From the NCBI GenBank assembly GCA_020720115.1, contig DYPD01000013.1, positions 1-49,165 of the forward strand: a stretch of 49,165 nucleotides of DNA, written 5' to 3'. The DNA comes from Thiomargarita sp. GTDB lineage: Bacteria; Pseudomonadota; Gammaproteobacteria; Beggiatoales; Beggiatoaceae. The notes beneath the pieces were generated by a model. It did no database searches. It was not told the DNA's origin and was given only the letters and a program-made list of their open reading frames with translations. The position numbers were made by a program, and so were the translations under genes. Below, piece after piece: positions 1-49,165 of the stretch (the stretch's first letter is position 1; every line of letters starts with the position of its first letter).

Positions 1-2731
1 GTGGAACTTTTATTTGTCTAACTAATTGATTTTTAAGCGCAACAAGTCTATTATCGTCTAAAGGGGTTTCTTGTAAGGGCAAGGTGAAACTAAAAATTGC
101 TCCGTGTGGAGGATGATTTCGTGCAATGATTTTACCCTGATGTGCATGAATAATTGCTCGACAAATTGTCAAACCTAATCCAACCCCACTGGTTGCAGAT
201 TCAGAAACACCTCGTGTAAATTTTTCAAAAATCACTTCTTCTTGATCTTTTGGTAAGCCTTCACCATTATCAATTACATCAATGACAACTTCTGTTTTCA
301 AACAATGTGCATTGATTTCAATTTGAGCATTGGGAGGCGTATATTTAGCTGCATTTTCTAATAGATTAATAAACACCCGTTCTAATAAAAGTGCATCACA
401 AGCAATTAATGGAAAATCATGCGGTAAATTCACTTTTATAATGCGTTGATTTAATAAGGATCGAACGGCACGAATTGCACTACCAATAATTTCTTCTAAG
501 ACTTGTAATTCACAATTAAGCTTCATCTTACCTTCTTCTATGCGTACCATGTCTAATAAGTTATTGACTAAATTGGTCATGTGTAATGCAGTTTGGCTAA
601 TTCCTCGCACCGTTTCTTGTTGTTGTTTATCTAATTTAGATTGATTTAATAATAAGGATTCTGCTAAACCGACTAATGCAGTTAAAGGTGTTCTTAAATC
701 ATGAGATAATGCCGATAATAATGAATTACGCAAACGCTCTGATTCAATATGAATCATCATTTCTTGTGCAACCTCAACAAAATGTACCCGCTCTAATGCA
801 ATAGCAACCACACTTGCACAAGTTTCTAATTGACGAAGTTGTTCTGGAATTAATAACCAATGTTGTTGATGCGGACAAATCGCTAAAATTCCTCGAATGC
901 GTACCGGTGCTCGTAACGGAATATAACGATACGGATTGGCTGGTAAAGTATTAGTTGCAAAACCCGCTTGTTCATTTTGTTTAAATGCCCATTGCGCGAT
1001 GCCAATATCTAAACCTTCTAATTCAGAAATAAGCGGTGGAGAAATCAAATTTTCTCGACTGTCTGGTAATAATAACGCGATTTTTCCTCTGAAGGCTTGT
1101 TTAATTACTTTTAAACTTATTTCAACCACTTGATCCGTTTTGAGTGCGCCCGATAAATCTCGAGCTAATTCAAATAAAGTATGCGCTCGCTTTTCTCTAT
1201 GTGCTGCAATATTTGCTTGAAAACGTAGCCCAGAGGTTAATTGACTAATAATTAATCCTACCAACAACATTACCAGAAATGTGAGCATAAATTGCACATC
1301 ACTTACGACAAATGAAAGACGCGGTGGAACGAGAAAGAAATCAAAAGCGGCGACATTAAGAAAAGTTGCTACAATCGCAGGTTTACGTCCTAGTTTGACT
1401 GCTACGAGAACCACCGTGAGCAAATGAAGCATCACTAGATTAACTAAATCTAACTTTAAAAACTCTAATAAACTAACCGTTATTAGCGTAGTAAGCAAGG
1501 TTGCAACAATTGCAATACTTACTTGATAAGCATTTGTTTTTGTTTTATTTTTATTGCGAGTGGGCGTTGATGAATTGGGTAATGGACGGCTTGGTGTAAT
1601 CCCAACTTGTACTAAATCTAGCGAGGGAGAAAGTTGAGCAATTTGATGTAATAAAGACGATTTCCAAAACCAAAAATAAACATGACGAGTATGCCCAACC
1701 ACAATGGTTGCTAAATTATGTTGATGTGCGTAATCAACAATGCTTTGTGCAATATTTTCAGTGCTGAGAATAGTTGTATTTGCACCGAGTTGTTCAGCGA
1801 GTTTTAAAACATTTAAAATGCGTTCACGTTGATCGGTTGGTAAATGTTGTAATGTGGGAGTTTCTACATACAAAGCATACCAATTTACATTCATTTGTCC
1901 GGCTAATTGTGCAGCGCGACGAATAATTTGCTCTGATATAATGCTATCTTCATGAACGCACGCGAGAATTGATCCTTCGGTTTTCCAAACAGAGGAAATT
2001 GATTGATTTTTCTTATAGGTTTGGATGTCTTTTTCTAAACGATCGGCGGTTCGACGTAAAGTAATTTCTCGCAAGGCAATTAAATTACCGCGCCGAAAGA
2101 AATTATTAGTCGCTCGTCGTGCTTGTTCTGGAAAATAAACCTTACCTGCTTGCAAACGATGAAATAATTCTTCAACGGGAATGTCCACTAAAACAACTTC
2201 TTCTGCTTGATTAAAGAAACTATCAGGGACAGTTTCTAACACGCGAATCCCCGTAATTCCACTAATTACATCATTTAAACTTTCTAAATGTTGTACGTTT
2301 AAAGTTGTCCAAACATCAATGCCATTATTTAAAAGTTCTTCAATATCTTGCCAACGTTTAGGATGACGACAGCTAGGAATATTAGAATGCGCGAGTTCAT
2401 CAACCAATAACAAATCAGGCTTTTTAATAAGCGCGGAATCTAAATCAAATTCTTGAAGATTTTTGCCTTTATAATTAATAATTTTACGCGGCAAGACTTC
2501 TAAATCTTGTAATAAACGTTCGGTTTCTAAACGACCGTGCGTTTCTACTAAACCAACCATCACTGATCGTTCAACTTTAGGTATTTTTCGCGCCGCTTCA
2601 AGCATTGCAAAAGTTTTTCCTACGCCGGCAGATGATCCAAAGTAAATGCGTAGTTTTCCTCGACACGCTTGCGTTTCTGATTGTTGCAAGCGTGCCAATA
2701 ATTCATCTGGATTTGGACGTTGATCATTCAT
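1..2731 (-). CDS. kdpD: Sensor histidine kinase KdpD, cut by the left window edge
   Basis: Membrane sensor kinase that, with KdpE, controls the Kdp potassium pump. The frame is open from the ATG at 2731 to base 1, about 910 codons, close to full KdpD length, so only the extreme C-terminus should be missing. A Walker A motif (GSSAGVGKT) lies near residue 31 and the KdpD-domain motif VDELAHSN ends near residue 117. A USP-like segment, the DUF4118 membrane region and a GAF-like segment (LFELARDLSG near 520) follow. The H-box SALSHDLRTPLTAL has its histidine codon at 701-703, and HATPase sequence follows. These landmarks are all in one frame, so the gene looks intact. The ATG overlaps the kdpC end by 8 bases, implying translational coupling. 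Codons end mostly in A/T, unlike genes to the right. Confidence 0.95.
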   Translation of the reverse strand, partial: MNDQRPNPDELLARLQQSETQACRGKLRIYFGSSAGVGKTFAMLEAARKIPKVERSVMVGLVETHGRLETERLLQDLEVLPRKIINYKGKNLQEFDLDSALIKKPDLLLVDELAHSNIPSCRHPKRWQDIEELLNNGIDVWTTLNVQHLESLNDVISGITGIRVLETVPDSFFNQAEEVVLVDIPVEELFHRLQAGKVYFPEQARRATNNFFRRGNLIALREITLRRTADRLEKDIQTYKKNQSISSVWKTEGSILACVHEDSIISEQIIRRAAQLAGQMNVNWYALYVETPTLQHLPTDQRERILNVLKLAEQLGANTTILSTENIAQSIVDYAHQHNLATIVVGHTRHVYFWFWKSSLLHQIAQLSPSLDLVQVGITPSRPLPNSSTPTRNKNKTKTNAYQVSIAIVATLLTTLITVSLLEFLKLDLVNLVMLHLLTVVLVAVKLGRKPAIVATFLNVAAFDFFLVPPRLSFVVSDVQFMLTFLVMLLVGLIISQLTSGLRFQANIAAHREKRAHTLFELARDLSGALKTDQVVEISLKVIKQAFRGKIALLLPDSRENLISPPLISELEGLDIGIAQWAFKQNEQAGFATNTLPANPYRYIPLRAPVRIRGILAICPHQQHWLLIPEQLRQLETCASVVAIALERVHFVEVAQEMMIHIESERLRNSLLSALSHDLRTPLTALVGLAESLLLNQSKLDKQQQETVRGISQTALHMTNLVNNLLDMVRIEEGKMKLNCELQVLEEIIGSAIRAVRSLLNQRIIKVNLPHDFPLIACDALLLERVFINLLENAAKYTPPNAQIEINAHCLKTEVVIDVIDNGEGLPKDQEEVIFEKFTRGVSESATSGVGLGLTICRAIIHAHQGKIIARNHPPHGAIFSFTLPLQETPLDDNRLVALKNQLVRQIKVP

Positions 2732-3311
2732 GTGAAAGTGGCAGTGATTTATCTAAAGCTAAATTTAATTTAAGCACATTGACTCGCGTTTCTCCTAAAA
2801 AACCCCAAGTGGGTAATTCAGTCTGTGCATCAACTAAAGTTTTAATGGTTTCAACGGTGGTGTGTCGATGTTGAGCAACTCGTGTTATTTGATACTGTGC
2901 TGCTGCTAAACTAATATGTGGATCAAGTCCACTCGCAGAAGCGGTCACTAAATCATAAGGAACGGGAGATGAATTAGTAGGATGACTGTCTTTTATTTTT
3001 TGAATGCGTTCTTGCACTATTTTTACCCATTCTGGATTGCTCGGTGCGAGATTATAACCGCCTGACGCAGTTGCATTATAAGGCTTTTCAGCAGTTGCCG
3101 ACGGACGACTCCAAAAATAATAAGGTTTTTCAAAAGCCTGTCCAATTAAAGATGAGCCAATGATTTTGCCATCACGTTGTAACAAACTTCCATTAACTTG
3201 TTGATTAAAAAAGGTTTGTCCAATCGCATTCATGCTTAAAGGATAAAGAATTCCTGTTAAAACAGATAAGATCAAAAACAATGAAATCGCAGGTCAAAAA
3301 AGCGTTTGCAT
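2724..3311 (-). pseudogene. kdpC: Kdp ATPase subunit C with an early in-frame stop
   Basis: KdpC is the single-span subunit that stabilises the KdpFABC complex. The body is complete: one N-terminal membrane span, then NGSLLQRDG, a GSSLIGQAF segment, SRPSATAEKPYNA, TASASGLDPHIS, and the C-terminal LNLALDK. The natural start is the ATG at 3309-3311, but codon 6 is TGA (3294-3296) at the place where relatives have arginine in the conserved RPA(L/I) stretch. A CGA-to-TGA change would explain it. Translation could restart at the ATG at 3281, giving 185 residues that lack the first ten, including part of the membrane span. This may be a true nonsense mutation or a sequencing error. It lies just after a small ORF and overlaps kdpD. 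Confidence 0.75.
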
Positions 3312-3344
3312 AAATAATTCCTCGCTTAGAAAAAAGGGTAACAT

Positions 3345-3593
3345 TTACTGGTAATGATTGGTAACGGAAGAAAGTTTTAGACCTTGCTCAAGTTCAGCAA
3401 GAAGTGCAGGATGATGATTTGCACTTGCTAATGCTTGCATAACTTGTTCTAGGGGCTTTTCTCCATCATATTCTTCCAATGTGATAGATTCCTGTTTAAT
3501 TAAAACTTCTGCATTTTTGCTTAATAGAGTTTTAATCAAGGCAAGCAAATCTTGGTCAATTTCAGCTAATTTTAAGGTTAATTCAACTCGCAT
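3345..3593 (-). CDS. Small protein of unknown function between kdpB and kdpC
   Basis: An 82-residue ORF with a good ribosome site (GGAG seven bases before ATG). It begins MRVELTLKLAEIDQDLLALI, has an acidic middle (ITLEEYDGEKP) and a helical end. No membrane span, signal peptide or catalytic motif is visible. The size and helical, charged look recall small antitoxins, but no toxin gene adjoins it. Enterobacterial kdp operons have no gene here. I recall that some cyanobacterial kdp operons carry an extra small gene (kdpG) between kdpB and kdpC, so this may be its positional counterpart. Function unknown. Confidence 0.7.
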   Translation of the reverse strand: MRVELTLKLAEIDQDLLALIKTLLSKNAEVLIKQESITLEEYDGEKPLEQVMQALASANHHPALLAELEQGLKLSSVTNHYQ

Positions 3594-3616
3594 GGTATTT
3601 CTCCATTGAAACGCGA

Positions 3617-5679
3617 TTAGAAAAAAGGTGTTAATAAAAGGTCAATTAATTTAATGCCGATAAAGGGTGCAATTAAACCACCTAACCCGTAAATTAAAAC
3701 GTGACGTTGTAATAAATCCGCAGCATTCATCGAACGATAAGCAATGCCATGCAAAGCCAAAGGAACAAGTGCAATAATAATTAAAGCATTAAAAATCACG
3801 GCGGATAAAATAGCGGTTTCTGGCGTGTTTAAGTGCATGATATTAAAAATCGCTAACGGCGGATAGGTAGATGCAAATGCGGCTGGAATAATGGCGAAAT
3901 ATTTTGCAACGTCATTAGCAATGGAAAAAGTCGATAATGCACCGCGCGTCATCAACATTTGTTTACCGATTTCTACGATTTCAATTAATTTAGTGGGATT
4001 TGAATCTAAATCAACCATATTTCCTGCTTCTTTAGCGGCTTGCGTTCCGGTATTCATTACCACAGCAACGTCGGCTTGTGCTAAGGCGGGTGCGTCATTT
4101 GTTCCATCACCGGTCATTGCAACTAAACGCCCTTCTTGTTGATATTGGCGAATTAACTTTAATTTCATTTCTGGTGTGGCTTCGGCGAGAAAATCATCAA
4201 CCCCTGCTTCCGCTGCAATTGCCGCTGCCGTCAAATGATTATCGCCCGTAATCATCACGGTTTTAATGCCCATTTGCCGTAATTCTGCGAAACGTTCTTT
4301 AATCCCACCTTTCACGATGTCTTTTAATTCGACCACGCCTAATAATTGCGCTTGATCGGCGACTAACAACGGCGTGCTTCCGCGTTTGGCAACGTCTTCT
4401 AAGGCTTGACGAACATCCGCCGGCAACGTAAGAACGGTCACGCCTAACTACTGTGCAGTGGCGTTTGCCGCGCCTTTACGAATAGTGCGTCCATCAATTC
4501 CTAAATCGACTCCACTCATGCGGGTTTGAGCCGTAAAAGGCACAAAAGTCGCGTGTAAGGTTGCCATTTCGCGTTGGCGTAAATTAAAGCGTTGTTTTGC
4601 CAGCACGACAATGCTGCGTCCTTCGGGCGTTTCGTCCGCAAATGAAGCTAATTGCGCCGCATCTGCAAGTTGTTGTTCTGTAACGCCTTTTGCGGGAATA
4701 AATTGGGTTGCTTGGCGATTACCTAAAGTGATCGTTCCTGTTTTATCAAGCGATAACACATCAACGTCCCCAGCGGCTTCGACGGCTCGCCCCGAATTCG
4801 CAATCACATTTGCCTGCATCATTCGGCTCATTCCCGCGACCCCAATCGCCGATAATAATCCACCAATCGTCGTGGGAATTAAACACACCAACAATGCAAT
4901 TAATACCGTAATGCTCACTGGCGTGCCGCTTTGGTGGAGTTGGACGCTAAATATCGAAAAAGGTAATAACGTGACTGTACCCACAAAAACAATAAAGTCA
5001 ATTAAATCAATAATATAGTTAAAACAATCTCATTAGGTGTTTTGTGACGTTTTGCCCCTTCGACCATTGCAATCATGCGGTCTAAAAAGGCTTCGCCCGC
5101 GTTCACCGATACTTTCATCACCAACCAATCGGATAAAACTCTCGTTCCACCCGTCACCGCTGAAAAATCACCGCCCGATTCACGAATGACCGGTGCAGAT
5201 TCTCCAGTAATTGCTGATTCATCGACCGATGCAACCCCTTCAATGACTTCGCCATCGACAGGAATCAAATCACCGCATTTAACTAAAACAATATCACCTT
5301 TTTTCAATTGTGTTCCTTGAACAATTGTCCATTCTGTGTGCGATTTTGAATTAGTAAGTTGTTTTGCGGTGACGGTTTGTTTCAAACCTCGTAATGCAGC
5401 AGCTTGAACTTTACTGCGTCCTTCCGCTAAGGATTCAGCAAAATTTGCAAATAATAAGGTGAACCACAACCACCATAAAATATTAAAAACAAATGCTGTT
5501 GAGGTTTCTCCAACACCCATTAAACTTTGCAACCAAATAAAAGTTGTTAAACAACTTCCAATATAAACGACAAACATCACTGGATTACGCACTTGCACGC
5601 GCGGAGATAATTTTTTTACGCTACCTTGCAAGGCTTCTTGAAAGAGTGCCCAATCAAATTTTGATAATGTACGGCTCAT
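3617..5679 (-). pseudogene. kdpB: Kdp potassium-transporting P-type ATPase subunit B, broken
   Basis: KdpB is the ATP-hydrolysing catalytic subunit of KdpFABC. Joined across the breaks the product is about 680 residues, the normal family length. It keeps the TGESAPV actuator motif, the phosphorylation site DKTGT, the hinge motif [17 protein letters not shown] and the C-terminal membrane spans. Two lesions split it. In the stretch [10 protein letters not shown] the frame ends at TAA (5002-5004), and the sequence resumes in another frame as [14 protein letters not shown], so an indel lies near 5003-5025. Further on, an in-frame TAG at 4448-4450 interrupts the nucleotide-binding domain. The start has a strong AAGGAG site. 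No slippery heptamer with a following structure was recognised, so programmed frameshifting is not supported. Either the gene is dead or the sequence has errors. Confidence 0.85.
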
Positions 5680-5690
5680 AACAAATCTCC

Positions 5691-7391
5691 TTAATGCGTA
5701 AATGGCACAACAAACAATTGTAAATGTTCAGTAATCGGGCCTAATACTAAAACAGGTAAATAGGTTAATGCTCCGACTAAAATAATCGTTCCAATTAATA
5801 AGATAACAAATAAGTCGTTATGGGTTGGTAATGTACCATTTGTTATCGGTAGACGTTTCTTTGCGGCTAATGATCCCGCAATCGCTAACACGGCAACAAT
5901 AATTGCAAATCGTCCAAACCACATTATAATTGCTAAAAATATATTATAAAACAAAGTATTAGAATTTAAACCTGCAAAAGCACTTCCATTATTATTGGCG
6001 GCAGATGAAAACGCATATAACACTTGTGAAAAGCCGTGTGCTTGTGGATTAGAAATACTTTCACGCCCTATTTCCAAGCTAATTGCTAACGCCGTTCCTC
6101 CTAATACTAATAAAGGCGTGACAAGAATAATTAGCGCGATCATTTTCATTTCAAAACGCTCGATTTTCTTACCCAAATATTCAGGCGTTCTTCCAACCAT
6201 CAAACCCGCAATGAAAACCGCTAATAAAGCAAAAATGATCATTCCGTACAAACCCGAACCAACGCCGCCAAAAATGATTTCACCTAATTGCATTAACCAT
6301 AACGTGACTAACCCACCCAAAGGCATTAAAGAATCGTGCATGGCATTCACTGCTCCACAAGAAGCGGCGGTTGTAATCGTGGCAAATAACGCCGACATAT
6401 TGACACCAAAACGCATTTCTTTTCCTTCTAAATGACCTTCCATTGTTTGAAAGAGTGGATGCGTATATTGCTCTGAATAAAATGCAATACTTGCCATTAC
6501 AACAAAAATAATCGTCATGGTTGCTAAAATTGCAATGCCCTGCCGCATATCTCCCACTAAACGTCCAAAAGCAAAACACAAACCCGCTGGAATCATAAAA
6601 ATCGCCAGCATTTGTAATAAGTTGCTTAAAGGTGTAGGATTTTTAAAAGGATGCGCAGAATTAGCATTAAAGAAACCGCCGCCATTTGTACCGAGCATTT
6701 TAATCGCTTCTTGAGAAGCAACCGGTCCCATTGCTAAGGTTTGAGTTTCTTGCGAATCTAAAACAGTGATTGTTTGATAAGGCAGTAAGTTTTGAATAAC
6801 CCATTCATTCATCAAAATGATTGAAAAAACAATTGATAAAGGCAATAACAAAAATAAAGTAATGCGAGTAATATCAACCCAAAAATTTCCTATATTAGTA
6901 GTGCAATGTCCAATTAATCCTCGTATAAGAACAAAAGCCACTGCAATACCGGTAGCTGCGGAGAGGAAATTTTGAACCGTTAGTGCTAACATTTGTACTA
7001 AATAACTCATGGTACTTTCTCCCGCATAACCTTGCCAATTGGTATTGGTAACAAAGCTAATCGCGGTGTTAAATGCTGAGTCTACACTTACACTAGGAAA
7101 TGCTTGAGGATTAAGCGGTAAATCAGGTTGAAAGCGTTGCAAAAGATAGACAATTAATACACCTAGCCCATTAAAAATTAACAATGATTGTGCGTAGATT
7201 TTCCAAGTCATTTCTTGATCGCTGTGAGTTCCAATGAAATGATAAAATTTTTTCTCAACGTAAATCATTGGAGATAAAAATAAATGAAACTGCCCGGTTG
7301 CAATCGCCGCTAACCAATGTCCTGTGAACCATGCTAAAGGCAATAACAAAATCAAATAAAAAGTTAATAAAATTAAAGCAGAAGCCATCAT
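5691..7391 (-). CDS. kdpA: Kdp ATPase potassium-binding subunit A
   Basis: KdpA is the channel-like membrane subunit that selects K+ in KdpFABC. The frame is intact, about 566 residues and roughly ten membrane spans. Selectivity-filter-like loops are visible: [29 protein letters not shown] and [12 protein letters not shown] chose the ATG at 7391 (MMASALIL), 11 bases after GGAGG, rather than the upstream in-frame ATG at 7421, which lies inside kdpF. It starts right after the kdpF stop and ends 11 bases before kdpB. Base composition is AT-rich like the rest of the operon. The gene looks functional although its partners kdpB and kdpC carry stops. Confidence 0.96.
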
Positions 7392-7392
7392 T

Positions 7393-7482
7393 TCAAAATT
7401 CCTCCGCATACAATAATGCAATAATGAGGTAAATCATTAAACCAGTGGCGCACGCACCACTTAAAACATAGAGCGCAATCAT
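7393..7482 (-). CDS. kdpF: Kdp ATPase small subunit F
   Basis: A 29-residue single-span peptide, MIALYVLSG at the N-terminus and ending ALLYAEEF, the characteristic KdpF tail. KdpF sits at the interface of the KdpFABC complex and stabilises it. It has a strong AGGAGG site. Its ATG overlaps the stop of the upstream small ORF in ATGA (7479-7482), and its TGA is directly followed by the kdpA start, so the three are likely translationally coupled. Confidence 0.9.
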   Translation of the reverse strand: MIALYVLSGACATGLMIYLIIALLYAEEF

Positions 7483-7571
7483 TTTTTGCCTCCTAATTGT
7501 TCGCACGCATCAATAAAACTAAAAATAATCACAAATAAACCGCCAAATACAATTAAAAACATGACATCCAT
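7479..7571 (-). CDS. Small single-span membrane protein heading the kdp operon
   Basis: A 30-residue ORF (MDVMFLIVFG at the start, CEQLGGKK at the end) with one hydrophobic segment of about 18 residues and a polar, basic C-terminus. An AAAGGAG site precedes the ATG at 7569-7571 and the stop overlaps kdpF by four bases. Similar short membrane ORFs in front of kdpF are, to my recollection, seen in other proteobacterial kdp operons but usually go unannotated. A role in KdpFABC assembly is only a guess. Confidence 0.65.
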   Translation of the reverse strand: MDVMFLIVFGGLFVIIFSFIDACEQLGGKK

Positions 7572-7604
7572 AAGAAACTCCTTTACATTGCTAAAAATAG
7601 CCTA

Positions 7605-7632
7605 GGTATAAGCCTAATGGATAACTTGTCAA
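7605..7632 (-). promoter_or_regulatory. Probable kdp operon promoter
   Basis: On the minus strand, TTGACA (7632-7627) is followed after 16 bases by TATACC (7610-7605). The -35 box is a perfect sigma-70 match and the -10 is partial. It lies about 34 bases upstream of the first ORF of the operon. Confidence 0.6.
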
Positions 7633-7656
7633 AATATTGTAAAAAAACAAACTTAT

Positions 7657-7675
7657 CGTATAAATAAAGTATAAA
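7657..7675 (-). promoter_or_regulatory. KdpE-box-like operator
   Basis: Minus strand TTTATACTTTATTTATACG agrees at about 16 of 19 positions with the E. coli kdp operator as I remember it (TTTATACTTTTTTTACACC). It sits 25 bases upstream of the -35 box, the right place for a response-regulator activator site. It is also bracketed by ATCGTAT/ATACGAT inverted arms. Confidence 0.5.
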
Positions 7676-7778
7676 AATACGATTAATTCAATTGGTTATA
7701 AGTTGTAATCTTTAAATATTTTAAGATGAAGCGTTAAACCGCACGCTCGACCGCATGATTCTGCCCGCAGCCCAAAAT

Positions 7779-7815
7779 GGCGGATGATGGCGCAAAAAGA
7801 CGCGCCTTATCCGCC
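7779..7815. repeat. Palindromic hairpin element
   Basis: GGCGGAT at 7779-7785 pairs with ATCCGCC at 7809-7815, and the inner GGCGC pairs with GCGCC around a CAAAAAGAC-like loop. There is no T-run, so a terminator is unlikely. The inner 15 bases recur inverted at 8291-8305. It marks the left edge of the helicase remnant. Confidence 0.5.
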
Positions 7816-8287
7816 GACTTTACAAAAATACCCTGCTGGGAATGGGCAACCGGGTCTTTTTATTCACCTGGCTTGGCAACAGGGTTGCAAATACCCTGGA
7901 AATCCCGCTACGCACTCAAGGTCTCATAGCGGATAACTTTGCAGGGGGTTATTGAAGTCATCAATACGACACAGAATGCTGTGCAACAAGCGATTTCAAA
8001 ACTTTTAGCCAATCCGAAGCGCCTTCCGCAACTGATTTAGCAAACAAAGTCTCGGATACTAGACTCGAATTACTGGGTTTTTATAAATAAAAGTTTATAA
8101 AAATCCTATGCTTAACTTTTATTAAAACACAGTTATCGAGTAATCCAACTATATTATTGAAAAGCATAATGCGCTACTGCCCGTAGAATTACGAAATTTG
8201 GGGTATGGGGCTAAGTATTTTGATGTGGACGGAGCTTGGGAGTGGATGGTAAGCATCCCCCCGATTACCCACAATTCAGCCGGGTAG
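7809..8287 (+). pseudogene. Remnant of a DEAD/DEAH (Lhr-like) helicase, frameshifted and split
   Basis: No intact ORF exists, but pieces in successive frames read as one protein. They are MGNRVFLFTWLGNRVANTLE and GLIADNFAGG (frame ends at 7962), then VIEVINTTQNAVQQAISKLL to a TAG at 8038-8040, then DLANKVSD. After a 94-bp insertion comes IEKHNALLPVELRNLGY with FDVDGAWEWM, ending at TAG 8285-8287. The pattern 'FTW.G.RV..TL' followed by 'EK...LP.EL...Y....DV.GAWEW' is like the C-terminal part of large Lhr-like helicases, which is an assignment from memory. A G-run (GGGGG) near 7955 is the likely site of the first frameshift. The N-terminal helicase motifs are absent, so this is a dead fragment. 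Confidence 0.45.
8060..8153. mobile_element. MITE-like element, copy A
   Basis: A 94-bp AT-rich element with imperfect terminal inverted repeats: TAGACTCGAATTACT on the left and AGTAATCCAACTATA on the right. It is clearly related along its length to 38497-38589, sharing for example TATGCTTAA and GAGTAATCC. It has no coding capacity. It interrupts the helicase remnant between DLANKVSD and IEKHNALL. The terminal TA bases fit a TA target duplication as made by IS630/mariner-type transposases, but no such transposase is in the window. Confidence 0.55.
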
Positions 8288-8319
8288 GGTGCGTCTTTTT
8301 GCGCCAGTAACACACCCTA
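8285..8319. repeat. Hairpin with an inverted copy of the 7.79-kb motif
   Basis: TAGGGTG (8285-8291) pairs with CACCCTA (8313-8319). Inside is GCGTCTTTTTGCGCC (8291-8305), the exact reverse complement of 7789-7803. It looks like one member of a short dispersed palindrome family. Confidence 0.45.
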
Positions 8320-8367
8320 TCACACTCATGCGACGCGGAAGCACTGGTACCGAGTTTTTCTCGTTTT

Positions 8368-8400
8368 TTCTAGTCCTCAAGCGGCGCTTGGGAACTAGAA
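8368..8400. repeat. 33-bp near-perfect palindrome
   Basis: TTCTAGTCCTCAAGC, GGC, GCTTGGGAACTAGAA: the arms pair with two mismatches. It lies just upstream of a tiny ORF and a terminator, so it could be a protein-binding site, a folded leader, or a dispersed repeat. Confidence 0.5.
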
Positions 8401-8426
8401 ATGGATACACATGAGAGGAATGTCTT

Positions 8427-8462
8427 ATGAAAACGGCTGAATCTAATGCTGAGTCTAATTAA
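8427..8462 (+). other. Tiny ORF (11 codons) with ribosome site
   Basis: ATG at 8427 encodes MKTAESNAESN and stops at 8460-8462. AGAGGA lies nine bases upstream. Twelve bases are imperfectly duplicated inside it (GCTGAATCTAAT, GCTGAGTCTAAT). A strong hairpin follows at 8468. It could be a leader peptide or the leftover start of a deleted gene. Expression is unproven. Confidence 0.3.
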
Positions 8463-8467
8463 GGGAT

Positions 8468-8514
8468 AAAAAATGGTCGTTTCCTTCAATATGTTCAGGA
8501 AACGACCATTTTTA
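8468..8514. terminator. Strong bidirectional terminator after ccmE
   Basis: A perfect 16-bp stem (8470-8485 with 8497-8512, AAAATGGTCGTTTCCT and its complement) around an 11-base loop. On the minus strand it is followed by a T-run, ending the ccm operon. The plus strand also has a short T-run. Confidence 0.85.
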
Positions 8515-8533
8515 CATACATTGGGCGTGGGAT

Positions 8534-8998
8534 TTAGGGTTGCTGTGTGGTGGGCGTAGCGCCAACGCCTTCGTTGTGCGCCTGCTGCAAAGCATCAGAG
8601 ACTTCCGGCGGCATGTAGTTTTCGTCATGTTTTGCCAGCACCTCGGTCGCCCGAAACGCTCCGTCTTGCTCTAACTTGCCTATTGCTACAATGCCTTGTC
8701 CTTCGCGGAACAAATCAGGCAAAATACCTTCATATTCAATGCGTAATGTTTTAGCCAGGTCGGTGACATCAAAACTGACCTGCAAATTGCCTGGTTTGCG
8801 CTGAAGGCTACCTTTGAGCACCAACCCGCCCACACGAATGGTTTTATCCGCTGGCGCTTCCCCGGCTGCAATTTGCTTGGGGCTATAAAAGGCTTGTAAA
8901 TTTTCTTGAAAAGCGCGTAAAGCCAAAGCCACACTGGCGCTCACACCCAACACCAGCAGCGCAACTAACATCAGACGTTGCTTACGTTTCGGGGTCAT
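8534..8998 (-). CDS. ccmE: Cytochrome c maturation heme chaperone CcmE
   Basis: Periplasmic, membrane-anchored heme chaperone of System I cytochrome c maturation. It binds heme covalently through a histidine and hands it to the CcmFH ligase. The product is 154 residues: an N-terminal anchor (about 8-28), then an OB-fold with FYSPKQIAAGEAPA and IRVGGLVLKGSL. The heme-binding motif HDENY has its histidine at residue 124, followed by YMPPEV. The ATG overlaps the previous gene's stop by four bases (8995-8998). Last gene of a ccmC - fusion - ccmE operon. A short Thr/Gln-rich tail is typical. Confidence 0.97.
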   Translation of the reverse strand: MTPKRKQRLMLVALLVLGVSASVALALRAFQENLQAFYSPKQIAAGEAPADKTIRVGGLVLKGSLQRKPGNLQVSFDVTDLAKTLRIEYEGILPDLFREGQGIVAIGKLEQDGAFRATEVLAKHDENYMPPEVSDALQQAHNEGVGATPTTQQP

Positions 8999-9546
8999 AG
9001 ATTTCTCCTGCGTTCTTTGCGTGCTAAGGCGCGTTTGATTTCGCGTTCACGCAATTTGGGTTGAATAAAGTTGACTAACAAAATGAGTCCGGCTAATCCA
9101 TAAGAAACCCAAACGAAAAAGCCGTAGCCGCCCATGTTGAGGAATTTTAGCCAGCTGCCAGCGGGCAACAGGGCACGCGCTTCCAGCGGGCAGTCAATTT
9201 TGTCTGGCAAGCAGTCATGGGGTTTACGCCCTAAGACTGCAATCTGAGCGCCTGTATCCCAAGTGCCAAGCAAGTTGTTTTCCGCCAGCACAAACAGGCT
9301 TTTGCCGTCGCGGGTAAGCTGAAAATAGCTTGAGTTTGGCTGTTGATTTGGGGTGTTTGGCAATTTTTCTAGTGAACCTTCAATCCACACCGGAATATGC
9401 GCTGGTGCTTTGCCGTTGAGCATTTGTTCTGGAGTAAAGGCTTGCTGTGCATAGTCTTGAATGCCTTGCAGCATTAAGACAGCGTACAAAAGCGCAAGGA
9501 TAACTAAGATGCCGAAAGTGAATAGCTTAAATGCTGGGGTTTGCAT
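8995..9546 (-). CDS. CcmE-like OB domain fused to CcmD
   Basis: A 183-residue protein in the place of ccmD. The C-terminal ~50 residues (LNMGGYGFFVWVSYGLAGLI, then a basic tail REREIKRALARKERR) are a typical CcmD, the small membrane protein that releases holo-CcmE from the CcmABCD complex. Ordinary CcmD is 45-70 residues. Here an extra ~125 residues precede it: a membrane anchor (about 7-27), then FTPEQMLNGKAPAHIPVWIEG and VLAENNLLGTW. These parallel the CcmE pattern F(Y/T)(S/T)P(K/E)Q...G.APA..I.V.G, but there is no HDENY heme motif. It probably arose by duplication of ccmE and fusion to ccmD. Two cysteines sit in the insert (DCLPDKIDC). It overlaps ccmE by four bases. Confidence 0.8.
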   Translation of the reverse strand: MQTPAFKLFTFGILVILALLYAVLMLQGIQDYAQQAFTPEQMLNGKAPAHIPVWIEGSLEKLPNTPNQQPNSSYFQLTRDGKSLFVLAENNLLGTWDTGAQIAVLGRKPHDCLPDKIDCPLEARALLPAGSWLKFLNMGGYGFFVWVSYGLAGLILLVNFIQPKLREREIKRALARKERRRNL

Positions 9547-9571
9547 GTTGGTTTACGCAGAAAGATTGATT

Positions 9572-10369
9572 TCAAAAAGTATGCGGATGAAGTTTGGTTT
9601 CTTTATGTGCATGATTCTGTTCTGATGAACCTATTTCTTGTTGCACCCATGCGCTGTTTTTCTCGCGTTCTAAGAGTTCAACCCGTGCGCGTTTAAGCAC
9701 TGTAGCGGCATAGTAGAACTTGAAAGCAAATGCCATGAGCAGTAAAGGAATTAACATAGATAGAGCGATGGAAGGTTTGTCAAATTTGGTAATGGTTGCG
9801 CCTTGATGCAAGGTGTTCCACCATTCAACTGAATAATGAATAATGGGAATATTGACCACGCCAACCAGCGCTAATACAGCACTGGCACGCGCTGCATTGC
9901 GTTTATCTTCAATCGCGGCATTCAAAGCAATAACGCCCAAATACAGAAATAACAGAATCAATTCTGAAGTCAAACGCGCATCCCACACCCACCAAGTGCC
10001 CCACATTGGCTTACCCCATAAAGACCCAGTAGCCAGCGCCAGGAAGGTAAAGGAAGCGCCGATGGGGGCGGAAGCGGCTGCCATCACATCAGCTAATTTT
10101 AGCTTCCAAATCAATCCAATAGCACCGGTAATCGCCATCACCATGTAGATAAACATGGACATCCAAGCGGCTGGAACATGCACATAAATGATCCTGTAAC
10201 TCTCGCCTTGTTGGTAATCAGGCGGTGCTTTCACTAAGCCAAAATACAAGGCAGACAGCAGCAGCAGCACAGCAATCCAGCCAAACCAGGGAATGAGTTT
10301 GGCGGATATTTCGTAGAAATATTTAGGCGAAGCCAGTTTATGCAAGAATTTCCAGAGCGTGTTCCACAT
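9572..10369 (-). CDS. ccmC: Heme exporter / cytochrome c maturation protein CcmC
   Basis: Six-span inner-membrane protein that loads heme onto CcmE. The heme-handling WWD motif is visible (GTWWVWDARLTS), flanked by conserved histidines (IYVHVPAAW and PIIHYSVEWW). At 265 residues it is slightly longer than usual because of a hydrophilic C-terminal tail after RARVELLEREK. It lies 25 bases upstream of the fusion gene, so it is first in this operon. ccmA and ccmB, usually just upstream, are absent from the window, so the maturation genes are split between loci. Confidence 0.97.
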   Translation of the reverse strand: MWNTLWKFLHKLASPKYFYEISAKLIPWFGWIAVLLLLSALYFGLVKAPPDYQQGESYRIIYVHVPAAWMSMFIYMVMAITGAIGLIWKLKLADVMAAASAPIGASFTFLALATGSLWGKPMWGTWWVWDARLTSELILLFLYLGVIALNAAIEDKRNAARASAVLALVGVVNIPIIHYSVEWWNTLHQGATITKFDKPSIALSMLIPLLLMAFAFKFYYAATVLKRARVELLEREKNSAWVQQEIGSSEQNHAHKETKLHPHTF

Positions 10370-10542
10370 GAGAGTATTCCAGGTGCATTATTCAGAGTTT
10401 AAGCGGTGCATCATAGCATTATCGAGGGGAAATGCCGCAAGGCAAAATTGATGCAGGTCAGGATAAGCGAGCGGGGGGGCTGGCTTTAACCGCTGTGATA
10501 AAACGCCATTGCTGGCGCATAATAATTTTAAAAATCAAATTG

Positions 10543-11445
10543 CTAAGCGGATTCGCTTGATATTAAACCCTGCTGCCCGCTCCAGTCCCGCGCAAATTGC
10601 CAAGCTGCACGACCGCTGCGCGAACCCCGTAGCAGCGCCCATTGCAAAGCCGCTTGGCGCGTTGCTGGATGTGTTTGAGTGCTGGGCATTCCAAAACTTG
10701 CTAACCAATGATCCACAATTTTCAAATAGCCTTCTTGATTGAACGGATAAAAAGACAACCATAACCCAAAGCGTTCAGATAAAGAGATTTTTTCTTCGAC
10801 CGCTTCACTTTGATGTAATTCTCCGTCTACATGCCGTGCATCAAGATTATCACTCATAAATTCTGGCAATAAATGTCGCCGATTAGAACTGGCATAAATC
10901 AATACATTGTCTGGTGGTGCAGCAATAGAACCATCCAACACGCTCTTTAAAGCAGTATAACCAGGTTCATCTGCGGCAAAAGACAAATCATCGCTAAATA
11001 CAATGAAACGCTGCGGCGCGTTGCGGCAAGACTCAACAATATCTGGCAAATCCATTAAATCCTGCTTATCTACTTCCAGCAAACGCAAGCCCTGGTCTGC
11101 GTAACCATTCAACAATGCTTTGATTAAAGAAGATTTTCCGGTGCCTTTAGCACCCCACAGCAAAGCATTATTGGCGGGCAAACCGCGCACAAATTGGCGC
11201 GTATTGGTTTCCAGCTTGTGTTTTTGCACTTCAATGCCGTGCAAATCTGCCAAACGAATCTGCTGCGGTTGAACTATTGGTTGAAAATAGCCCGCATGAC
11301 CCATGCGCCGCCAGCGAAACGCCAGCGATTGCTGCCAATCTGCTGTTGCAATGGGTGGCAACAAGCGTTCTTCTAAGCGTTGCAATAAGCCATCTGCACG
11401 TTCTAGCAACGCTGTCCAAGCATTCAAATCCACTGTTTCAGCCAC
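10543..11445 (-). CDS. DUF815-family P-loop ATPase
   Basis: An AAA+-like ATPase of about 300 residues with Walker A GAKGTGKSSL, Walker B-like FIVFSDDLSF, the sensor-like stretch LIYASSNRRHL and the C-terminal LSFYPFNQEGYL, all typical of the DUF815 family. Function is not established; members are widespread in proteobacteria. The longest frame would start at a TTG (11463). GTG at 11445 is a more likely start and still overlaps the end of thiS, suggesting coupling. A second GTG at 11433 is possible. The stop is at 10543. Confidence 0.85.
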   Translation of the reverse strand: MAETVDLNAWTALLERADGLLQRLEERLLPPIATADWQQSLAFRWRRMGHAGYFQPIVQPQQIRLADLHGIEVQKHKLETNTRQFVRGLPANNALLWGAKGTGKSSLIKALLNGYADQGLRLLEVDKQDLMDLPDIVESCRNAPQRFIVFSDDLSFAADEPGYTALKSVLDGSIAAPPDNVLIYASSNRRHLLPEFMSDNLDARHVDGELHQSEAVEEKISLSERFGLWLSFYPFNQEGYLKIVDHWLASFGMPSTQTHPATRQAALQWALLRGSRSGRAAWQFARDWSGQQGLISSESA

Positions 11446-11638
11446 CGCCCACCGCCTTGACAATTTCTACTTTATCATCAGTGGATAAACTAAAGGTTTG
11501 CCATTCGCTGCGTGGCACTATTTCTTCATTGACTTCCACTGCCAAACGCTGCGTTTGCACATTTAATTCTTCTAACAAAGTTGTCAGCGTAGCATTGGAT
11601 TGAATAGTGTGCGGTTCACCGTTGACTAAAATCTGCAT
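11438..11638 (-). CDS. thiS: Sulfur carrier protein ThiS
   Basis: A 66-residue ubiquitin-like sulfur carrier that donates sulfur as a C-terminal thiocarboxylate for the thiazole ring of thiamine. It has the beta-grasp start MQILVNGEPH, the LLEELN helix, VEVNEEIVPRSEW, and the essential C-terminal Gly-Gly (ending AVGGG). thiG normally follows thiS, but here the next gene is a DUF815 ATPase whose start lies inside the thiS end, so thiG must be elsewhere. Confidence 0.93.
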   Translation of the reverse strand: MQILVNGEPHTIQSNATLTTLLEELNVQTQRLAVEVNEEIVPRSEWQTFSLSTDDKVEIVKAVGGG

Positions 11639-11673
11639 AGGAATGAAATTGTCCTTATGAAAACTCAGTTGTA

Positions 11674-11707
11674 TAAAAAAACTGGCAGCCTTGTTATCGG
11701 CTGTCAG
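11674..11707 (-). terminator. Intrinsic terminator after acnB
   Basis: Minus strand CTGACAGCC, loop, GGCTGCCAG with one mismatch, followed by a run of seven T. It separates acnB from thiS. Confidence 0.8.
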
Positions 11708-11730
11708 CTTTGTATCACTTTACCACACAG

Positions 11731-14292
11731 CTATGCCGCTGGCGTTATTGGAATGACTTTATCAGCGATTGTTTTGTACTCAGCAAGTTCATGGAAATTC
11801 AAATAACGATAGAGGTTATCTGCCATGGGTGCTATTTTCTCGGCATACTGCATGTATTCGCTAAACGTGGGGATTTTACCCAATACAGCACTGACCGCTG
11901 CGAGTTCTGCAGAAGCCAGATAGACATTTGCCCCTTTACCCAAACGATTGGGGAAATTGCGCGTAGAAGTGGATACCACTGTGGTATTGTCACCCACTCG
12001 CGCTTGATTACCCATGCACAAAGAACAACCAGGCATTTCCATTCTCGCGCCTGCCACGCCAAAAGTAGCATAAGCGCCTTCTTCGGTTAATTGATGCGCA
12101 TCCATGCGTGTCGGTGGCGCAACCCACAGGCGAGTTGGCACAACCCCTTGACCTTCCAGCAATTTTGCGGCGGCACGATAATGTCCAATATTGGTCATGC
12201 AAGAGCCTATGAAGACTTCATTAATGCTATTCCCCGCCACTGCGGATAAGGGTTTAACATCATCAGGATCATTCGGACAAGCTAACAGCGGTTCTTTGAT
12301 TTCATTCAAATCAATGTCAATCACCGCAGCGTATTCTGCATCTGCATCTGCTGATAACAACTGCGGATTATCTAGCCAATCTTGCATGGCTTGAATGCGG
12401 CGCTCTAAGGTTCTGGCATCGCCATAGCCATTGGCTATCATCCATTTTAATAAGACGACATTTGAATTAAGAAATTCAATAATAGGTTCTTTATGCAAAT
12501 GCACAGTACAACCGGCGGCTGAACGCTCGGCAGAAGCATCAGATAATTCAAAAGCCTGTTCCACTTTCAAATCGGGCAAGCCTTCAATTTCCAGAATCCG
12601 CCCGGAGAAAATGTTTTTCTTACCGGCTTTTTCTACGGTCAATAAGCCTTTTTGAATAGCCGCATAAGGAATGGCATTAACCAGATCGCGTAACGTAATG
12701 CCAGGTTGCATTGTGCCAGTGAAACGCACCAGCACGGACTCCGGCATGTCCAGCGGCATGACGCCCAAAGCGGCGGCAAAAGCCACCAAGCCTGAACCCG
12801 CCGGAAAGCTGATGCCAATTGGGAAACGGGTGTGAGAATCGCCGCCTGTGCCCACTGTGTCTGGCAGCACCATGCGGTTGAGCCAAGAATGAATGACACC
12901 ATCGCCAGGGCGCAACGACACGCCGCCGCGTGTGCGGATGAAATCTGGCAAGCTGTGTTGCAACTTGATGTCTACTGGTTTGGGATAGGCGGCGGTGTGG
13001 CAGAAGCTCTGCATCACCAGGTCAGCGGAAAAACCTAGGCAGGCGAGTTCTTTGAGTTCGTCGCGGGTCATGCCGCCGGTGGTGTCCTGGCTGCCGACGC
13101 TGGTCATTTGCGGTTCGCAATAGGTGCCGGGGCGAATGCCCGCGCCGCCGCAAGCGCGTCCGACCATTTTTTGCGCCAGGGTAAAGCCTTTACCCGTGTC
13201 TGCGGGTTGTTCGGGTTTCAAGAATAAATCGCTGTCGCCTAAGCCCAAGGTTTGTCGGGCTTTTTGCGTTAAGCCGCGTCCTATGATTAAAGGAATGCGT
13301 CCGCCGGCTCGCACCTCATCAGGCAGGGTGCTGGGTTTGAGCGCAAATTCGGCAATGGTATCGCCAGCGGCGTTGAGAATTTTGCCTTCGTAGGGGCGGA
13401 TGCGAATTTCGTCGCCCATGTGCATGTGGCTCACGTCGCATTCAATCGGCAGAGCGCCTGCGTCTTCGGCGGTGTTGAAGAAAATCGGTGCGATTTTACC
13501 GCCCAGAATCACCCCGCCTTGGCGCTTGTTGGGTACACAAGGAATCTCGTTGCCCATATGCCAAAGCACTGAATTGATTGCAGATTTGCGCGAAGAACCC
13601 GTACCCACCACATCGCCGACATAGGCTAACGGTAATCCCTTTTGCTTGAGTTCTTCGATTTTTTCCAACGCGCCTTCCATGCGGCTTATCAGCATGGCTT
13701 TAGCGTGTAGCGGGATGTCGGGGCGACTCCAAGCTTCGGAAGCGGGCGACAGGTCGTCAGTGTTGGTTTCGCCGGGCACTTTGAAGACTATCACCTTGAT
13801 TTCTTCCGGCATTTTCGGTTTGCGTGTGAACCACTCGGCATTAGCCCAAGACTGCATGACTTGTTGCGCCTTGGCGTTGGTTTTGGCTTTTTCTGCCACA
13901 TCGTGATAGGCGTCGAACATCAGCAGCGTATAACTGAGTTTTTCTGTTGCAATATCAGCCACTTCCGCATTATCCAGCAAAGCGATCAGCGGCTGAATAT
14001 TGTAACCACCGAGCATTGTGCCGAGTAATTCAGTGGCTTTGGCTTTGCTCACCAAAGGCGACTGGGTTTCGCCTTTGGCGACTGAAGTTAAAAAACCCGC
14101 TTTCACATAGGCAGCTTCGTCAACGCCAGGCGGAATGCGCTCAATGAGCAATTCCAATAAGGTGTCTGCTTCCCCTGTTGGCGGGTTTTTCAGCAATTCG
14201 ACCAGTGCAGCGGTTTGTTCGGCATTTAAGGGTAACGGCGGCAAGCCTTGTTGGGCGCGTTCAGAAAGGTGTTTTCGGTATTCTTCTAGCAT
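11731..14292 (-). CDS. acnB: Aconitate hydratase B
   Basis: Bifunctional aconitase / 2-methylisocitrate dehydratase of the TCA cycle, a cytosolic [4Fe-4S] enzyme. The product is 853 residues, matching the family. It has the HEAT-like N-terminus [20 protein letters not shown] and the swivel domain. The cluster cysteines are visible in [11 protein letters not shown] and in the C-terminal [14 protein letters not shown]. Substrate-site stretches such as [13 protein letters not shown] and [12 protein letters not shown] are also present. I chose the ATG at 14292, nine bases after AGGAG, not the TTG at 14298, which is too close. It is monocistronic with its own terminator. Confidence 0.99.
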
Positions 14293-14406
14293 AGACAAAT
14301 GCTCCTGGCTTGAAGTTAAACATAAAAATAATCAGCATCTTATTGTAAATTTAATGCTTAATTGAAAGGTAATTGCTTTTGTTAATAAGCACCTTGCTAT
14401 TTCTAT

Positions 14407-15129
14407 TTAGCTGCTGATGCAGCGCAAAAAAGCCTGCTCTAAGGTGGTCGCTGCAAAGCTTTGCAAAAAGGATTCAAGCGTTCCCAAAAAAAGTTTCTGT
14501 CCTTCGTGCAGCACTAAAATACGTTGGCAAAGTTGTTCTACATCTTCTAAATGATGGGCGCTAAATAAGAAGGTTTTGCCGTTTGCTTGCGCTTGCTGGA
14601 TTTGTTGACGCACCAAGACACGGGCTTTGGGGTCTAAGCCGCTCATGGGTTCATCCAAAATCAGCAATGGTTTATTGCTGAGAAAACACGCCAGCAACCC
14701 AAGCTTTTGCCGCATCCCTTTAGAATAGGTGCGCACTGGTCGCTTAAGCTGTTGAAAATCAAAGTCTAGCGCCTGGCACATGCGGAGCGTTTCGGCATTG
14801 GAAAAAGCAGCGGCGGGGGCTTGATACAGACGCAGCATGTAAGTCAGAAAATCCCAGCCGTGCCAATAATCGGCGGGGATGAATTGTTCCGGCAGAAAGG
14901 CAAGTGGCTGACGTGTTTGTGGCTGGGTATGGGGGTGTCCGAAGAGTTTGATGTGCCCAGCTTGCAAACCAGTAAAATCCAGCAGTGCTTTCAATAAGCT
15001 GGTTTTGCCAGCGCCATTTAAGCCGACTAGCCCTAAGCATTCGCCTTGGTAAAGACTGCAGCTGAGTTGTTTGAGTGCTTCATGCCGCCCATAGGCAACA
15101 CTGACGGCATGGCACTCTAGGATTTCCAT
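14407..15129 (-). CDS. ABC transporter ATP-binding protein, no permease nearby
   Basis: A 240-residue ATPase subunit: Walker A GLNGAGKTSL, Q-loop around FLPEQFIPADYW, signature YSKGMRQKLGL, Walker B LLILDEPMSGLDP and the switch histidine FSAHHLEDVEQL. It is closest in style to export-type (CcmA/NatA/GldA-like) ATPases of the CCM_ABC class. No membrane component adjoins it. It begins nine bases after dsbA, so the two are probably cotranscribed, and acnB lies downstream. Substrate unknown. Confidence 0.93.
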   Translation of the reverse strand: MEILECHAVSVAYGRHEALKQLSCSLYQGECLGLVGLNGAGKTSLLKALLDFTGLQAGHIKLFGHPHTQPQTRQPLAFLPEQFIPADYWHGWDFLTYMLRLYQAPAAAFSNAETLRMCQALDFDFQQLKRPVRTYSKGMRQKLGLLACFLSNKPLLILDEPMSGLDPKARVLVRQQIQQAQANGKTFLFSAHHLEDVEQLCQRILVLHEGQKLFLGTLESFLQSFAATTLEQAFLRCISS

Positions 15130-15138
15130 AAAACCGAA

Positions 15139-15888
15139 TTATTTTTCAGATTTTTCTGATACTTGCGCTGTATCGGCAGGTTTCGCTTCAGCGGCGGCAA
15201 CGGGGACTGCGTCTGTAGTCGCTTGTACGGCGGGCGCTACGAGTAATTTCTGCGCGGCTCGTTCTTGATCGATCAACTTATTGACGATGCCGAACATATT
15301 TTCATAGCCATCGGTCATTTCGCTGGTCATCCGATATTTACCCTGCACAATAAGGGTGGGCACTGCACTGATGCCATATTTGCTGGTTAAGCGTTGCGCG
15401 TTGCGGACTTTGAGGTCTACCGCAAAGGAACTGATGGTGTTTTTGAAATCTTCCTGGCTAACGCCAGCAAGCGACTGAAAAATAGGATAAAAATCATCTG
15501 CTGATTGTAGAGTTTTTTTGTCTTTGTGAAGGGCTTCAAAAATGGGTTTGTGTACTTTGTCAAACACGCCTAAGGCTTCTGCGGTGTAAAAAATCTGTGC
15601 TAACTCTAAGCCGCGCTCCGTCCCAAACACGGCGGGGATACGCACAAAATCTACATCTGCTGGCTTAGTTTTGAGCCAGGTTTGAATGTGATCATCAAAA
15701 TAGTAGCAATGTGGGCAGGTATACCAAAACAATTCAACGACTTCTAACTTGCCAGCGTCATTATTTAATGGCTGCGGCGGGGTGACTAATTCGTAAGGCG
15801 GGTCTTTAGGAGCAGCTTGCGCGAAGCCGCTAATGAACAACAAAACAGTCAACAGCAAAAAAGGTACATTTAGATTGCGGTTTTTCAT
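15139..15888 (-). CDS. dsbA: Thiol:disulfide interchange protein DsbA
   Basis: Periplasmic oxidase that introduces disulfides into exported proteins and is re-oxidised by DsbB. Signal peptide to about residue 25 (ending GFAQA). The active site CPHC is at residues 58-61 within LFWYTCPHC, and the cis-proline loop is ISAVPTLIV. I chose the ATG at 15888 with GAGGA upstream; the 26-residue upstream extension is not signal-like. The C-terminus carries an unusual low-complexity tail (Ala/Pro/Thr/Glu, about 35 residues) beyond the thioredoxin fold. An ABC ATPase follows. Confidence 0.96.
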   Translation of the reverse strand: MKNRNLNVPFLLLTVLLFISGFAQAAPKDPPYELVTPPQPLNNDAGKLEVVELFWYTCPHCYYFDDHIQTWLKTKPADVDFVRIPAVFGTERGLELAQIFYTAEALGVFDKVHKPIFEALHKDKKTLQSADDFYPIFQSLAGVSQEDFKNTISSFAVDLKVRNAQRLTSKYGISAVPTLIVQGKYRMTSEMTDGYENMFGIVNKLIDQERAAQKLLVAPAVQATTDAVPVAAAEAKPADTAQVSEKSEK

Positions 15889-16112
15889 AACATCCTCGTG
15901 CATAAGGTTTTGAATAAAGTGGTTTTTACGCAGAACGACGGCTTTAGCGAGTGCTGCATCATGCAAAAAAGCCGTCCGAATAGACTCAAACTTGTGAAAT
16001 TATACCGTGCTCGGTCATAAACTGCGCTTCAGGGATGTGTCTAAATACATTACGATTAAGCAACTTTGAGCGCACCAAATCCCCGCTTAATGTTTCGCCG
16101 CTTAGGTTTTTT

Positions 16113-16760
16113 TCAAGTGTCCCATCCCAAACCCTCTTTAATGGGACGCATACGTTCGGACAGTTTTATCCAGGGAATTTCTTGCAAAACCATCGCAAAG
16201 CTGTGTAGCGTACCTTGTTTAAGGGCTTGGCGTTTTTCGGCGGCGTGCTTAATACCATGATAGGGTAGCATGGCTTCTAAGGCGGCGTTTTGGAATTTTT
16301 TCAGGGGTTTTAGCACGTCATGACGGCGACTGTAAAAGGCATCTTCACCTGGCGCACAAGGGGTATTGAAGACGTTGAAATGGCGGCACGCCAAGGGGCG
16401 CATGGGGTGAATGCTACAGGCTTCATCCAGCAGAAAAGGGCAGGGCTGTCTGGCTTGATGCTGTTGCAACACAGCTTGTAGGCGCTCTTGCAAGGAGGGA
16501 GACATTTGCTTCAAGACGTACCAATAAATACCTACTAATTCAAGCGGATAAACAGGAATGGTGGTGTGCGAACGGCAGCAATGTGCGCACCCTTTAGCGC
16601 AAGCCAGTTGTTGTCCCTGTTGAGTGGCACGGCGAATCCCCTCATAAATACCCTGATCCGCACTATAGTAGCTATCAATCAATAACGATAGCCAAGGCAG
16701 TTCTTCTACGTTGGCTTGATAGGGCAAGGGGCGCGGCGGCGGATAATTAGGTTGATTCAT
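16113..16760 (-). CDS. YkgJ-family cysteine cluster protein
   Basis: About 215 residues. The family is marked by cysteines likely to hold zinc or an Fe-S cluster: CAKGCAHCC, CPFLLDEACSIHPMRPLACR and a later FNTPC. The biochemical role is unknown. I start at the ATG at 16760 (MNQPNYPPP), which overlaps the cysZ end by 14 bases, rather than the longer frame at 16799. Coupled translation with cysZ suggests related roles, but none is known to me. Confidence 0.85.
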   Translation of the reverse strand: MNQPNYPPPRPLPYQANVEELPWLSLLIDSYYSADQGIYEGIRRATQQGQQLACAKGCAHCCRSHTTIPVYPLELVGIYWYVLKQMSPSLQERLQAVLQQHQARQPCPFLLDEACSIHPMRPLACRHFNVFNTPCAPGEDAFYSRRHDVLKPLKKFQNAALEAMLPYHGIKHAAEKRQALKQGTLHSFAMVLQEIPWIKLSERMRPIKEGLGWDT

Positions 16761-17505
16761 GTGCAAACTCGCGTAGCCACATTTGGGTTGCACCTGCAAC
16801 TGCGACGGGCATGACCAATAGATTTAAACCGGGAATCAGGGTTGCGCCCAAAGCAGTTGCGCCAAAACTTAAACTTAATACCCGTTTCTTCCATAATGAA
16901 TCGCGTTGTTGCTTAAACACTAGAGCATGATTGCCCATTGGATAATCTGCATATTGCAAGGTCAACAACCAGGCACTAAACACAAACATCAGAACAGGTG
17001 CAACCAGTTGTAATAGAGGAATAAAAAACAAAATAAATAAAATAAGCAGGCGAGAAATCGCGTAAAATTGTTTTTGCAGTTCCTCTTTGATAAACCCCCA
17101 CACAGCATTCCAAATGCTGTCGCTAGAAATATTCTCTGGCGCTCTGCCAGTTAAATGTTTTTCTACTGCCGCTGCTAAAGCACTATTAAAGGGTGAGGCA
17201 ATCAAGTTAGCCAATAGGGTAAAGGAAAAGAATACCAGCATAGCCAGGCTGAGAATAAATATAGGCACTAGCAAAGTGCTTAACCAAGTAAGCCAACTAG
17301 GGAGCAGTTGTTCAAAGTAACTTATCATCTGTTGCATTCGCGTGTAAGCATAATAGAGTACAGCGCCGAATAACAGGCTATTAATGCTCAAGGGCAGCAA
17401 TACCCAAATGCGCACGCCGCGCTGAGTAATAAGCGCAAAACCGCTCAGAAAGTAAGTAAAGCCCTTAAAAGGATTAGAAGAAGGCGAAGGTTTTGGGTTA
17501 TTCAT
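16747..17505 (-). CDS. cysZ: CysZ-like sulfate transporter (EI24 family)
   Basis: Inner-membrane protein of 252 residues. CysZ proteins import sulfate for cysteine synthesis. The typical pattern is present: GFTYFLSGFALITQRGVRIW, two N-terminal spans, NLIASPFNSALAAAVE, and the C-terminal hydrophobic hairpin with QYADYPMGNH, followed by SFGATALGATLIPGLNLLVMP. The family assignment is firm; sulfate as substrate is inferred. It precedes and overlaps the YkgJ-type gene. Confidence 0.9.
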   Translation of the reverse strand: MNNPKPSPSSNPFKGFTYFLSGFALITQRGVRIWVLLPLSINSLLFGAVLYYAYTRMQQMISYFEQLLPSWLTWLSTLLVPIFILSLAMLVFFSFTLLANLIASPFNSALAAAVEKHLTGRAPENISSDSIWNAVWGFIKEELQKQFYAISRLLILFILFFIPLLQLVAPVLMFVFSAWLLTLQYADYPMGNHALVFKQQRDSLWKKRVLSLSFGATALGATLIPGLNLLVMPVAVAGATQMWLREFAHEST

Positions 17506-17539
17506 CTTGGTTCTCCGCGTTACCCTAATTGTTACGCAT

Positions 17540-17574
17540 AAAAAAACCGATTCTCTCCACGGAAAGAATCGGCT
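17540..17574 (-). terminator. Terminator of the rpsF-rpsR-rplI operon
   Basis: Minus strand GCCGATTCT, loop, AGAATCGG followed by seven T, 22 bases beyond the rplI stop. Confidence 0.9.
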
Positions 17575-17596
17575 GCGTTGTTAGTGCTGTTCTGTA

Positions 17597-18046
17597 TTAA
17601 TCTGCTGCTGCAACAGTGACTTTCACCGTAGAGAAAATATCAGAATGTAATTGCACTGCAATTTCGTATTCGCCGATCATGCGTAATGGACCATTGGGCA
17701 AATTGACTTCTTGCCGTGCCACTTGCACTCCCGCAGCGGTCAGTGCTTCAGCAATATCAGAGGTGCTGACTGAACCAAATAACTTGCCTTCTGCGCCTGC
17801 ACGTTTAGCAATGATTACGCTCATATCGCGTAAACGCACCGCACGACTTTCCGCACGCGCCAGCTCATCTGCTTGTTTTTGCTCAAGTTCCACTCGACGC
17901 GCTTCAAATGCGGCACGGTTGGCTTCGCTGGCAGGCACAGCTTTACCCTGCGGTAGCAAATAATTGCGTCCATAGCCAGCGCGTACTTTTACGATCTCGC
18001 CAAGGCTGCCCAAGTTTTTAATTTTTTCTAACAGAATCAATTCCAT
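17597..18046 (-). CDS. rplI: Large ribosomal subunit protein bL9
   Basis: A 149-residue two-domain bL9, starting [19 protein letters not shown] with the conserved [14 protein letters not shown] long connecting helix leads to the C-terminal domain ([15 protein letters not shown]). Third gene of the rpsF-rpsR-rplI operon, 17 bases after rpsR. Confidence 0.99.
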
Positions 18047-18063
18047 TGTGCGTTCTCCAAGGC

Positions 18064-18294
18064 TTAACTTTCGTGTGCATCAGTGTAAGGCAACAAAGCC
18101 AAAAAGCGGGCGCGCTTTACTGCACGCGCTAATTGACGCTGATAACGAGAGCGTGTACCAGTGATGCGGCTAGGTACGATTTTGCCTGTTTCAGTAATGT
18201 AAGCACGCAAGGTTGCCAAATCCTTATAGTCAATTTCTTCAACCTGTTCAGCGGTGAAGCGGCAATATTTTTTACGACGGAAAAATCTGGACAT
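18064..18294 (-). CDS. rpsR: Small ribosomal subunit protein bS18
   Basis: 76 residues, starting [16 protein letters not shown], with [20 protein letters not shown] and [20 protein letters not shown]. It forms a heterodimer with S6 in the 30S platform. It lies between rpsF and rplI; priB, found here in some gammaproteobacteria, is absent. Confidence 0.99.
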
Positions 18295-18326
18295 TCTTTA
18301 ATCTCCCAACCAATCAATTCTGCGCT

Positions 18327-18734
18327 TTAGGTTTGTTCGCGGTCTTCTTGGATGTCTTCAACTTCATCCAGGTCGCTACCCGCATCATCTTCATCATCAA
18401 TCACCACCCGTTCATCTTTGTTTTTCATCATGGGCGAAGGTTCAACGATGGGCTTTTTGCGTTTCACGATCAGATTGCGAATAACCGCGTCATTAAAGCG
18501 AAAAGCGTTGCTTAATTCTTCCAAGGTAGTGGCATCGCATTCAATATTCAGCAGAATGTAGTGGGCTTTGTGGATTTTGTTAATGGGGTAAGACATTTGA
18601 CGCCGCCCCCAATCTTCCAAGCGGTGTACTTTACCGTTATTGTCTGTGATCATAGACTGATAACGCTCTAGCATAGCGGGCACTTGCTCGCTCTGATCAG
18701 GGTGGACCAGAAACACTATTTCATAATGGTTCAT
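18327..18734 (-). CDS. rpsF: Small ribosomal subunit protein bS6
   Basis: 135 residues: [19 protein letters not shown] start, [19 protein letters not shown], and an acidic C-terminal tail ([19 protein letters not shown]). The acidic tail recalls the E. coli protein, which is modified by glutamate addition. First gene of the operon; AAGGAG precedes the ATG. Confidence 0.99.
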
Positions 18735-18811
18735 CTATAGCTCCTTACGGATTAAGGCAGCCGCGTATTAGGTTTCAATACACAGCAAGGAGTAGCGGGA
18801 AAAAACGGCGG

Positions 18812-18817
18812 ATTATA
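18812..18817 (-). promoter_or_regulatory. Probable -10 box of the rpsF operon
   Basis: A perfect TATAAT on the minus strand about 78 bases upstream of the rpsF start. No good -35 match is seen at 16-18 bases. The leader is long enough for the S6:S18 autoregulatory fold known in other bacteria, but I cannot confirm that structure. Confidence 0.45.
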
Positions 18818-18880
18818 CCGGAGATAAATCAATTACACCAGATTTTTTTGAAAATTTTTCTGCGCTGCTTGAGTGCGGTG

Positions 18881-19645
18881 TTAGGGGGTTACGGCGGGTT
18901 TGACTTCGGCAAAGCGCACTATCGCATGTTCTAGTGCGGTGACTAGGTTTTGTTGATAGAGTTTGGAGGCGAGTAGTTCTTCTTCTTGGCGGTTGACAAT
19001 CACGCCGCATTCGATAAGCAATGCCGGCATTTTTGTATCTTTTAACATGATGAGATCATCAAAGCGGTGAATGCCTTTGTTTTCATCAATTAAAGGACGG
19101 TTTTCTCCGGCAATAGGCTCCGCATGATGTAAGGTTGGGATAAAATCTAAACTACGCAGTTCTTCACCGAGTAAGTGGGCGAATTCTAAGCTGCGATTGT
19201 ATTCTGGATTTTTTTCTGAAATGAATAAAGAATAACCTTGATAGCGATCACTGAAACGGTAAGTTTGTCCTTCATATTCCCAAGTGGATAAATAATGCGG
19301 TTGTACTGAATCATGATGAATAGAAATGAGCAAGGCTGCACGTTTAGCATTTGCCAGGCTGGCACGGGCATGAAGTGGCATTTCTGCATTGCGTTCTGAA
19401 ATAATGAAAGCATTGCTAAAACCTAAATGCAACAGACGTTGCTGCAATAGGTAGGCAATAGTTTGATTGTAATTGTATTCAGTTATGCCACGCGCACTGA
19501 TTGCACCTGGATGTGCGGGTGAATGCCCAATATCAATGGCGATTTCTAGTTTTTTATTGATACAGGTTGGCATAGCTACGGATAAACCAGGGAGTAGGCA
19601 TAAGCAAAGCAGCCAAAGCCCATTGTGATAATGATGCGTTTTCAT
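18881..19645 (-). CDS. Exported N-acetylmuramoyl-L-alanine amidase (Amidase_3)
   Basis: A zinc amidase that cuts the stem peptide from cell-wall muramic acid. Signal peptide over the first ~24 residues (LWLLCLCLLPGLSVA). Then IAIDIGHSPAHPGAISARG with the metal-binding histidine, TEYNYNQ with the conserved glutamate, ISIHHDSVQ with a second metal histidine, and the C-terminal catalytic glutamate in ALLIECGVIVN. No AMIN, LysM or SPOR domain is present. I start at the ATG at 19645 because the upstream GTG lacks a ribosome site. Confidence 0.9.
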   Translation of the reverse strand: MKTHHYHNGLWLLCLCLLPGLSVAMPTCINKKLEIAIDIGHSPAHPGAISARGITEYNYNQTIAYLLQQRLLHLGFSNAFIISERNAEMPLHARASLANAKRAALLISIHHDSVQPHYLSTWEYEGQTYRFSDRYQGYSLFISEKNPEYNRSLEFAHLLGEELRSLDFIPTLHHAEPIAGENRPLIDENKGIHRFDDLIMLKDTKMPALLIECGVIVNRQEEELLASKLYQQNLVTALEHAIVRFAEVKPAVTP

Positions 19646-19847
19646 AGCTTTCAATTCACTCAGCACGGGTCAATTTAAGTATTTGTTCACAACTTCAAAA
19701 CAAATGCAGGTTCGTTTTTTTGCGTGAACAAATTACAGGTTATGTGCCAAGTTTGAACGAAGGCTAAAATGAGTTGGGGTGGTTCTTTTTACCCTGATTT
19801 ATCATAGCGGTGCGCTTGCGGCGGGCATTAAGCGTTTTATACTGCGC

Positions 19848-19943
19848 CCCGCCTGAAACCGTTCTCAGAAATACTGATTAAATTATTAAAAATCAATAAA
19901 TTGAATCAAATTTGATAGAACAAAAAAGGCGGTTTCTGGCGGG
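19848..19943. repeat. 96-bp inverted-repeat element downstream of the protease gene
   Basis: CCCGCCTGAAACCG (19848-19861) and CGGTTTCTGGCGGG (19930-19943) are inverted arms with one mismatch around an AT-rich core. The minus strand right arm is followed by a T-run, so it may help terminate the protease transcript. The rest of the 339-base gap 19646-19984 shows no gene. Confidence 0.45.
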
Positions 19944-19984
19944 TATGAGTATAGATAATCGCGCCTCATTGCCCGCGCAGGGTT

Positions 19985-21409
19985 TTAACGCAGCAAAATC
20001 GTCAAAATATTGTCATCGCGTAACAGCTTAATGACGATAGTGCGATGCTGATAGCTAAAAATTTCTTGCAAATCTGCGAGGCTTTCAATGCGTACCTGGT
20101 TGATAGCCAGGAAAACATCACCAGAGCGCAAGCCAGCTTCCCAAGCGTTGCTGTGCGGTTTGACCTGTTTCACCTGCACCCGCGCCAGTTTGCCTCTGTT
20201 GCTGTCGAGTTCGACTTCTTGTAAACGTGCGCCTTGAAAATAAGGGCTTACAGTATCGCCCGTCACCGTTGGTTCTTCTTCAATACGGGTAGTGAGTTTT
20301 TTCTCTTGCCCTTTGCGCAGAATGCGCAGTTCAATTTGTTCGCCCACGCGCAACAAACCAATGCGATTGTGTATGTCGGCAGAGCTGTTGATTGTGCGGC
20401 GATCCATTTGGATAATGATGTCGCCGACTTGTAGCCCGGCTTTGTCAGCGGCGGAATCTGGTTTTACATGCGTCACTACTGCGCCCTTTTGTTTGTCCAA
20501 ATTAAAAGCGGCGGCGAGTTCAGGACTAATGTCTTGTGTTTCTGCACCTAACAGACCGCGCCGCACTTCGCCGTACTGCATCAAGTGTTGTGCGACTTTC
20601 ATTGCCAAGTTAATAGGAATGGCGAAACCAATGCCCACATTGCCGCCGCCTGGGGCGAGAATCGCGGTATTGATGCCGATTAGAGCACCGCGCAAATCCA
20701 CCAGTGGACCGCCGGAATTGCCTGGATTAATAGAAGCATCGGTTTGGATAAAATCTTCATAGCCTTCAATGCCTAAGCCGCTACGTCCCAAGGCGCTGAC
20801 GATGCCGGAAGTCACCGTCTGGCTTAAACCAAAAGGATTACCGATGGCTAACACAAAATCACCGACACGCAATTGATCCGAATCGCCGACGGGCACGGCT
20901 TGTAAGTTTGTCTGGTCAATTTGCAATAAGGCGATATCGGTTTCAGCATCTGCGCCCAAAAGTTTGGCATTTAGGCTGCGCCCATCTTGCAGGGTTACGC
21001 TAATTTCGTCTGCTTTATCAATTACATGATGATTGGTCAGCACATAGCCTTGGGCGGCGTCAATGATCACGCCAGAGCCTAAACTCTGGTTTTTGCGTAC
21101 TCTGGGCTGATCGGGTAAATCAAAGAAATGGCGAAAAAAGGGATCGTTAAATAAGGGGCTTTCTTGTTCGCGGATCAGGGTCGTGCTGGAAATATTGACC
21201 ACCGCTGGCGTAACCTTTTCCAACATGGGCGCAAGGCTGGGTAGGCTTTGTGTATTGCCGTCTTGGGTAAAGCCCATGACCGGCAAAGCCACTGGATAGG
21301 TACGAGCAGTCGGCAGCACCGAGTCAGTTGGGTGGCTGGAAGCGGCGAAAATGCTGCTGTTTAAGCATAGGCACGCGGATACTAAAACGAGAGAAACAGT
21401 CTTGCGCAT
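19985..21409 (-). CDS. DegP/DegQ-type periplasmic serine protease
   Basis: HtrA-family quality-control protease and chaperone of the envelope. Signal peptide to about residue 22. The trypsin-like domain has His128 (LTNHHVI), Asp158 (AETDIALL) and Ser232 (NPGNSGGPL), with LGSGVIID before. Two PDZ domains follow: GLLGAETQDISPELAAAFNL and, near the C-terminus, AWEAGLRSGDVFLAIN. Length 474 matches DegQ/DegP. A Q-linker with the region FFRHFFDLPDQPR corresponds to the LA loop of this family. Monocistronic, divergent from the membrane protein at 21582. Confidence 0.97.
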   Translation of the reverse strand: MRKTVSLVLVSACLCLNSSIFAASSHPTDSVLPTARTYPVALPVMGFTQDGNTQSLPSLAPMLEKVTPAVVNISSTTLIREQESPLFNDPFFRHFFDLPDQPRVRKNQSLGSGVIIDAAQGYVLTNHHVIDKADEISVTLQDGRSLNAKLLGADAETDIALLQIDQTNLQAVPVGDSDQLRVGDFVLAIGNPFGLSQTVTSGIVSALGRSGLGIEGYEDFIQTDASINPGNSGGPLVDLRGALIGINTAILAPGGGNVGIGFAIPINLAMKVAQHLMQYGEVRRGLLGAETQDISPELAAAFNLDKQKGAVVTHVKPDSAADKAGLQVGDIIIQMDRRTINSSADIHNRIGLLRVGEQIELRILRKGQEKKLTTRIEEEPTVTGDTVSPYFQGARLQEVELDSNRGKLARVQVKQVKPHSNAWEAGLRSGDVFLAINQVRIESLADLQEIFSYQHRTIVIKLLRDDNILTILLR

Positions 21410-21581
21410 GGCGATAAGCCTCTGGGGAAAAGTTGGAAAAACACGGAATGGAGCAGAAATGCGGCTACATTGCAGGCTTTAAAGACCGCTTGGGCGTTGC
21501 TTTCTCCCTTCCAGATAGACAAAATGCTCGACAGAAAACCGCCTTAATGCCGTATTCACAATCCAGTCAGAGGAAATACAG

Positions 21582-22328
21582 ATGACCCATGATACCGCCA
21601 TGCAAGATGCGCAAGCCGCTGAAAATACAGCAGAACTAGACTTTAAGCTGGGCGCTGAAAAAATCAGCCTGTCAACCCAAGCGCCCCTGCTGCAATTAGT
21701 AGACGTGTTGCTCAAAGCCCACCACAGTCTGTATCAATACATCCGGCTTGGGCAAAATTTGACCACTAACACGCGCACAATGGCACTGTTGGCACTGCTC
21801 TGCTTGCTGGTCTATGGGGTGATTATGGGCGCTTTCAGTGGCGGCATTCAGTGGTGGGTAGCGCCCTTAAAATTGGCGCTGGGTACGGCGCTGGCGGCGT
21901 TGCTCTGCTATCCCAGCCTCTACATTTTAGCCGCACTCAGCGGCGCGGACTTGCGCCCCTCACAAGCGGCAATGTTGCTGGTCAGCAGCTTGGCGCTGAC
22001 CGCTTTATTGCTGATTGGCTTTGCGCCGGTCGCCTTTGTTTTCACCTTTTCCATTCAAGCCTTGTCTTTCATGGGGTTGGTGCATCTATTAGTGTGGTTT
22101 ACCAGCCTGTATTTCGGTTTGCGCTTTGCAGCTCGCGGCGTGGCGGAACTTGGCGGCAAAGACCCTACATTATTGAAAGTCTGGGCATTGATTTTTTTAC
22201 TCACGCTCATGCAGATGTCCACCACCTTGCGCCCCGTGCTAGGTGCGGGCGAACGCTTGTTTACGCCAGAAAAGCAATTTTTCCTTGAGCATTGGCTGAC
22301 TACTTTTGCGCAAGAACAACGGCGTTAA
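21582..22328 (+). CDS. Multi-pass membrane protein, possibly Yip1-like
   Basis: A 248-residue protein with an acidic, soluble N-terminus (about 60 residues) and five to six hydrophobic segments. These include LLALLCLLVYGVIMGAFSGG, ALAALLCYPSLYILAALSG and LALTALLLIGFAPVAFVF. The layout recalls the Yip1 / YIP1-like superfamily, but I do not recognise a defining motif. AGAGGA lies upstream of the ATG. No catalytic residues are evident. Function unknown. Confidence 0.75.
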   Translation: MTHDTAMQDAQAAENTAELDFKLGAEKISLSTQAPLLQLVDVLLKAHHSLYQYIRLGQNLTTNTRTMALLALLCLLVYGVIMGAFSGGIQWWVAPLKLALGTALAALLCYPSLYILAALSGADLRPSQAAMLLVSSLALTALLLIGFAPVAFVFTFSIQALSFMGLVHLLVWFTSLYFGLRFAARGVAELGGKDPTLLKVWALIFLLTLMQMSTTLRPVLGAGERLFTPEKQFFLEHWLTTFAQEQRR

Positions 22329-22398
22329 ATTAATCAGGGTGTTCATTGAATGAAATAAGTTGACAAAGCAACACAATTAACTCTCTAAGGAACTCTAT

Positions 22399-22998
22399 AT
22401 GCAAACAGCCCATGCTGAAATAACCTACATTACACCTGAAGACTATTTAGAAGGTGAAAAACTAGCCGATTATCGTCATGAATACATTGATGGCGAAATC
22501 TACGCTATGGCAAGTGCGAGTGACGCCCACGCACGCATTTCTGGCAACGCATTTATCTTACTCAAAACTCACTTACGCGGCTCAAAATGCAGTACCTATT
22601 TAGGTGAAATGAAAGCTCAAGCAGACCGCACTAAATACCTGTATCCCGATGTGATGGTCACTTGTAATGAAAATGACCGCAAGAGCAATTACAGTAAAAG
22701 TCATCCACTATTGATTATTGAAGTGCTATCTAAAAGCACCGAAGGCTATGATCGCGGTAAAAAATTTGAATACTATCGCCAAATGGATAGCCTGCAAGAA
22801 TATGTATTGATTGACCAAACCGAATACCATGTGGACCTGTTTCGTAAGAACGCTCAACTCCGCTGGGAGTTATTCAGCGTCATTGAAGCAGACAGTGAAT
22901 TGTGTTTCAGCAGTATGGAATGTTGTTTTACCCTAGCTGCATTATACGAAGATGTAGATTTTGAACTGGCACAGGTTGAACGTGCCTCTGAATATTAA
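22399..22998 (+). CDS. Uma2-family (DUF820) PD-(D/E)XK nuclease-like protein
   Basis: A 199-residue protein of the Uma2 family, common and many-copied in cyanobacteria and filamentous bacteria. It starts with YITPEDYLEGEKLADYRHEY and YIDGEIYAMA. The nuclease core is YLYPDVMVTC, then LLIIEVLSKSTEGYDRGKKF and YVLIDQTEYHVDLF. The PD...(E)xK-like residues are in place, but physiological activity is not known for most members. AAGGAA precedes the ATG. Confidence 0.92.
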   Translation: MQTAHAEITYITPEDYLEGEKLADYRHEYIDGEIYAMASASDAHARISGNAFILLKTHLRGSKCSTYLGEMKAQADRTKYLYPDVMVTCNENDRKSNYSKSHPLLIIEVLSKSTEGYDRGKKFEYYRQMDSLQEYVLIDQTEYHVDLFRKNAQLRWELFSVIEADSELCFSSMECCFTLAALYEDVDFELAQVERASEY

Positions 22999-23064
22999 AC
23001 AAAAATCCAACAGCATTTGCGTATGACTAATCAAGAAAATAAATGAACATAAGGGGATTAACCA

Positions 23065-24345
23065 GTGAATTTTGAAGATGAACTGAGTTCCCATTGGTTG
23101 AGTCACGCACTGCTGTGGAGCTTGGTGGCTTTTGTCTTGGCGTTTTTGATTTGGGCGTATTATGCGGATATTGATGAGGTGACTCGCGGCGCGGGGAAAG
23201 TGATTCCCTCGCGCCAGGTGCAGGTGGTGCAAAATCTGGAAGGCGGCATTATCGCTGAATTGTTGGTAAAAGAGGGCGAGCAAGTGGAGCGTGAGCAGGT
23301 GTTGTTGCGTATTGATGATACCCGCTTTGCTTCCTCAGTTGAGGAGAATCAGCTACAGATTTATGCGCTACAAGCCAAAATTGCGCGCTTGCAAGCAGAA
23401 GCGAATGATACTGATTTTGCGCTGCCTGCAAAACTAGACCCAGCCGCACGGAGTTTCTGGCTGTCTGAGCAGCCACTGCACTTGTCGCGGCGGCAGGAGT
23501 TAGAGAGCACGCTGGCGGTGCTAAAGCAGCAGCAGGCGCAGAAAAAACAGGAAATTCAAGAGCGTCGCTCGCAGCAGGGGCATTTGCAGCAGAGCTATGA
23601 ATTGGCGGAACAGGAGTTGAAAATTACCCGTCCGTTGGTGAAACAGGGCGTGATGTCAGAAGTAGAATTGTTGCGTCTTGAGCGCCAAGTAAATGATTTG
23701 AAAAGCGATATGGAGAGTAATCGGCTGGCAATGCCGCGTGCGGAGGCGGCATTGGCTGAAGTGCTCAACAAAATGGAGGAAGTCCGCGTAGCGTTTCGCA
23801 CGGCGTCGGCAACTGAATTGAATGCCAGCCAAGCGCAGTTGTCGAAAATACAGGCAGGCGCGGGGGCGTTGGAGGATCGGGTAAGCCGCACGGCGGTGCG
23901 TTCGCCAGTGAAGGGCACTATTAAAAAGCTGAAAATCAACACCATTGGTGGCGTGGTGCAGCCCGGCATGGATTTGTTGGAAATTGTGCCGCTGGAGGAT
24001 ACTTTGTTGGTGGAAGCGCAGATTCGTCCGGCGGACATTGCTTTTTTGCATCCAGGGCAAAAGGCGACGGTGAAGTTTACTGCCTATGATTTTTCGATTT
24101 TTGGTGGTTTGCCCGCGCGTTTGGAGCTTATCAGTGCCGATACTATTTTGGATGCGCGTGGTGAGGCGTTTTTTCTGATTCGGGTGCGCACGGATCGCAG
24201 CTATCTGGGCAAAAATCCTGACAGTTTGCCGATTATTCCGGGGATGACGGTAACTGTGGATATTCTCACCGGACGCAAGCGTATTGTGGATTACTTGCTT
24301 AAACCCCTTAATCGGATGCAAGAGCGGGCGTTGCGCGAACGCTAA
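23065..24345 (+). CDS. HlyD-family type I secretion adaptor, orphan
   Basis: Periplasmic adaptor of a type I secretion or multidrug export system, 426 residues. It has one N-terminal membrane span (about 15-35) and the signature VTRGAGKVIPSRQVQVVQNL with EGGIIAELLVKEGEQVE (lipoyl half-motif). A long coiled-coil hairpin (about 95-270) precedes the second lipoyl half (VRSPVKGTIKKLKINTIGGV). The C-terminal beta-barrel includes LPIIPGMTVTVDILTGRKR. The start is GTG at 23065 after AAGGGG. The partner ABC ATPase and TolC are not adjacent, so it must pair with components encoded elsewhere. Confidence 0.93.
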   Translation: MNFEDELSSHWLSHALLWSLVAFVLAFLIWAYYADIDEVTRGAGKVIPSRQVQVVQNLEGGIIAELLVKEGEQVEREQVLLRIDDTRFASSVEENQLQIYALQAKIARLQAEANDTDFALPAKLDPAARSFWLSEQPLHLSRRQELESTLAVLKQQQAQKKQEIQERRSQQGHLQQSYELAEQELKITRPLVKQGVMSEVELLRLERQVNDLKSDMESNRLAMPRAEAALAEVLNKMEEVRVAFRTASATELNASQAQLSKIQAGAGALEDRVSRTAVRSPVKGTIKKLKINTIGGVVQPGMDLLEIVPLEDTLLVEAQIRPADIAFLHPGQKATVKFTAYDFSIFGGLPARLELISADTILDARGEAFFLIRVRTDRSYLGKNPDSLPIIPGMTVTVDILTGRKRIVDYLLKPLNRMQERALRER

Positions 24346-24496
24346 AAGGCGCGGCTGCTTGGTGAGCTTTTCTTTGGTTTTTTGTGATTAAAATCAGGCA
24401 TCAACCAAATACGCTGATGCCCTGGCTGCGCAGGTGTTTTATAATGCACGGTTTTTCGCTTTATTTTTGAATTTATCAACTGCTGGAAGGTATCCG

Positions 24497-25750
24497 ATGT
24501 TTCCCAAAACCATGACTATTGCTGATTATGATCCCGAACTGGCGTCTGCGATGCAGGCAGAACTGTCGCGCCAGGAATCCCATGTTGAACTGATTGCTTC
24601 GGAAAACTACGCCAGCCCGCGAGTGCTGGAAGCGCAAGGCTCGGTGTTGACGAATAAATACGCCGAAGGCTATCCCAGCAAGCGTTATTACGGCGGTTGT
24701 GAGCATGTGGATGTTGCCGAACAATTGGCGATTGACCGTGTAAAGCAGTTGTTTGGCGCTGATTACGCGAATGTGCAGCCGCATTCTGGCTCACAAGCCA
24801 ATGCCGCGGCTTATTTGGCGCTACTGCAACCTGGCGATACTATTTTAGGCATGAGTTTGGCGCATGGCGGGCACTTAACGCACGGTGCGAAAGTGAATTT
24901 TTCCGGCAAAATCTTTAACGCAATCCAATATGGTTTAGACCCAGCAACGGGCGAAATTGACTACTCGGCAATGGAAGCCTTGGCGCTGGAACATCAGCCT
25001 AAATTGCTCATCGGCGGTTTCAGTGCTTATTCGCGTGTGGTGGATTGGGCGCGGATGCGCGAGATTGCTGATAAAGTTGGCGCTTACTTTTTGGTGGATA
25101 TGGCGCATGTGGCGGGGCTGGTTGCGGCGGGCGTTTACCCCAGTCCGGTGGGCATTGCCGACGTGACCACCAGCACCACGCACAAAACCTTGCGCGGTCC
25201 AAGAGGCGGCATTATTCTCGCCAAAGCCAACCCAGACATTGAAAAGAAACTGAGTTCATTGGTGTTTCCAGGAACGCAGGGTGGTCCTTTGATGCACGTT
25301 ATTGCCGCCAAAGCGGTGGCGTTTAAGGAGGCTTTAGAACCAGAATTTAAGGCTTATCAACAACAAGTGCTGGATAATGCCCGCGCAATGGCGACAATGA
25401 TGCAGCAACGCGGCTATAAAATCGTTTCTGGCGGCACGGATAATCATTTGTTTTTAGTGGATTTAATTGACAAAAACTTGACCGGCAAAGCCGCAGACGC
25501 AGCCCTGGGCAAGGCTAACATTACAGTCAACAAAAACGCTGTGCCCAATGATCCCCAGTCGCCTTTTGTCACCAGTGGTATCCGTATCGGTACGCCAGCC
25601 GTCACCACACGCGGCTTCAAAACCGAAGAATGCAGCAGCTTGGCAGGTTGGATGTGCGATCTTTTAGATGATATAGAAAATCTACAAGTGCAAGCCGAGA
25701 TCAAAGCTAAAGTGGAAGCACTGTGTCAGAGATTTCCGGTCTACGGCTAG
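24497..25750 (+). CDS. glyA: Serine hydroxymethyltransferase
   Basis: PLP enzyme converting serine and tetrahydrofolate to glycine and methylene-tetrahydrofolate. The product is 418 residues, as usual. The PLP lysine is Lys230 in [15 protein letters not shown]. Other landmarks are [33 protein letters not shown] and [10 protein letters not shown] chose the ATG at 24497 after GGAAGG rather than the in-frame ATG at 24434, which adds a non-conserved 21-residue leader. Monocistronic. Confidence 0.99.
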
Positions 25751-25790
25751 TTGAGCAGGGATAGACTTTAAGTTCTTTAAGGAAATCCAA

Positions 25791-25830
25791 TAAAAAAAGA
25801 CATACAAGGGGAACCAACCCCTGTATGTCT
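25791..25830 (-). terminator. Terminator facing the minus-strand moxR gene
   Basis: Minus strand AGACATACAGGGG, loop TTGGTT, CCCCTTGTATGTCT followed by seven T. It would end transcription of moxR; the plus strand side has no T-run, so its use by glyA is less certain. Bases 25831-26000 hold no recognisable gene. Confidence 0.75.
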
Positions 25831-26000
25831 AATATGACCGTTCCGCAAGCAGGGTAGGAGACGGCTTAAGAACGGATAACTAAAAGCGATATATCAGGCG
25901 AACCCATACCCGACATATCCACCGCCGCAACCAGGTAGGTAGATTGTGGCGGCAATTTTACTTATTCAAAGATAATGCCAGCTTTTTTAGGCGCTGGCGC

Positions 26001-26927
26001 TTAGGGAATTGCCACCTGCTCTAGCAACGCCTGCGTTAAAGCACGCGGTGCAAGCTGTTCAGCCGTCGAAAAAAGACGATGCCCTGCCACATGCGGCAAC
26101 ACTGCCTGTATATCTTCTGGTAAAGCGAAATCCCGTCCCTGCATCAGCGCCCAAGCCTGCGCACTACGCAAGATGGCAATGCCGGCACGCGGTGAGAGTC
26201 CGTTGCGGTACTGCGGCGCTTGGCGACTGTACTTTAGAATCGCTTGCAGATAATCCAACAGGGCGTCTTGCACAATGACATGAGGCACTTGCTGCTGAAT
26301 GCTGGCTAATTGTTCGGCGCCCATCACTTCGCCAAGGGCTTCGATCATTGCACGCCGATCCTGTCCTTTAAGCAAATCACGCTCGGAATGTGCGTCTGGA
26401 TAACCCAATTCAAGGCGCATCATGAAACGATCAAGCTGAGACTCAGGCAATGGAAAAGTGCCAATCTGGTGCATGGGATTTTGCGTCGCCAGCACAAAAA
26501 ACGGGCGCGGCAAAGCACGGGTTTCGCCTTCCACCGTCACCTGCTGTTCTTCCATCGCTTCCAACAAAGCACTCTGAGTTTTCGGCGTGGCGCGGTTGAC
26601 TTCATCAGCCAAAATCATTTGCGCGAAAATGGGACCCTTGTGAAACTTAAAATGCCCAACTTCGCGGTCATAAATAGACACGCCCAAAATATCTGCTGGT
26701 AGCAGGTCGCTGGTAAACTGAATGCGTTGAAAACTCAAGCCCAGCACTCGCGCCAGCACATGCGCCAAAGTAGTTTTACCCACGCCTGGCAAATCTTCAA
26801 TCAACACATGTCCACGCGCCAACAGGCAAGCGAGAATCAAGCGAATTTGTTGCTGTTTACCTAAAATCACCGTGCTGATTTCTGCAACCAGTGCATCCAA
26901 AGCCTGTTGTGTTTTTTTTGTATCCAT
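26001..26927 (-). CDS. MoxR-family AAA+ ATPase
   Basis: A 308-residue chaperone-like AAA+ ATPase: Walker A EDLPGVGKTT (about 44-53), Walker B MILADEVNRA, sensor 1 LATQNPMHQIGTFPLPESQL and sensor 2 GLSPRAGIAIL. MoxR proteins usually help assemble enzyme complexes together with DUF58 and VWA-domain proteins. No such partner lies within the window, so this copy is isolated. Confidence 0.93.
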   Translation of the reverse strand: MDTKKTQQALDALVAEISTVILGKQQQIRLILACLLARGHVLIEDLPGVGKTTLAHVLARVLGLSFQRIQFTSDLLPADILGVSIYDREVGHFKFHKGPIFAQMILADEVNRATPKTQSALLEAMEEQQVTVEGETRALPRPFFVLATQNPMHQIGTFPLPESQLDRFMMRLELGYPDAHSERDLLKGQDRRAMIEALGEVMGAEQLASIQQQVPHVIVQDALLDYLQAILKYSRQAPQYRNGLSPRAGIAILRSAQAWALMQGRDFALPEDIQAVLPHVAGHRLFSTAEQLAPRALTQALLEQVAIP

Positions 26928-27057
26928 AAAAAATCCAGTTAATACATTGAGTTAATTAATAAAGCGGCTTTGTATTCTGCCCCGGCAGGTAAATGCCAAT
27001 GCGCAGCGATTACCTCACGAACAAAGCAATATTCAAATAAAATTAATAGGTTATATG

Positions 27058-28143
27058 CTAGGCAATGGCTTTATCAATAATGCCACCGCCTAAACACACT
27101 TCCCCCTGATAAAACACCACCGATTGCCCTGGCGTCACAGCCCGTTGCGGCTGTGTAAAAGTGACCCGATAGCGCCCATCCTCGGTGCGACTGATCGCAC
27201 ACTCTTGATCCGGTTGGCGATAACGGGTTTTTGCCTGACATGAGTAAGGCAGTTGCGGTGGCTGTTGCGCGATCCAATGCACCTCAAGCGTTTCTAAGGC
27301 ACGGCTCAACAACAGTGGATGATCCTGTCCTTGCGCGACGATAAGACAATTATTTGCCAAATCTTTGCCCACCACATACCAGGGTTCGCCGCTGCTCTGC
27401 GCCTGACCGCCAATTTTCAAGCCCTGCCGCTGCCCCAAGGTGTAATACATCAACCCCTCATGTTCACCAACCACTCGCCCTTCTGGAGTCATCACGATAC
27501 CGGGATTAGCAGGCAAATATTGGCTCAAAAAATCTTTAAACCGCCGTTCGCCGATAAAGCAAATGCCGGTGCTGTCTTTTTTCTCATGCGTTACCAGCCC
27601 CGCTTGACGGGCAATTGCCCGCACCTGTGGCTTATCCAAGTCGCCCAAAGGGAACAGCGTAGGGGCAAGCTGTGCCTGATTGAGCAGGTGCAAAAAGTAA
27701 CTCTGATCCTTATTGCCATCAGCCGCTCGCCGAAGCTGATAAGCGCCATGCTGCCAAGTTGTGCGAGCATAATGCCCAGTTGCTATAAACGCCGCTCCCA
27801 ACGCCTGCGCATGTTGCAGAAAAACCTTAAATTTAATTTCCCGATTGCACAACACATCAGGATTTGGCGTGCGTCCGGCTTGATATTCCGCAAGAAAATG
27901 GCTAAACACCGAATCCCAATACTCAGCGGCAAAATTCACCTTATGCAGTTCAATTCCCAACTTATCACACACCGCTTGCGCGTCGCGTAAATCCTCGGCG
28001 GCGCTACAATAATCCGCTCGGTCATCTTCTTCCCAATTTTTCATAAACAAACCCGACACCGCATAGCCCTGCCGTTGCAGCAGCAACGCCGCCACCGAAG
28101 AATCCACCCCGCCGGACATGCCCACCATTACCTGTTGTTTCAT
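27058..28143 (-). CDS. mnmA: tRNA-specific 2-thiouridylase MnmA
   Basis: Makes 2-thiouridine at wobble position 34 of Lys, Glu and Gln tRNAs. 361 residues. The PP-loop SGGVDSS is at residues 10-16, with catalytic cysteines at Cys99 ([12 protein letters not shown]) and Cys195 ([10 protein letters not shown]). The [10 protein letters not shown] and [14 protein letters not shown] stretches are also present. I start at the ATG at 28143; the 42-residue N-terminal extension of the longest frame is not conserved. Divergent from rpsT. Confidence 0.98.
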
Positions 28144-28282
28144 GCTAAAACCCCATCTAAACGCTTGACAGAAGGTATTGAATACCAAATAATACCGCGT
28201 TTTCAAGAATTTTGGGCTGGTCTGTTTACCCTCACCAAACAGACAGCAAAATGGGTTTAGTGAAGACACAGGAGTTTATATT

Positions 28283-28576
28283 TTGGCTAATACAGTACAG
28301 GCAAAAAAACGCGCCAAACAAGCAGAAAAGCACCGCCAACTCAACGCCAGTCAGCGTTCCATGTTGCGCACCTACCTGAAAAAAGTCGTCAAAGCGATTG
28401 AAACAGGTGACAAAGAACAAGCAGAAAACAGCTACAAAGCCGCTGTTCCCGTGATTGACCGCATGGCAGACAAAGGCATCATTCACAAAAACAAAGCCGC
28501 ACGGCACAAGAGTCGTCTCAATGGACACATCAAAGCCATGTCCGCTGTCGCCACAGAAGCCGCCGCCTCCGCTTAA
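28283..28576 (+). CDS. rpsT: Small ribosomal subunit protein bS20
   Basis: 97 residues: [20 protein letters not shown], then [20 protein letters not shown] with an alanine-rich end. The start codon is TTG (28283) with AGGAG nine bases upstream. E. coli rpsT also uses UUG, linked there to autogenous control, so the weak start may be functional rather than accidental. Confidence 0.98.
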
Positions 28577-28599
28577 GCTTATTTGCTGGACAAACATAG

Positions 28600-28634
28600 A
28601 CAAAAGGCACGAATTTTCGTGCCTTTTGTGGTTT
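28600..28634 (+). terminator. Terminator of rpsT
   Basis: ACAAAAGGCACGA, a four-base loop, TCGTGCCTTTTGT, followed by GGTTTT. A perfect 13-bp stem starting 24 bases after the stop. Confidence 0.88.
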
Positions 28635-28672
28635 TAAAGCCCTCAATGTCCGTGATTCATACGGAAACTGCC

Positions 28673-29692
28673 TTACGGATGTGTTGGCTTAGCAGGTATG
28701 CAGAGGTTTTCTAAAAACTGCCGAGTGCAGACTTCCCAGGCATAGCGCATGGCATATTCACGGCATTTTTCCGCGCTAGGCGGATTTTGCAGCACTTGAT
28801 TGACAGCGGTTTGCAGGTTTTCGTGCAAGACGCCAACGCCACTGTTGTCTATCACGTCAATAGGTCCGGGCACCGGATAAGCGGCAACGGGAACGCCGCA
28901 GGCGAGGGCTTCAATCAGCACCAAACCAAAGGTGTCGGTGCGGCTGGGAAAGACAAAAATATCCGCAGCAGCAAAGTGTTGGGCGAGTTCTTCACCGACT
29001 TTAGCCCCCACAAAATGCACTTGCGGATAATGCTGGCGCAGGCTGTCAAGTTGCGGACCGTCGCCGACCACATATTTTGTGCCGGGAATGTCCAATTTCA
29101 GAAAATCTTCAATACTTTTTTCAATGGCAACGCGCCCAACGTAGAGTGCTATCGGGCGTTGCCCTTGCAGAAAGGCTTTATCGCGCACCTTAAATAGCCC
29201 AGTATCCACGCCACGCGACCAGCGCACCAGGTTTTTGAAGCCCCATTGTTCCAGTTCTTTCGCCATACTCGGCGTAGCGATCATGATGCGTTCTGCGTGT
29301 GCATGAAAACGCCGCAGCAGCGCGTAGCCCCAACGGGCGGGAATGCGGAAACGTGCTTCAACATATTCAGGGAATTTGGTGTGAAATGAAGTGGTAAAGC
29401 GGTAGCCGTGCTTGATGCAAAAACCGCGTGTCGCCCAACCCAAAGGACCTTCGGTTGCAATATGCACGGCATCAGGCTGAAAGCTTTCTACTATCTGTTT
29501 GATTTTACGACTGGTTCTGAATGCTAGGCGAATTTCAGGATAGGTTGGGCAGGGTAGCGTTGAAAAAAGATCGGGACTAATGACAGCAACCTCATGTCCC
29601 ATGCGTTGCAAAGTGTCGCGGGTGGTCATGAGTGTACGCACCACGCCGTTGATTTGCGGCTGCCAAGCGTCTGAGGCAATCAGGATTTTCAT
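28673..29692 (-). CDS. agt: GT4-family glycosyltransferase, Agt-like (glycolipid synthesis)
   Basis: About 339 residues. N-terminal domain MKILIASDAWQPQINGVVRT, HIATEGPLGWATRGFCIKHG and FTTSFHTKFPEYVEARF. The C-terminal GT-B donor domain has LYVGRVAIEKSIEDF and the FGLVLIEALACGVPVAAYPV motif with its catalytic glutamates. Proteins of this type next to PlcP-type phosphoesterases are the Agt enzymes that glycosylate diacylglycerol during phosphate starvation in other bacteria. I infer the same here from sequence style and neighbours; sugar specificity cannot be read. The ATG at 29692 gives a 4-base gap after the phosphoesterase; the longer frame starting at 29755 overlaps it. Confidence 0.8.
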   Translation of the reverse strand: MKILIASDAWQPQINGVVRTLMTTRDTLQRMGHEVAVISPDLFSTLPCPTYPEIRLAFRTSRKIKQIVESFQPDAVHIATEGPLGWATRGFCIKHGYRFTTSFHTKFPEYVEARFRIPARWGYALLRRFHAHAERIMIATPSMAKELEQWGFKNLVRWSRGVDTGLFKVRDKAFLQGQRPIALYVGRVAIEKSIEDFLKLDIPGTKYVVGDGPQLDSLRQHYPQVHFVGAKVGEELAQHFAAADIFVFPSRTDTFGLVLIEALACGVPVAAYPVPGPIDVIDNSGVGVLHENLQTAVNQVLQNPPSAEKCREYAMRYAWEVCTRQFLENLCIPAKPTHP

Positions 29693-29696
29693 GGTG

Positions 29697-30563
29697 TTAG
29701 GCGTTAGAAGTTCGGGCAGAGACAGGAAGTGGGGGCGCATCTGGGCTTTCGACACCGGCTTTGGGCGGGTGGCTATGACGTTCTTTTTCCCGGAGATAGA
29801 CTTCTTTTTGCGCGTCAGTCCAACGCAGCACGGAAAATTGACCGTTCCAATCTTCCAGCAACGCCGTGCAACTTTCTACCCAATCGCCATCGTTGCAATA
29901 CAAAATGCCTTCAATTTCACGGATTTCCGCATGATGAATGTGTCCGCAAATGATGCCGTCTAGTTCGCGGCGGCGGGCTTCAATAGCCAGCGTTTGTTCA
30001 AAATCACTGATAAAGCTGACCGCATTTTTAACCCGATGCTTTAGATAAGCTGACAGCGACCAATAAGGATAGCCTAACCAGCCGCGCACGCGGTTAAACA
30101 AAGTATTGAGACTCAGCACCAGGGTATAAGCCCAGTCGCCCAAATGCGCCAGCCAGGGCGCATACTGCATCACACCGTCATACATATCTCCATGAATAAC
30201 CAAAAATTTTCGCCCATCCGCATTGGTGTGTATGACTTCTTCTTGCACCTCAATGCCGCCAAACTGGTTATCGCTAAATTGGCGTAGCATCATGTCATGA
30301 TTGCCAGGTACATAAATCACTTTCGTGCCTTTACGCGCCTTGCGCAGCAGTTTTTGCACGACATCGTTGTGGCTTTGCGGCCAATACCAGCCGCGTTTGA
30401 GTTGCCAGCCGTCCACAATGTCGCCGACTAAGTACAGGTATTCAGATTCATTCTCGCGCAGAAAATCGAGCAAGAAATCCGCCTGGCAGCCTTTAGTACC
30501 CAAATGAATATCGGATAAAAAAATGCTGCGATACTGATATTGACTCTGCTGCGCCGCCGTCAT
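29697..30563 (-). CDS. plcP: PlcP-like metallophosphoesterase (phospholipase C)
   Basis: Calcineurin-like phosphoesterase of 288 residues with all metal motifs: SDIHLG (D18, H20), GDIVDGW, PGNHD, IHGDMYD and GHIHHAEI. Usually auto-annotated as UDP-2,3-diacylglucosamine diphosphatase. LpxH proper is about 240 residues and lacks stretches such as WYWPQSHNDVVQKLLRKAR and PYWSLSAYLKHRVKNAV. Those are like the phosphate-starvation phospholipase C PlcP of rhizobia (from memory). PlcP cuts phospholipids to diacylglycerol, the substrate of BtaA and Agt, which flank it. The ATG at 30563 overlaps the btaB stop by one base and has AGGAG seven bases upstream. A Pro-rich tail ends the protein. Confidence 0.8.
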   Translation of the reverse strand: MTAAQQSQYQYRSIFLSDIHLGTKGCQADFLLDFLRENESEYLYLVGDIVDGWQLKRGWYWPQSHNDVVQKLLRKARKGTKVIYVPGNHDMMLRQFSDNQFGGIEVQEEVIHTNADGRKFLVIHGDMYDGVMQYAPWLAHLGDWAYTLVLSLNTLFNRVRGWLGYPYWSLSAYLKHRVKNAVSFISDFEQTLAIEARRRELDGIICGHIHHAEIREIEGILYCNDGDWVESCTALLEDWNGQFSVLRWTDAQKEVYLREKERHSHPPKAGVESPDAPPLPVSARTSNA

Positions 30564-31216
30564 CAAACTGCTCCTGGTTTTTTAAGATGAGCAATAAAGG
30601 CATAGTCGCGGTAAAGCGGTGTCCATTCAAAAGCAACAGCGCCTTGCGCGGCTAATTCGTGCAAATGTCCTGGCAGTTCTGGATTAGGATGAACATCAAA
30701 CAGCGTCAACCAGCGACGCAAGCCAGCGCGAAACCAGGCAGGTAATTGAGTTTGCAAGGAAAAATCTACGATATAGAGATCGCCGCCAGGTTTTAGGTTA
30801 GTTAAACCCTGCGCAAGAGCCTCGCGCCAAGGCGGAATCATTGACAGCGCATAAGAATAAAACACGCAATCAAAGGGTTTTTCTAAGCCAAACATGCCCT
30901 GGTAATGCACCTCTTCTGCTAGACCATGCTGTAAATGAATGCGCTTTTGATAGGCTTTGTTGTGCAATTTCTGCACAGCGGTGTCGAGCATTTCACTGGA
31001 AGCATCAACCCCGTAAAACGCCACTTCAGCGTGACGGCAAGCCAGCTTTTCCAGATTCCGCGCTGTGCCACAGCCCATTTCCAACACCCGGTCGCCTGGT
31101 TGTATCTGCATACGTTCAATCAGGGTATCGCGCCCCAATAGGTAATATTTCCGAGTTAAATCATAGATATGCCGCTGATAGCGATACATCTGATTCATGT
31201 GAGCTACTGTATCCAT
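30563..31216 (-). CDS. btaB: BtaB-like betaine lipid N-methyltransferase
   Basis: A 217-residue class I SAM methyltransferase with the SAM motif RVLEMGCGTARN (about 43-54), YGVDASSEML and FDCVFYSYALSMIPPW. BtaB methylates diacylglyceryl-homoserine three times to DGTS. The assignment rests on the start MYRYQRHIYDLTRKYYLLGR, typical of this family, and on the upstream btaA. It overlaps plcP by one base. The ATG at 31216 lacks a strong ribosome site; the ATG at 31198 is an alternative. A terminator-like hairpin separates it from btaA. Confidence 0.85.
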   Translation of the reverse strand: MDTVAHMNQMYRYQRHIYDLTRKYYLLGRDTLIERMQIQPGDRVLEMGCGTARNLEKLACRHAEVAFYGVDASSEMLDTAVQKLHNKAYQKRIHLQHGLAEEVHYQGMFGLEKPFDCVFYSYALSMIPPWREALAQGLTNLKPGGDLYIVDFSLQTQLPAWFRAGLRRWLTLFDVHPNPELPGHLHELAAQGAVAFEWTPLYRDYAFIAHLKKPGAV

Positions 31217-31230
31217 GAGGGTCTGCCCAT

Positions 31231-31271
31231 AAAAAAACGCACAAACCGATGACTGTCTAAGTCTGTGCGTT
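31231..31271 (-). terminator. Terminator-like hairpin between btaA and btaB
   Basis: Minus strand AACGCACA (31271-31264), a 20-base loop, TGTGCGTT (31243-31236), continuing into a run of seven T. It lies 16 bases after the btaA stop and 15 bases before the btaB start. It could lower expression of the downstream genes relative to btaA. Confidence 0.7.
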
Positions 31272-31286
31272 CAGTGGGGAAAAAGA

Positions 31287-32534
31287 TTAAGCCGCCGCTG
31301 TTTCTAAAGAGGCAGCGGAGTTTGGCATGTGGTAGACATGAAAGCCGCCATAAATGGCTGAGCGGTCACGGCGAAAGAGTTCTAATGAGCGCTCTTTTTC
31401 ATAGACAAAACGCTGCAAAAGAGCCGGTGGCAAAGCAGTTTCAATCGGTGAATCAGTAGAAGCGGTGCGGAAAATAATGCGTGAACCCAGGCGACCGGCG
31501 CGAGCAATTTCAGTCCACAAAGCGGTAATGACTTCATCTTTCATCCAATCTTGAGAATCCAGAAAAATGAAACGATCTAAAGCATTCGCTGGTTGTGCCG
31601 CTAAGAAATCAATCAAGGAAGTAATGTGGGTTTCAATGCGCGACAAGCGAGATTTAATGGTCTCGTAATGTTCTGCTTTCAGATAATCAGGTACGGCTTC
31701 ACGATTGACATGATCATAAGACAGCGAAAAACCCTGCCAGGCAAAATAATTATCTTGAATGGGGAAATCGCACACTAAACGGCGTACGCGCTCACGGTAC
31801 AGATTGACTAGATTACCTTGAGACTCGGTTTTCATTGCCTGGTATTGTTGCGGCGGAATACCTAAGCTAAAGACTGCAAAAGGTAAATTACCGACTTTAT
31901 TGACAAACCAATGATCAAAGAACGGGGCTATTTCTTTATCAAAAATCTGCTGTTGCTCTTCCATACTTTTGGCGTTCAATAAGCGCTCTGGATTGAAACC
32001 GACTTTTTTACCAATTTGATGCAGAAAACGCATGAAATAGCCAAAGCGTGCATAACGGTAGACATTTTTTTTGAAATAGCGGTTACGTTTGCTCCAGGGC
32101 AAGCCGCCATCCCAAAAACGTTGGGTTTCTTTATCCAAATGCGGACGAATGTAATGCCGATAATTATCCAAATTGTGTTTTTGATCGGCACGCCCAAAGA
32201 AATCATAGAAGGTTTCATAATCAGGCAGATGCTCAAACGCTGCTAATTTTAAGCGTGTGAGGTACATATGGTAGGGATTGAGATCAACTGCAACGACTTT
32301 TTCTGGATCATCAATCAGATAATTTAATACATTACAACCACCTGAAGCGATGGTTAAAATACGGCTATTGCTCTGAATTTGCAGAGCTTCGCGGTCAACT
32401 TGCGGGTCTTCCCAAATCTGGTTGTATACAAAACCGTTAAACCACATGCTGAACATACGTTGCAACATGCCCTGACTGGACATCAGGCTATCTTGGTGAA
32501 CCGCTGTTTTGAGAATTTGCGATGCAGCGCCCAT
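31287..32534 (-). CDS. btaA: BtaA-like diacylglycerol 3-amino-3-carboxypropyl transferase (DUF3419)
   Basis: First enzyme of DGTS betaine lipid synthesis: it transfers the 3-amino-3-carboxypropyl group of S-adenosylmethionine to diacylglycerol. 415 residues. Landmarks are FVYNQIWEDPQVDREAL, the nucleotide-binding motif ILTIASGGCNVLNYL (about 59-73), VVAVDLNPYHMYL, and later FIFLDSQDWMKDEVITALW. These are typical of DUF3419/BtaA. The ATG at 32534 has AAGGAA upstream. A Pho-box match lies upstream, pointing to induction by phosphate limitation. Such genes are best known in alphaproteobacteria and are less usual in a gammaproteobacterium. Confidence 0.9.
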   Translation of the reverse strand: MGAASQILKTAVHQDSLMSSQGMLQRMFSMWFNGFVYNQIWEDPQVDREALQIQSNSRILTIASGGCNVLNYLIDDPEKVVAVDLNPYHMYLTRLKLAAFEHLPDYETFYDFFGRADQKHNLDNYRHYIRPHLDKETQRFWDGGLPWSKRNRYFKKNVYRYARFGYFMRFLHQIGKKVGFNPERLLNAKSMEEQQQIFDKEIAPFFDHWFVNKVGNLPFAVFSLGIPPQQYQAMKTESQGNLVNLYRERVRRLVCDFPIQDNYFAWQGFSLSYDHVNREAVPDYLKAEHYETIKSRLSRIETHITSLIDFLAAQPANALDRFIFLDSQDWMKDEVITALWTEIARAGRLGSRIIFRTASTDSPIETALPPALLQRFVYEKERSLELFRRDRSAIYGGFHVYHMPNSAASLETAAA

Positions 32535-32615
32535 GAACGTTCCTTACTCTTTGTCGTTATAAGTGATTTTTCACGCTTTCATGCTGAAAAGAAACGCATA
32601 GCCTAGTGAATTTGT

Positions 32616-32633
32616 GTGACTATTTAATGACAT
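32616..32633 (-). promoter_or_regulatory. Pho box (PhoB site) upstream of btaA
   Basis: Minus strand ATGTCATTAAATAGTCAC: two GTCA cores exactly 11 bases apart, as in the consensus CTGTCAT-N4-CTGTCAT, with 6/7 agreement in the first half-site. TAGGCT about nine bases downstream could be the -10. The site is 82 bases upstream of the btaA start. No other operator was recognised in the gap 32535-32849. Confidence 0.6.
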
Positions 32634-32849
32634 GCGTTTCCGCGAAAGCGTCATAAGTTGTTGTATAAAAACAATTAACCCTGTTTTTATGGGTTTCTAT
32701 GACCTCCTGGAATGTTATTGCTGTTAGAGGCTTGGTCAGTGAGGCGCTTACAGCACCCTTCTCTACCAAAACGGACATTATAGTGTTTTTTTGCGGGCAA
32801 TTCTCTGGCATGATAGAAAGTCAACGCTTCCAGCAACGAGGACTCAATC

Positions 32850-35800
32850 GTGGAACACCCGCAAGCTGCTTATCGCCATGCTCATTCCAATAGCTTTACC
32901 CCCGCCGAATCATTCGCCGCAACCAGCGCCTTGCCTTGGAAACCTGAAGATTTCGCATTTTTTCTGCGCCAATTACCGCAATTGAGCGGTGCGCGCAATC
33001 TGATGCGGCATTTGGATAAGATCACGCAGCAGGCTTCGCTGCATGTGTTGACGCACTGTCCTGAATACGCGGAAAGCGTCGGTGAGGCGGGTATGAAAGC
33101 CTGTTCGCGGGATAATCGCTTAACGCTGATGCGCGCTGCGCAGTTGTTAGGGGGGCCAAACGAGCGCCCGCAGGAAGCTTTGCTGTGGTGGTGGGATGCT
33201 TCGGTGGGCGGTTATTTAGTGCATCGTGCGCAGGAAGCCTTGGAAGCTAATGTGCAGGGCATGTATCAGGCGTTGGAGCAGCATTTGCCGCGTGCGGAAG
33301 TGCAACCTATCATTGAGCTTGTCAACAAGATGTATCAAGACGCCCTGGGCGTGCAGTTAAAGGTGCGCAGTGCGGTGCAGTTACAAACGGAAAGGCTCTT
33401 GCTGGAAGGTCCGCGTTGGCAGCAGCTTTTTGCGCCGAGCCAAGCACCAGCCGCCGCGCCGCCCGCAGCCTTGGATTGGTTTTCGGCAGTGCCCGCGGAT
33501 CATGCTTTACGCATGAGCAGCGGCGTTAGCAGTTTGCCGCAGGCGATTCAGCAAACGTTGCAGGGCGTGATGCCGATTAAAACGCGGAAAATTCTCTGGA
33601 CTTTTATTGAAGCTCATTTGCAGCAGGGCGACGAGGAAGCGGCTTGGGCGAAAACGCAAAAGCTGATAGAGCGCAGTTTGCGCAGTCAATCTTGCACGCA
33701 ATTGCTGGGCGAATGGCGCGCGTTATTGGCGCGTTTACCGCAGTGGATGACGCCCGCTGCCAGTGCTTATTGGACTGATACACTGCTACGCGGGCAAGAC
33801 CTCATTGCGCAAGTGAGCCTGGGGCGGACGTTGCAAAAAGAACATAAACGCCTGGCGACAGACATTGCTGCGCATTTGCTGCAACAGCGCGTGGTGGCGC
33901 GGTACTCGCCCAAAGACAGCGGCAGTGCGCCAGGCAGCAACCGCTTGGACACCGCGCAGCAGAAATGCCAACGCGATTTGGGCTTGCTGTTTGAGGCGAT
34001 GGGGGAGATTTTGATACAAGAGCCGCCCAGCTTGGCGGCGCTGAATATCAGCCGTTATCTAGTGCAAAATATCGCGCCTTTTGTGGATTATCCGGGGCGC
34101 GTGTGGCGGCTGGTGTGGTTGAAATTACAGGATAATCTTTGGTCACTTTTGAACGCTCAAGAGCACAGTGTGCTGCTGTTGTGGGTGGCGCAATTGCAGG
34201 ATGTGTGCGCTGATCTGTACGCCACGCGCCCCTTAGCTGAAGCTGTGTTTCATCAGTCTGCGCCCGTGTTTGGTGACCCTGAAATCGCCGAGCAGGATTG
34301 GCGCAATGCCATCGGCGGTTTGCTTAGCGCGGCTTTAACTTCCACCGCCGCGCCTTATCCGTGCACAGTGCTGGCGCAACGCCTGTTGCTGTCCAGTCCG
34401 GTGTTCCGCAACATGGACGCCAATCGCTGGCAAGCCACGCACACTGCGCTGGCAGAAAGCTTTGCTGACCTCTTGCCCGCGCCCTTACTGGAGGCTTTGC
34501 AGCAAGTGCAAGCCAACATGAGCCACAGTTTATTGCGCTTGACCATGCACGACAGCTTGGCGGGTTTGCACAGCGAACCTGGCAACCAAGCGCAACAACT
34601 GCGCTTTTATTTAGCGTTGCCGGATTTGCCTTATCTGGCGCACAGTTGGCAGATTCAATTGTGGGCAAAGTTGTCTAAACAACAGCAAGAAGGCAAATCC
34701 GCAGTGCTGATGCTCAATCCCGCAGATCGCTTGTTGGCGGAATTAAATCATTGGCATTTGCCGACGCTGGCAGTCTTGCAAGCACGTTTTGAACGCTACG
34801 CCAGCGTGGTGGATGTCAAGCAATGGCTGGCGCTACCCGCCGAACAAAACGCCGCGCCACGCGAACACGCATCAAACGCTACGGATGCTGGCATATCGCT
34901 GGCGGACGAATATGCACTGAATTTGCGTTGCTTGGCGCTCTATGGACAAACCCCACAACTGCATTCGCTGTTGTATAGCAACTACTTGTTTTTAGAGCAG
35001 TCTTTGGCGCAAGCGCAACGTGCCGCGCAAGCCAGTGCGCAAACCCCGTCGGCACTCATGGAAAGCTGGTTTAGCGCCTTGCCCAGCAGCCATGTGTTGG
35101 CAGAAAGTGCGACACAAGCGCAAGCCCTGCTGCCAAAACTGTCCATCGCACGGCGTTTGCTCAATCCGGGCAAAGATTTATCCGCCGAACTCTTCCCGCT
35201 GTTGCAGGTTAATCCCTGCATGGACTTCAATTTTTTGCTGCAACAAATTGGCGTTTATTGTTCTGGCTTAGTGCCGGCGCTGGATTTAGCCCGTTGGTAT
35301 CAAGAAAATATCGCCATTTTCACCAGCTTACGCACCCGCCAGCGCAACGCCAAGCTGTGGGGCGGACTGGTTAAACACCTGGGCGCAAGCTGGTCACAAG
35401 CCGAACAAAAAATCTTGCTGGAAGCTGTCAAAACCCTGGCGCGTCCTTATTCAACAGCGACACAAAACGACATGCCGCGCCTGAACGTGCGCCAGTTTGA
35501 CTTGCGCGGGGCGCTCTGGCGGCAGGTATTTCAAACCGCACAGCCCTCTTCTGCGCTCCAGGCTTTGCAGCAAGTGTTGCCAGCCTGTAGCACTCAATTG
35601 TCCGCCGCTGTTTATCAAGGTTTAGAGGCTTTTTGCCAAACTTGGAACGACAGCGGCGATGTCGAAGCGGCTTGGGAACGCCTGCAAGCCTATTGGCAAA
35701 CCCAACTACAGCATCAATCTACTGCTGTTTTGTACCGCGACTGGCAGGCTGCTTTGCCGATTCTGGCGCAGCATCTCAATCCGCTACAAGAAGCCTATTG

Positions 35801-37454
35801 GCTGCACAGCTTGCATCAAGGCTTGACGCTGTTGGCGCAAACGGGTTTGGGGTTACGCTTGCAACAACAAGCCGATGAAATTGCGCGGCGTATTGCCCAA
35901 CGTCTGGCTCAAGCGCCCCAGGGTTTTAGCGATTTCGGGCTTGCCGATCCAGTGCTTGCCGCCGCCAAATGTCGCCGTGATCAAGCCCTTTTGCTGCAAG
36001 CTGTTGGCGAGTATCTGAGCCACCAATCCCCCAGCCTCGCGGCGCTCAACATCGGGCGCTATCTGATGCAAAACATAGTACCTTTCGTGAGTTACAACAC
36101 CGGCGTGTGGCAACTGGTATGGCTGGCGTGGCAAGATGCTGCGCAAGAAGTGCTCGATCCCATTGAAAAACAAGCACTACGCCTGTGGCGCGAACAACTC
36201 AGCAGCCTCAGCCCACACATCACCGCCTTGTACGCGCTGGACTGCTTCCAACCCGCCGGACACGCCAACTTGCGCCCCGAAGTGCAAGCCCAACAGCACA
36301 TGCGCCTAGATACCTTGGCTGGACTCCTGTGTGCAGCGGCAACCCCAGATAACGCGCCAATTCCCGGCTGCTATGTGTTGCAACGCCTGGTGCTCAGTAG
36401 TCCACTGTTTGCGGGTCACACCGCTGTCAGTTGGCAGGAAGTGCAAGCCGAGCTGACGCAGCCTTTAGCCGTGCTAGACCCCAGTGACCTGCACCAAGCC
36501 CTGCAACAGCGGTATAGCCAAATCATTGATTTATTGTTTAAATTACCGCGTTTACACGAATGGCAAAACTTCAACGGCGACGAAATCAAGGCGCTACTGC
36601 TCAGTGCCGCGCCCGCTGCCGAACTAACCTGGGATTTAAGCCAATACGCAGGTAGTTCGCAAATCCAAACCGCCTCACCCAGCACCCTGTTGGTACAACA
36701 AAGCAACGGCTGGCACGGTCTACAACCGCAGCAAGCGCAACAACTGGCACAAACCTACAAAAGCATTCGCCAATTCGATTACCATCAAACCCTCAGCGGT
36801 GGTAAATGGTATCAGCGCAACCAACCTGCCAGTCTGCCCGCGCCCGCCGTGCCGCTGCTGCAAACCCTACTGTGCAACCTCAGTCTCTATACCCAAGTGC
36901 GCCCATCAGATAATCCAATCGCCGCACAACAAAGCGTGCGCTACTGGCTGGCGCAAAGCTGGCAAGCCCTGCAAGAGCTACAGCCCAACATGCCCAAAAG
37001 CAGCCTGCTCAACTTCGCCCAACTCTGGCAACAACAACAGGCGCAACAGCCGCATTTGGCGCGACTTGGCGAATTGCTCCAGCAACAGCTTGCTGCCGTC
37101 GTCGCCGGACACAAGCTACTGACCCTCAATCTGGACAAATACCTCGCCAAAGCCACCACGCATCCGCGTTGTGCCACCGATGCACGTTACTTGTTCAAGC
37201 AAATGGGCGCGATTCTGTGTGGCGAACCCCAAGCCTATGCGCTGGAGGACTGGTATGCGCAGCATGTCGGGCGCTACCTCAAACCCGCTACCCGCCCGCA
37301 AGAACTGCAATTTTTTAACAAATTGCCTAAAACCTGGAGCGATCTCTTTGATGCCGAAGAACAAGCTGCATTAGCGCCCTTATTTGTCGCACTGCTCAAG
37401 CACTTAGCGCAAGCGCCGCCGCCCACCCAAATCGAGTGGACTGTCAGCCGCTAA
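32850..37454 (+). CDS. Giant helical repeat protein with phycobiliprotein-like C-x-R-D segments
   Basis: 1534 residues, Gln/Ala/Leu-rich, nearly all helical, with no signal peptide or membrane span, so probably cytoplasmic. An N-terminal domain (1-200) has ACSRDNRLTLMRAAQLL with Cys85. Two large units follow (about 215-870 and 885-1534). They align by EEAAWAKTQKLIERSL with VEAAWERLQAYWQTQL, KCQRDLGLLFEAMGEIL (Cys373) with KCRRDQALLLQAVGEYL (Cys1041), RLLLSSPVF with RLVLSSPLF, and CMDFNFLLQQIG (Cys790) with CATDARYLFKQMG (Cys1441). The segment before each C-x-R-D and the PSLAALNI(S/G)RYL after it match in spacing the bilin-binding region of phycobiliproteins (KCARD..YYLR..TY.L...GPLDEYL). That relation is inference. 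The start is GTG with GAGGA seven bases upstream. Divergent from the lipid operon. Real function unknown. Confidence 0.85.
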   Translation: MEHPQAAYRHAHSNSFTPAESFAATSALPWKPEDFAFFLRQLPQLSGARNLMRHLDKITQQASLHVLTHCPEYAESVGEAGMKACSRDNRLTLMRAAQLLGGPNERPQEALLWWWDASVGGYLVHRAQEALEANVQGMYQALEQHLPRAEVQPIIELVNKMYQDALGVQLKVRSAVQLQTERLLLEGPRWQQLFAPSQAPAAAPPAALDWFSAVPADHALRMSSGVSSLPQAIQQTLQGVMPIKTRKILWTFIEAHLQQGDEEAAWAKTQKLIERSLRSQSCTQLLGEWRALLARLPQWMTPAASAYWTDTLLRGQDLIAQVSLGRTLQKEHKRLATDIAAHLLQQRVVARYSPKDSGSAPGSNRLDTAQQKCQRDLGLLFEAMGEILIQEPPSLAALNISRYLVQNIAPFVDYPGRVWRLVWLKLQDNLWSLLNAQEHSVLLLWVAQLQDVCADLYATRPLAEAVFHQSAPVFGDPEIAEQDWRNAIGGLLSAALTSTAAPYPCTVLAQRLLLSSPVFRNMDANRWQATHTALAESFADLLPAPLLEALQQVQANMSHSLLRLTMHDSLAGLHSEPGNQAQQLRFYLALPDLPYLAHSWQIQLWAKLSKQQQEGKSAVLMLNPADRLLAELNHWHLPTLAVLQARFERYASVVDVKQWLALPAEQNAAPREHASNATDAGISLADEYALNLRCLALYGQTPQLHSLLYSNYLFLEQSLAQAQRAAQASAQTPSALMESWFSALPSSHVLAESATQAQALLPKLSIARRLLNPGKDLSAELFPLLQVNPCMDFNFLLQQIGVYCSGLVPALDLARWYQENIAIFTSLRTRQRNAKLWGGLVKHLGASWSQAEQKILLEAVKTLARPYSTATQNDMPRLNVRQFDLRGALWRQVFQTAQPSSALQALQQVLPACSTQLSAAVYQGLEAFCQTWNDSGDVEAAWERLQAYWQTQLQHQSTAVLYRDWQAALPILAQHLNPLQEAYWLHSLHQGLTLLAQTGLGLRLQQQADEIARRIAQRLAQAPQGFSDFGLADPVLAAAKCRRDQALLLQAVGEYLSHQSPSLAALNIGRYLMQNIVPFVSYNTGVWQLVWLAWQDAAQEVLDPIEKQALRLWREQLSSLSPHITALYALDCFQPAGHANLRPEVQAQQHMRLDTLAGLLCAAATPDNAPIPGCYVLQRLVLSSPLFAGHTAVSWQEVQAELTQPLAVLDPSDLHQALQQRYSQIIDLLFKLPRLHEWQNFNGDEIKALLLSAAPAAELTWDLSQYAGSSQIQTASPSTLLVQQSNGWHGLQPQQAQQLAQTYKSIRQFDYHQTLSGGKWYQRNQPASLPAPAVPLLQTLLCNLSLYTQVRPSDNPIAAQQSVRYWLAQSWQALQELQPNMPKSSLLNFAQLWQQQQAQQPHLARLGELLQQQLAAVVAGHKLLTLNLDKYLAKATTHPRCATDARYLFKQMGAILCGEPQAYALEDWYAQHVGRYLKPATRPQELQFFNKLPKTWSDLFDAEEQAALAPLFVALLKHLAQAPPPTQIEWTVSR

Positions 37455-37472
37455 ATTAGCCCTGACGCGCAT

Positions 37473-37511
37473 AAAAAAACACCGGAAAACAGAGCGTTAT
37501 CCGGTGTTTTA
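37473..37511. terminator. Bidirectional terminator
   Basis: AAAACACCGGA, loop, TCCGGTGTTTT with A-run on the left and T-run on the right. It can serve the giant gene (+) and the exported-protein gene (-), which converge here. Confidence 0.85.
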
Positions 37512-37528
37512 GGTTTTAATGAAGATTA

Positions 37529-38203
37529 TTAATTGAGCAGCAAATCCCCGCTGCTTTGCAATACATCAAGCTGTGCGGAACAACCTTGCTGCTGCATCCA
37601 GTCAAACAGGTCTGCTCGATTTTGCACTGTTTCTGGCAACTGGTGAAAATTGACCGCAACTGTTGTGCTATCTATGTTAAAGATATAGGTACTGCCTTCT
37701 ACTAAGGGCAATTTCTTTGCTGGCCAATCCAATAGCGTTTGGTTAGCAGGCCAGCGCAGACGTATCCGATCTTCACTGTTATGTGCCTGAATATTCAAAT
37801 GGATAGGGATTGCCGCATCACTACGCCACAATTGCAATTGCTCAGGGTTGCGATAGCAAAAATTATGTCCATGCTGAACATCCAACGCCCAGATGGAAGG
37901 CGGCAAACTGGAGGCACTGCGTTGACGTGGGCGCACCGGATCGGCGGCTAACATCAAGCGGGCGCACTTTAACTGGCTGGCATAAGGACCTATGATGTCA
38001 CATTTTTCTTCAGTTTTTAGCGATTTGACTTGCAGTTTTTCGCCTTTTTGCAGATTGATGATTTGACTATCGGATAACACTTCGCCAGACTTGTAGCCTG
38101 ATGCAAAGCTATTGAGAATGCTGTAATTCTCTACATTGGTAGCAAGAACGTTCAGACTCCCCAATAATGTGCTGAGGGCGAATAAATAGTGGCTGGGGCG
38201 CAT
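37529..38203 (-). CDS. Exported protein of unknown function
   Basis: 224 residues with a signal peptide (HYLFALSTLLGSLNVLA, cleavage near residue 21). The mature part has GYKSGEVLSDSQIINLQKGE followed by KLQVKSLK and DIIGPYASQL. This is the small beta pattern 'G.VL.....I.L..G..L.V.......I.GPY' that I associate with exported proteins beside FecR-like or CHAT/caspase regulators. The second half holds LRWPANQTLLDWPAKKLPLV and a Cys near the end. Five cysteines in the mature part could form disulfides. AAGGAA precedes the ATG. No partner genes are near. Function unknown. Confidence 0.8.
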   Translation of the reverse strand: MRPSHYLFALSTLLGSLNVLATNVENYSILNSFASGYKSGEVLSDSQIINLQKGEKLQVKSLKTEEKCDIIGPYASQLKCARLMLAADPVRPRQRSASSLPPSIWALDVQHGHNFCYRNPEQLQLWRSDAAIPIHLNIQAHNSEDRIRLRWPANQTLLDWPAKKLPLVEGSTYIFNIDSTTVAVNFHQLPETVQNRADLFDWMQQQGCSAQLDVLQSSGDLLLN

Positions 38204-38240
38204 GGCTTAATTCCTTTTAAAACTGTTAAAACAATGGGTT

Positions 38241-38318
38241 GCAGAGCAACCTGGCGGCAGGCTAAGTCAAGTATCTACGGCACACCTCCCTAGATAAACC
38301 TGCACTGTTAGGCTCTGC
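38241..38318 (-). ncRNA. Nested-stem structured element upstream of the exported protein
   Basis: Three nested perfect arms: GCAGAGC/GCTCTGC (38241-38247 with 38312-38318), GCAGG/CCTGC (38257-38261 with 38299-38303) and TATCTA/TAGATA (38272-38277 with 38291-38296). Asymmetric internal loops separate them, and the apical loop is 13 bases (GGGAGGTGTGCCG on the minus strand). It ends about 38 bases upstream of the minus-strand start codon, so it may be a leader RNA, but the strand is not certain. It matches no riboswitch I know. Without a T-run it is not a terminator. Confidence 0.4.
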
Positions 38319-38496
38319 TGCTAGGTAAAGCAAAATCATTGCCGTATTGCAACAACAAAGCGCTTCACCGCTTAAGTATAGTACGCTCAAAAGCTTCGCG
38401 CCAGCGTATACCGAGCAGTTACATTTTGACATCTAAAAACTAAAATAGCCCCCTACAGAGAACGCACGCTTTTTGCGTCGCTAACGCCTTTAGTGT

Positions 38497-38589
38497 TATA
38501 GTCGGATTACTGAATCTTTAAAATAAAAGATATATAAAATCATATGCTTAATAATTATAAAAATATAATTATTGAGTAATCCTACTATA
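38497..38589. mobile_element. MITE-like element, copy B
   Basis: 93 bp with terminal inverted repeats TATAGTCGGATTACT and AGTAATCCTACTATA (14 of 15 match), AT-rich core, no ORF. Related along its length to 8060-8153. TA at each end fits an IS630/mariner-type target duplication. It lies in the 477-base gap between the exported-protein gene and the peptide-binding protein gene, about 90 bases before the latter, and may affect its promoter. No other gene is visible in 38204-38680. Confidence 0.6.
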
Positions 38590-38680
38590 AATACCTCGAT
38601 TTAAGTTTTTCCAAACCTCATATAGAGACTACCCGGCTACAATTCCTCATCCCTTTACCCACTGACTTAAGGAAATGCTG

Positions 38681-40504
38681 ATGCGCTTTCTAACTGCCTG
38701 TTGCCTGCTGGTTACTGTATTTTGGAGTTTAGTGTGCATCCCACCCGCGTTTGCCACACCCGCGTTGGCAATGGGCACAACGCCCAAATATCCGGCGGAT
38801 TTCACACATTTTGACTACGCCAATCCCAACGCACCCAAAGGGGGCACTTTAGCCCTGTCTGCCATCGGTAGCTTTGACACGCTCAATCCCTTTGCGCTTA
38901 AAGGTATTTCAGCGCAAGGCTTGAACGGGCTGAAATCAGGATTAGTGTTTGAATCTCTGATGACTTCCAGCGACGACGAACCTTTTACCCTATACGGCGT
39001 GTTGGCTGAGGAAGTCAGCTTGGCAGCAGATGGTTTGTCCGTAACTTTTCGCCTTAATCCCCGCGCCCGCTTTTCTGACGGCTCGCCCGTCACAGTAGAA
39101 AACGTGAAGTTTTCTTTCGATACGCTGATGAGTGAAACCGCACATCCCATGTACCGCTTTTATTGGGCAGACGTGAAAAATTGCGAAATTTTAGATGAAC
39201 AGCGGGTACGTTTTAATTTCGCTCGAAAGAACCGTGAACTGCATTTGATTATCAGCGAAGTACCCGTATTTTCACCCCATTGGTTGCATGGAAGAACTTT
39301 AGAAAAAGTGAGCCTAGACATCCCTATTGGCAGCGGTCCTTATGTAGTAGATTCTTTTGATTTAGGCAAATACATCATTTATCGCCGCAATCCTGAGCAT
39401 TGGGCAAAAGACTTAAATGTATATAAAGGCTTATATAATTTTGACCGTCTGCATTATAAGTATTACAAAGATCAGATCATTGCTTTAGAAGCTTTGAAAG
39501 CCGGAGAATTTGATTTCATGGACATCAATATTTCCAAACAATGGGCGCGTGATCTGCGCGGCGCTCAATTTGACAACGGTAATATTGTCACCGAACAATT
39601 GTCACATCAAAACAATGCCGGAATGCAAGCCTTTGTATTCAACTTACGGCGCCCTTTGTTTCAAGATATTCGCGTACGCCAAGCCATTAATCTGGCATTT
39701 GATTTTGCCTGGACTAATAAAAACCTGTTTTTTGGACAATATACCCGTTGCGACAGCTATTTCAGCAACACCCCACTTGCCGCGCCCAAGGCGCTACCGC
39801 AAGGCGAAGAACTGGCGTTATTAGAACAGTTTCGTGCGCAATTGCCGGAAGAATTATTCAAAACCGTCTGGCAACCCGTCAGCACCGAAGCCCCGCACAG
39901 CTTGCGCGACAATCTACGCCAAGCCAAACACCTGTTGGATGCCGCTGGCTGGCATTTACCCACCGGTGGACAAGTGCTGGAAAAAGACGGCAAAAAATTA
40001 GAGATTGAAGTGTTACTGGCATCACCCGCCTTTGAGCGTGTGATAGCGCCTTTTGCCCGCAATTTGGAAAAACTTGGCATCAAAATGACTTCACGCACCC
40101 TAGACCCTTCTTTGTACACTCTGCGCGTCAAAGGCTTTGAATTTGACATGCTCGTCAATACTTTTGCGCAATCTCTTTCGCCTGGCAATGAACAACGGGA
40201 TTATTGGCATTCCAGCAGTGCTAACAAAGAAGACTCGCGCAATGTGCTGGGTTTGCAAAATCCAGTGGTGGATGCGCTGGTAGAAAAACTCATTACTGCA
40301 GATAATGAAAAAAGCCTGCATACCAGTATTCATGCTTTAGATCGCGTGTTGCTGTTTGGTGAGTATGTAGTGCCCAATTGGTACATCAATGCACACCGCG
40401 TTGCCTATTGGAAGAAGCTCAAACGCCCGCAAACCTTGCCTTTGTACTATAGCTCTGGCGAGGATGTGGTCATCAAAACCTGGTGGCAAGCACAACCAAA
40501 GTAA
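38681..40504 (+). CDS. YejA-like extracellular solute-binding protein (family 5)
   Basis: 607-residue periplasmic binding protein of a peptide-type ABC importer. Signal peptide to about residue 25 (ending PAFA). The family pattern is YPADFTHFDYANPNAPKGGT, FDTLNPFALKG, FRLNPRARFSDGSPVTVENV and YVVDSFDLGKYIIYRRNPEHW. The N-terminal YANPNAPKGG and the late YWHSSSANKEDSRN are typical of the YejA branch. The yejBEF permease and ATPase genes are not adjacent. I chose the ATG at 38681, seven bases after AAGGA, over the ATG at 38675, which is too close. Confidence 0.93.
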   Translation: MRFLTACCLLVTVFWSLVCIPPAFATPALAMGTTPKYPADFTHFDYANPNAPKGGTLALSAIGSFDTLNPFALKGISAQGLNGLKSGLVFESLMTSSDDEPFTLYGVLAEEVSLAADGLSVTFRLNPRARFSDGSPVTVENVKFSFDTLMSETAHPMYRFYWADVKNCEILDEQRVRFNFARKNRELHLIISEVPVFSPHWLHGRTLEKVSLDIPIGSGPYVVDSFDLGKYIIYRRNPEHWAKDLNVYKGLYNFDRLHYKYYKDQIIALEALKAGEFDFMDINISKQWARDLRGAQFDNGNIVTEQLSHQNNAGMQAFVFNLRRPLFQDIRVRQAINLAFDFAWTNKNLFFGQYTRCDSYFSNTPLAAPKALPQGEELALLEQFRAQLPEELFKTVWQPVSTEAPHSLRDNLRQAKHLLDAAGWHLPTGGQVLEKDGKKLEIEVLLASPAFERVIAPFARNLEKLGIKMTSRTLDPSLYTLRVKGFEFDMLVNTFAQSLSPGNEQRDYWHSSSANKEDSRNVLGLQNPVVDALVEKLITADNEKSLHTSIHALDRVLLFGEYVVPNWYINAHRVAYWKKLKRPQTLPLYYSSGEDVVIKTWWQAQPK

Positions 40505-40653
40505 GCAACAAATGACCAAGAATTTTGCAGCAAACCTATTTTTTATGCTATTTTTACCCTAAAGGCTGTAACATTATGTCGCTTTACGCGAATAATACAG
40601 CTAAAATTAATCGGTTATAGTCGCGCATAAGAATTTTAAGGAGAAGGCAGTAT

Positions 40654-41997
40654 ATGCCTGCGTTTGAACAGTTCTGCATTTTGATTGTAGACGACAATCC
40701 TAATAATCTGTTTACTCTGCGTGCGCTGTTAAATGAGCATTTAGAAGGTATTCAGGTAATTGAAGCGGATTCTGGGCAAGCGGCTCTGCGCCTGTTGCTG
40801 TCGGTTGAAGTGGATTTGATTTTGTTAGACGTGCAGATGCCAGAAATGGATGGTTTTGAAACCGCACAACTGGTTTTATCTTTTAAGCAAACTGCGCACA
40901 TTCCTATTGTTTTTCTCAGTGCTGCTTATAAATCTGAAGAATTTCAGCGCAAAGGTTTTGCAGTGGGCGCAACAGATTATCTTACTAAACCCATTGATAC
41001 CCCACAGTTAATTAATAAAGTACGTTTATATTTGCGCTTTATTGAGCAAGAACATAATCACAATCAGGAATTAGAAAAGAAGGTTGCAGAACGCACTCGT
41101 GAGTTGCAGCAAACACGAGATGAATTAGAAGTGCGCGTCATTGAACGCACGAAAGAACTACAAGAAACGAATCAACAATTGATTCGCGCTAAAGAACTGT
41201 CAGAAGAAGCCAATATTGCTAAAAGCCGCTTTCTAGCCAATATGAGCCATGAATTGCGCACGCCTTTAAATGCAATTATCGGTTATAGTGAAATGCTGTT
41301 AGAAGAAGCCGCAGATGAAGCGGATGAGCGCGGCGTCGCGTTAGCCGAGTTAGAGCGCACTGCTGATTTGGAGCGGATTTTACACGCCGGCAAACATTTA
41401 TTGGAATTGATTAATGGCGTGCTGGATATTTCAAAAATTGAAGCCGGGCGTATGACAGTTTTTTATGAATCATTTAGTGTAATAGATTTGTTAGAGGATA
41501 TTATCAGCACGGTTTATCCTTTAGCAGAAAAGCAACACAATAAATTGGAAATGCACTGTAGTGCGGAATTAGCAGAAATGCTCAGTGATCGTTTGAAAGT
41601 GCAGCAAATTTTGCTTAATCTTCTGAGCAATGCGTGTAAATTTACGGAAAACGGAACTGTAGCTATTCAAGCGCAAATACAAACAGATACGGGAGAACCC
41701 TGTGCCTATTTTTATATCAGTGATACCGGTATTGGCTTAAACGAAGCACAAAAAACCAAGCTCTTTGAACCCTTTACCCAAGCGGATGCCTCGACCACAC
41801 GCAAATACGGAGGCACGGGCTTGGGATTGGCGATTACTCGGCATTTTGCGCGTCTGCTGGGTGGGGATGTAGATGTCAAGAGCACGCAGGGCGAGGGCAG
41901 TGTCTTTATTGTGCGCCTACCGTTACAGGCATCCCTGGTAGAAACAGCGGACGTTGAAGTGACAGAGCCGTCGGAAGCAGCTCTTACAAACAATTAA
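40654..41997 (+). CDS. Receiver / histidine kinase hybrid
   Basis: 447-residue soluble signalling protein. An N-terminal receiver domain (about 7-122) has the phospho-acceptor Asp59 ([11 protein letters not shown]) and the acidic pair DD at 13-14. A coiled coil follows (125-195) with [20 protein letters not shown]. The HisKA domain has His199 in [20 protein letters not shown], and the HATPase domain has [15 protein letters not shown] and [12 protein letters not shown]. No membrane span, so it senses input through its receiver or partners. AAGGAG precedes the ATG; dapB follows after 21 bases. Confidence 0.95.
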
Positions 41998-42000
41998 TAA

Positions 42001-42825
<825 letters not shown>

Positions 42826-42874
42826 CCGCTGTTGTCTTTTTTCTCTGGAATATTCAACTTTAAGGAAAAATCTC

Positions 42875-43324
42875 ATGTTTAATAAATTGATCGCTGTGGG
42901 TTTGTTGCTGTGCAGTAACCTGGTGTGGGCAGAAGTGGAAGTAAGCGATGTTTGGATTCGTGAAGCACCGCCAACGGCAACTGTCATGGCGGCTTATATG
43001 CAGCTTAAAAATACGGGCGCACAACCCATTGCTTTAAACGCAGCAAATTGTGAGCAATATCAGAATGTTGAGTTGCACTCTACAGTGATGGAAAACGGCG
43101 TTGCGCGGATGGTGCCAATGGACAAAATGGAAATCCCGGCGGGCGAAACGCTGAGCCTTCAACCGGGTGCTCAACACATCATGCTCATTGGTGTTCTCAA
43201 ACGCCCGGTGGTTGGAGATAAGGTTAAGCTGACGTTAAAATTCAGCGACGACAGCCGCCAAGACGTGCTAGCAGAAGTGCGTAAAGTTGAGGGCACAATG
43301 CCGATGGAACATCATCATCATTAA
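42875..43324 (+). CDS. Periplasmic copper chaperone PCu(A)C
   Basis: 149 residues with a signal peptide (LIAVGLLLCSNLVWA). The copper-binding pattern is visible: VELHSTVMENGVARMVPMDKM followed by GAQHIMLIGVLK (H-M...M...H-x-M type). The C-terminus ends with four histidines preceded by a methionine, probably an extra metal-binding tail. Such proteins load copper into the CuA site of cytochrome c oxidase. AAGGAA precedes the ATG; a terminator follows. Confidence 0.94.
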   Translation: MFNKLIAVGLLLCSNLVWAEVEVSDVWIREAPPTATVMAAYMQLKNTGAQPIALNAANCEQYQNVELHSTVMENGVARMVPMDKMEIPAGETLSLQPGAQHIMLIGVLKRPVVGDKVKLTLKFSDDSRQDVLAEVRKVEGTMPMEHHHH

Positions 43325-43352
43325 TTTATTAGCGCACCCTGGCGGTCAATAC

Positions 43353-43388
43353 TGCCGGTTCAATGCCCACGCACGACCGGCATTTTTT
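43353..43388 (+). terminator. Terminator after the PCu(A)C gene
   Basis: TGCCGGT (43353-43359), loop, ACCGGCA (43376-43382) followed by six T. Confidence 0.88.
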
Positions 43389-43444
43389 GTTGTATCCCTC
43401 GATTTGCCTCAGTTTTTCTTAGCTAATCCGCCGCTTTGGTAGTC

Positions 43445-45220
43445 ATGACTCAAACCCCGCCCTCTTCTCTGTATCTGCGCCTCTTAGGTTATGTCAAACC
43501 CTATTGGCGCGTTTTCGCGCTGGTGATTTTTGCCATGATGGTCGCTGCCATTACCGAGCCAGCGATTCCGGCGTTGTTGCAACCTTTGCTAGACGGCGGG
43601 TTTGTGGAAAAAGACCCAGAAATCATCAAAACAATTCCTTTATTATTGATTTTAATCGCTTTATTGCGCGGCGTGGCAACCTATGTGAGCCAAGTTGGAT
43701 TGACTTGGGTCGCCAGCCAAGTGGTTAAAGATTTACGCAACGCCTTGTTTCAACGCCTGCTGCATTTACCGACCAGCGCCTTTGATAACGCCTCTTCTGG
43801 CACTTTGCTGTCTAAAGTGACTTACGATGTTAACCGCGTGATGTTGGCAACCACAGATGCGCTGTTGATTTTGGTGCGCGATAGCTTGACGGTGGCGGGC
43901 TTGTTGGGTTGGATGTTTTACCTAAATTGGCAACTATCCTTGCTGGTTTTCACCATTTTGCCGCTGATTATCGTGATTGTGAAAGTCGCCAGCAAACATC
44001 TGCGCCGCGATAACCTGTCCATGCAAGACGCGATGGGCGACATGGCGCGTATTCTCGAAGAAGCCATTAGCGGGCATAAGCTGGTCAAAATTTTTCGCGG
44101 GCAGGACTACGAAAGTCGGCGTTTTGAAAACGCCAACGGGCGCGTGCAAAAATACGAAGTGCGCACCAAAGTAGTGTCTAATCTCAGCATTTTCCTGGTG
44201 CAAATGCTGACTGCTGCGGCGCTGGCGGTGATTATTTACATTGCCGCGATCTTGTCGGAGCAAGACCAAATTTCGGTGGGCGGTTTTATTTCTCTGTTCA
44301 CCGCAATGGGCATGTTGTTCGCGCCCATCAAGCGTCTGACCAAAGTCAATGAACAAATTCAGCAAGGACTGGCGGCGGCGCAAAGCGTGTTTGAGCTGAT
44401 GGATCAAGTGATTGAAACGGATGCGGCGAGTAGCGACAAAGACGCGGCGGCGCTCAAGCTATCGGGTGCGGTGCGCTTGCAACACCTGAGTTTTAGCTAT
44501 CCGAGCACAGAGCACCCCGTGTTGCGTGACATTCAATTGCAAGTGAAGCCCGGCGAAAGCATCGCGCTGGTAGGCATGTCTGGCAGCGGCAAAACCACGC
44601 TGGCAAATTTGCTGGCACGATTTTATCCAGTGCCGCCTGGTGCTGTGCTATTTGATGGTATAGACATCAATGACTTACCGTTGCGAGATTTGCGCGACAA
44701 CCTGGCGCTGGTGAGTCAAGACGTGGTGTTGTTTAACGACACAGTGGCAGCAAACATCGCTTACGGCGGCATGGCGCACAGTGCGCGTAGCGCCATCGAA
44801 GCCGCCGCACAAGCGGCGTATGCAATGGATTTTATTGAGAAAATGCCGCAAGGTTTGGATACCATTATCGGCGAACGCGGGGTTAAATTATCTGGTGGAC
44901 AACGCCAGCGCCTTGCCATTGCGCGGGCGCTGCTCAAAGACGCGCCCATTTTGATTTTCGACGAAGCCACCTCAGCACTCGACACCCAAGCCGAAAAGCA
45001 GGTGCAAGCTTCGCTAGAAAAGCTGCAAAAAAATCGCACCACTTTTATCATTGCCCACCGCTTATCCACCATTGAAAAAGCTGACCGCATCCTAGTCATG
45101 GAACAAGGGCGCATTGTCGAAACCGGCGATCATCAGAGCCTACTGCAAGCGGGCGGCGCTTATGCGCGGCTATATCAGGCGCAACATGCGCTACAGGCAG
45201 ACCTCGGCGGTGCTGAGTGA
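43445..45220 (+). CDS. msbA: Lipid A export ATP-binding/permease protein MsbA
   Basis: Half-size ABC transporter that flips lipid A-core across the inner membrane, 591 residues. Six membrane spans lie in the first ~320 residues. Walker A GMSGSGKTTL, signature LSGGQRQRLAIARALL, Walker B ILIFDEATSALD and the switch histidine IIAHRLSTIEK are all present. GERGVKLSGG and the QEPAIPALLQPLLDGG-like N-terminal stretch (ITEPAIPALLQPLLDGGFV) are typical of MsbA. I start at the ATG at 43445, nine bases inside the longest frame that begins with TTG. lpxK, which often follows, is absent; a CobW-type gene is eight bases downstream. Confidence 0.95.
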   Translation: MTQTPPSSLYLRLLGYVKPYWRVFALVIFAMMVAAITEPAIPALLQPLLDGGFVEKDPEIIKTIPLLLILIALLRGVATYVSQVGLTWVASQVVKDLRNALFQRLLHLPTSAFDNASSGTLLSKVTYDVNRVMLATTDALLILVRDSLTVAGLLGWMFYLNWQLSLLVFTILPLIIVIVKVASKHLRRDNLSMQDAMGDMARILEEAISGHKLVKIFRGQDYESRRFENANGRVQKYEVRTKVVSNLSIFLVQMLTAAALAVIIYIAAILSEQDQISVGGFISLFTAMGMLFAPIKRLTKVNEQIQQGLAAAQSVFELMDQVIETDAASSDKDAAALKLSGAVRLQHLSFSYPSTEHPVLRDIQLQVKPGESIALVGMSGSGKTTLANLLARFYPVPPGAVLFDGIDINDLPLRDLRDNLALVSQDVVLFNDTVAANIAYGGMAHSARSAIEAAAQAAYAMDFIEKMPQGLDTIIGERGVKLSGGQRQRLAIARALLKDAPILIFDEATSALDTQAEKQVQASLEKLQKNRTTFIIAHRLSTIEKADRILVMEQGRIVETGDHQSLLQAGGAYARLYQAQHALQADLGGAE

Positions 45221-45227
45221 GACACGC

Positions 45228-46340
45228 ATGAATCCCACCGCTCAACTGCCAGCAGATCAAGCGCATCTACGCATTCCCATTCACGTCATCACCGGCTTTC
45301 TTGGTAGCGGCAAAACTCGCTTACTCAATCAACTGCTACAGCAAGCGGGAATGCGCAACACCGCCGTGATTGTCAACGAATTTGGCGATCTCAGCATAGA
45401 TCACTTGCTGGTTGAAAGCGCCACCGAAGATATTATGCGGCTGGCGGGGGGCTGTTTATGCTGTTCGGTGCGTACTGATCTGGTGCGCACCCTGGAGCAA
45501 CTTTTCCACAAGCGCCAAGAAAATCCCGACTACGCTTTTGCCAAAGTCGTTATAGAAACCAGCGGGCTGGCAGACCCAGCGCCAATTTTGCGTACACTGC
45601 TTGAAGATCAATGGGTTGCCGCGCATTTTCGGCTGGAAAACGTGATTACCACAGTAGATGCCGTATACGGCGCGGCGCATTTGCAAGATTATGAAGAATC
45701 GGTTAAACAAGTGGCGCTGGCCAATCACCTAATCCTCACCAAAACTGATCTGCCGCAAGCCGACAGCGCCCGCCTGCTGCCACGTTTGCGCCAAATCAAT
45801 CCCGCCGCATCGCTACAGGATGCGCAACAAAGCACGCCGCAAGCCGCGACTTTGCTCAGTGCGCACGCTTATCGCTGGACTGATCAAGAACTAAATCCCA
45901 GCCTTTGGTTACAAGCCGAGCGTTATAAAACGCTGCCGACTCACCACCCGCAAACCAACGCAGCAGCGGCGGAGTATGCAGATTACATCCGCGCATTTTG
46001 CCTGGAACACGCCGAGCCGCTGCCTTGGAAAGTATTAGAGCTTTGGATTCAACAGCTAACCCGTTTGCGCGGGCGCGACTTGCTACGCATCAAAGGCATT
46101 GCCTACACGCAAGAAACCGACTTGCCGGTCGTGATTCAAGGCGTGCAACACATTTTGCAGCCGCCAACGACTCTGTCGCGCTGGATAGACCCGCCGCCGC
46201 GCACACAAATTGTTTTTATTACCCGTAATATCAGTCAGTTACAAGTAAAAGAAAGCCTGCAAGCCTTGCTGGAGAGCCGCTCCCCCGCCGAAGTGTGCCA
46301 AGCCGCAATGATTTTATTAACCCAGGTTACGCCCCCATAA
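45228..46340 (+). CDS. CobW/Zng1-type metal chaperone GTPase
   Basis: 370 residues of the COG0523 family: P-loop HVITGFLGSGKTRLL, IVNEFGDLSIDHLLVES, the metal site GGCLCCSVRTDL (CxCC), VVIETSGLADPAPIL, and a C-terminal CobW domain (LLRIKGIAY, VIQGVQHIL). These GTPases deliver metals such as zinc or cobalt. The usual NKxD guanine motif reads TKTD here. I start at the ATG at 45228; the longer frame from 45114 lies inside msbA. The eight-base gap makes cotranscription with msbA likely. Confidence 0.92.
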   Translation: MNPTAQLPADQAHLRIPIHVITGFLGSGKTRLLNQLLQQAGMRNTAVIVNEFGDLSIDHLLVESATEDIMRLAGGCLCCSVRTDLVRTLEQLFHKRQENPDYAFAKVVIETSGLADPAPILRTLLEDQWVAAHFRLENVITTVDAVYGAAHLQDYEESVKQVALANHLILTKTDLPQADSARLLPRLRQINPAASLQDAQQSTPQAATLLSAHAYRWTDQELNPSLWLQAERYKTLPTHHPQTNAAAAEYADYIRAFCLEHAEPLPWKVLELWIQQLTRLRGRDLLRIKGIAYTQETDLPVVIQGVQHILQPPTTLSRWIDPPPRTQIVFITRNISQLQVKESLQALLESRSPAEVCQAAMILLTQVTPP

Positions 46341-46395
46341 CCCGACGGCTCATGCGCAAGCCGATTCAAGACCGGAAAATCAACGATAAGCAGGG

Positions 46396-46821
46396 TTATT
46401 TTTGCCCCATGAAAGCAAAAATATCGTCGCTACCGAGTAGCTTGTTGTAGCCTTTATTGCGCAAGCCTTCACTCAAAGACTTGTCGTTTGTCCAAAGAGG
46501 AATATCCAGCTCAATGCTTAGCGCCAGAAATGGCGTATCTTTTTCATCTATATCACGACATAATTCATAAGCGCGGGCAAGACTGTCCGGTGAGATTGCT
46601 AGTTTGGGAATTACCGTGACATCCGTGAACAGATCGCGGGTAAATTCTCTAAAGGTGTTGCCTAAGCGAGTTTTACGAAGAATGCGTTGTTCATATTTCT
46701 CGATTTCAGGGAATACGAAATCGGGAATATAAACATCCACCGCCCTGAAAATATCCAGATACACTTGTTTTCCACTAATCAAAGCGGAAAACAAGATGTT
46801 GGAATCAACAACGACTTCCAT
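46396..46821 (-). CDS. PIN-domain toxin
   Basis: 141-residue PIN-domain ribonuclease. Acidic residues expected for the Mg site: D6 (VVVDSN), E39 (FVFPEIEKYE), the D of EKDTPFLALS and the D of WTNDKSL. The ATG follows the antitoxin stop without any gap (TAAATG), the tight coupling usual for toxin-antitoxin pairs. Its RNA target cannot be read from sequence. Confidence 0.88.
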   Translation of the reverse strand: MEVVVDSNILFSALISGKQVYLDIFRAVDVYIPDFVFPEIEKYEQRILRKTRLGNTFREFTRDLFTDVTVIPKLAISPDSLARAYELCRDIDEKDTPFLALSIELDIPLWTNDKSLSEGLRNKGYNKLLGSDDIFAFMGQK

Positions 46822-47046
46822 TTATAAATCCAAACCGCGTTTATAGTCTTGCCAGGTATCGGCGCGGACTTTTTCCAATGCGTCTTGATAATCAGCTTCG
46901 GTATAATTTGCTTGGATTTCTTTGGCTAAGCGGGAAAATGTCTCGCGCAATCGCAAGTGTTTTAGGCTGGCTTGGAGTTCTCTTTCAATGGCTTGTTTGC
47001 CAAAGTTCAGCAGTGTTTGCTCAGATACTTCAATGGTCAGTTGCAT
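46822..47046 (-). CDS. Antitoxin partner of the PIN toxin
   Basis: 74 residues: MQLTIEVSEQTLLNFGKQAI at the start, then a helical, charged body ending DTWQDYKRGLDL. It lies directly upstream of the PIN gene, with AAGGAAA before the ATG. The N-terminal strand suggests a small DNA-binding or dimerisation fold; the helical C-terminus probably wraps the toxin. Named by context. Confidence 0.78.
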   Translation of the reverse strand: MQLTIEVSEQTLLNFGKQAIERELQASLKHLRLRETFSRLAKEIQANYTEADYQDALEKVRADTWQDYKRGLDL

Positions 47047-47064
47047 ATAGGTTTCCTTTCAATT

Positions 47065-47088
47065 TTAGAACTTGTTGCAGAATAATCC
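47065..47088. repeat. Short repeated motif, copy 1
   Basis: TTAGAACTTGTTGCAGAATAATCC resembles 49115-49138 (TTAGACTTGTTGCGACATAAATCC). It could be a solitary insertion-sequence end or a dispersed repeat. It lies between the antitoxin start and the stop of the membrane-protein gene. Confidence 0.3.
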
Positions 47089-47097
47089 CGCTACAGG

Positions 47098-47655
47098 CTA
47101 TTTTCTCTGCTTGCTGACACTCTGCTGATGATTCATGCGTAAGCCAACACCCAGCGCCGCTAGGACTAATCCTGCCAATAAACCCCACAATAGTTCGGAT
47201 TTATCTGGTAAACCTATGGGCAGAAATGCGCTGCCGAAAATCAAGCCGACCCCTGCGTAAAACAGCAGTCGCCCTAGCCACAAGCGCCAGCCAATAGGCT
47301 GTTGCAGCAAGGCTGGCAATTGCCTGCGGATCAAATACCAGAAAACCAGCGCCAGCGTCCACAGCAACAGCATGATGCCCAGCAGCCAAGGGCTGGTGTA
47401 GGGCTGTAGGCTGGCTAGATAGGCTTGTTTGGCTTCTAAGCGTTCTTCCAATAGCGCGATCTGTAGCAGAACGGGTGAACTCATCTGTTCTACTGCAGGC
47501 AGGCGTTGCATTTGTTGATTAACTAATTCTTTTTCTAGGTTTTTTTCTACCATGTAAGCCCTTGCATGATAGCTTTCGAGTTGGGCGCTGAGATACATAA
47601 AAGACACAATCATCGCTAGGCTGATGCTAACAAAATAGGCAATTTTTAGTTTCAT
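47098..47655 (-). CDS. Membrane protein of unknown function downstream of pepP
   Basis: 185 residues: an N-terminal span (about 6-24), a long helical extramembrane segment (28-85, EKNLEKELVNQQMQRLPAVE, possible coiled coil), then three more hydrophobic segments (GIMLLLWTLALVFWYLI, LFYAGVGLIFGSAFLP, GLLAGLVLAALGVGL) and a basic end. The ATG overlaps the pepP stop by four bases, so it is cotranscribed with pepP. Not recognised. Confidence 0.8.
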   Translation of the reverse strand: MKLKIAYFVSISLAMIVSFMYLSAQLESYHARAYMVEKNLEKELVNQQMQRLPAVEQMSSPVLLQIALLEERLEAKQAYLASLQPYTSPWLLGIMLLLWTLALVFWYLIRRQLPALLQQPIGWRLWLGRLLFYAGVGLIFGSAFLPIGLPDKSELLWGLLAGLVLAALGVGLRMNHQQSVSKQRK

Positions 47656-48983
47656 GCAGAGGTTTCCGGCGTTGTTCTGGCGGTTTGAAGAAAGGCTTCA
47701 AGCGCGGCAACGCTTTTCGGTAGTGCGGCGGTCAAGACGCGGTTGCCCTCTTCTGTCACTAGCACATCGTCTTCAATGCGTACGCCGATATTCCAATATT
47801 TTTCCGGCACACCCGAGAGTCCGGCTGGGATGTAAATGCCCGGTTCAATGGTCATGACCATGCCAGGTTCTAAGTCGCGCCATTCGTCATGCACCTTGTA
47901 TTCACCTGCGTCATGCACGTCCATGCCGAGCCAGTGTCCAGTGCGGTGCATGAAAAAGCGTTTGTACGCCTCTTCTTCTATCAACACGCGGGGTTTGCCA
48001 AACAGCAGTCCCAGCCGGCATAAACCTTCAGTGATGCTTTCTACAGCAGCGCGGTGTGGATCGATCCAGCGATTGCCCGGTTGTACGGCAGCGATGGCTG
48101 CGGTTTGTGCGGCTAACACCAGTTCGTAAATTTCTTTTTGCGCTGCGGAAAAACGCCCATTGGCAGGAAAAGTACGAGTAATATCAGAGGCATAGAATTG
48201 GTATTCTGCGCCCGCGTCAATCAGCACCAGATCGCCATCACGGATTTGTGCGGCGTTTTCTGTGTAATGCAGAATGCAGCCATTTTCACCGCCGCCGACT
48301 ATGGGGGAATAGGCGGTTTGTGCGCCGGCTTCCAGAAAGCTGTGCTGAATCTGTGCAGCAAGCTGATATTCCCAAACCCCCGGGCGGCAATACTGCATTG
48401 CCCGCCGATGCGCTTGCATGGCGATGTCTGCTGAGGCTTGTAGCGCCTCGATTTCTGCTGGGCTTTTGAACAAGCGCAGTTCGTTGAGCAAATGATCCAG
48501 ATGTACGGTTTCTGCGGGCGCACATACGCCTTCGCGCACCCGTGAACGTAAATTATTTAGCCAATCAGTAACTTGTGCATCAAATTCTGGGTAATAGCCC
48601 ATCGCATGATACAGACGACGGCACCCTTCCATTAAGCCGGGAATGATTTCGTCTAGGTCGGTGATGGGAAAGGCGTCATCTGCGCCGTACAGTTCACAAG
48701 CGCCTTCCAGCCCAGCGCGGCGCCCATGCCAGCTTTCCTTTTCCTGATCTCGTTCGCGGCAAAACAGCAAAAATTGCCCTTGTTCGCGTTGCGGAATCAG
48801 CACAGCAAGCGCCTCCGGTTCAGCAAAACCGGTAAGATAGTAAAAGTAACTGTCTGGACGATAAGGATATTCCACATCGCGGTTGCGGTTTTTCACGGGA
48901 GCGGTGGGGATCAGCGCCATGCCGCCAGGACCTATCATGTCCATGAGTTCTTGACGGCGGCGGGCAAATTCGGATGCGTGCAT
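47652..48983 (-). CDS. pepP: Xaa-Pro aminopeptidase P
   Basis: 443-residue dinuclear-metal aminopeptidase that removes N-terminal residues before proline. The N-terminal AMP_N domain (FARRRQELMDMIGPGGMALI, YPYRPDSYFYYLTGFAEPEA) precedes a pita-bread catalytic domain. The metal ligands are seen in VLIDAGAEYQFYASDITRTF (two Asp), HRTGHWLGMDVHD (His), MTIEPGIYIP (Glu) and GVRIEDDVLVTEEG (Glu). In many gammaproteobacteria pepP follows ygfB and precedes ubiH; here the next gene is a small membrane protein instead. Confidence 0.97.
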   Translation of the reverse strand: MHASEFARRRQELMDMIGPGGMALIPTAPVKNRNRDVEYPYRPDSYFYYLTGFAEPEALAVLIPQREQGQFLLFCRERDQEKESWHGRRAGLEGACELYGADDAFPITDLDEIIPGLMEGCRRLYHAMGYYPEFDAQVTDWLNNLRSRVREGVCAPAETVHLDHLLNELRLFKSPAEIEALQASADIAMQAHRRAMQYCRPGVWEYQLAAQIQHSFLEAGAQTAYSPIVGGGENGCILHYTENAAQIRDGDLVLIDAGAEYQFYASDITRTFPANGRFSAAQKEIYELVLAAQTAAIAAVQPGNRWIDPHRAAVESITEGLCRLGLLFGKPRVLIEEEAYKRFFMHRTGHWLGMDVHDAGEYKVHDEWRDLEPGMVMTIEPGIYIPAGLSGVPEKYWNIGVRIEDDVLVTEEGNRVLTAALPKSVAALEAFLQTARTTPETSA

Positions 48984-49114
48984 GATGGATTCAGTGGTTT
49001 TTTAACGGTGAATTGGTATAGGTGTGTTTGGAAAAACTGCTTTTACGGCAACCTACAAAAATGCAGAACAATGACGTTTTAGCCACGCATTTTTGCGCGT
49101 CTTTTGCTGCGGTA

Positions 49115-49138
49115 TTAGACTTGTTGCGACATAAATCC
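49115..49138. repeat. Short repeated motif, copy 2, at the right edge
   Basis: See 47065-47088. The 182 bases right of pepP (48984-49165) show no gene; this motif may mark the end of an insertion sequence that continues beyond the window. Confidence 0.3.
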
Positions 49139-49165
49139 AGTAAAAATGCGGAGTTCGAGAATATA

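Follow-up and report, generated by a model that had tools for sequence, protein, structure and literature searches.

A five-domain, phycobiliprotein-type polyglobin from Thiomargarita and its likely link to bilin biosynthesis-associated globin systems

Bilin biosynthesis-associated globins (BBAGs) and the pre-PcyA gene cluster were described by Rockwell, Martin and Lagarias in 2023 (PMC10151467). In that work, a BBAG-1 expressed in E. coli alongside bilin-making plasmids was poorly loaded and photoinactive, while a BBAG-3 was loaded better and gave a fluorescence yield of ~3%, no lyase being needed; the functions of BBAGs are stated there as not yet known. A cyanobacterial counterpart is encoded by Slr0144-Slr0149, whose proteins are reported to interact and to have a part in photosynthetic repair (PMC9880817). 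Our search of the open-access literature returned nothing joining phycobiliprotein, Beggiatoa and globin, nor biliverdin and Thiotrichales.

The protein reported here, which we call a polyglobin, is encoded on contig DYPD01000013.1 of a Thiomargarita sp. assembly (GCA_020720115.1), and "the window" denotes the entire stretch of 49,165 nucleotides that was analysed. An open reading frame at 32850..37454 on the plus strand begins with GTG, 7 nt downstream of a likely ribosome-binding site (AGGA, 32839..32842, plus strand), and encodes 1534 amino acids. A same-genus homologue (G001) of 1496 amino acids is 67% identical and shares the first residues MEH, and further homologues occur in four other genera. 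The two same-genus genes differ at 27, 17 and 52% of first, second and third codon positions (1491 codons), the pattern expected of a protein under selection. The first-pass annotation had read this 1534-residue frame, with cysteines at residues 85, 373, 790, 1041 and 1441, from the sequence of the window; the frame is present as described, and these cysteines are conserved in the two full-length relatives. Within the window the gene stands alone, with a divergent DUF3419 gene on one side and a convergent orphan gene on the other, and a scan for promoters and terminators gave chance-level signals only.

Five phycobiliprotein-type globin domains, with other helical segments between them, make up the polyglobin; this architecture is well supported, by profiles for all five domains and by predicted fold for two. 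Domain 1 (residues 22-190; 32913..33419), a phycobiliprotein/photoglobin-like globin with Cys85, is supported by PF00502, a PDB profile search, the structural model and hhalign. It is followed by two repeat units on the same plus strand. Unit A (residues 228-870; 33531..35459), recognised by alignment with unit B, holds the globin-like domain 2 (residues 308-480; 33771..34289; Cys373), which shares a profile with domain 4 and is related to the D3/D5 profile, and the degenerate globin-like domain 3 (residues 735-860; 35052..35429; Cys790), assigned by profile homology to domain 1 and D2/D4. Unit B (residues 877-1534; 35478..37451), supported by the AlphaFold2 model of residues 861-1534, holds the phycobiliprotein-like domain 4 (residues 975-1140; 35772..36269; Cys1041), whose model matches smURFP, and the degenerate globin-like domain 5 (residues 1375-1525; 36972..37424; Cys1441), which shares a profile with domain 3.

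Searched as a single sequence, the polyglobin matched PF00502, the family against which the first-pass annotation had proposed a search, over residues 41-91 (E=0.0012), at 19.2 bits and so under the curated cut-off of 22.2 bits. An NCBIfam search gave no match and a single-sequence search of the PDB gave 0 matches. Alignments of homologues were then used to define three domain types (D1, D2/D4 and D3/D5), and each profile was searched separately against 177,635 PDB sequences. All 15 matches of the D1 profile were phycobiliproteins (best E=3.4e-4), both matches of the D2/D4 profile were phycocyanin, weakly (E=1.1 and 1.5), and 6 of the 13 matches of the D3/D5 profile were phycobiliproteins, including ranks 1 and 2 (E=0.16 and 0.42). 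None of the three profiles matched a heme globin in the PDB, and three control profiles (the N-terminal head found in several homologues and two in-between segments) drew no phycobiliprotein among their 1, 0 and 5 matches.

The three types are also related to one another: D1 aligned with D3/D5 at E=7.4e-10, D3/D5 with D2/D4 at E=5e-8 (1.9e-7 in the reverse order) and D1 with D2/D4 at E=0.001. For these three pairs, 100 column shuffles gave nothing better than 0.037, 0.016 and 0.06, in that order. Moreover, D1 aligned by hhalign with the globin part of two photoglobins from the window's family at E=1.4e-6 (best of 100 shuffles, 0.0021), and D3/D5 with BBAG-1 from the same family at E=0.0014, a result that none of 30 shuffles equalled. 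The alignment of D2/D4 with BBAG-1 (E=0.044) covers merely 21 columns and is out of register, with 0 of 30 shuffles reaching its score; D1 gave no usable alignment with BBAG-1 (E=0.19, 5 of 30 shuffles as good). Pfam and NCBIfam searches for a B12-binding domain in the polyglobin found none. A count of seven globins was considered and rejected: the in-between segment (WRD...QRLxLSSP) resembled a Cys-less globin by eye, but its profile matches neither a globin profile nor a PDB chain, and an apparent E=5e-11 for it came only from two alignments that overlap. We also reject for now a globin within the N-terminal head (E=0.012, probability 3.6, although none of 30 shuffles scored as high).

Two AlphaFold2 models were built, each from six alignment rows (the window, L034 and L035 only), covering residues 1-870 (pLDDT 70.6, pTM 0.70) and 861-1534 (pLDDT 81.0, pTM 0.86). 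Among the 50 matches listed by VIA-align for the first model, 49 are titled phycobiliproteins or derivatives and 1 "Bacterial fluorescent protein" (Z 10.4-12.6); all fall on model residues up to 171, that is, on domain 1, and the best listed is smURFP (Z 12.6, 2.9 angstroms over 130 residues). The 50 matches listed for the second model comprise 45 phycobiliproteins or derivatives, 1 "Bacterial fluorescent protein" and 4 heme globins (Z 10.0-10.5), the best listed again being smURFP (Z 12.8, rmsd 2.5 angstroms over 126 residues), which derives from an allophycocyanin; it lies on model residues 134-264, or residues 994-1124 of the protein, in domain 4. In mostly helical models a VIA-align Z below ~13 may reflect only a common arrangement of helices and can be reached by chance, and both best values sit just below that mark. 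Since each listing is filled by one domain, the absence of other folds from it is uninformative.

Foldseek returned no match at E<=0.001 for either model. Its listing for the first model contains phycobiliproteins at probabilities of 0.89-1.00, and the first 50 matches for the second contain 27 heme globins (probability 0.80-0.97) and 6 phycobiliproteins (0.91-0.99). Many of these 27 rows are repeated hemoglobin entries. The models firmly predict a globin fold for domains 1 and 4, and we prefer a phycobiliprotein over a heme-globin assignment because of the Z scores, the sequence and the cysteine motif. For domains 2, 3 and 5, we infer the globin fold from profile homology. The reading put forward at the outset, of a phycobiliprotein-like, multi-domain protein of globin fold, is borne out by the profiles for three domain types and the models for domains 1 and 4; the models proved globin-like, and the searches led to phycobiliproteins rather than to some other helical-repeat family without a phycobilisome match.

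Each domain carries one of the five named cysteines. The motifs read CSRD at Cys85 (codon 33102..33104), KCQRD at Cys373 (33966..33968) and KCRRD at Cys1041 (35970..35972), all putative bilin attachment sites, and the degenerate CMDF at Cys790 (35217..35219) and CATD at Cys1441 (37170..37172), all on the plus strand; C-x-R-D is thus found in 3 of the 5 domains and a degenerate form in 2, just as the first-pass annotation had it, and the PSLAALN segment that it noted begins 19 residues downstream of both C373 and C1041. Three C-x-R-D motifs in a protein with 18 cysteines are beyond chance, as 0 of 20,000 composition shuffles reached 3 and 9 reached 2. Only 6 of the 18 cysteines are shared with both full-length relatives (G001 and G007), the five named ones plus C70, and the presence of all five among these six has a hypergeometric P of 7e-4; the remaining 12 vary in at least one of the two. 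Furthermore, in the listed PDB alignments of the D1, D2/D4 and D3/D5 profiles the query cysteine falls on the C-x-R-D cysteine of phycobiliproteins.

More distant homologues vary at these sites. In G005 the cysteine persists in D1 and also in a domain of D3/D5 type, where the motif reads CTRD; BBAG and bilin reductase were looked for in this genome (87% completeness) and none was found. The short homologue of G016 also keeps the D1 cysteine, as CLRD, and a search of that genome for heme oxygenase, reductase and BBAG found none. G019 encodes two paralogues, and its alignable cysteines are gone from D1 and D2 of both and from D3 of one, despite the presence of a heme oxygenase and a bilin reductase in the genome. 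The BBAG of G019 has lost its cysteine as well, reading KINRD instead of KCxRD, so that in this one genome array and BBAG changed together. As read from these sequences, the joint losses point to one shared change in chromophore chemistry and not to decay confined to the array.

Within the draws searched, no array turned up outside the window's family. Among 42 family genomes they occur in five, namely the window's own (G000), G001, G005, G007 and G019; G016, which has the head and domain 1 only, was left out of these five, giving 6 of 42 when genomes are counted by array or head, and one further match (G006), a photoglobin with B12-binding domains, was left out of the array count. Draws from the class (369 genomes) and the phylum (398 genomes) each matched one genome, the window's own, and scanning 84,980 species genomes for a pattern returned two loci, both in the window's family. 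No relative was found in a single-protein scan of genome contigs, nor in the viral contigs scanned. With homologues confined to this family across all of these searches, the cyanobacterial origin suggested by the first-pass annotation finds no support.

An N-terminal head of ~440-600 aa precedes the globins in G007, G019, G005 and G016, whereas the window's genus encodes it as a gene of its own on a different contig (540 and 569 aa). Such a split in one genus against fusion elsewhere suggests that head and array act jointly. When the repeat units were placed in a tree, the B units of G007 grouped with those from the window's genus (82/94 support, unstarred), from which the duplication would probably predate the split of these lineages; a tree of D2 and D4 alone left its timing undecided. 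In our reading, a D2-D3 unit was duplicated to give D4-D5.

The gene context of the homologues connects the arrays with the bilin pathway. In G007, a Thiomargarita MAG, the array gene begins 6 bp after a heme oxygenase gene (PF01126, 1.5e-19) and overlaps a Fer2 gene by 16 bp, in the order heme oxygenase, array, Fer2, V4R, a 279-aa protein, BBAG (PF00502, 1.6e-12), V4R and Ser/Thr kinase; from Fer2 onwards, the spacing of mechanical ORF ends runs from -23 to 21 bp. A bilin reductase gene (PF05996, 4e-19) lies on the opposite strand, one gene beyond the heme oxygenase, and the gene between them encodes a hybrid receiver/HATPase protein. This operon context of a fused homologue is new beyond the first-pass annotation. 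As far as the excerpted text of PMC10151467 allows, the G007 cluster is the pre-1 type (pre-PcyA/BBAG) cluster of that paper with the array as an addition. A heme oxygenase gene also stands immediately 5' of the array gene in G005, and a Fer2 gene immediately 3' of one array paralogue in G019, whose cluster includes a Ser/Thr kinase as well. The 279-443 aa cluster protein was considered as a reductase and rejected, having no reductase match; the true reductase is encoded elsewhere.

The window itself contains neither a heme oxygenase nor a bilin reductase gene, as had been reported from its sequence, and the genome search proposed at that time, run with Pfam, located both outside the window's contig (C172): heme oxygenase on C72, and a bilin reductase split over two frames close to the end of C3. 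On C137 the same genome encodes a BBAG, a Fer2 protein and two V4R-type proteins, one of which scores below the Pfam cut-off. Of the 42 family genomes, four carry BBAG-1 and the same four carry bilin reductase, all within the five array genomes, and heme oxygenase occurs in eight, including all five; co-occurrence P-values by genus are 0.0017 and 0.0028, those at genome level ignoring relatedness. For these counts the window's genome was credited with a reductase, its two-frame copy, although each half is below cut-off, a 17-bit, below-cut-off reductase match in G034 was left out, and the PF00502 matches of G006 and G022 were not counted as BBAG-1, that of G022 aligning 51% with that of G006. 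No family genome, the window's included, contains a type II reaction centre match (Photo_RC, PF00124; 0/42). Two genomes outside the family also carry bilin reductases, by eye outside BBAG clusters; lying there, they say nothing on arrays in these genomes.

Taken as a whole, the evidence leads us to a slight preference, a little above even, for a bilin-carrying polyglobin that would act as a multi-site member of a BBAG/V4R complex, most likely in light- or redox-responsive signalling and not in photosynthesis. Bilin binding is likely. A heme oxygenase, whose gene is in the genome, would make biliverdin; a ferredoxin-dependent bilin reductase, encoded in two frames, would reduce it; and the resulting bilins may attach to the conserved cysteines, first or best at the C-x-R-D sites. 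The chain would then act within the BBAG-1/V4R/Fe-S system. That it works in a protein complex is likely by analogy, given the interactions reported for Slr0144-Slr0149 (PMC9880817). As a multi-bilin scaffold it might, in the weakest step of the scheme, present several chromophores to BBAG, V4R and kinase partners. The receiver/HATPase protein of G007 and the Ser/Thr kinases of G007 and G019 favour signalling over storage, whereas the poor loading and photoinactivity of the one BBAG-1 tested in PMC10151467 speak against light sensing; the signalling step itself is tentative, with about one chance in three. A stronger form, in which up to five coupled bilins, covalently held outside photosynthesis, would serve as an antenna-like light sensor feeding a BBAG/V4R/kinase signalling complex, we consider unlikely.

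The same gene order could also suit a protein that stores bilins. An array gene set between heme oxygenase and Fer2 in G007, and immediately following heme oxygenase in G005, would fit a carrier or buffer that stores biliverdin or phytobilin or ferries it among heme oxygenase, reductase and BBAG, or that sequesters products of heme degradation, with no role for light; five sites per chain also suit such a protein, as does a BBAG function that the excerpts of PMC10151467 leave unassigned, with the tested BBAG-1 photoinactive. However, covalent-type C-x-R-D sites would hold their ligand and better suit a chromophore, and a Ser/Thr kinase also belongs to two of the clusters, so we regard a carrier as rather unlikely. 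Three observations run against a bilin-carrying polyglobin in general, namely the cysteine losses in G019, the cysteine kept in G016 without a detected pathway, and the heme-globin matches to domain 4.

The first two bear on whether bilin is bound at all. If the globin fold had been kept as a structural scaffold after bilin binding was lost, with the cysteines serving folding or another ligand, one could understand the persistence of both G019 paralogues without them, the two degenerate motifs among five and the C-x-R-D cysteine of G016. Retention of the five cysteines and C70 in G001 and G007, where each of the remaining 12 varies in one or both genomes, argues against this, as does the parallel loss in the G019 BBAG, which in that one genome suggests a shared change in chromophore chemistry; we find a bare scaffold quite unlikely. 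The third observation raises an array of heme-binding globins for sensing O2, NO or redox state, which would agree with the globin fold, with the heme globins listed for domain 4 (Z 10.0-10.5) and the 27 among the first 50 Foldseek matches to the second model (many of them repeated hemoglobin entries), and with a His that follows the cysteine in the D1 and D5 domains of several homologues. Yet no conserved His lies within the 50 residues after C373 or C1041 (His at residue 1058 is Gln in G001), phycobiliproteins stand above heme globins by Z on domain 4 among the matches listed, and the sequence profiles match phycobiliproteins and no heme globin. Heme sensing is accordingly very improbable in our view.

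The role of BBAGs in non-photosynthetic bacteria and the route from single bilin globins to arrays are questions to which the polyglobin gives a direct handle, and a five-domain chain with a relative in a bilin-synthesis operon bears on both. For spectroscopy and protein engineering, it would also provide a scaffold for several bilins on one chain. Were the antenna-like reading true, sulfur bacteria would have a separate solution for building a bilin array without a phycobilisome.

Compared with known systems, the polyglobin resembles phycobiliproteins (PF00502) in the predicted fold of domains 1 and 4, the position of the cysteine and C-x-R-D at three sites, but it scores below the Pfam cut-off, carries five copies per chain and comes from a genome without a type II reaction centre match. 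ApcE, the phycobilisome core-membrane linker, has one such domain plus linker repeats. Like the polyglobin it is a large multi-domain chain with a phycobiliprotein-like domain, and its bilin-binding domain (4xxi) is among the listed matches to domain 4 (Z 10.9); the in-between segments of the polyglobin, however, match no phycobilisome chain in the PDB. Domain 1 also resembles the globin part of two family photoglobins, whereas the photoglobin/photocobilin system, as described in the part of PMC10979010 used here, differs from the polyglobin, which has no B12-binding match and has five domains. The closest likeness in context is to BBAG-1: both are globins of the phycobiliprotein kind with C-x-R-D, and the G007 array gene neighbours genes for heme oxygenase, bilin reductase, an Fe-S protein and two V4R proteins. 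Family BBAGs are single domains of 188-208 aa, in contrast to the 1534 aa, five domains and helical segments of the polyglobin, and the excerpted text of PMC10151467 describes no such array protein. We file the polyglobin as a variant set apart from both phycobiliproteins proper and BBAGs proper.

The N-terminal head that precedes the globins in the fused arrays, homologues of the window's five-globin polyglobin, is encoded in the window's genus by its own, separate gene (locus L048, 6058-7680, minus strand; locus L046, 1132-2841, plus strand), for which Pfam and PDB searches returned no match and no relative, respectively. The bilin reductase of the window's genome, close to a contig end, is split over two frames (L049, 1805-2492, minus strand), reflecting either a sequencing error or decay. 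The bilin biosynthesis-associated globin (BBAG) of family genome G019 (L029, 7394-8011) reads KINRD where KCxRD is expected, a loss of the cysteine that parallels the loss of cysteines from both array paralogues of that genome. Three bilin-reductase-family genes were found in a genome from a different family, G406 (L067, L068 and L069, E values 2e-20 to 3e-8); by eye, these sit outside any BBAG cluster.

Within the window, the polyglobin gene is neighboured by a row of four minus-strand genes (28676-32534) encoding a DUF3419 protein (Pfam PF11899, 7e-104), a SAM methyltransferase, a phosphoesterase and a glycosyltransferase. The first two resemble BtaA and BtaB, so this row may represent a cluster for betaine lipids or for membrane-lipid remodelling. 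Convergent to the polyglobin gene lies a 224-residue orphan (37529-38203, minus strand) without a match in a Pfam search, whose start looks signal-peptide-like by eye. Elsewhere in the family, a 323-residue protein containing consecutive RGVS repeats (L022, 8271-9242, minus strand) adjoins the gene of the G019b array paralogue. The genes for photoglobin, a globin joined to a B12-binding domain, have similar flanks in two family genomes (L028, 7631-12225; L030, 3808-8542). Judged by eye, these neighbours are a small protein resembling a monooxygenase together with large proteins, the latter being histidine kinases in L028.

All four BBAG clusters encode, between the V4R and BBAG genes, a low-complexity protein of 279-443 residues (L023, 13478-14317; L026, 1536-2441; L027, 7624-8577; L029, 5917-7248) with the terminal sequence FFxxLPW or a variant of it. 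A Pfam search with this protein gave nothing beyond one chance-level match, and it is perhaps a linker or docking protein. In two of the four clusters, the second V4R gene is followed by a Ser/Thr kinase gene (L023, 15543-17282; L029, 8683-10488). The kinase SpkG belongs to the slr0144-slr0152 operon. Since a reference title ties SpkG to ferredoxin 5 in Synechocystis, the kinase seen in these two clusters may belong to the BBAG cluster more widely.
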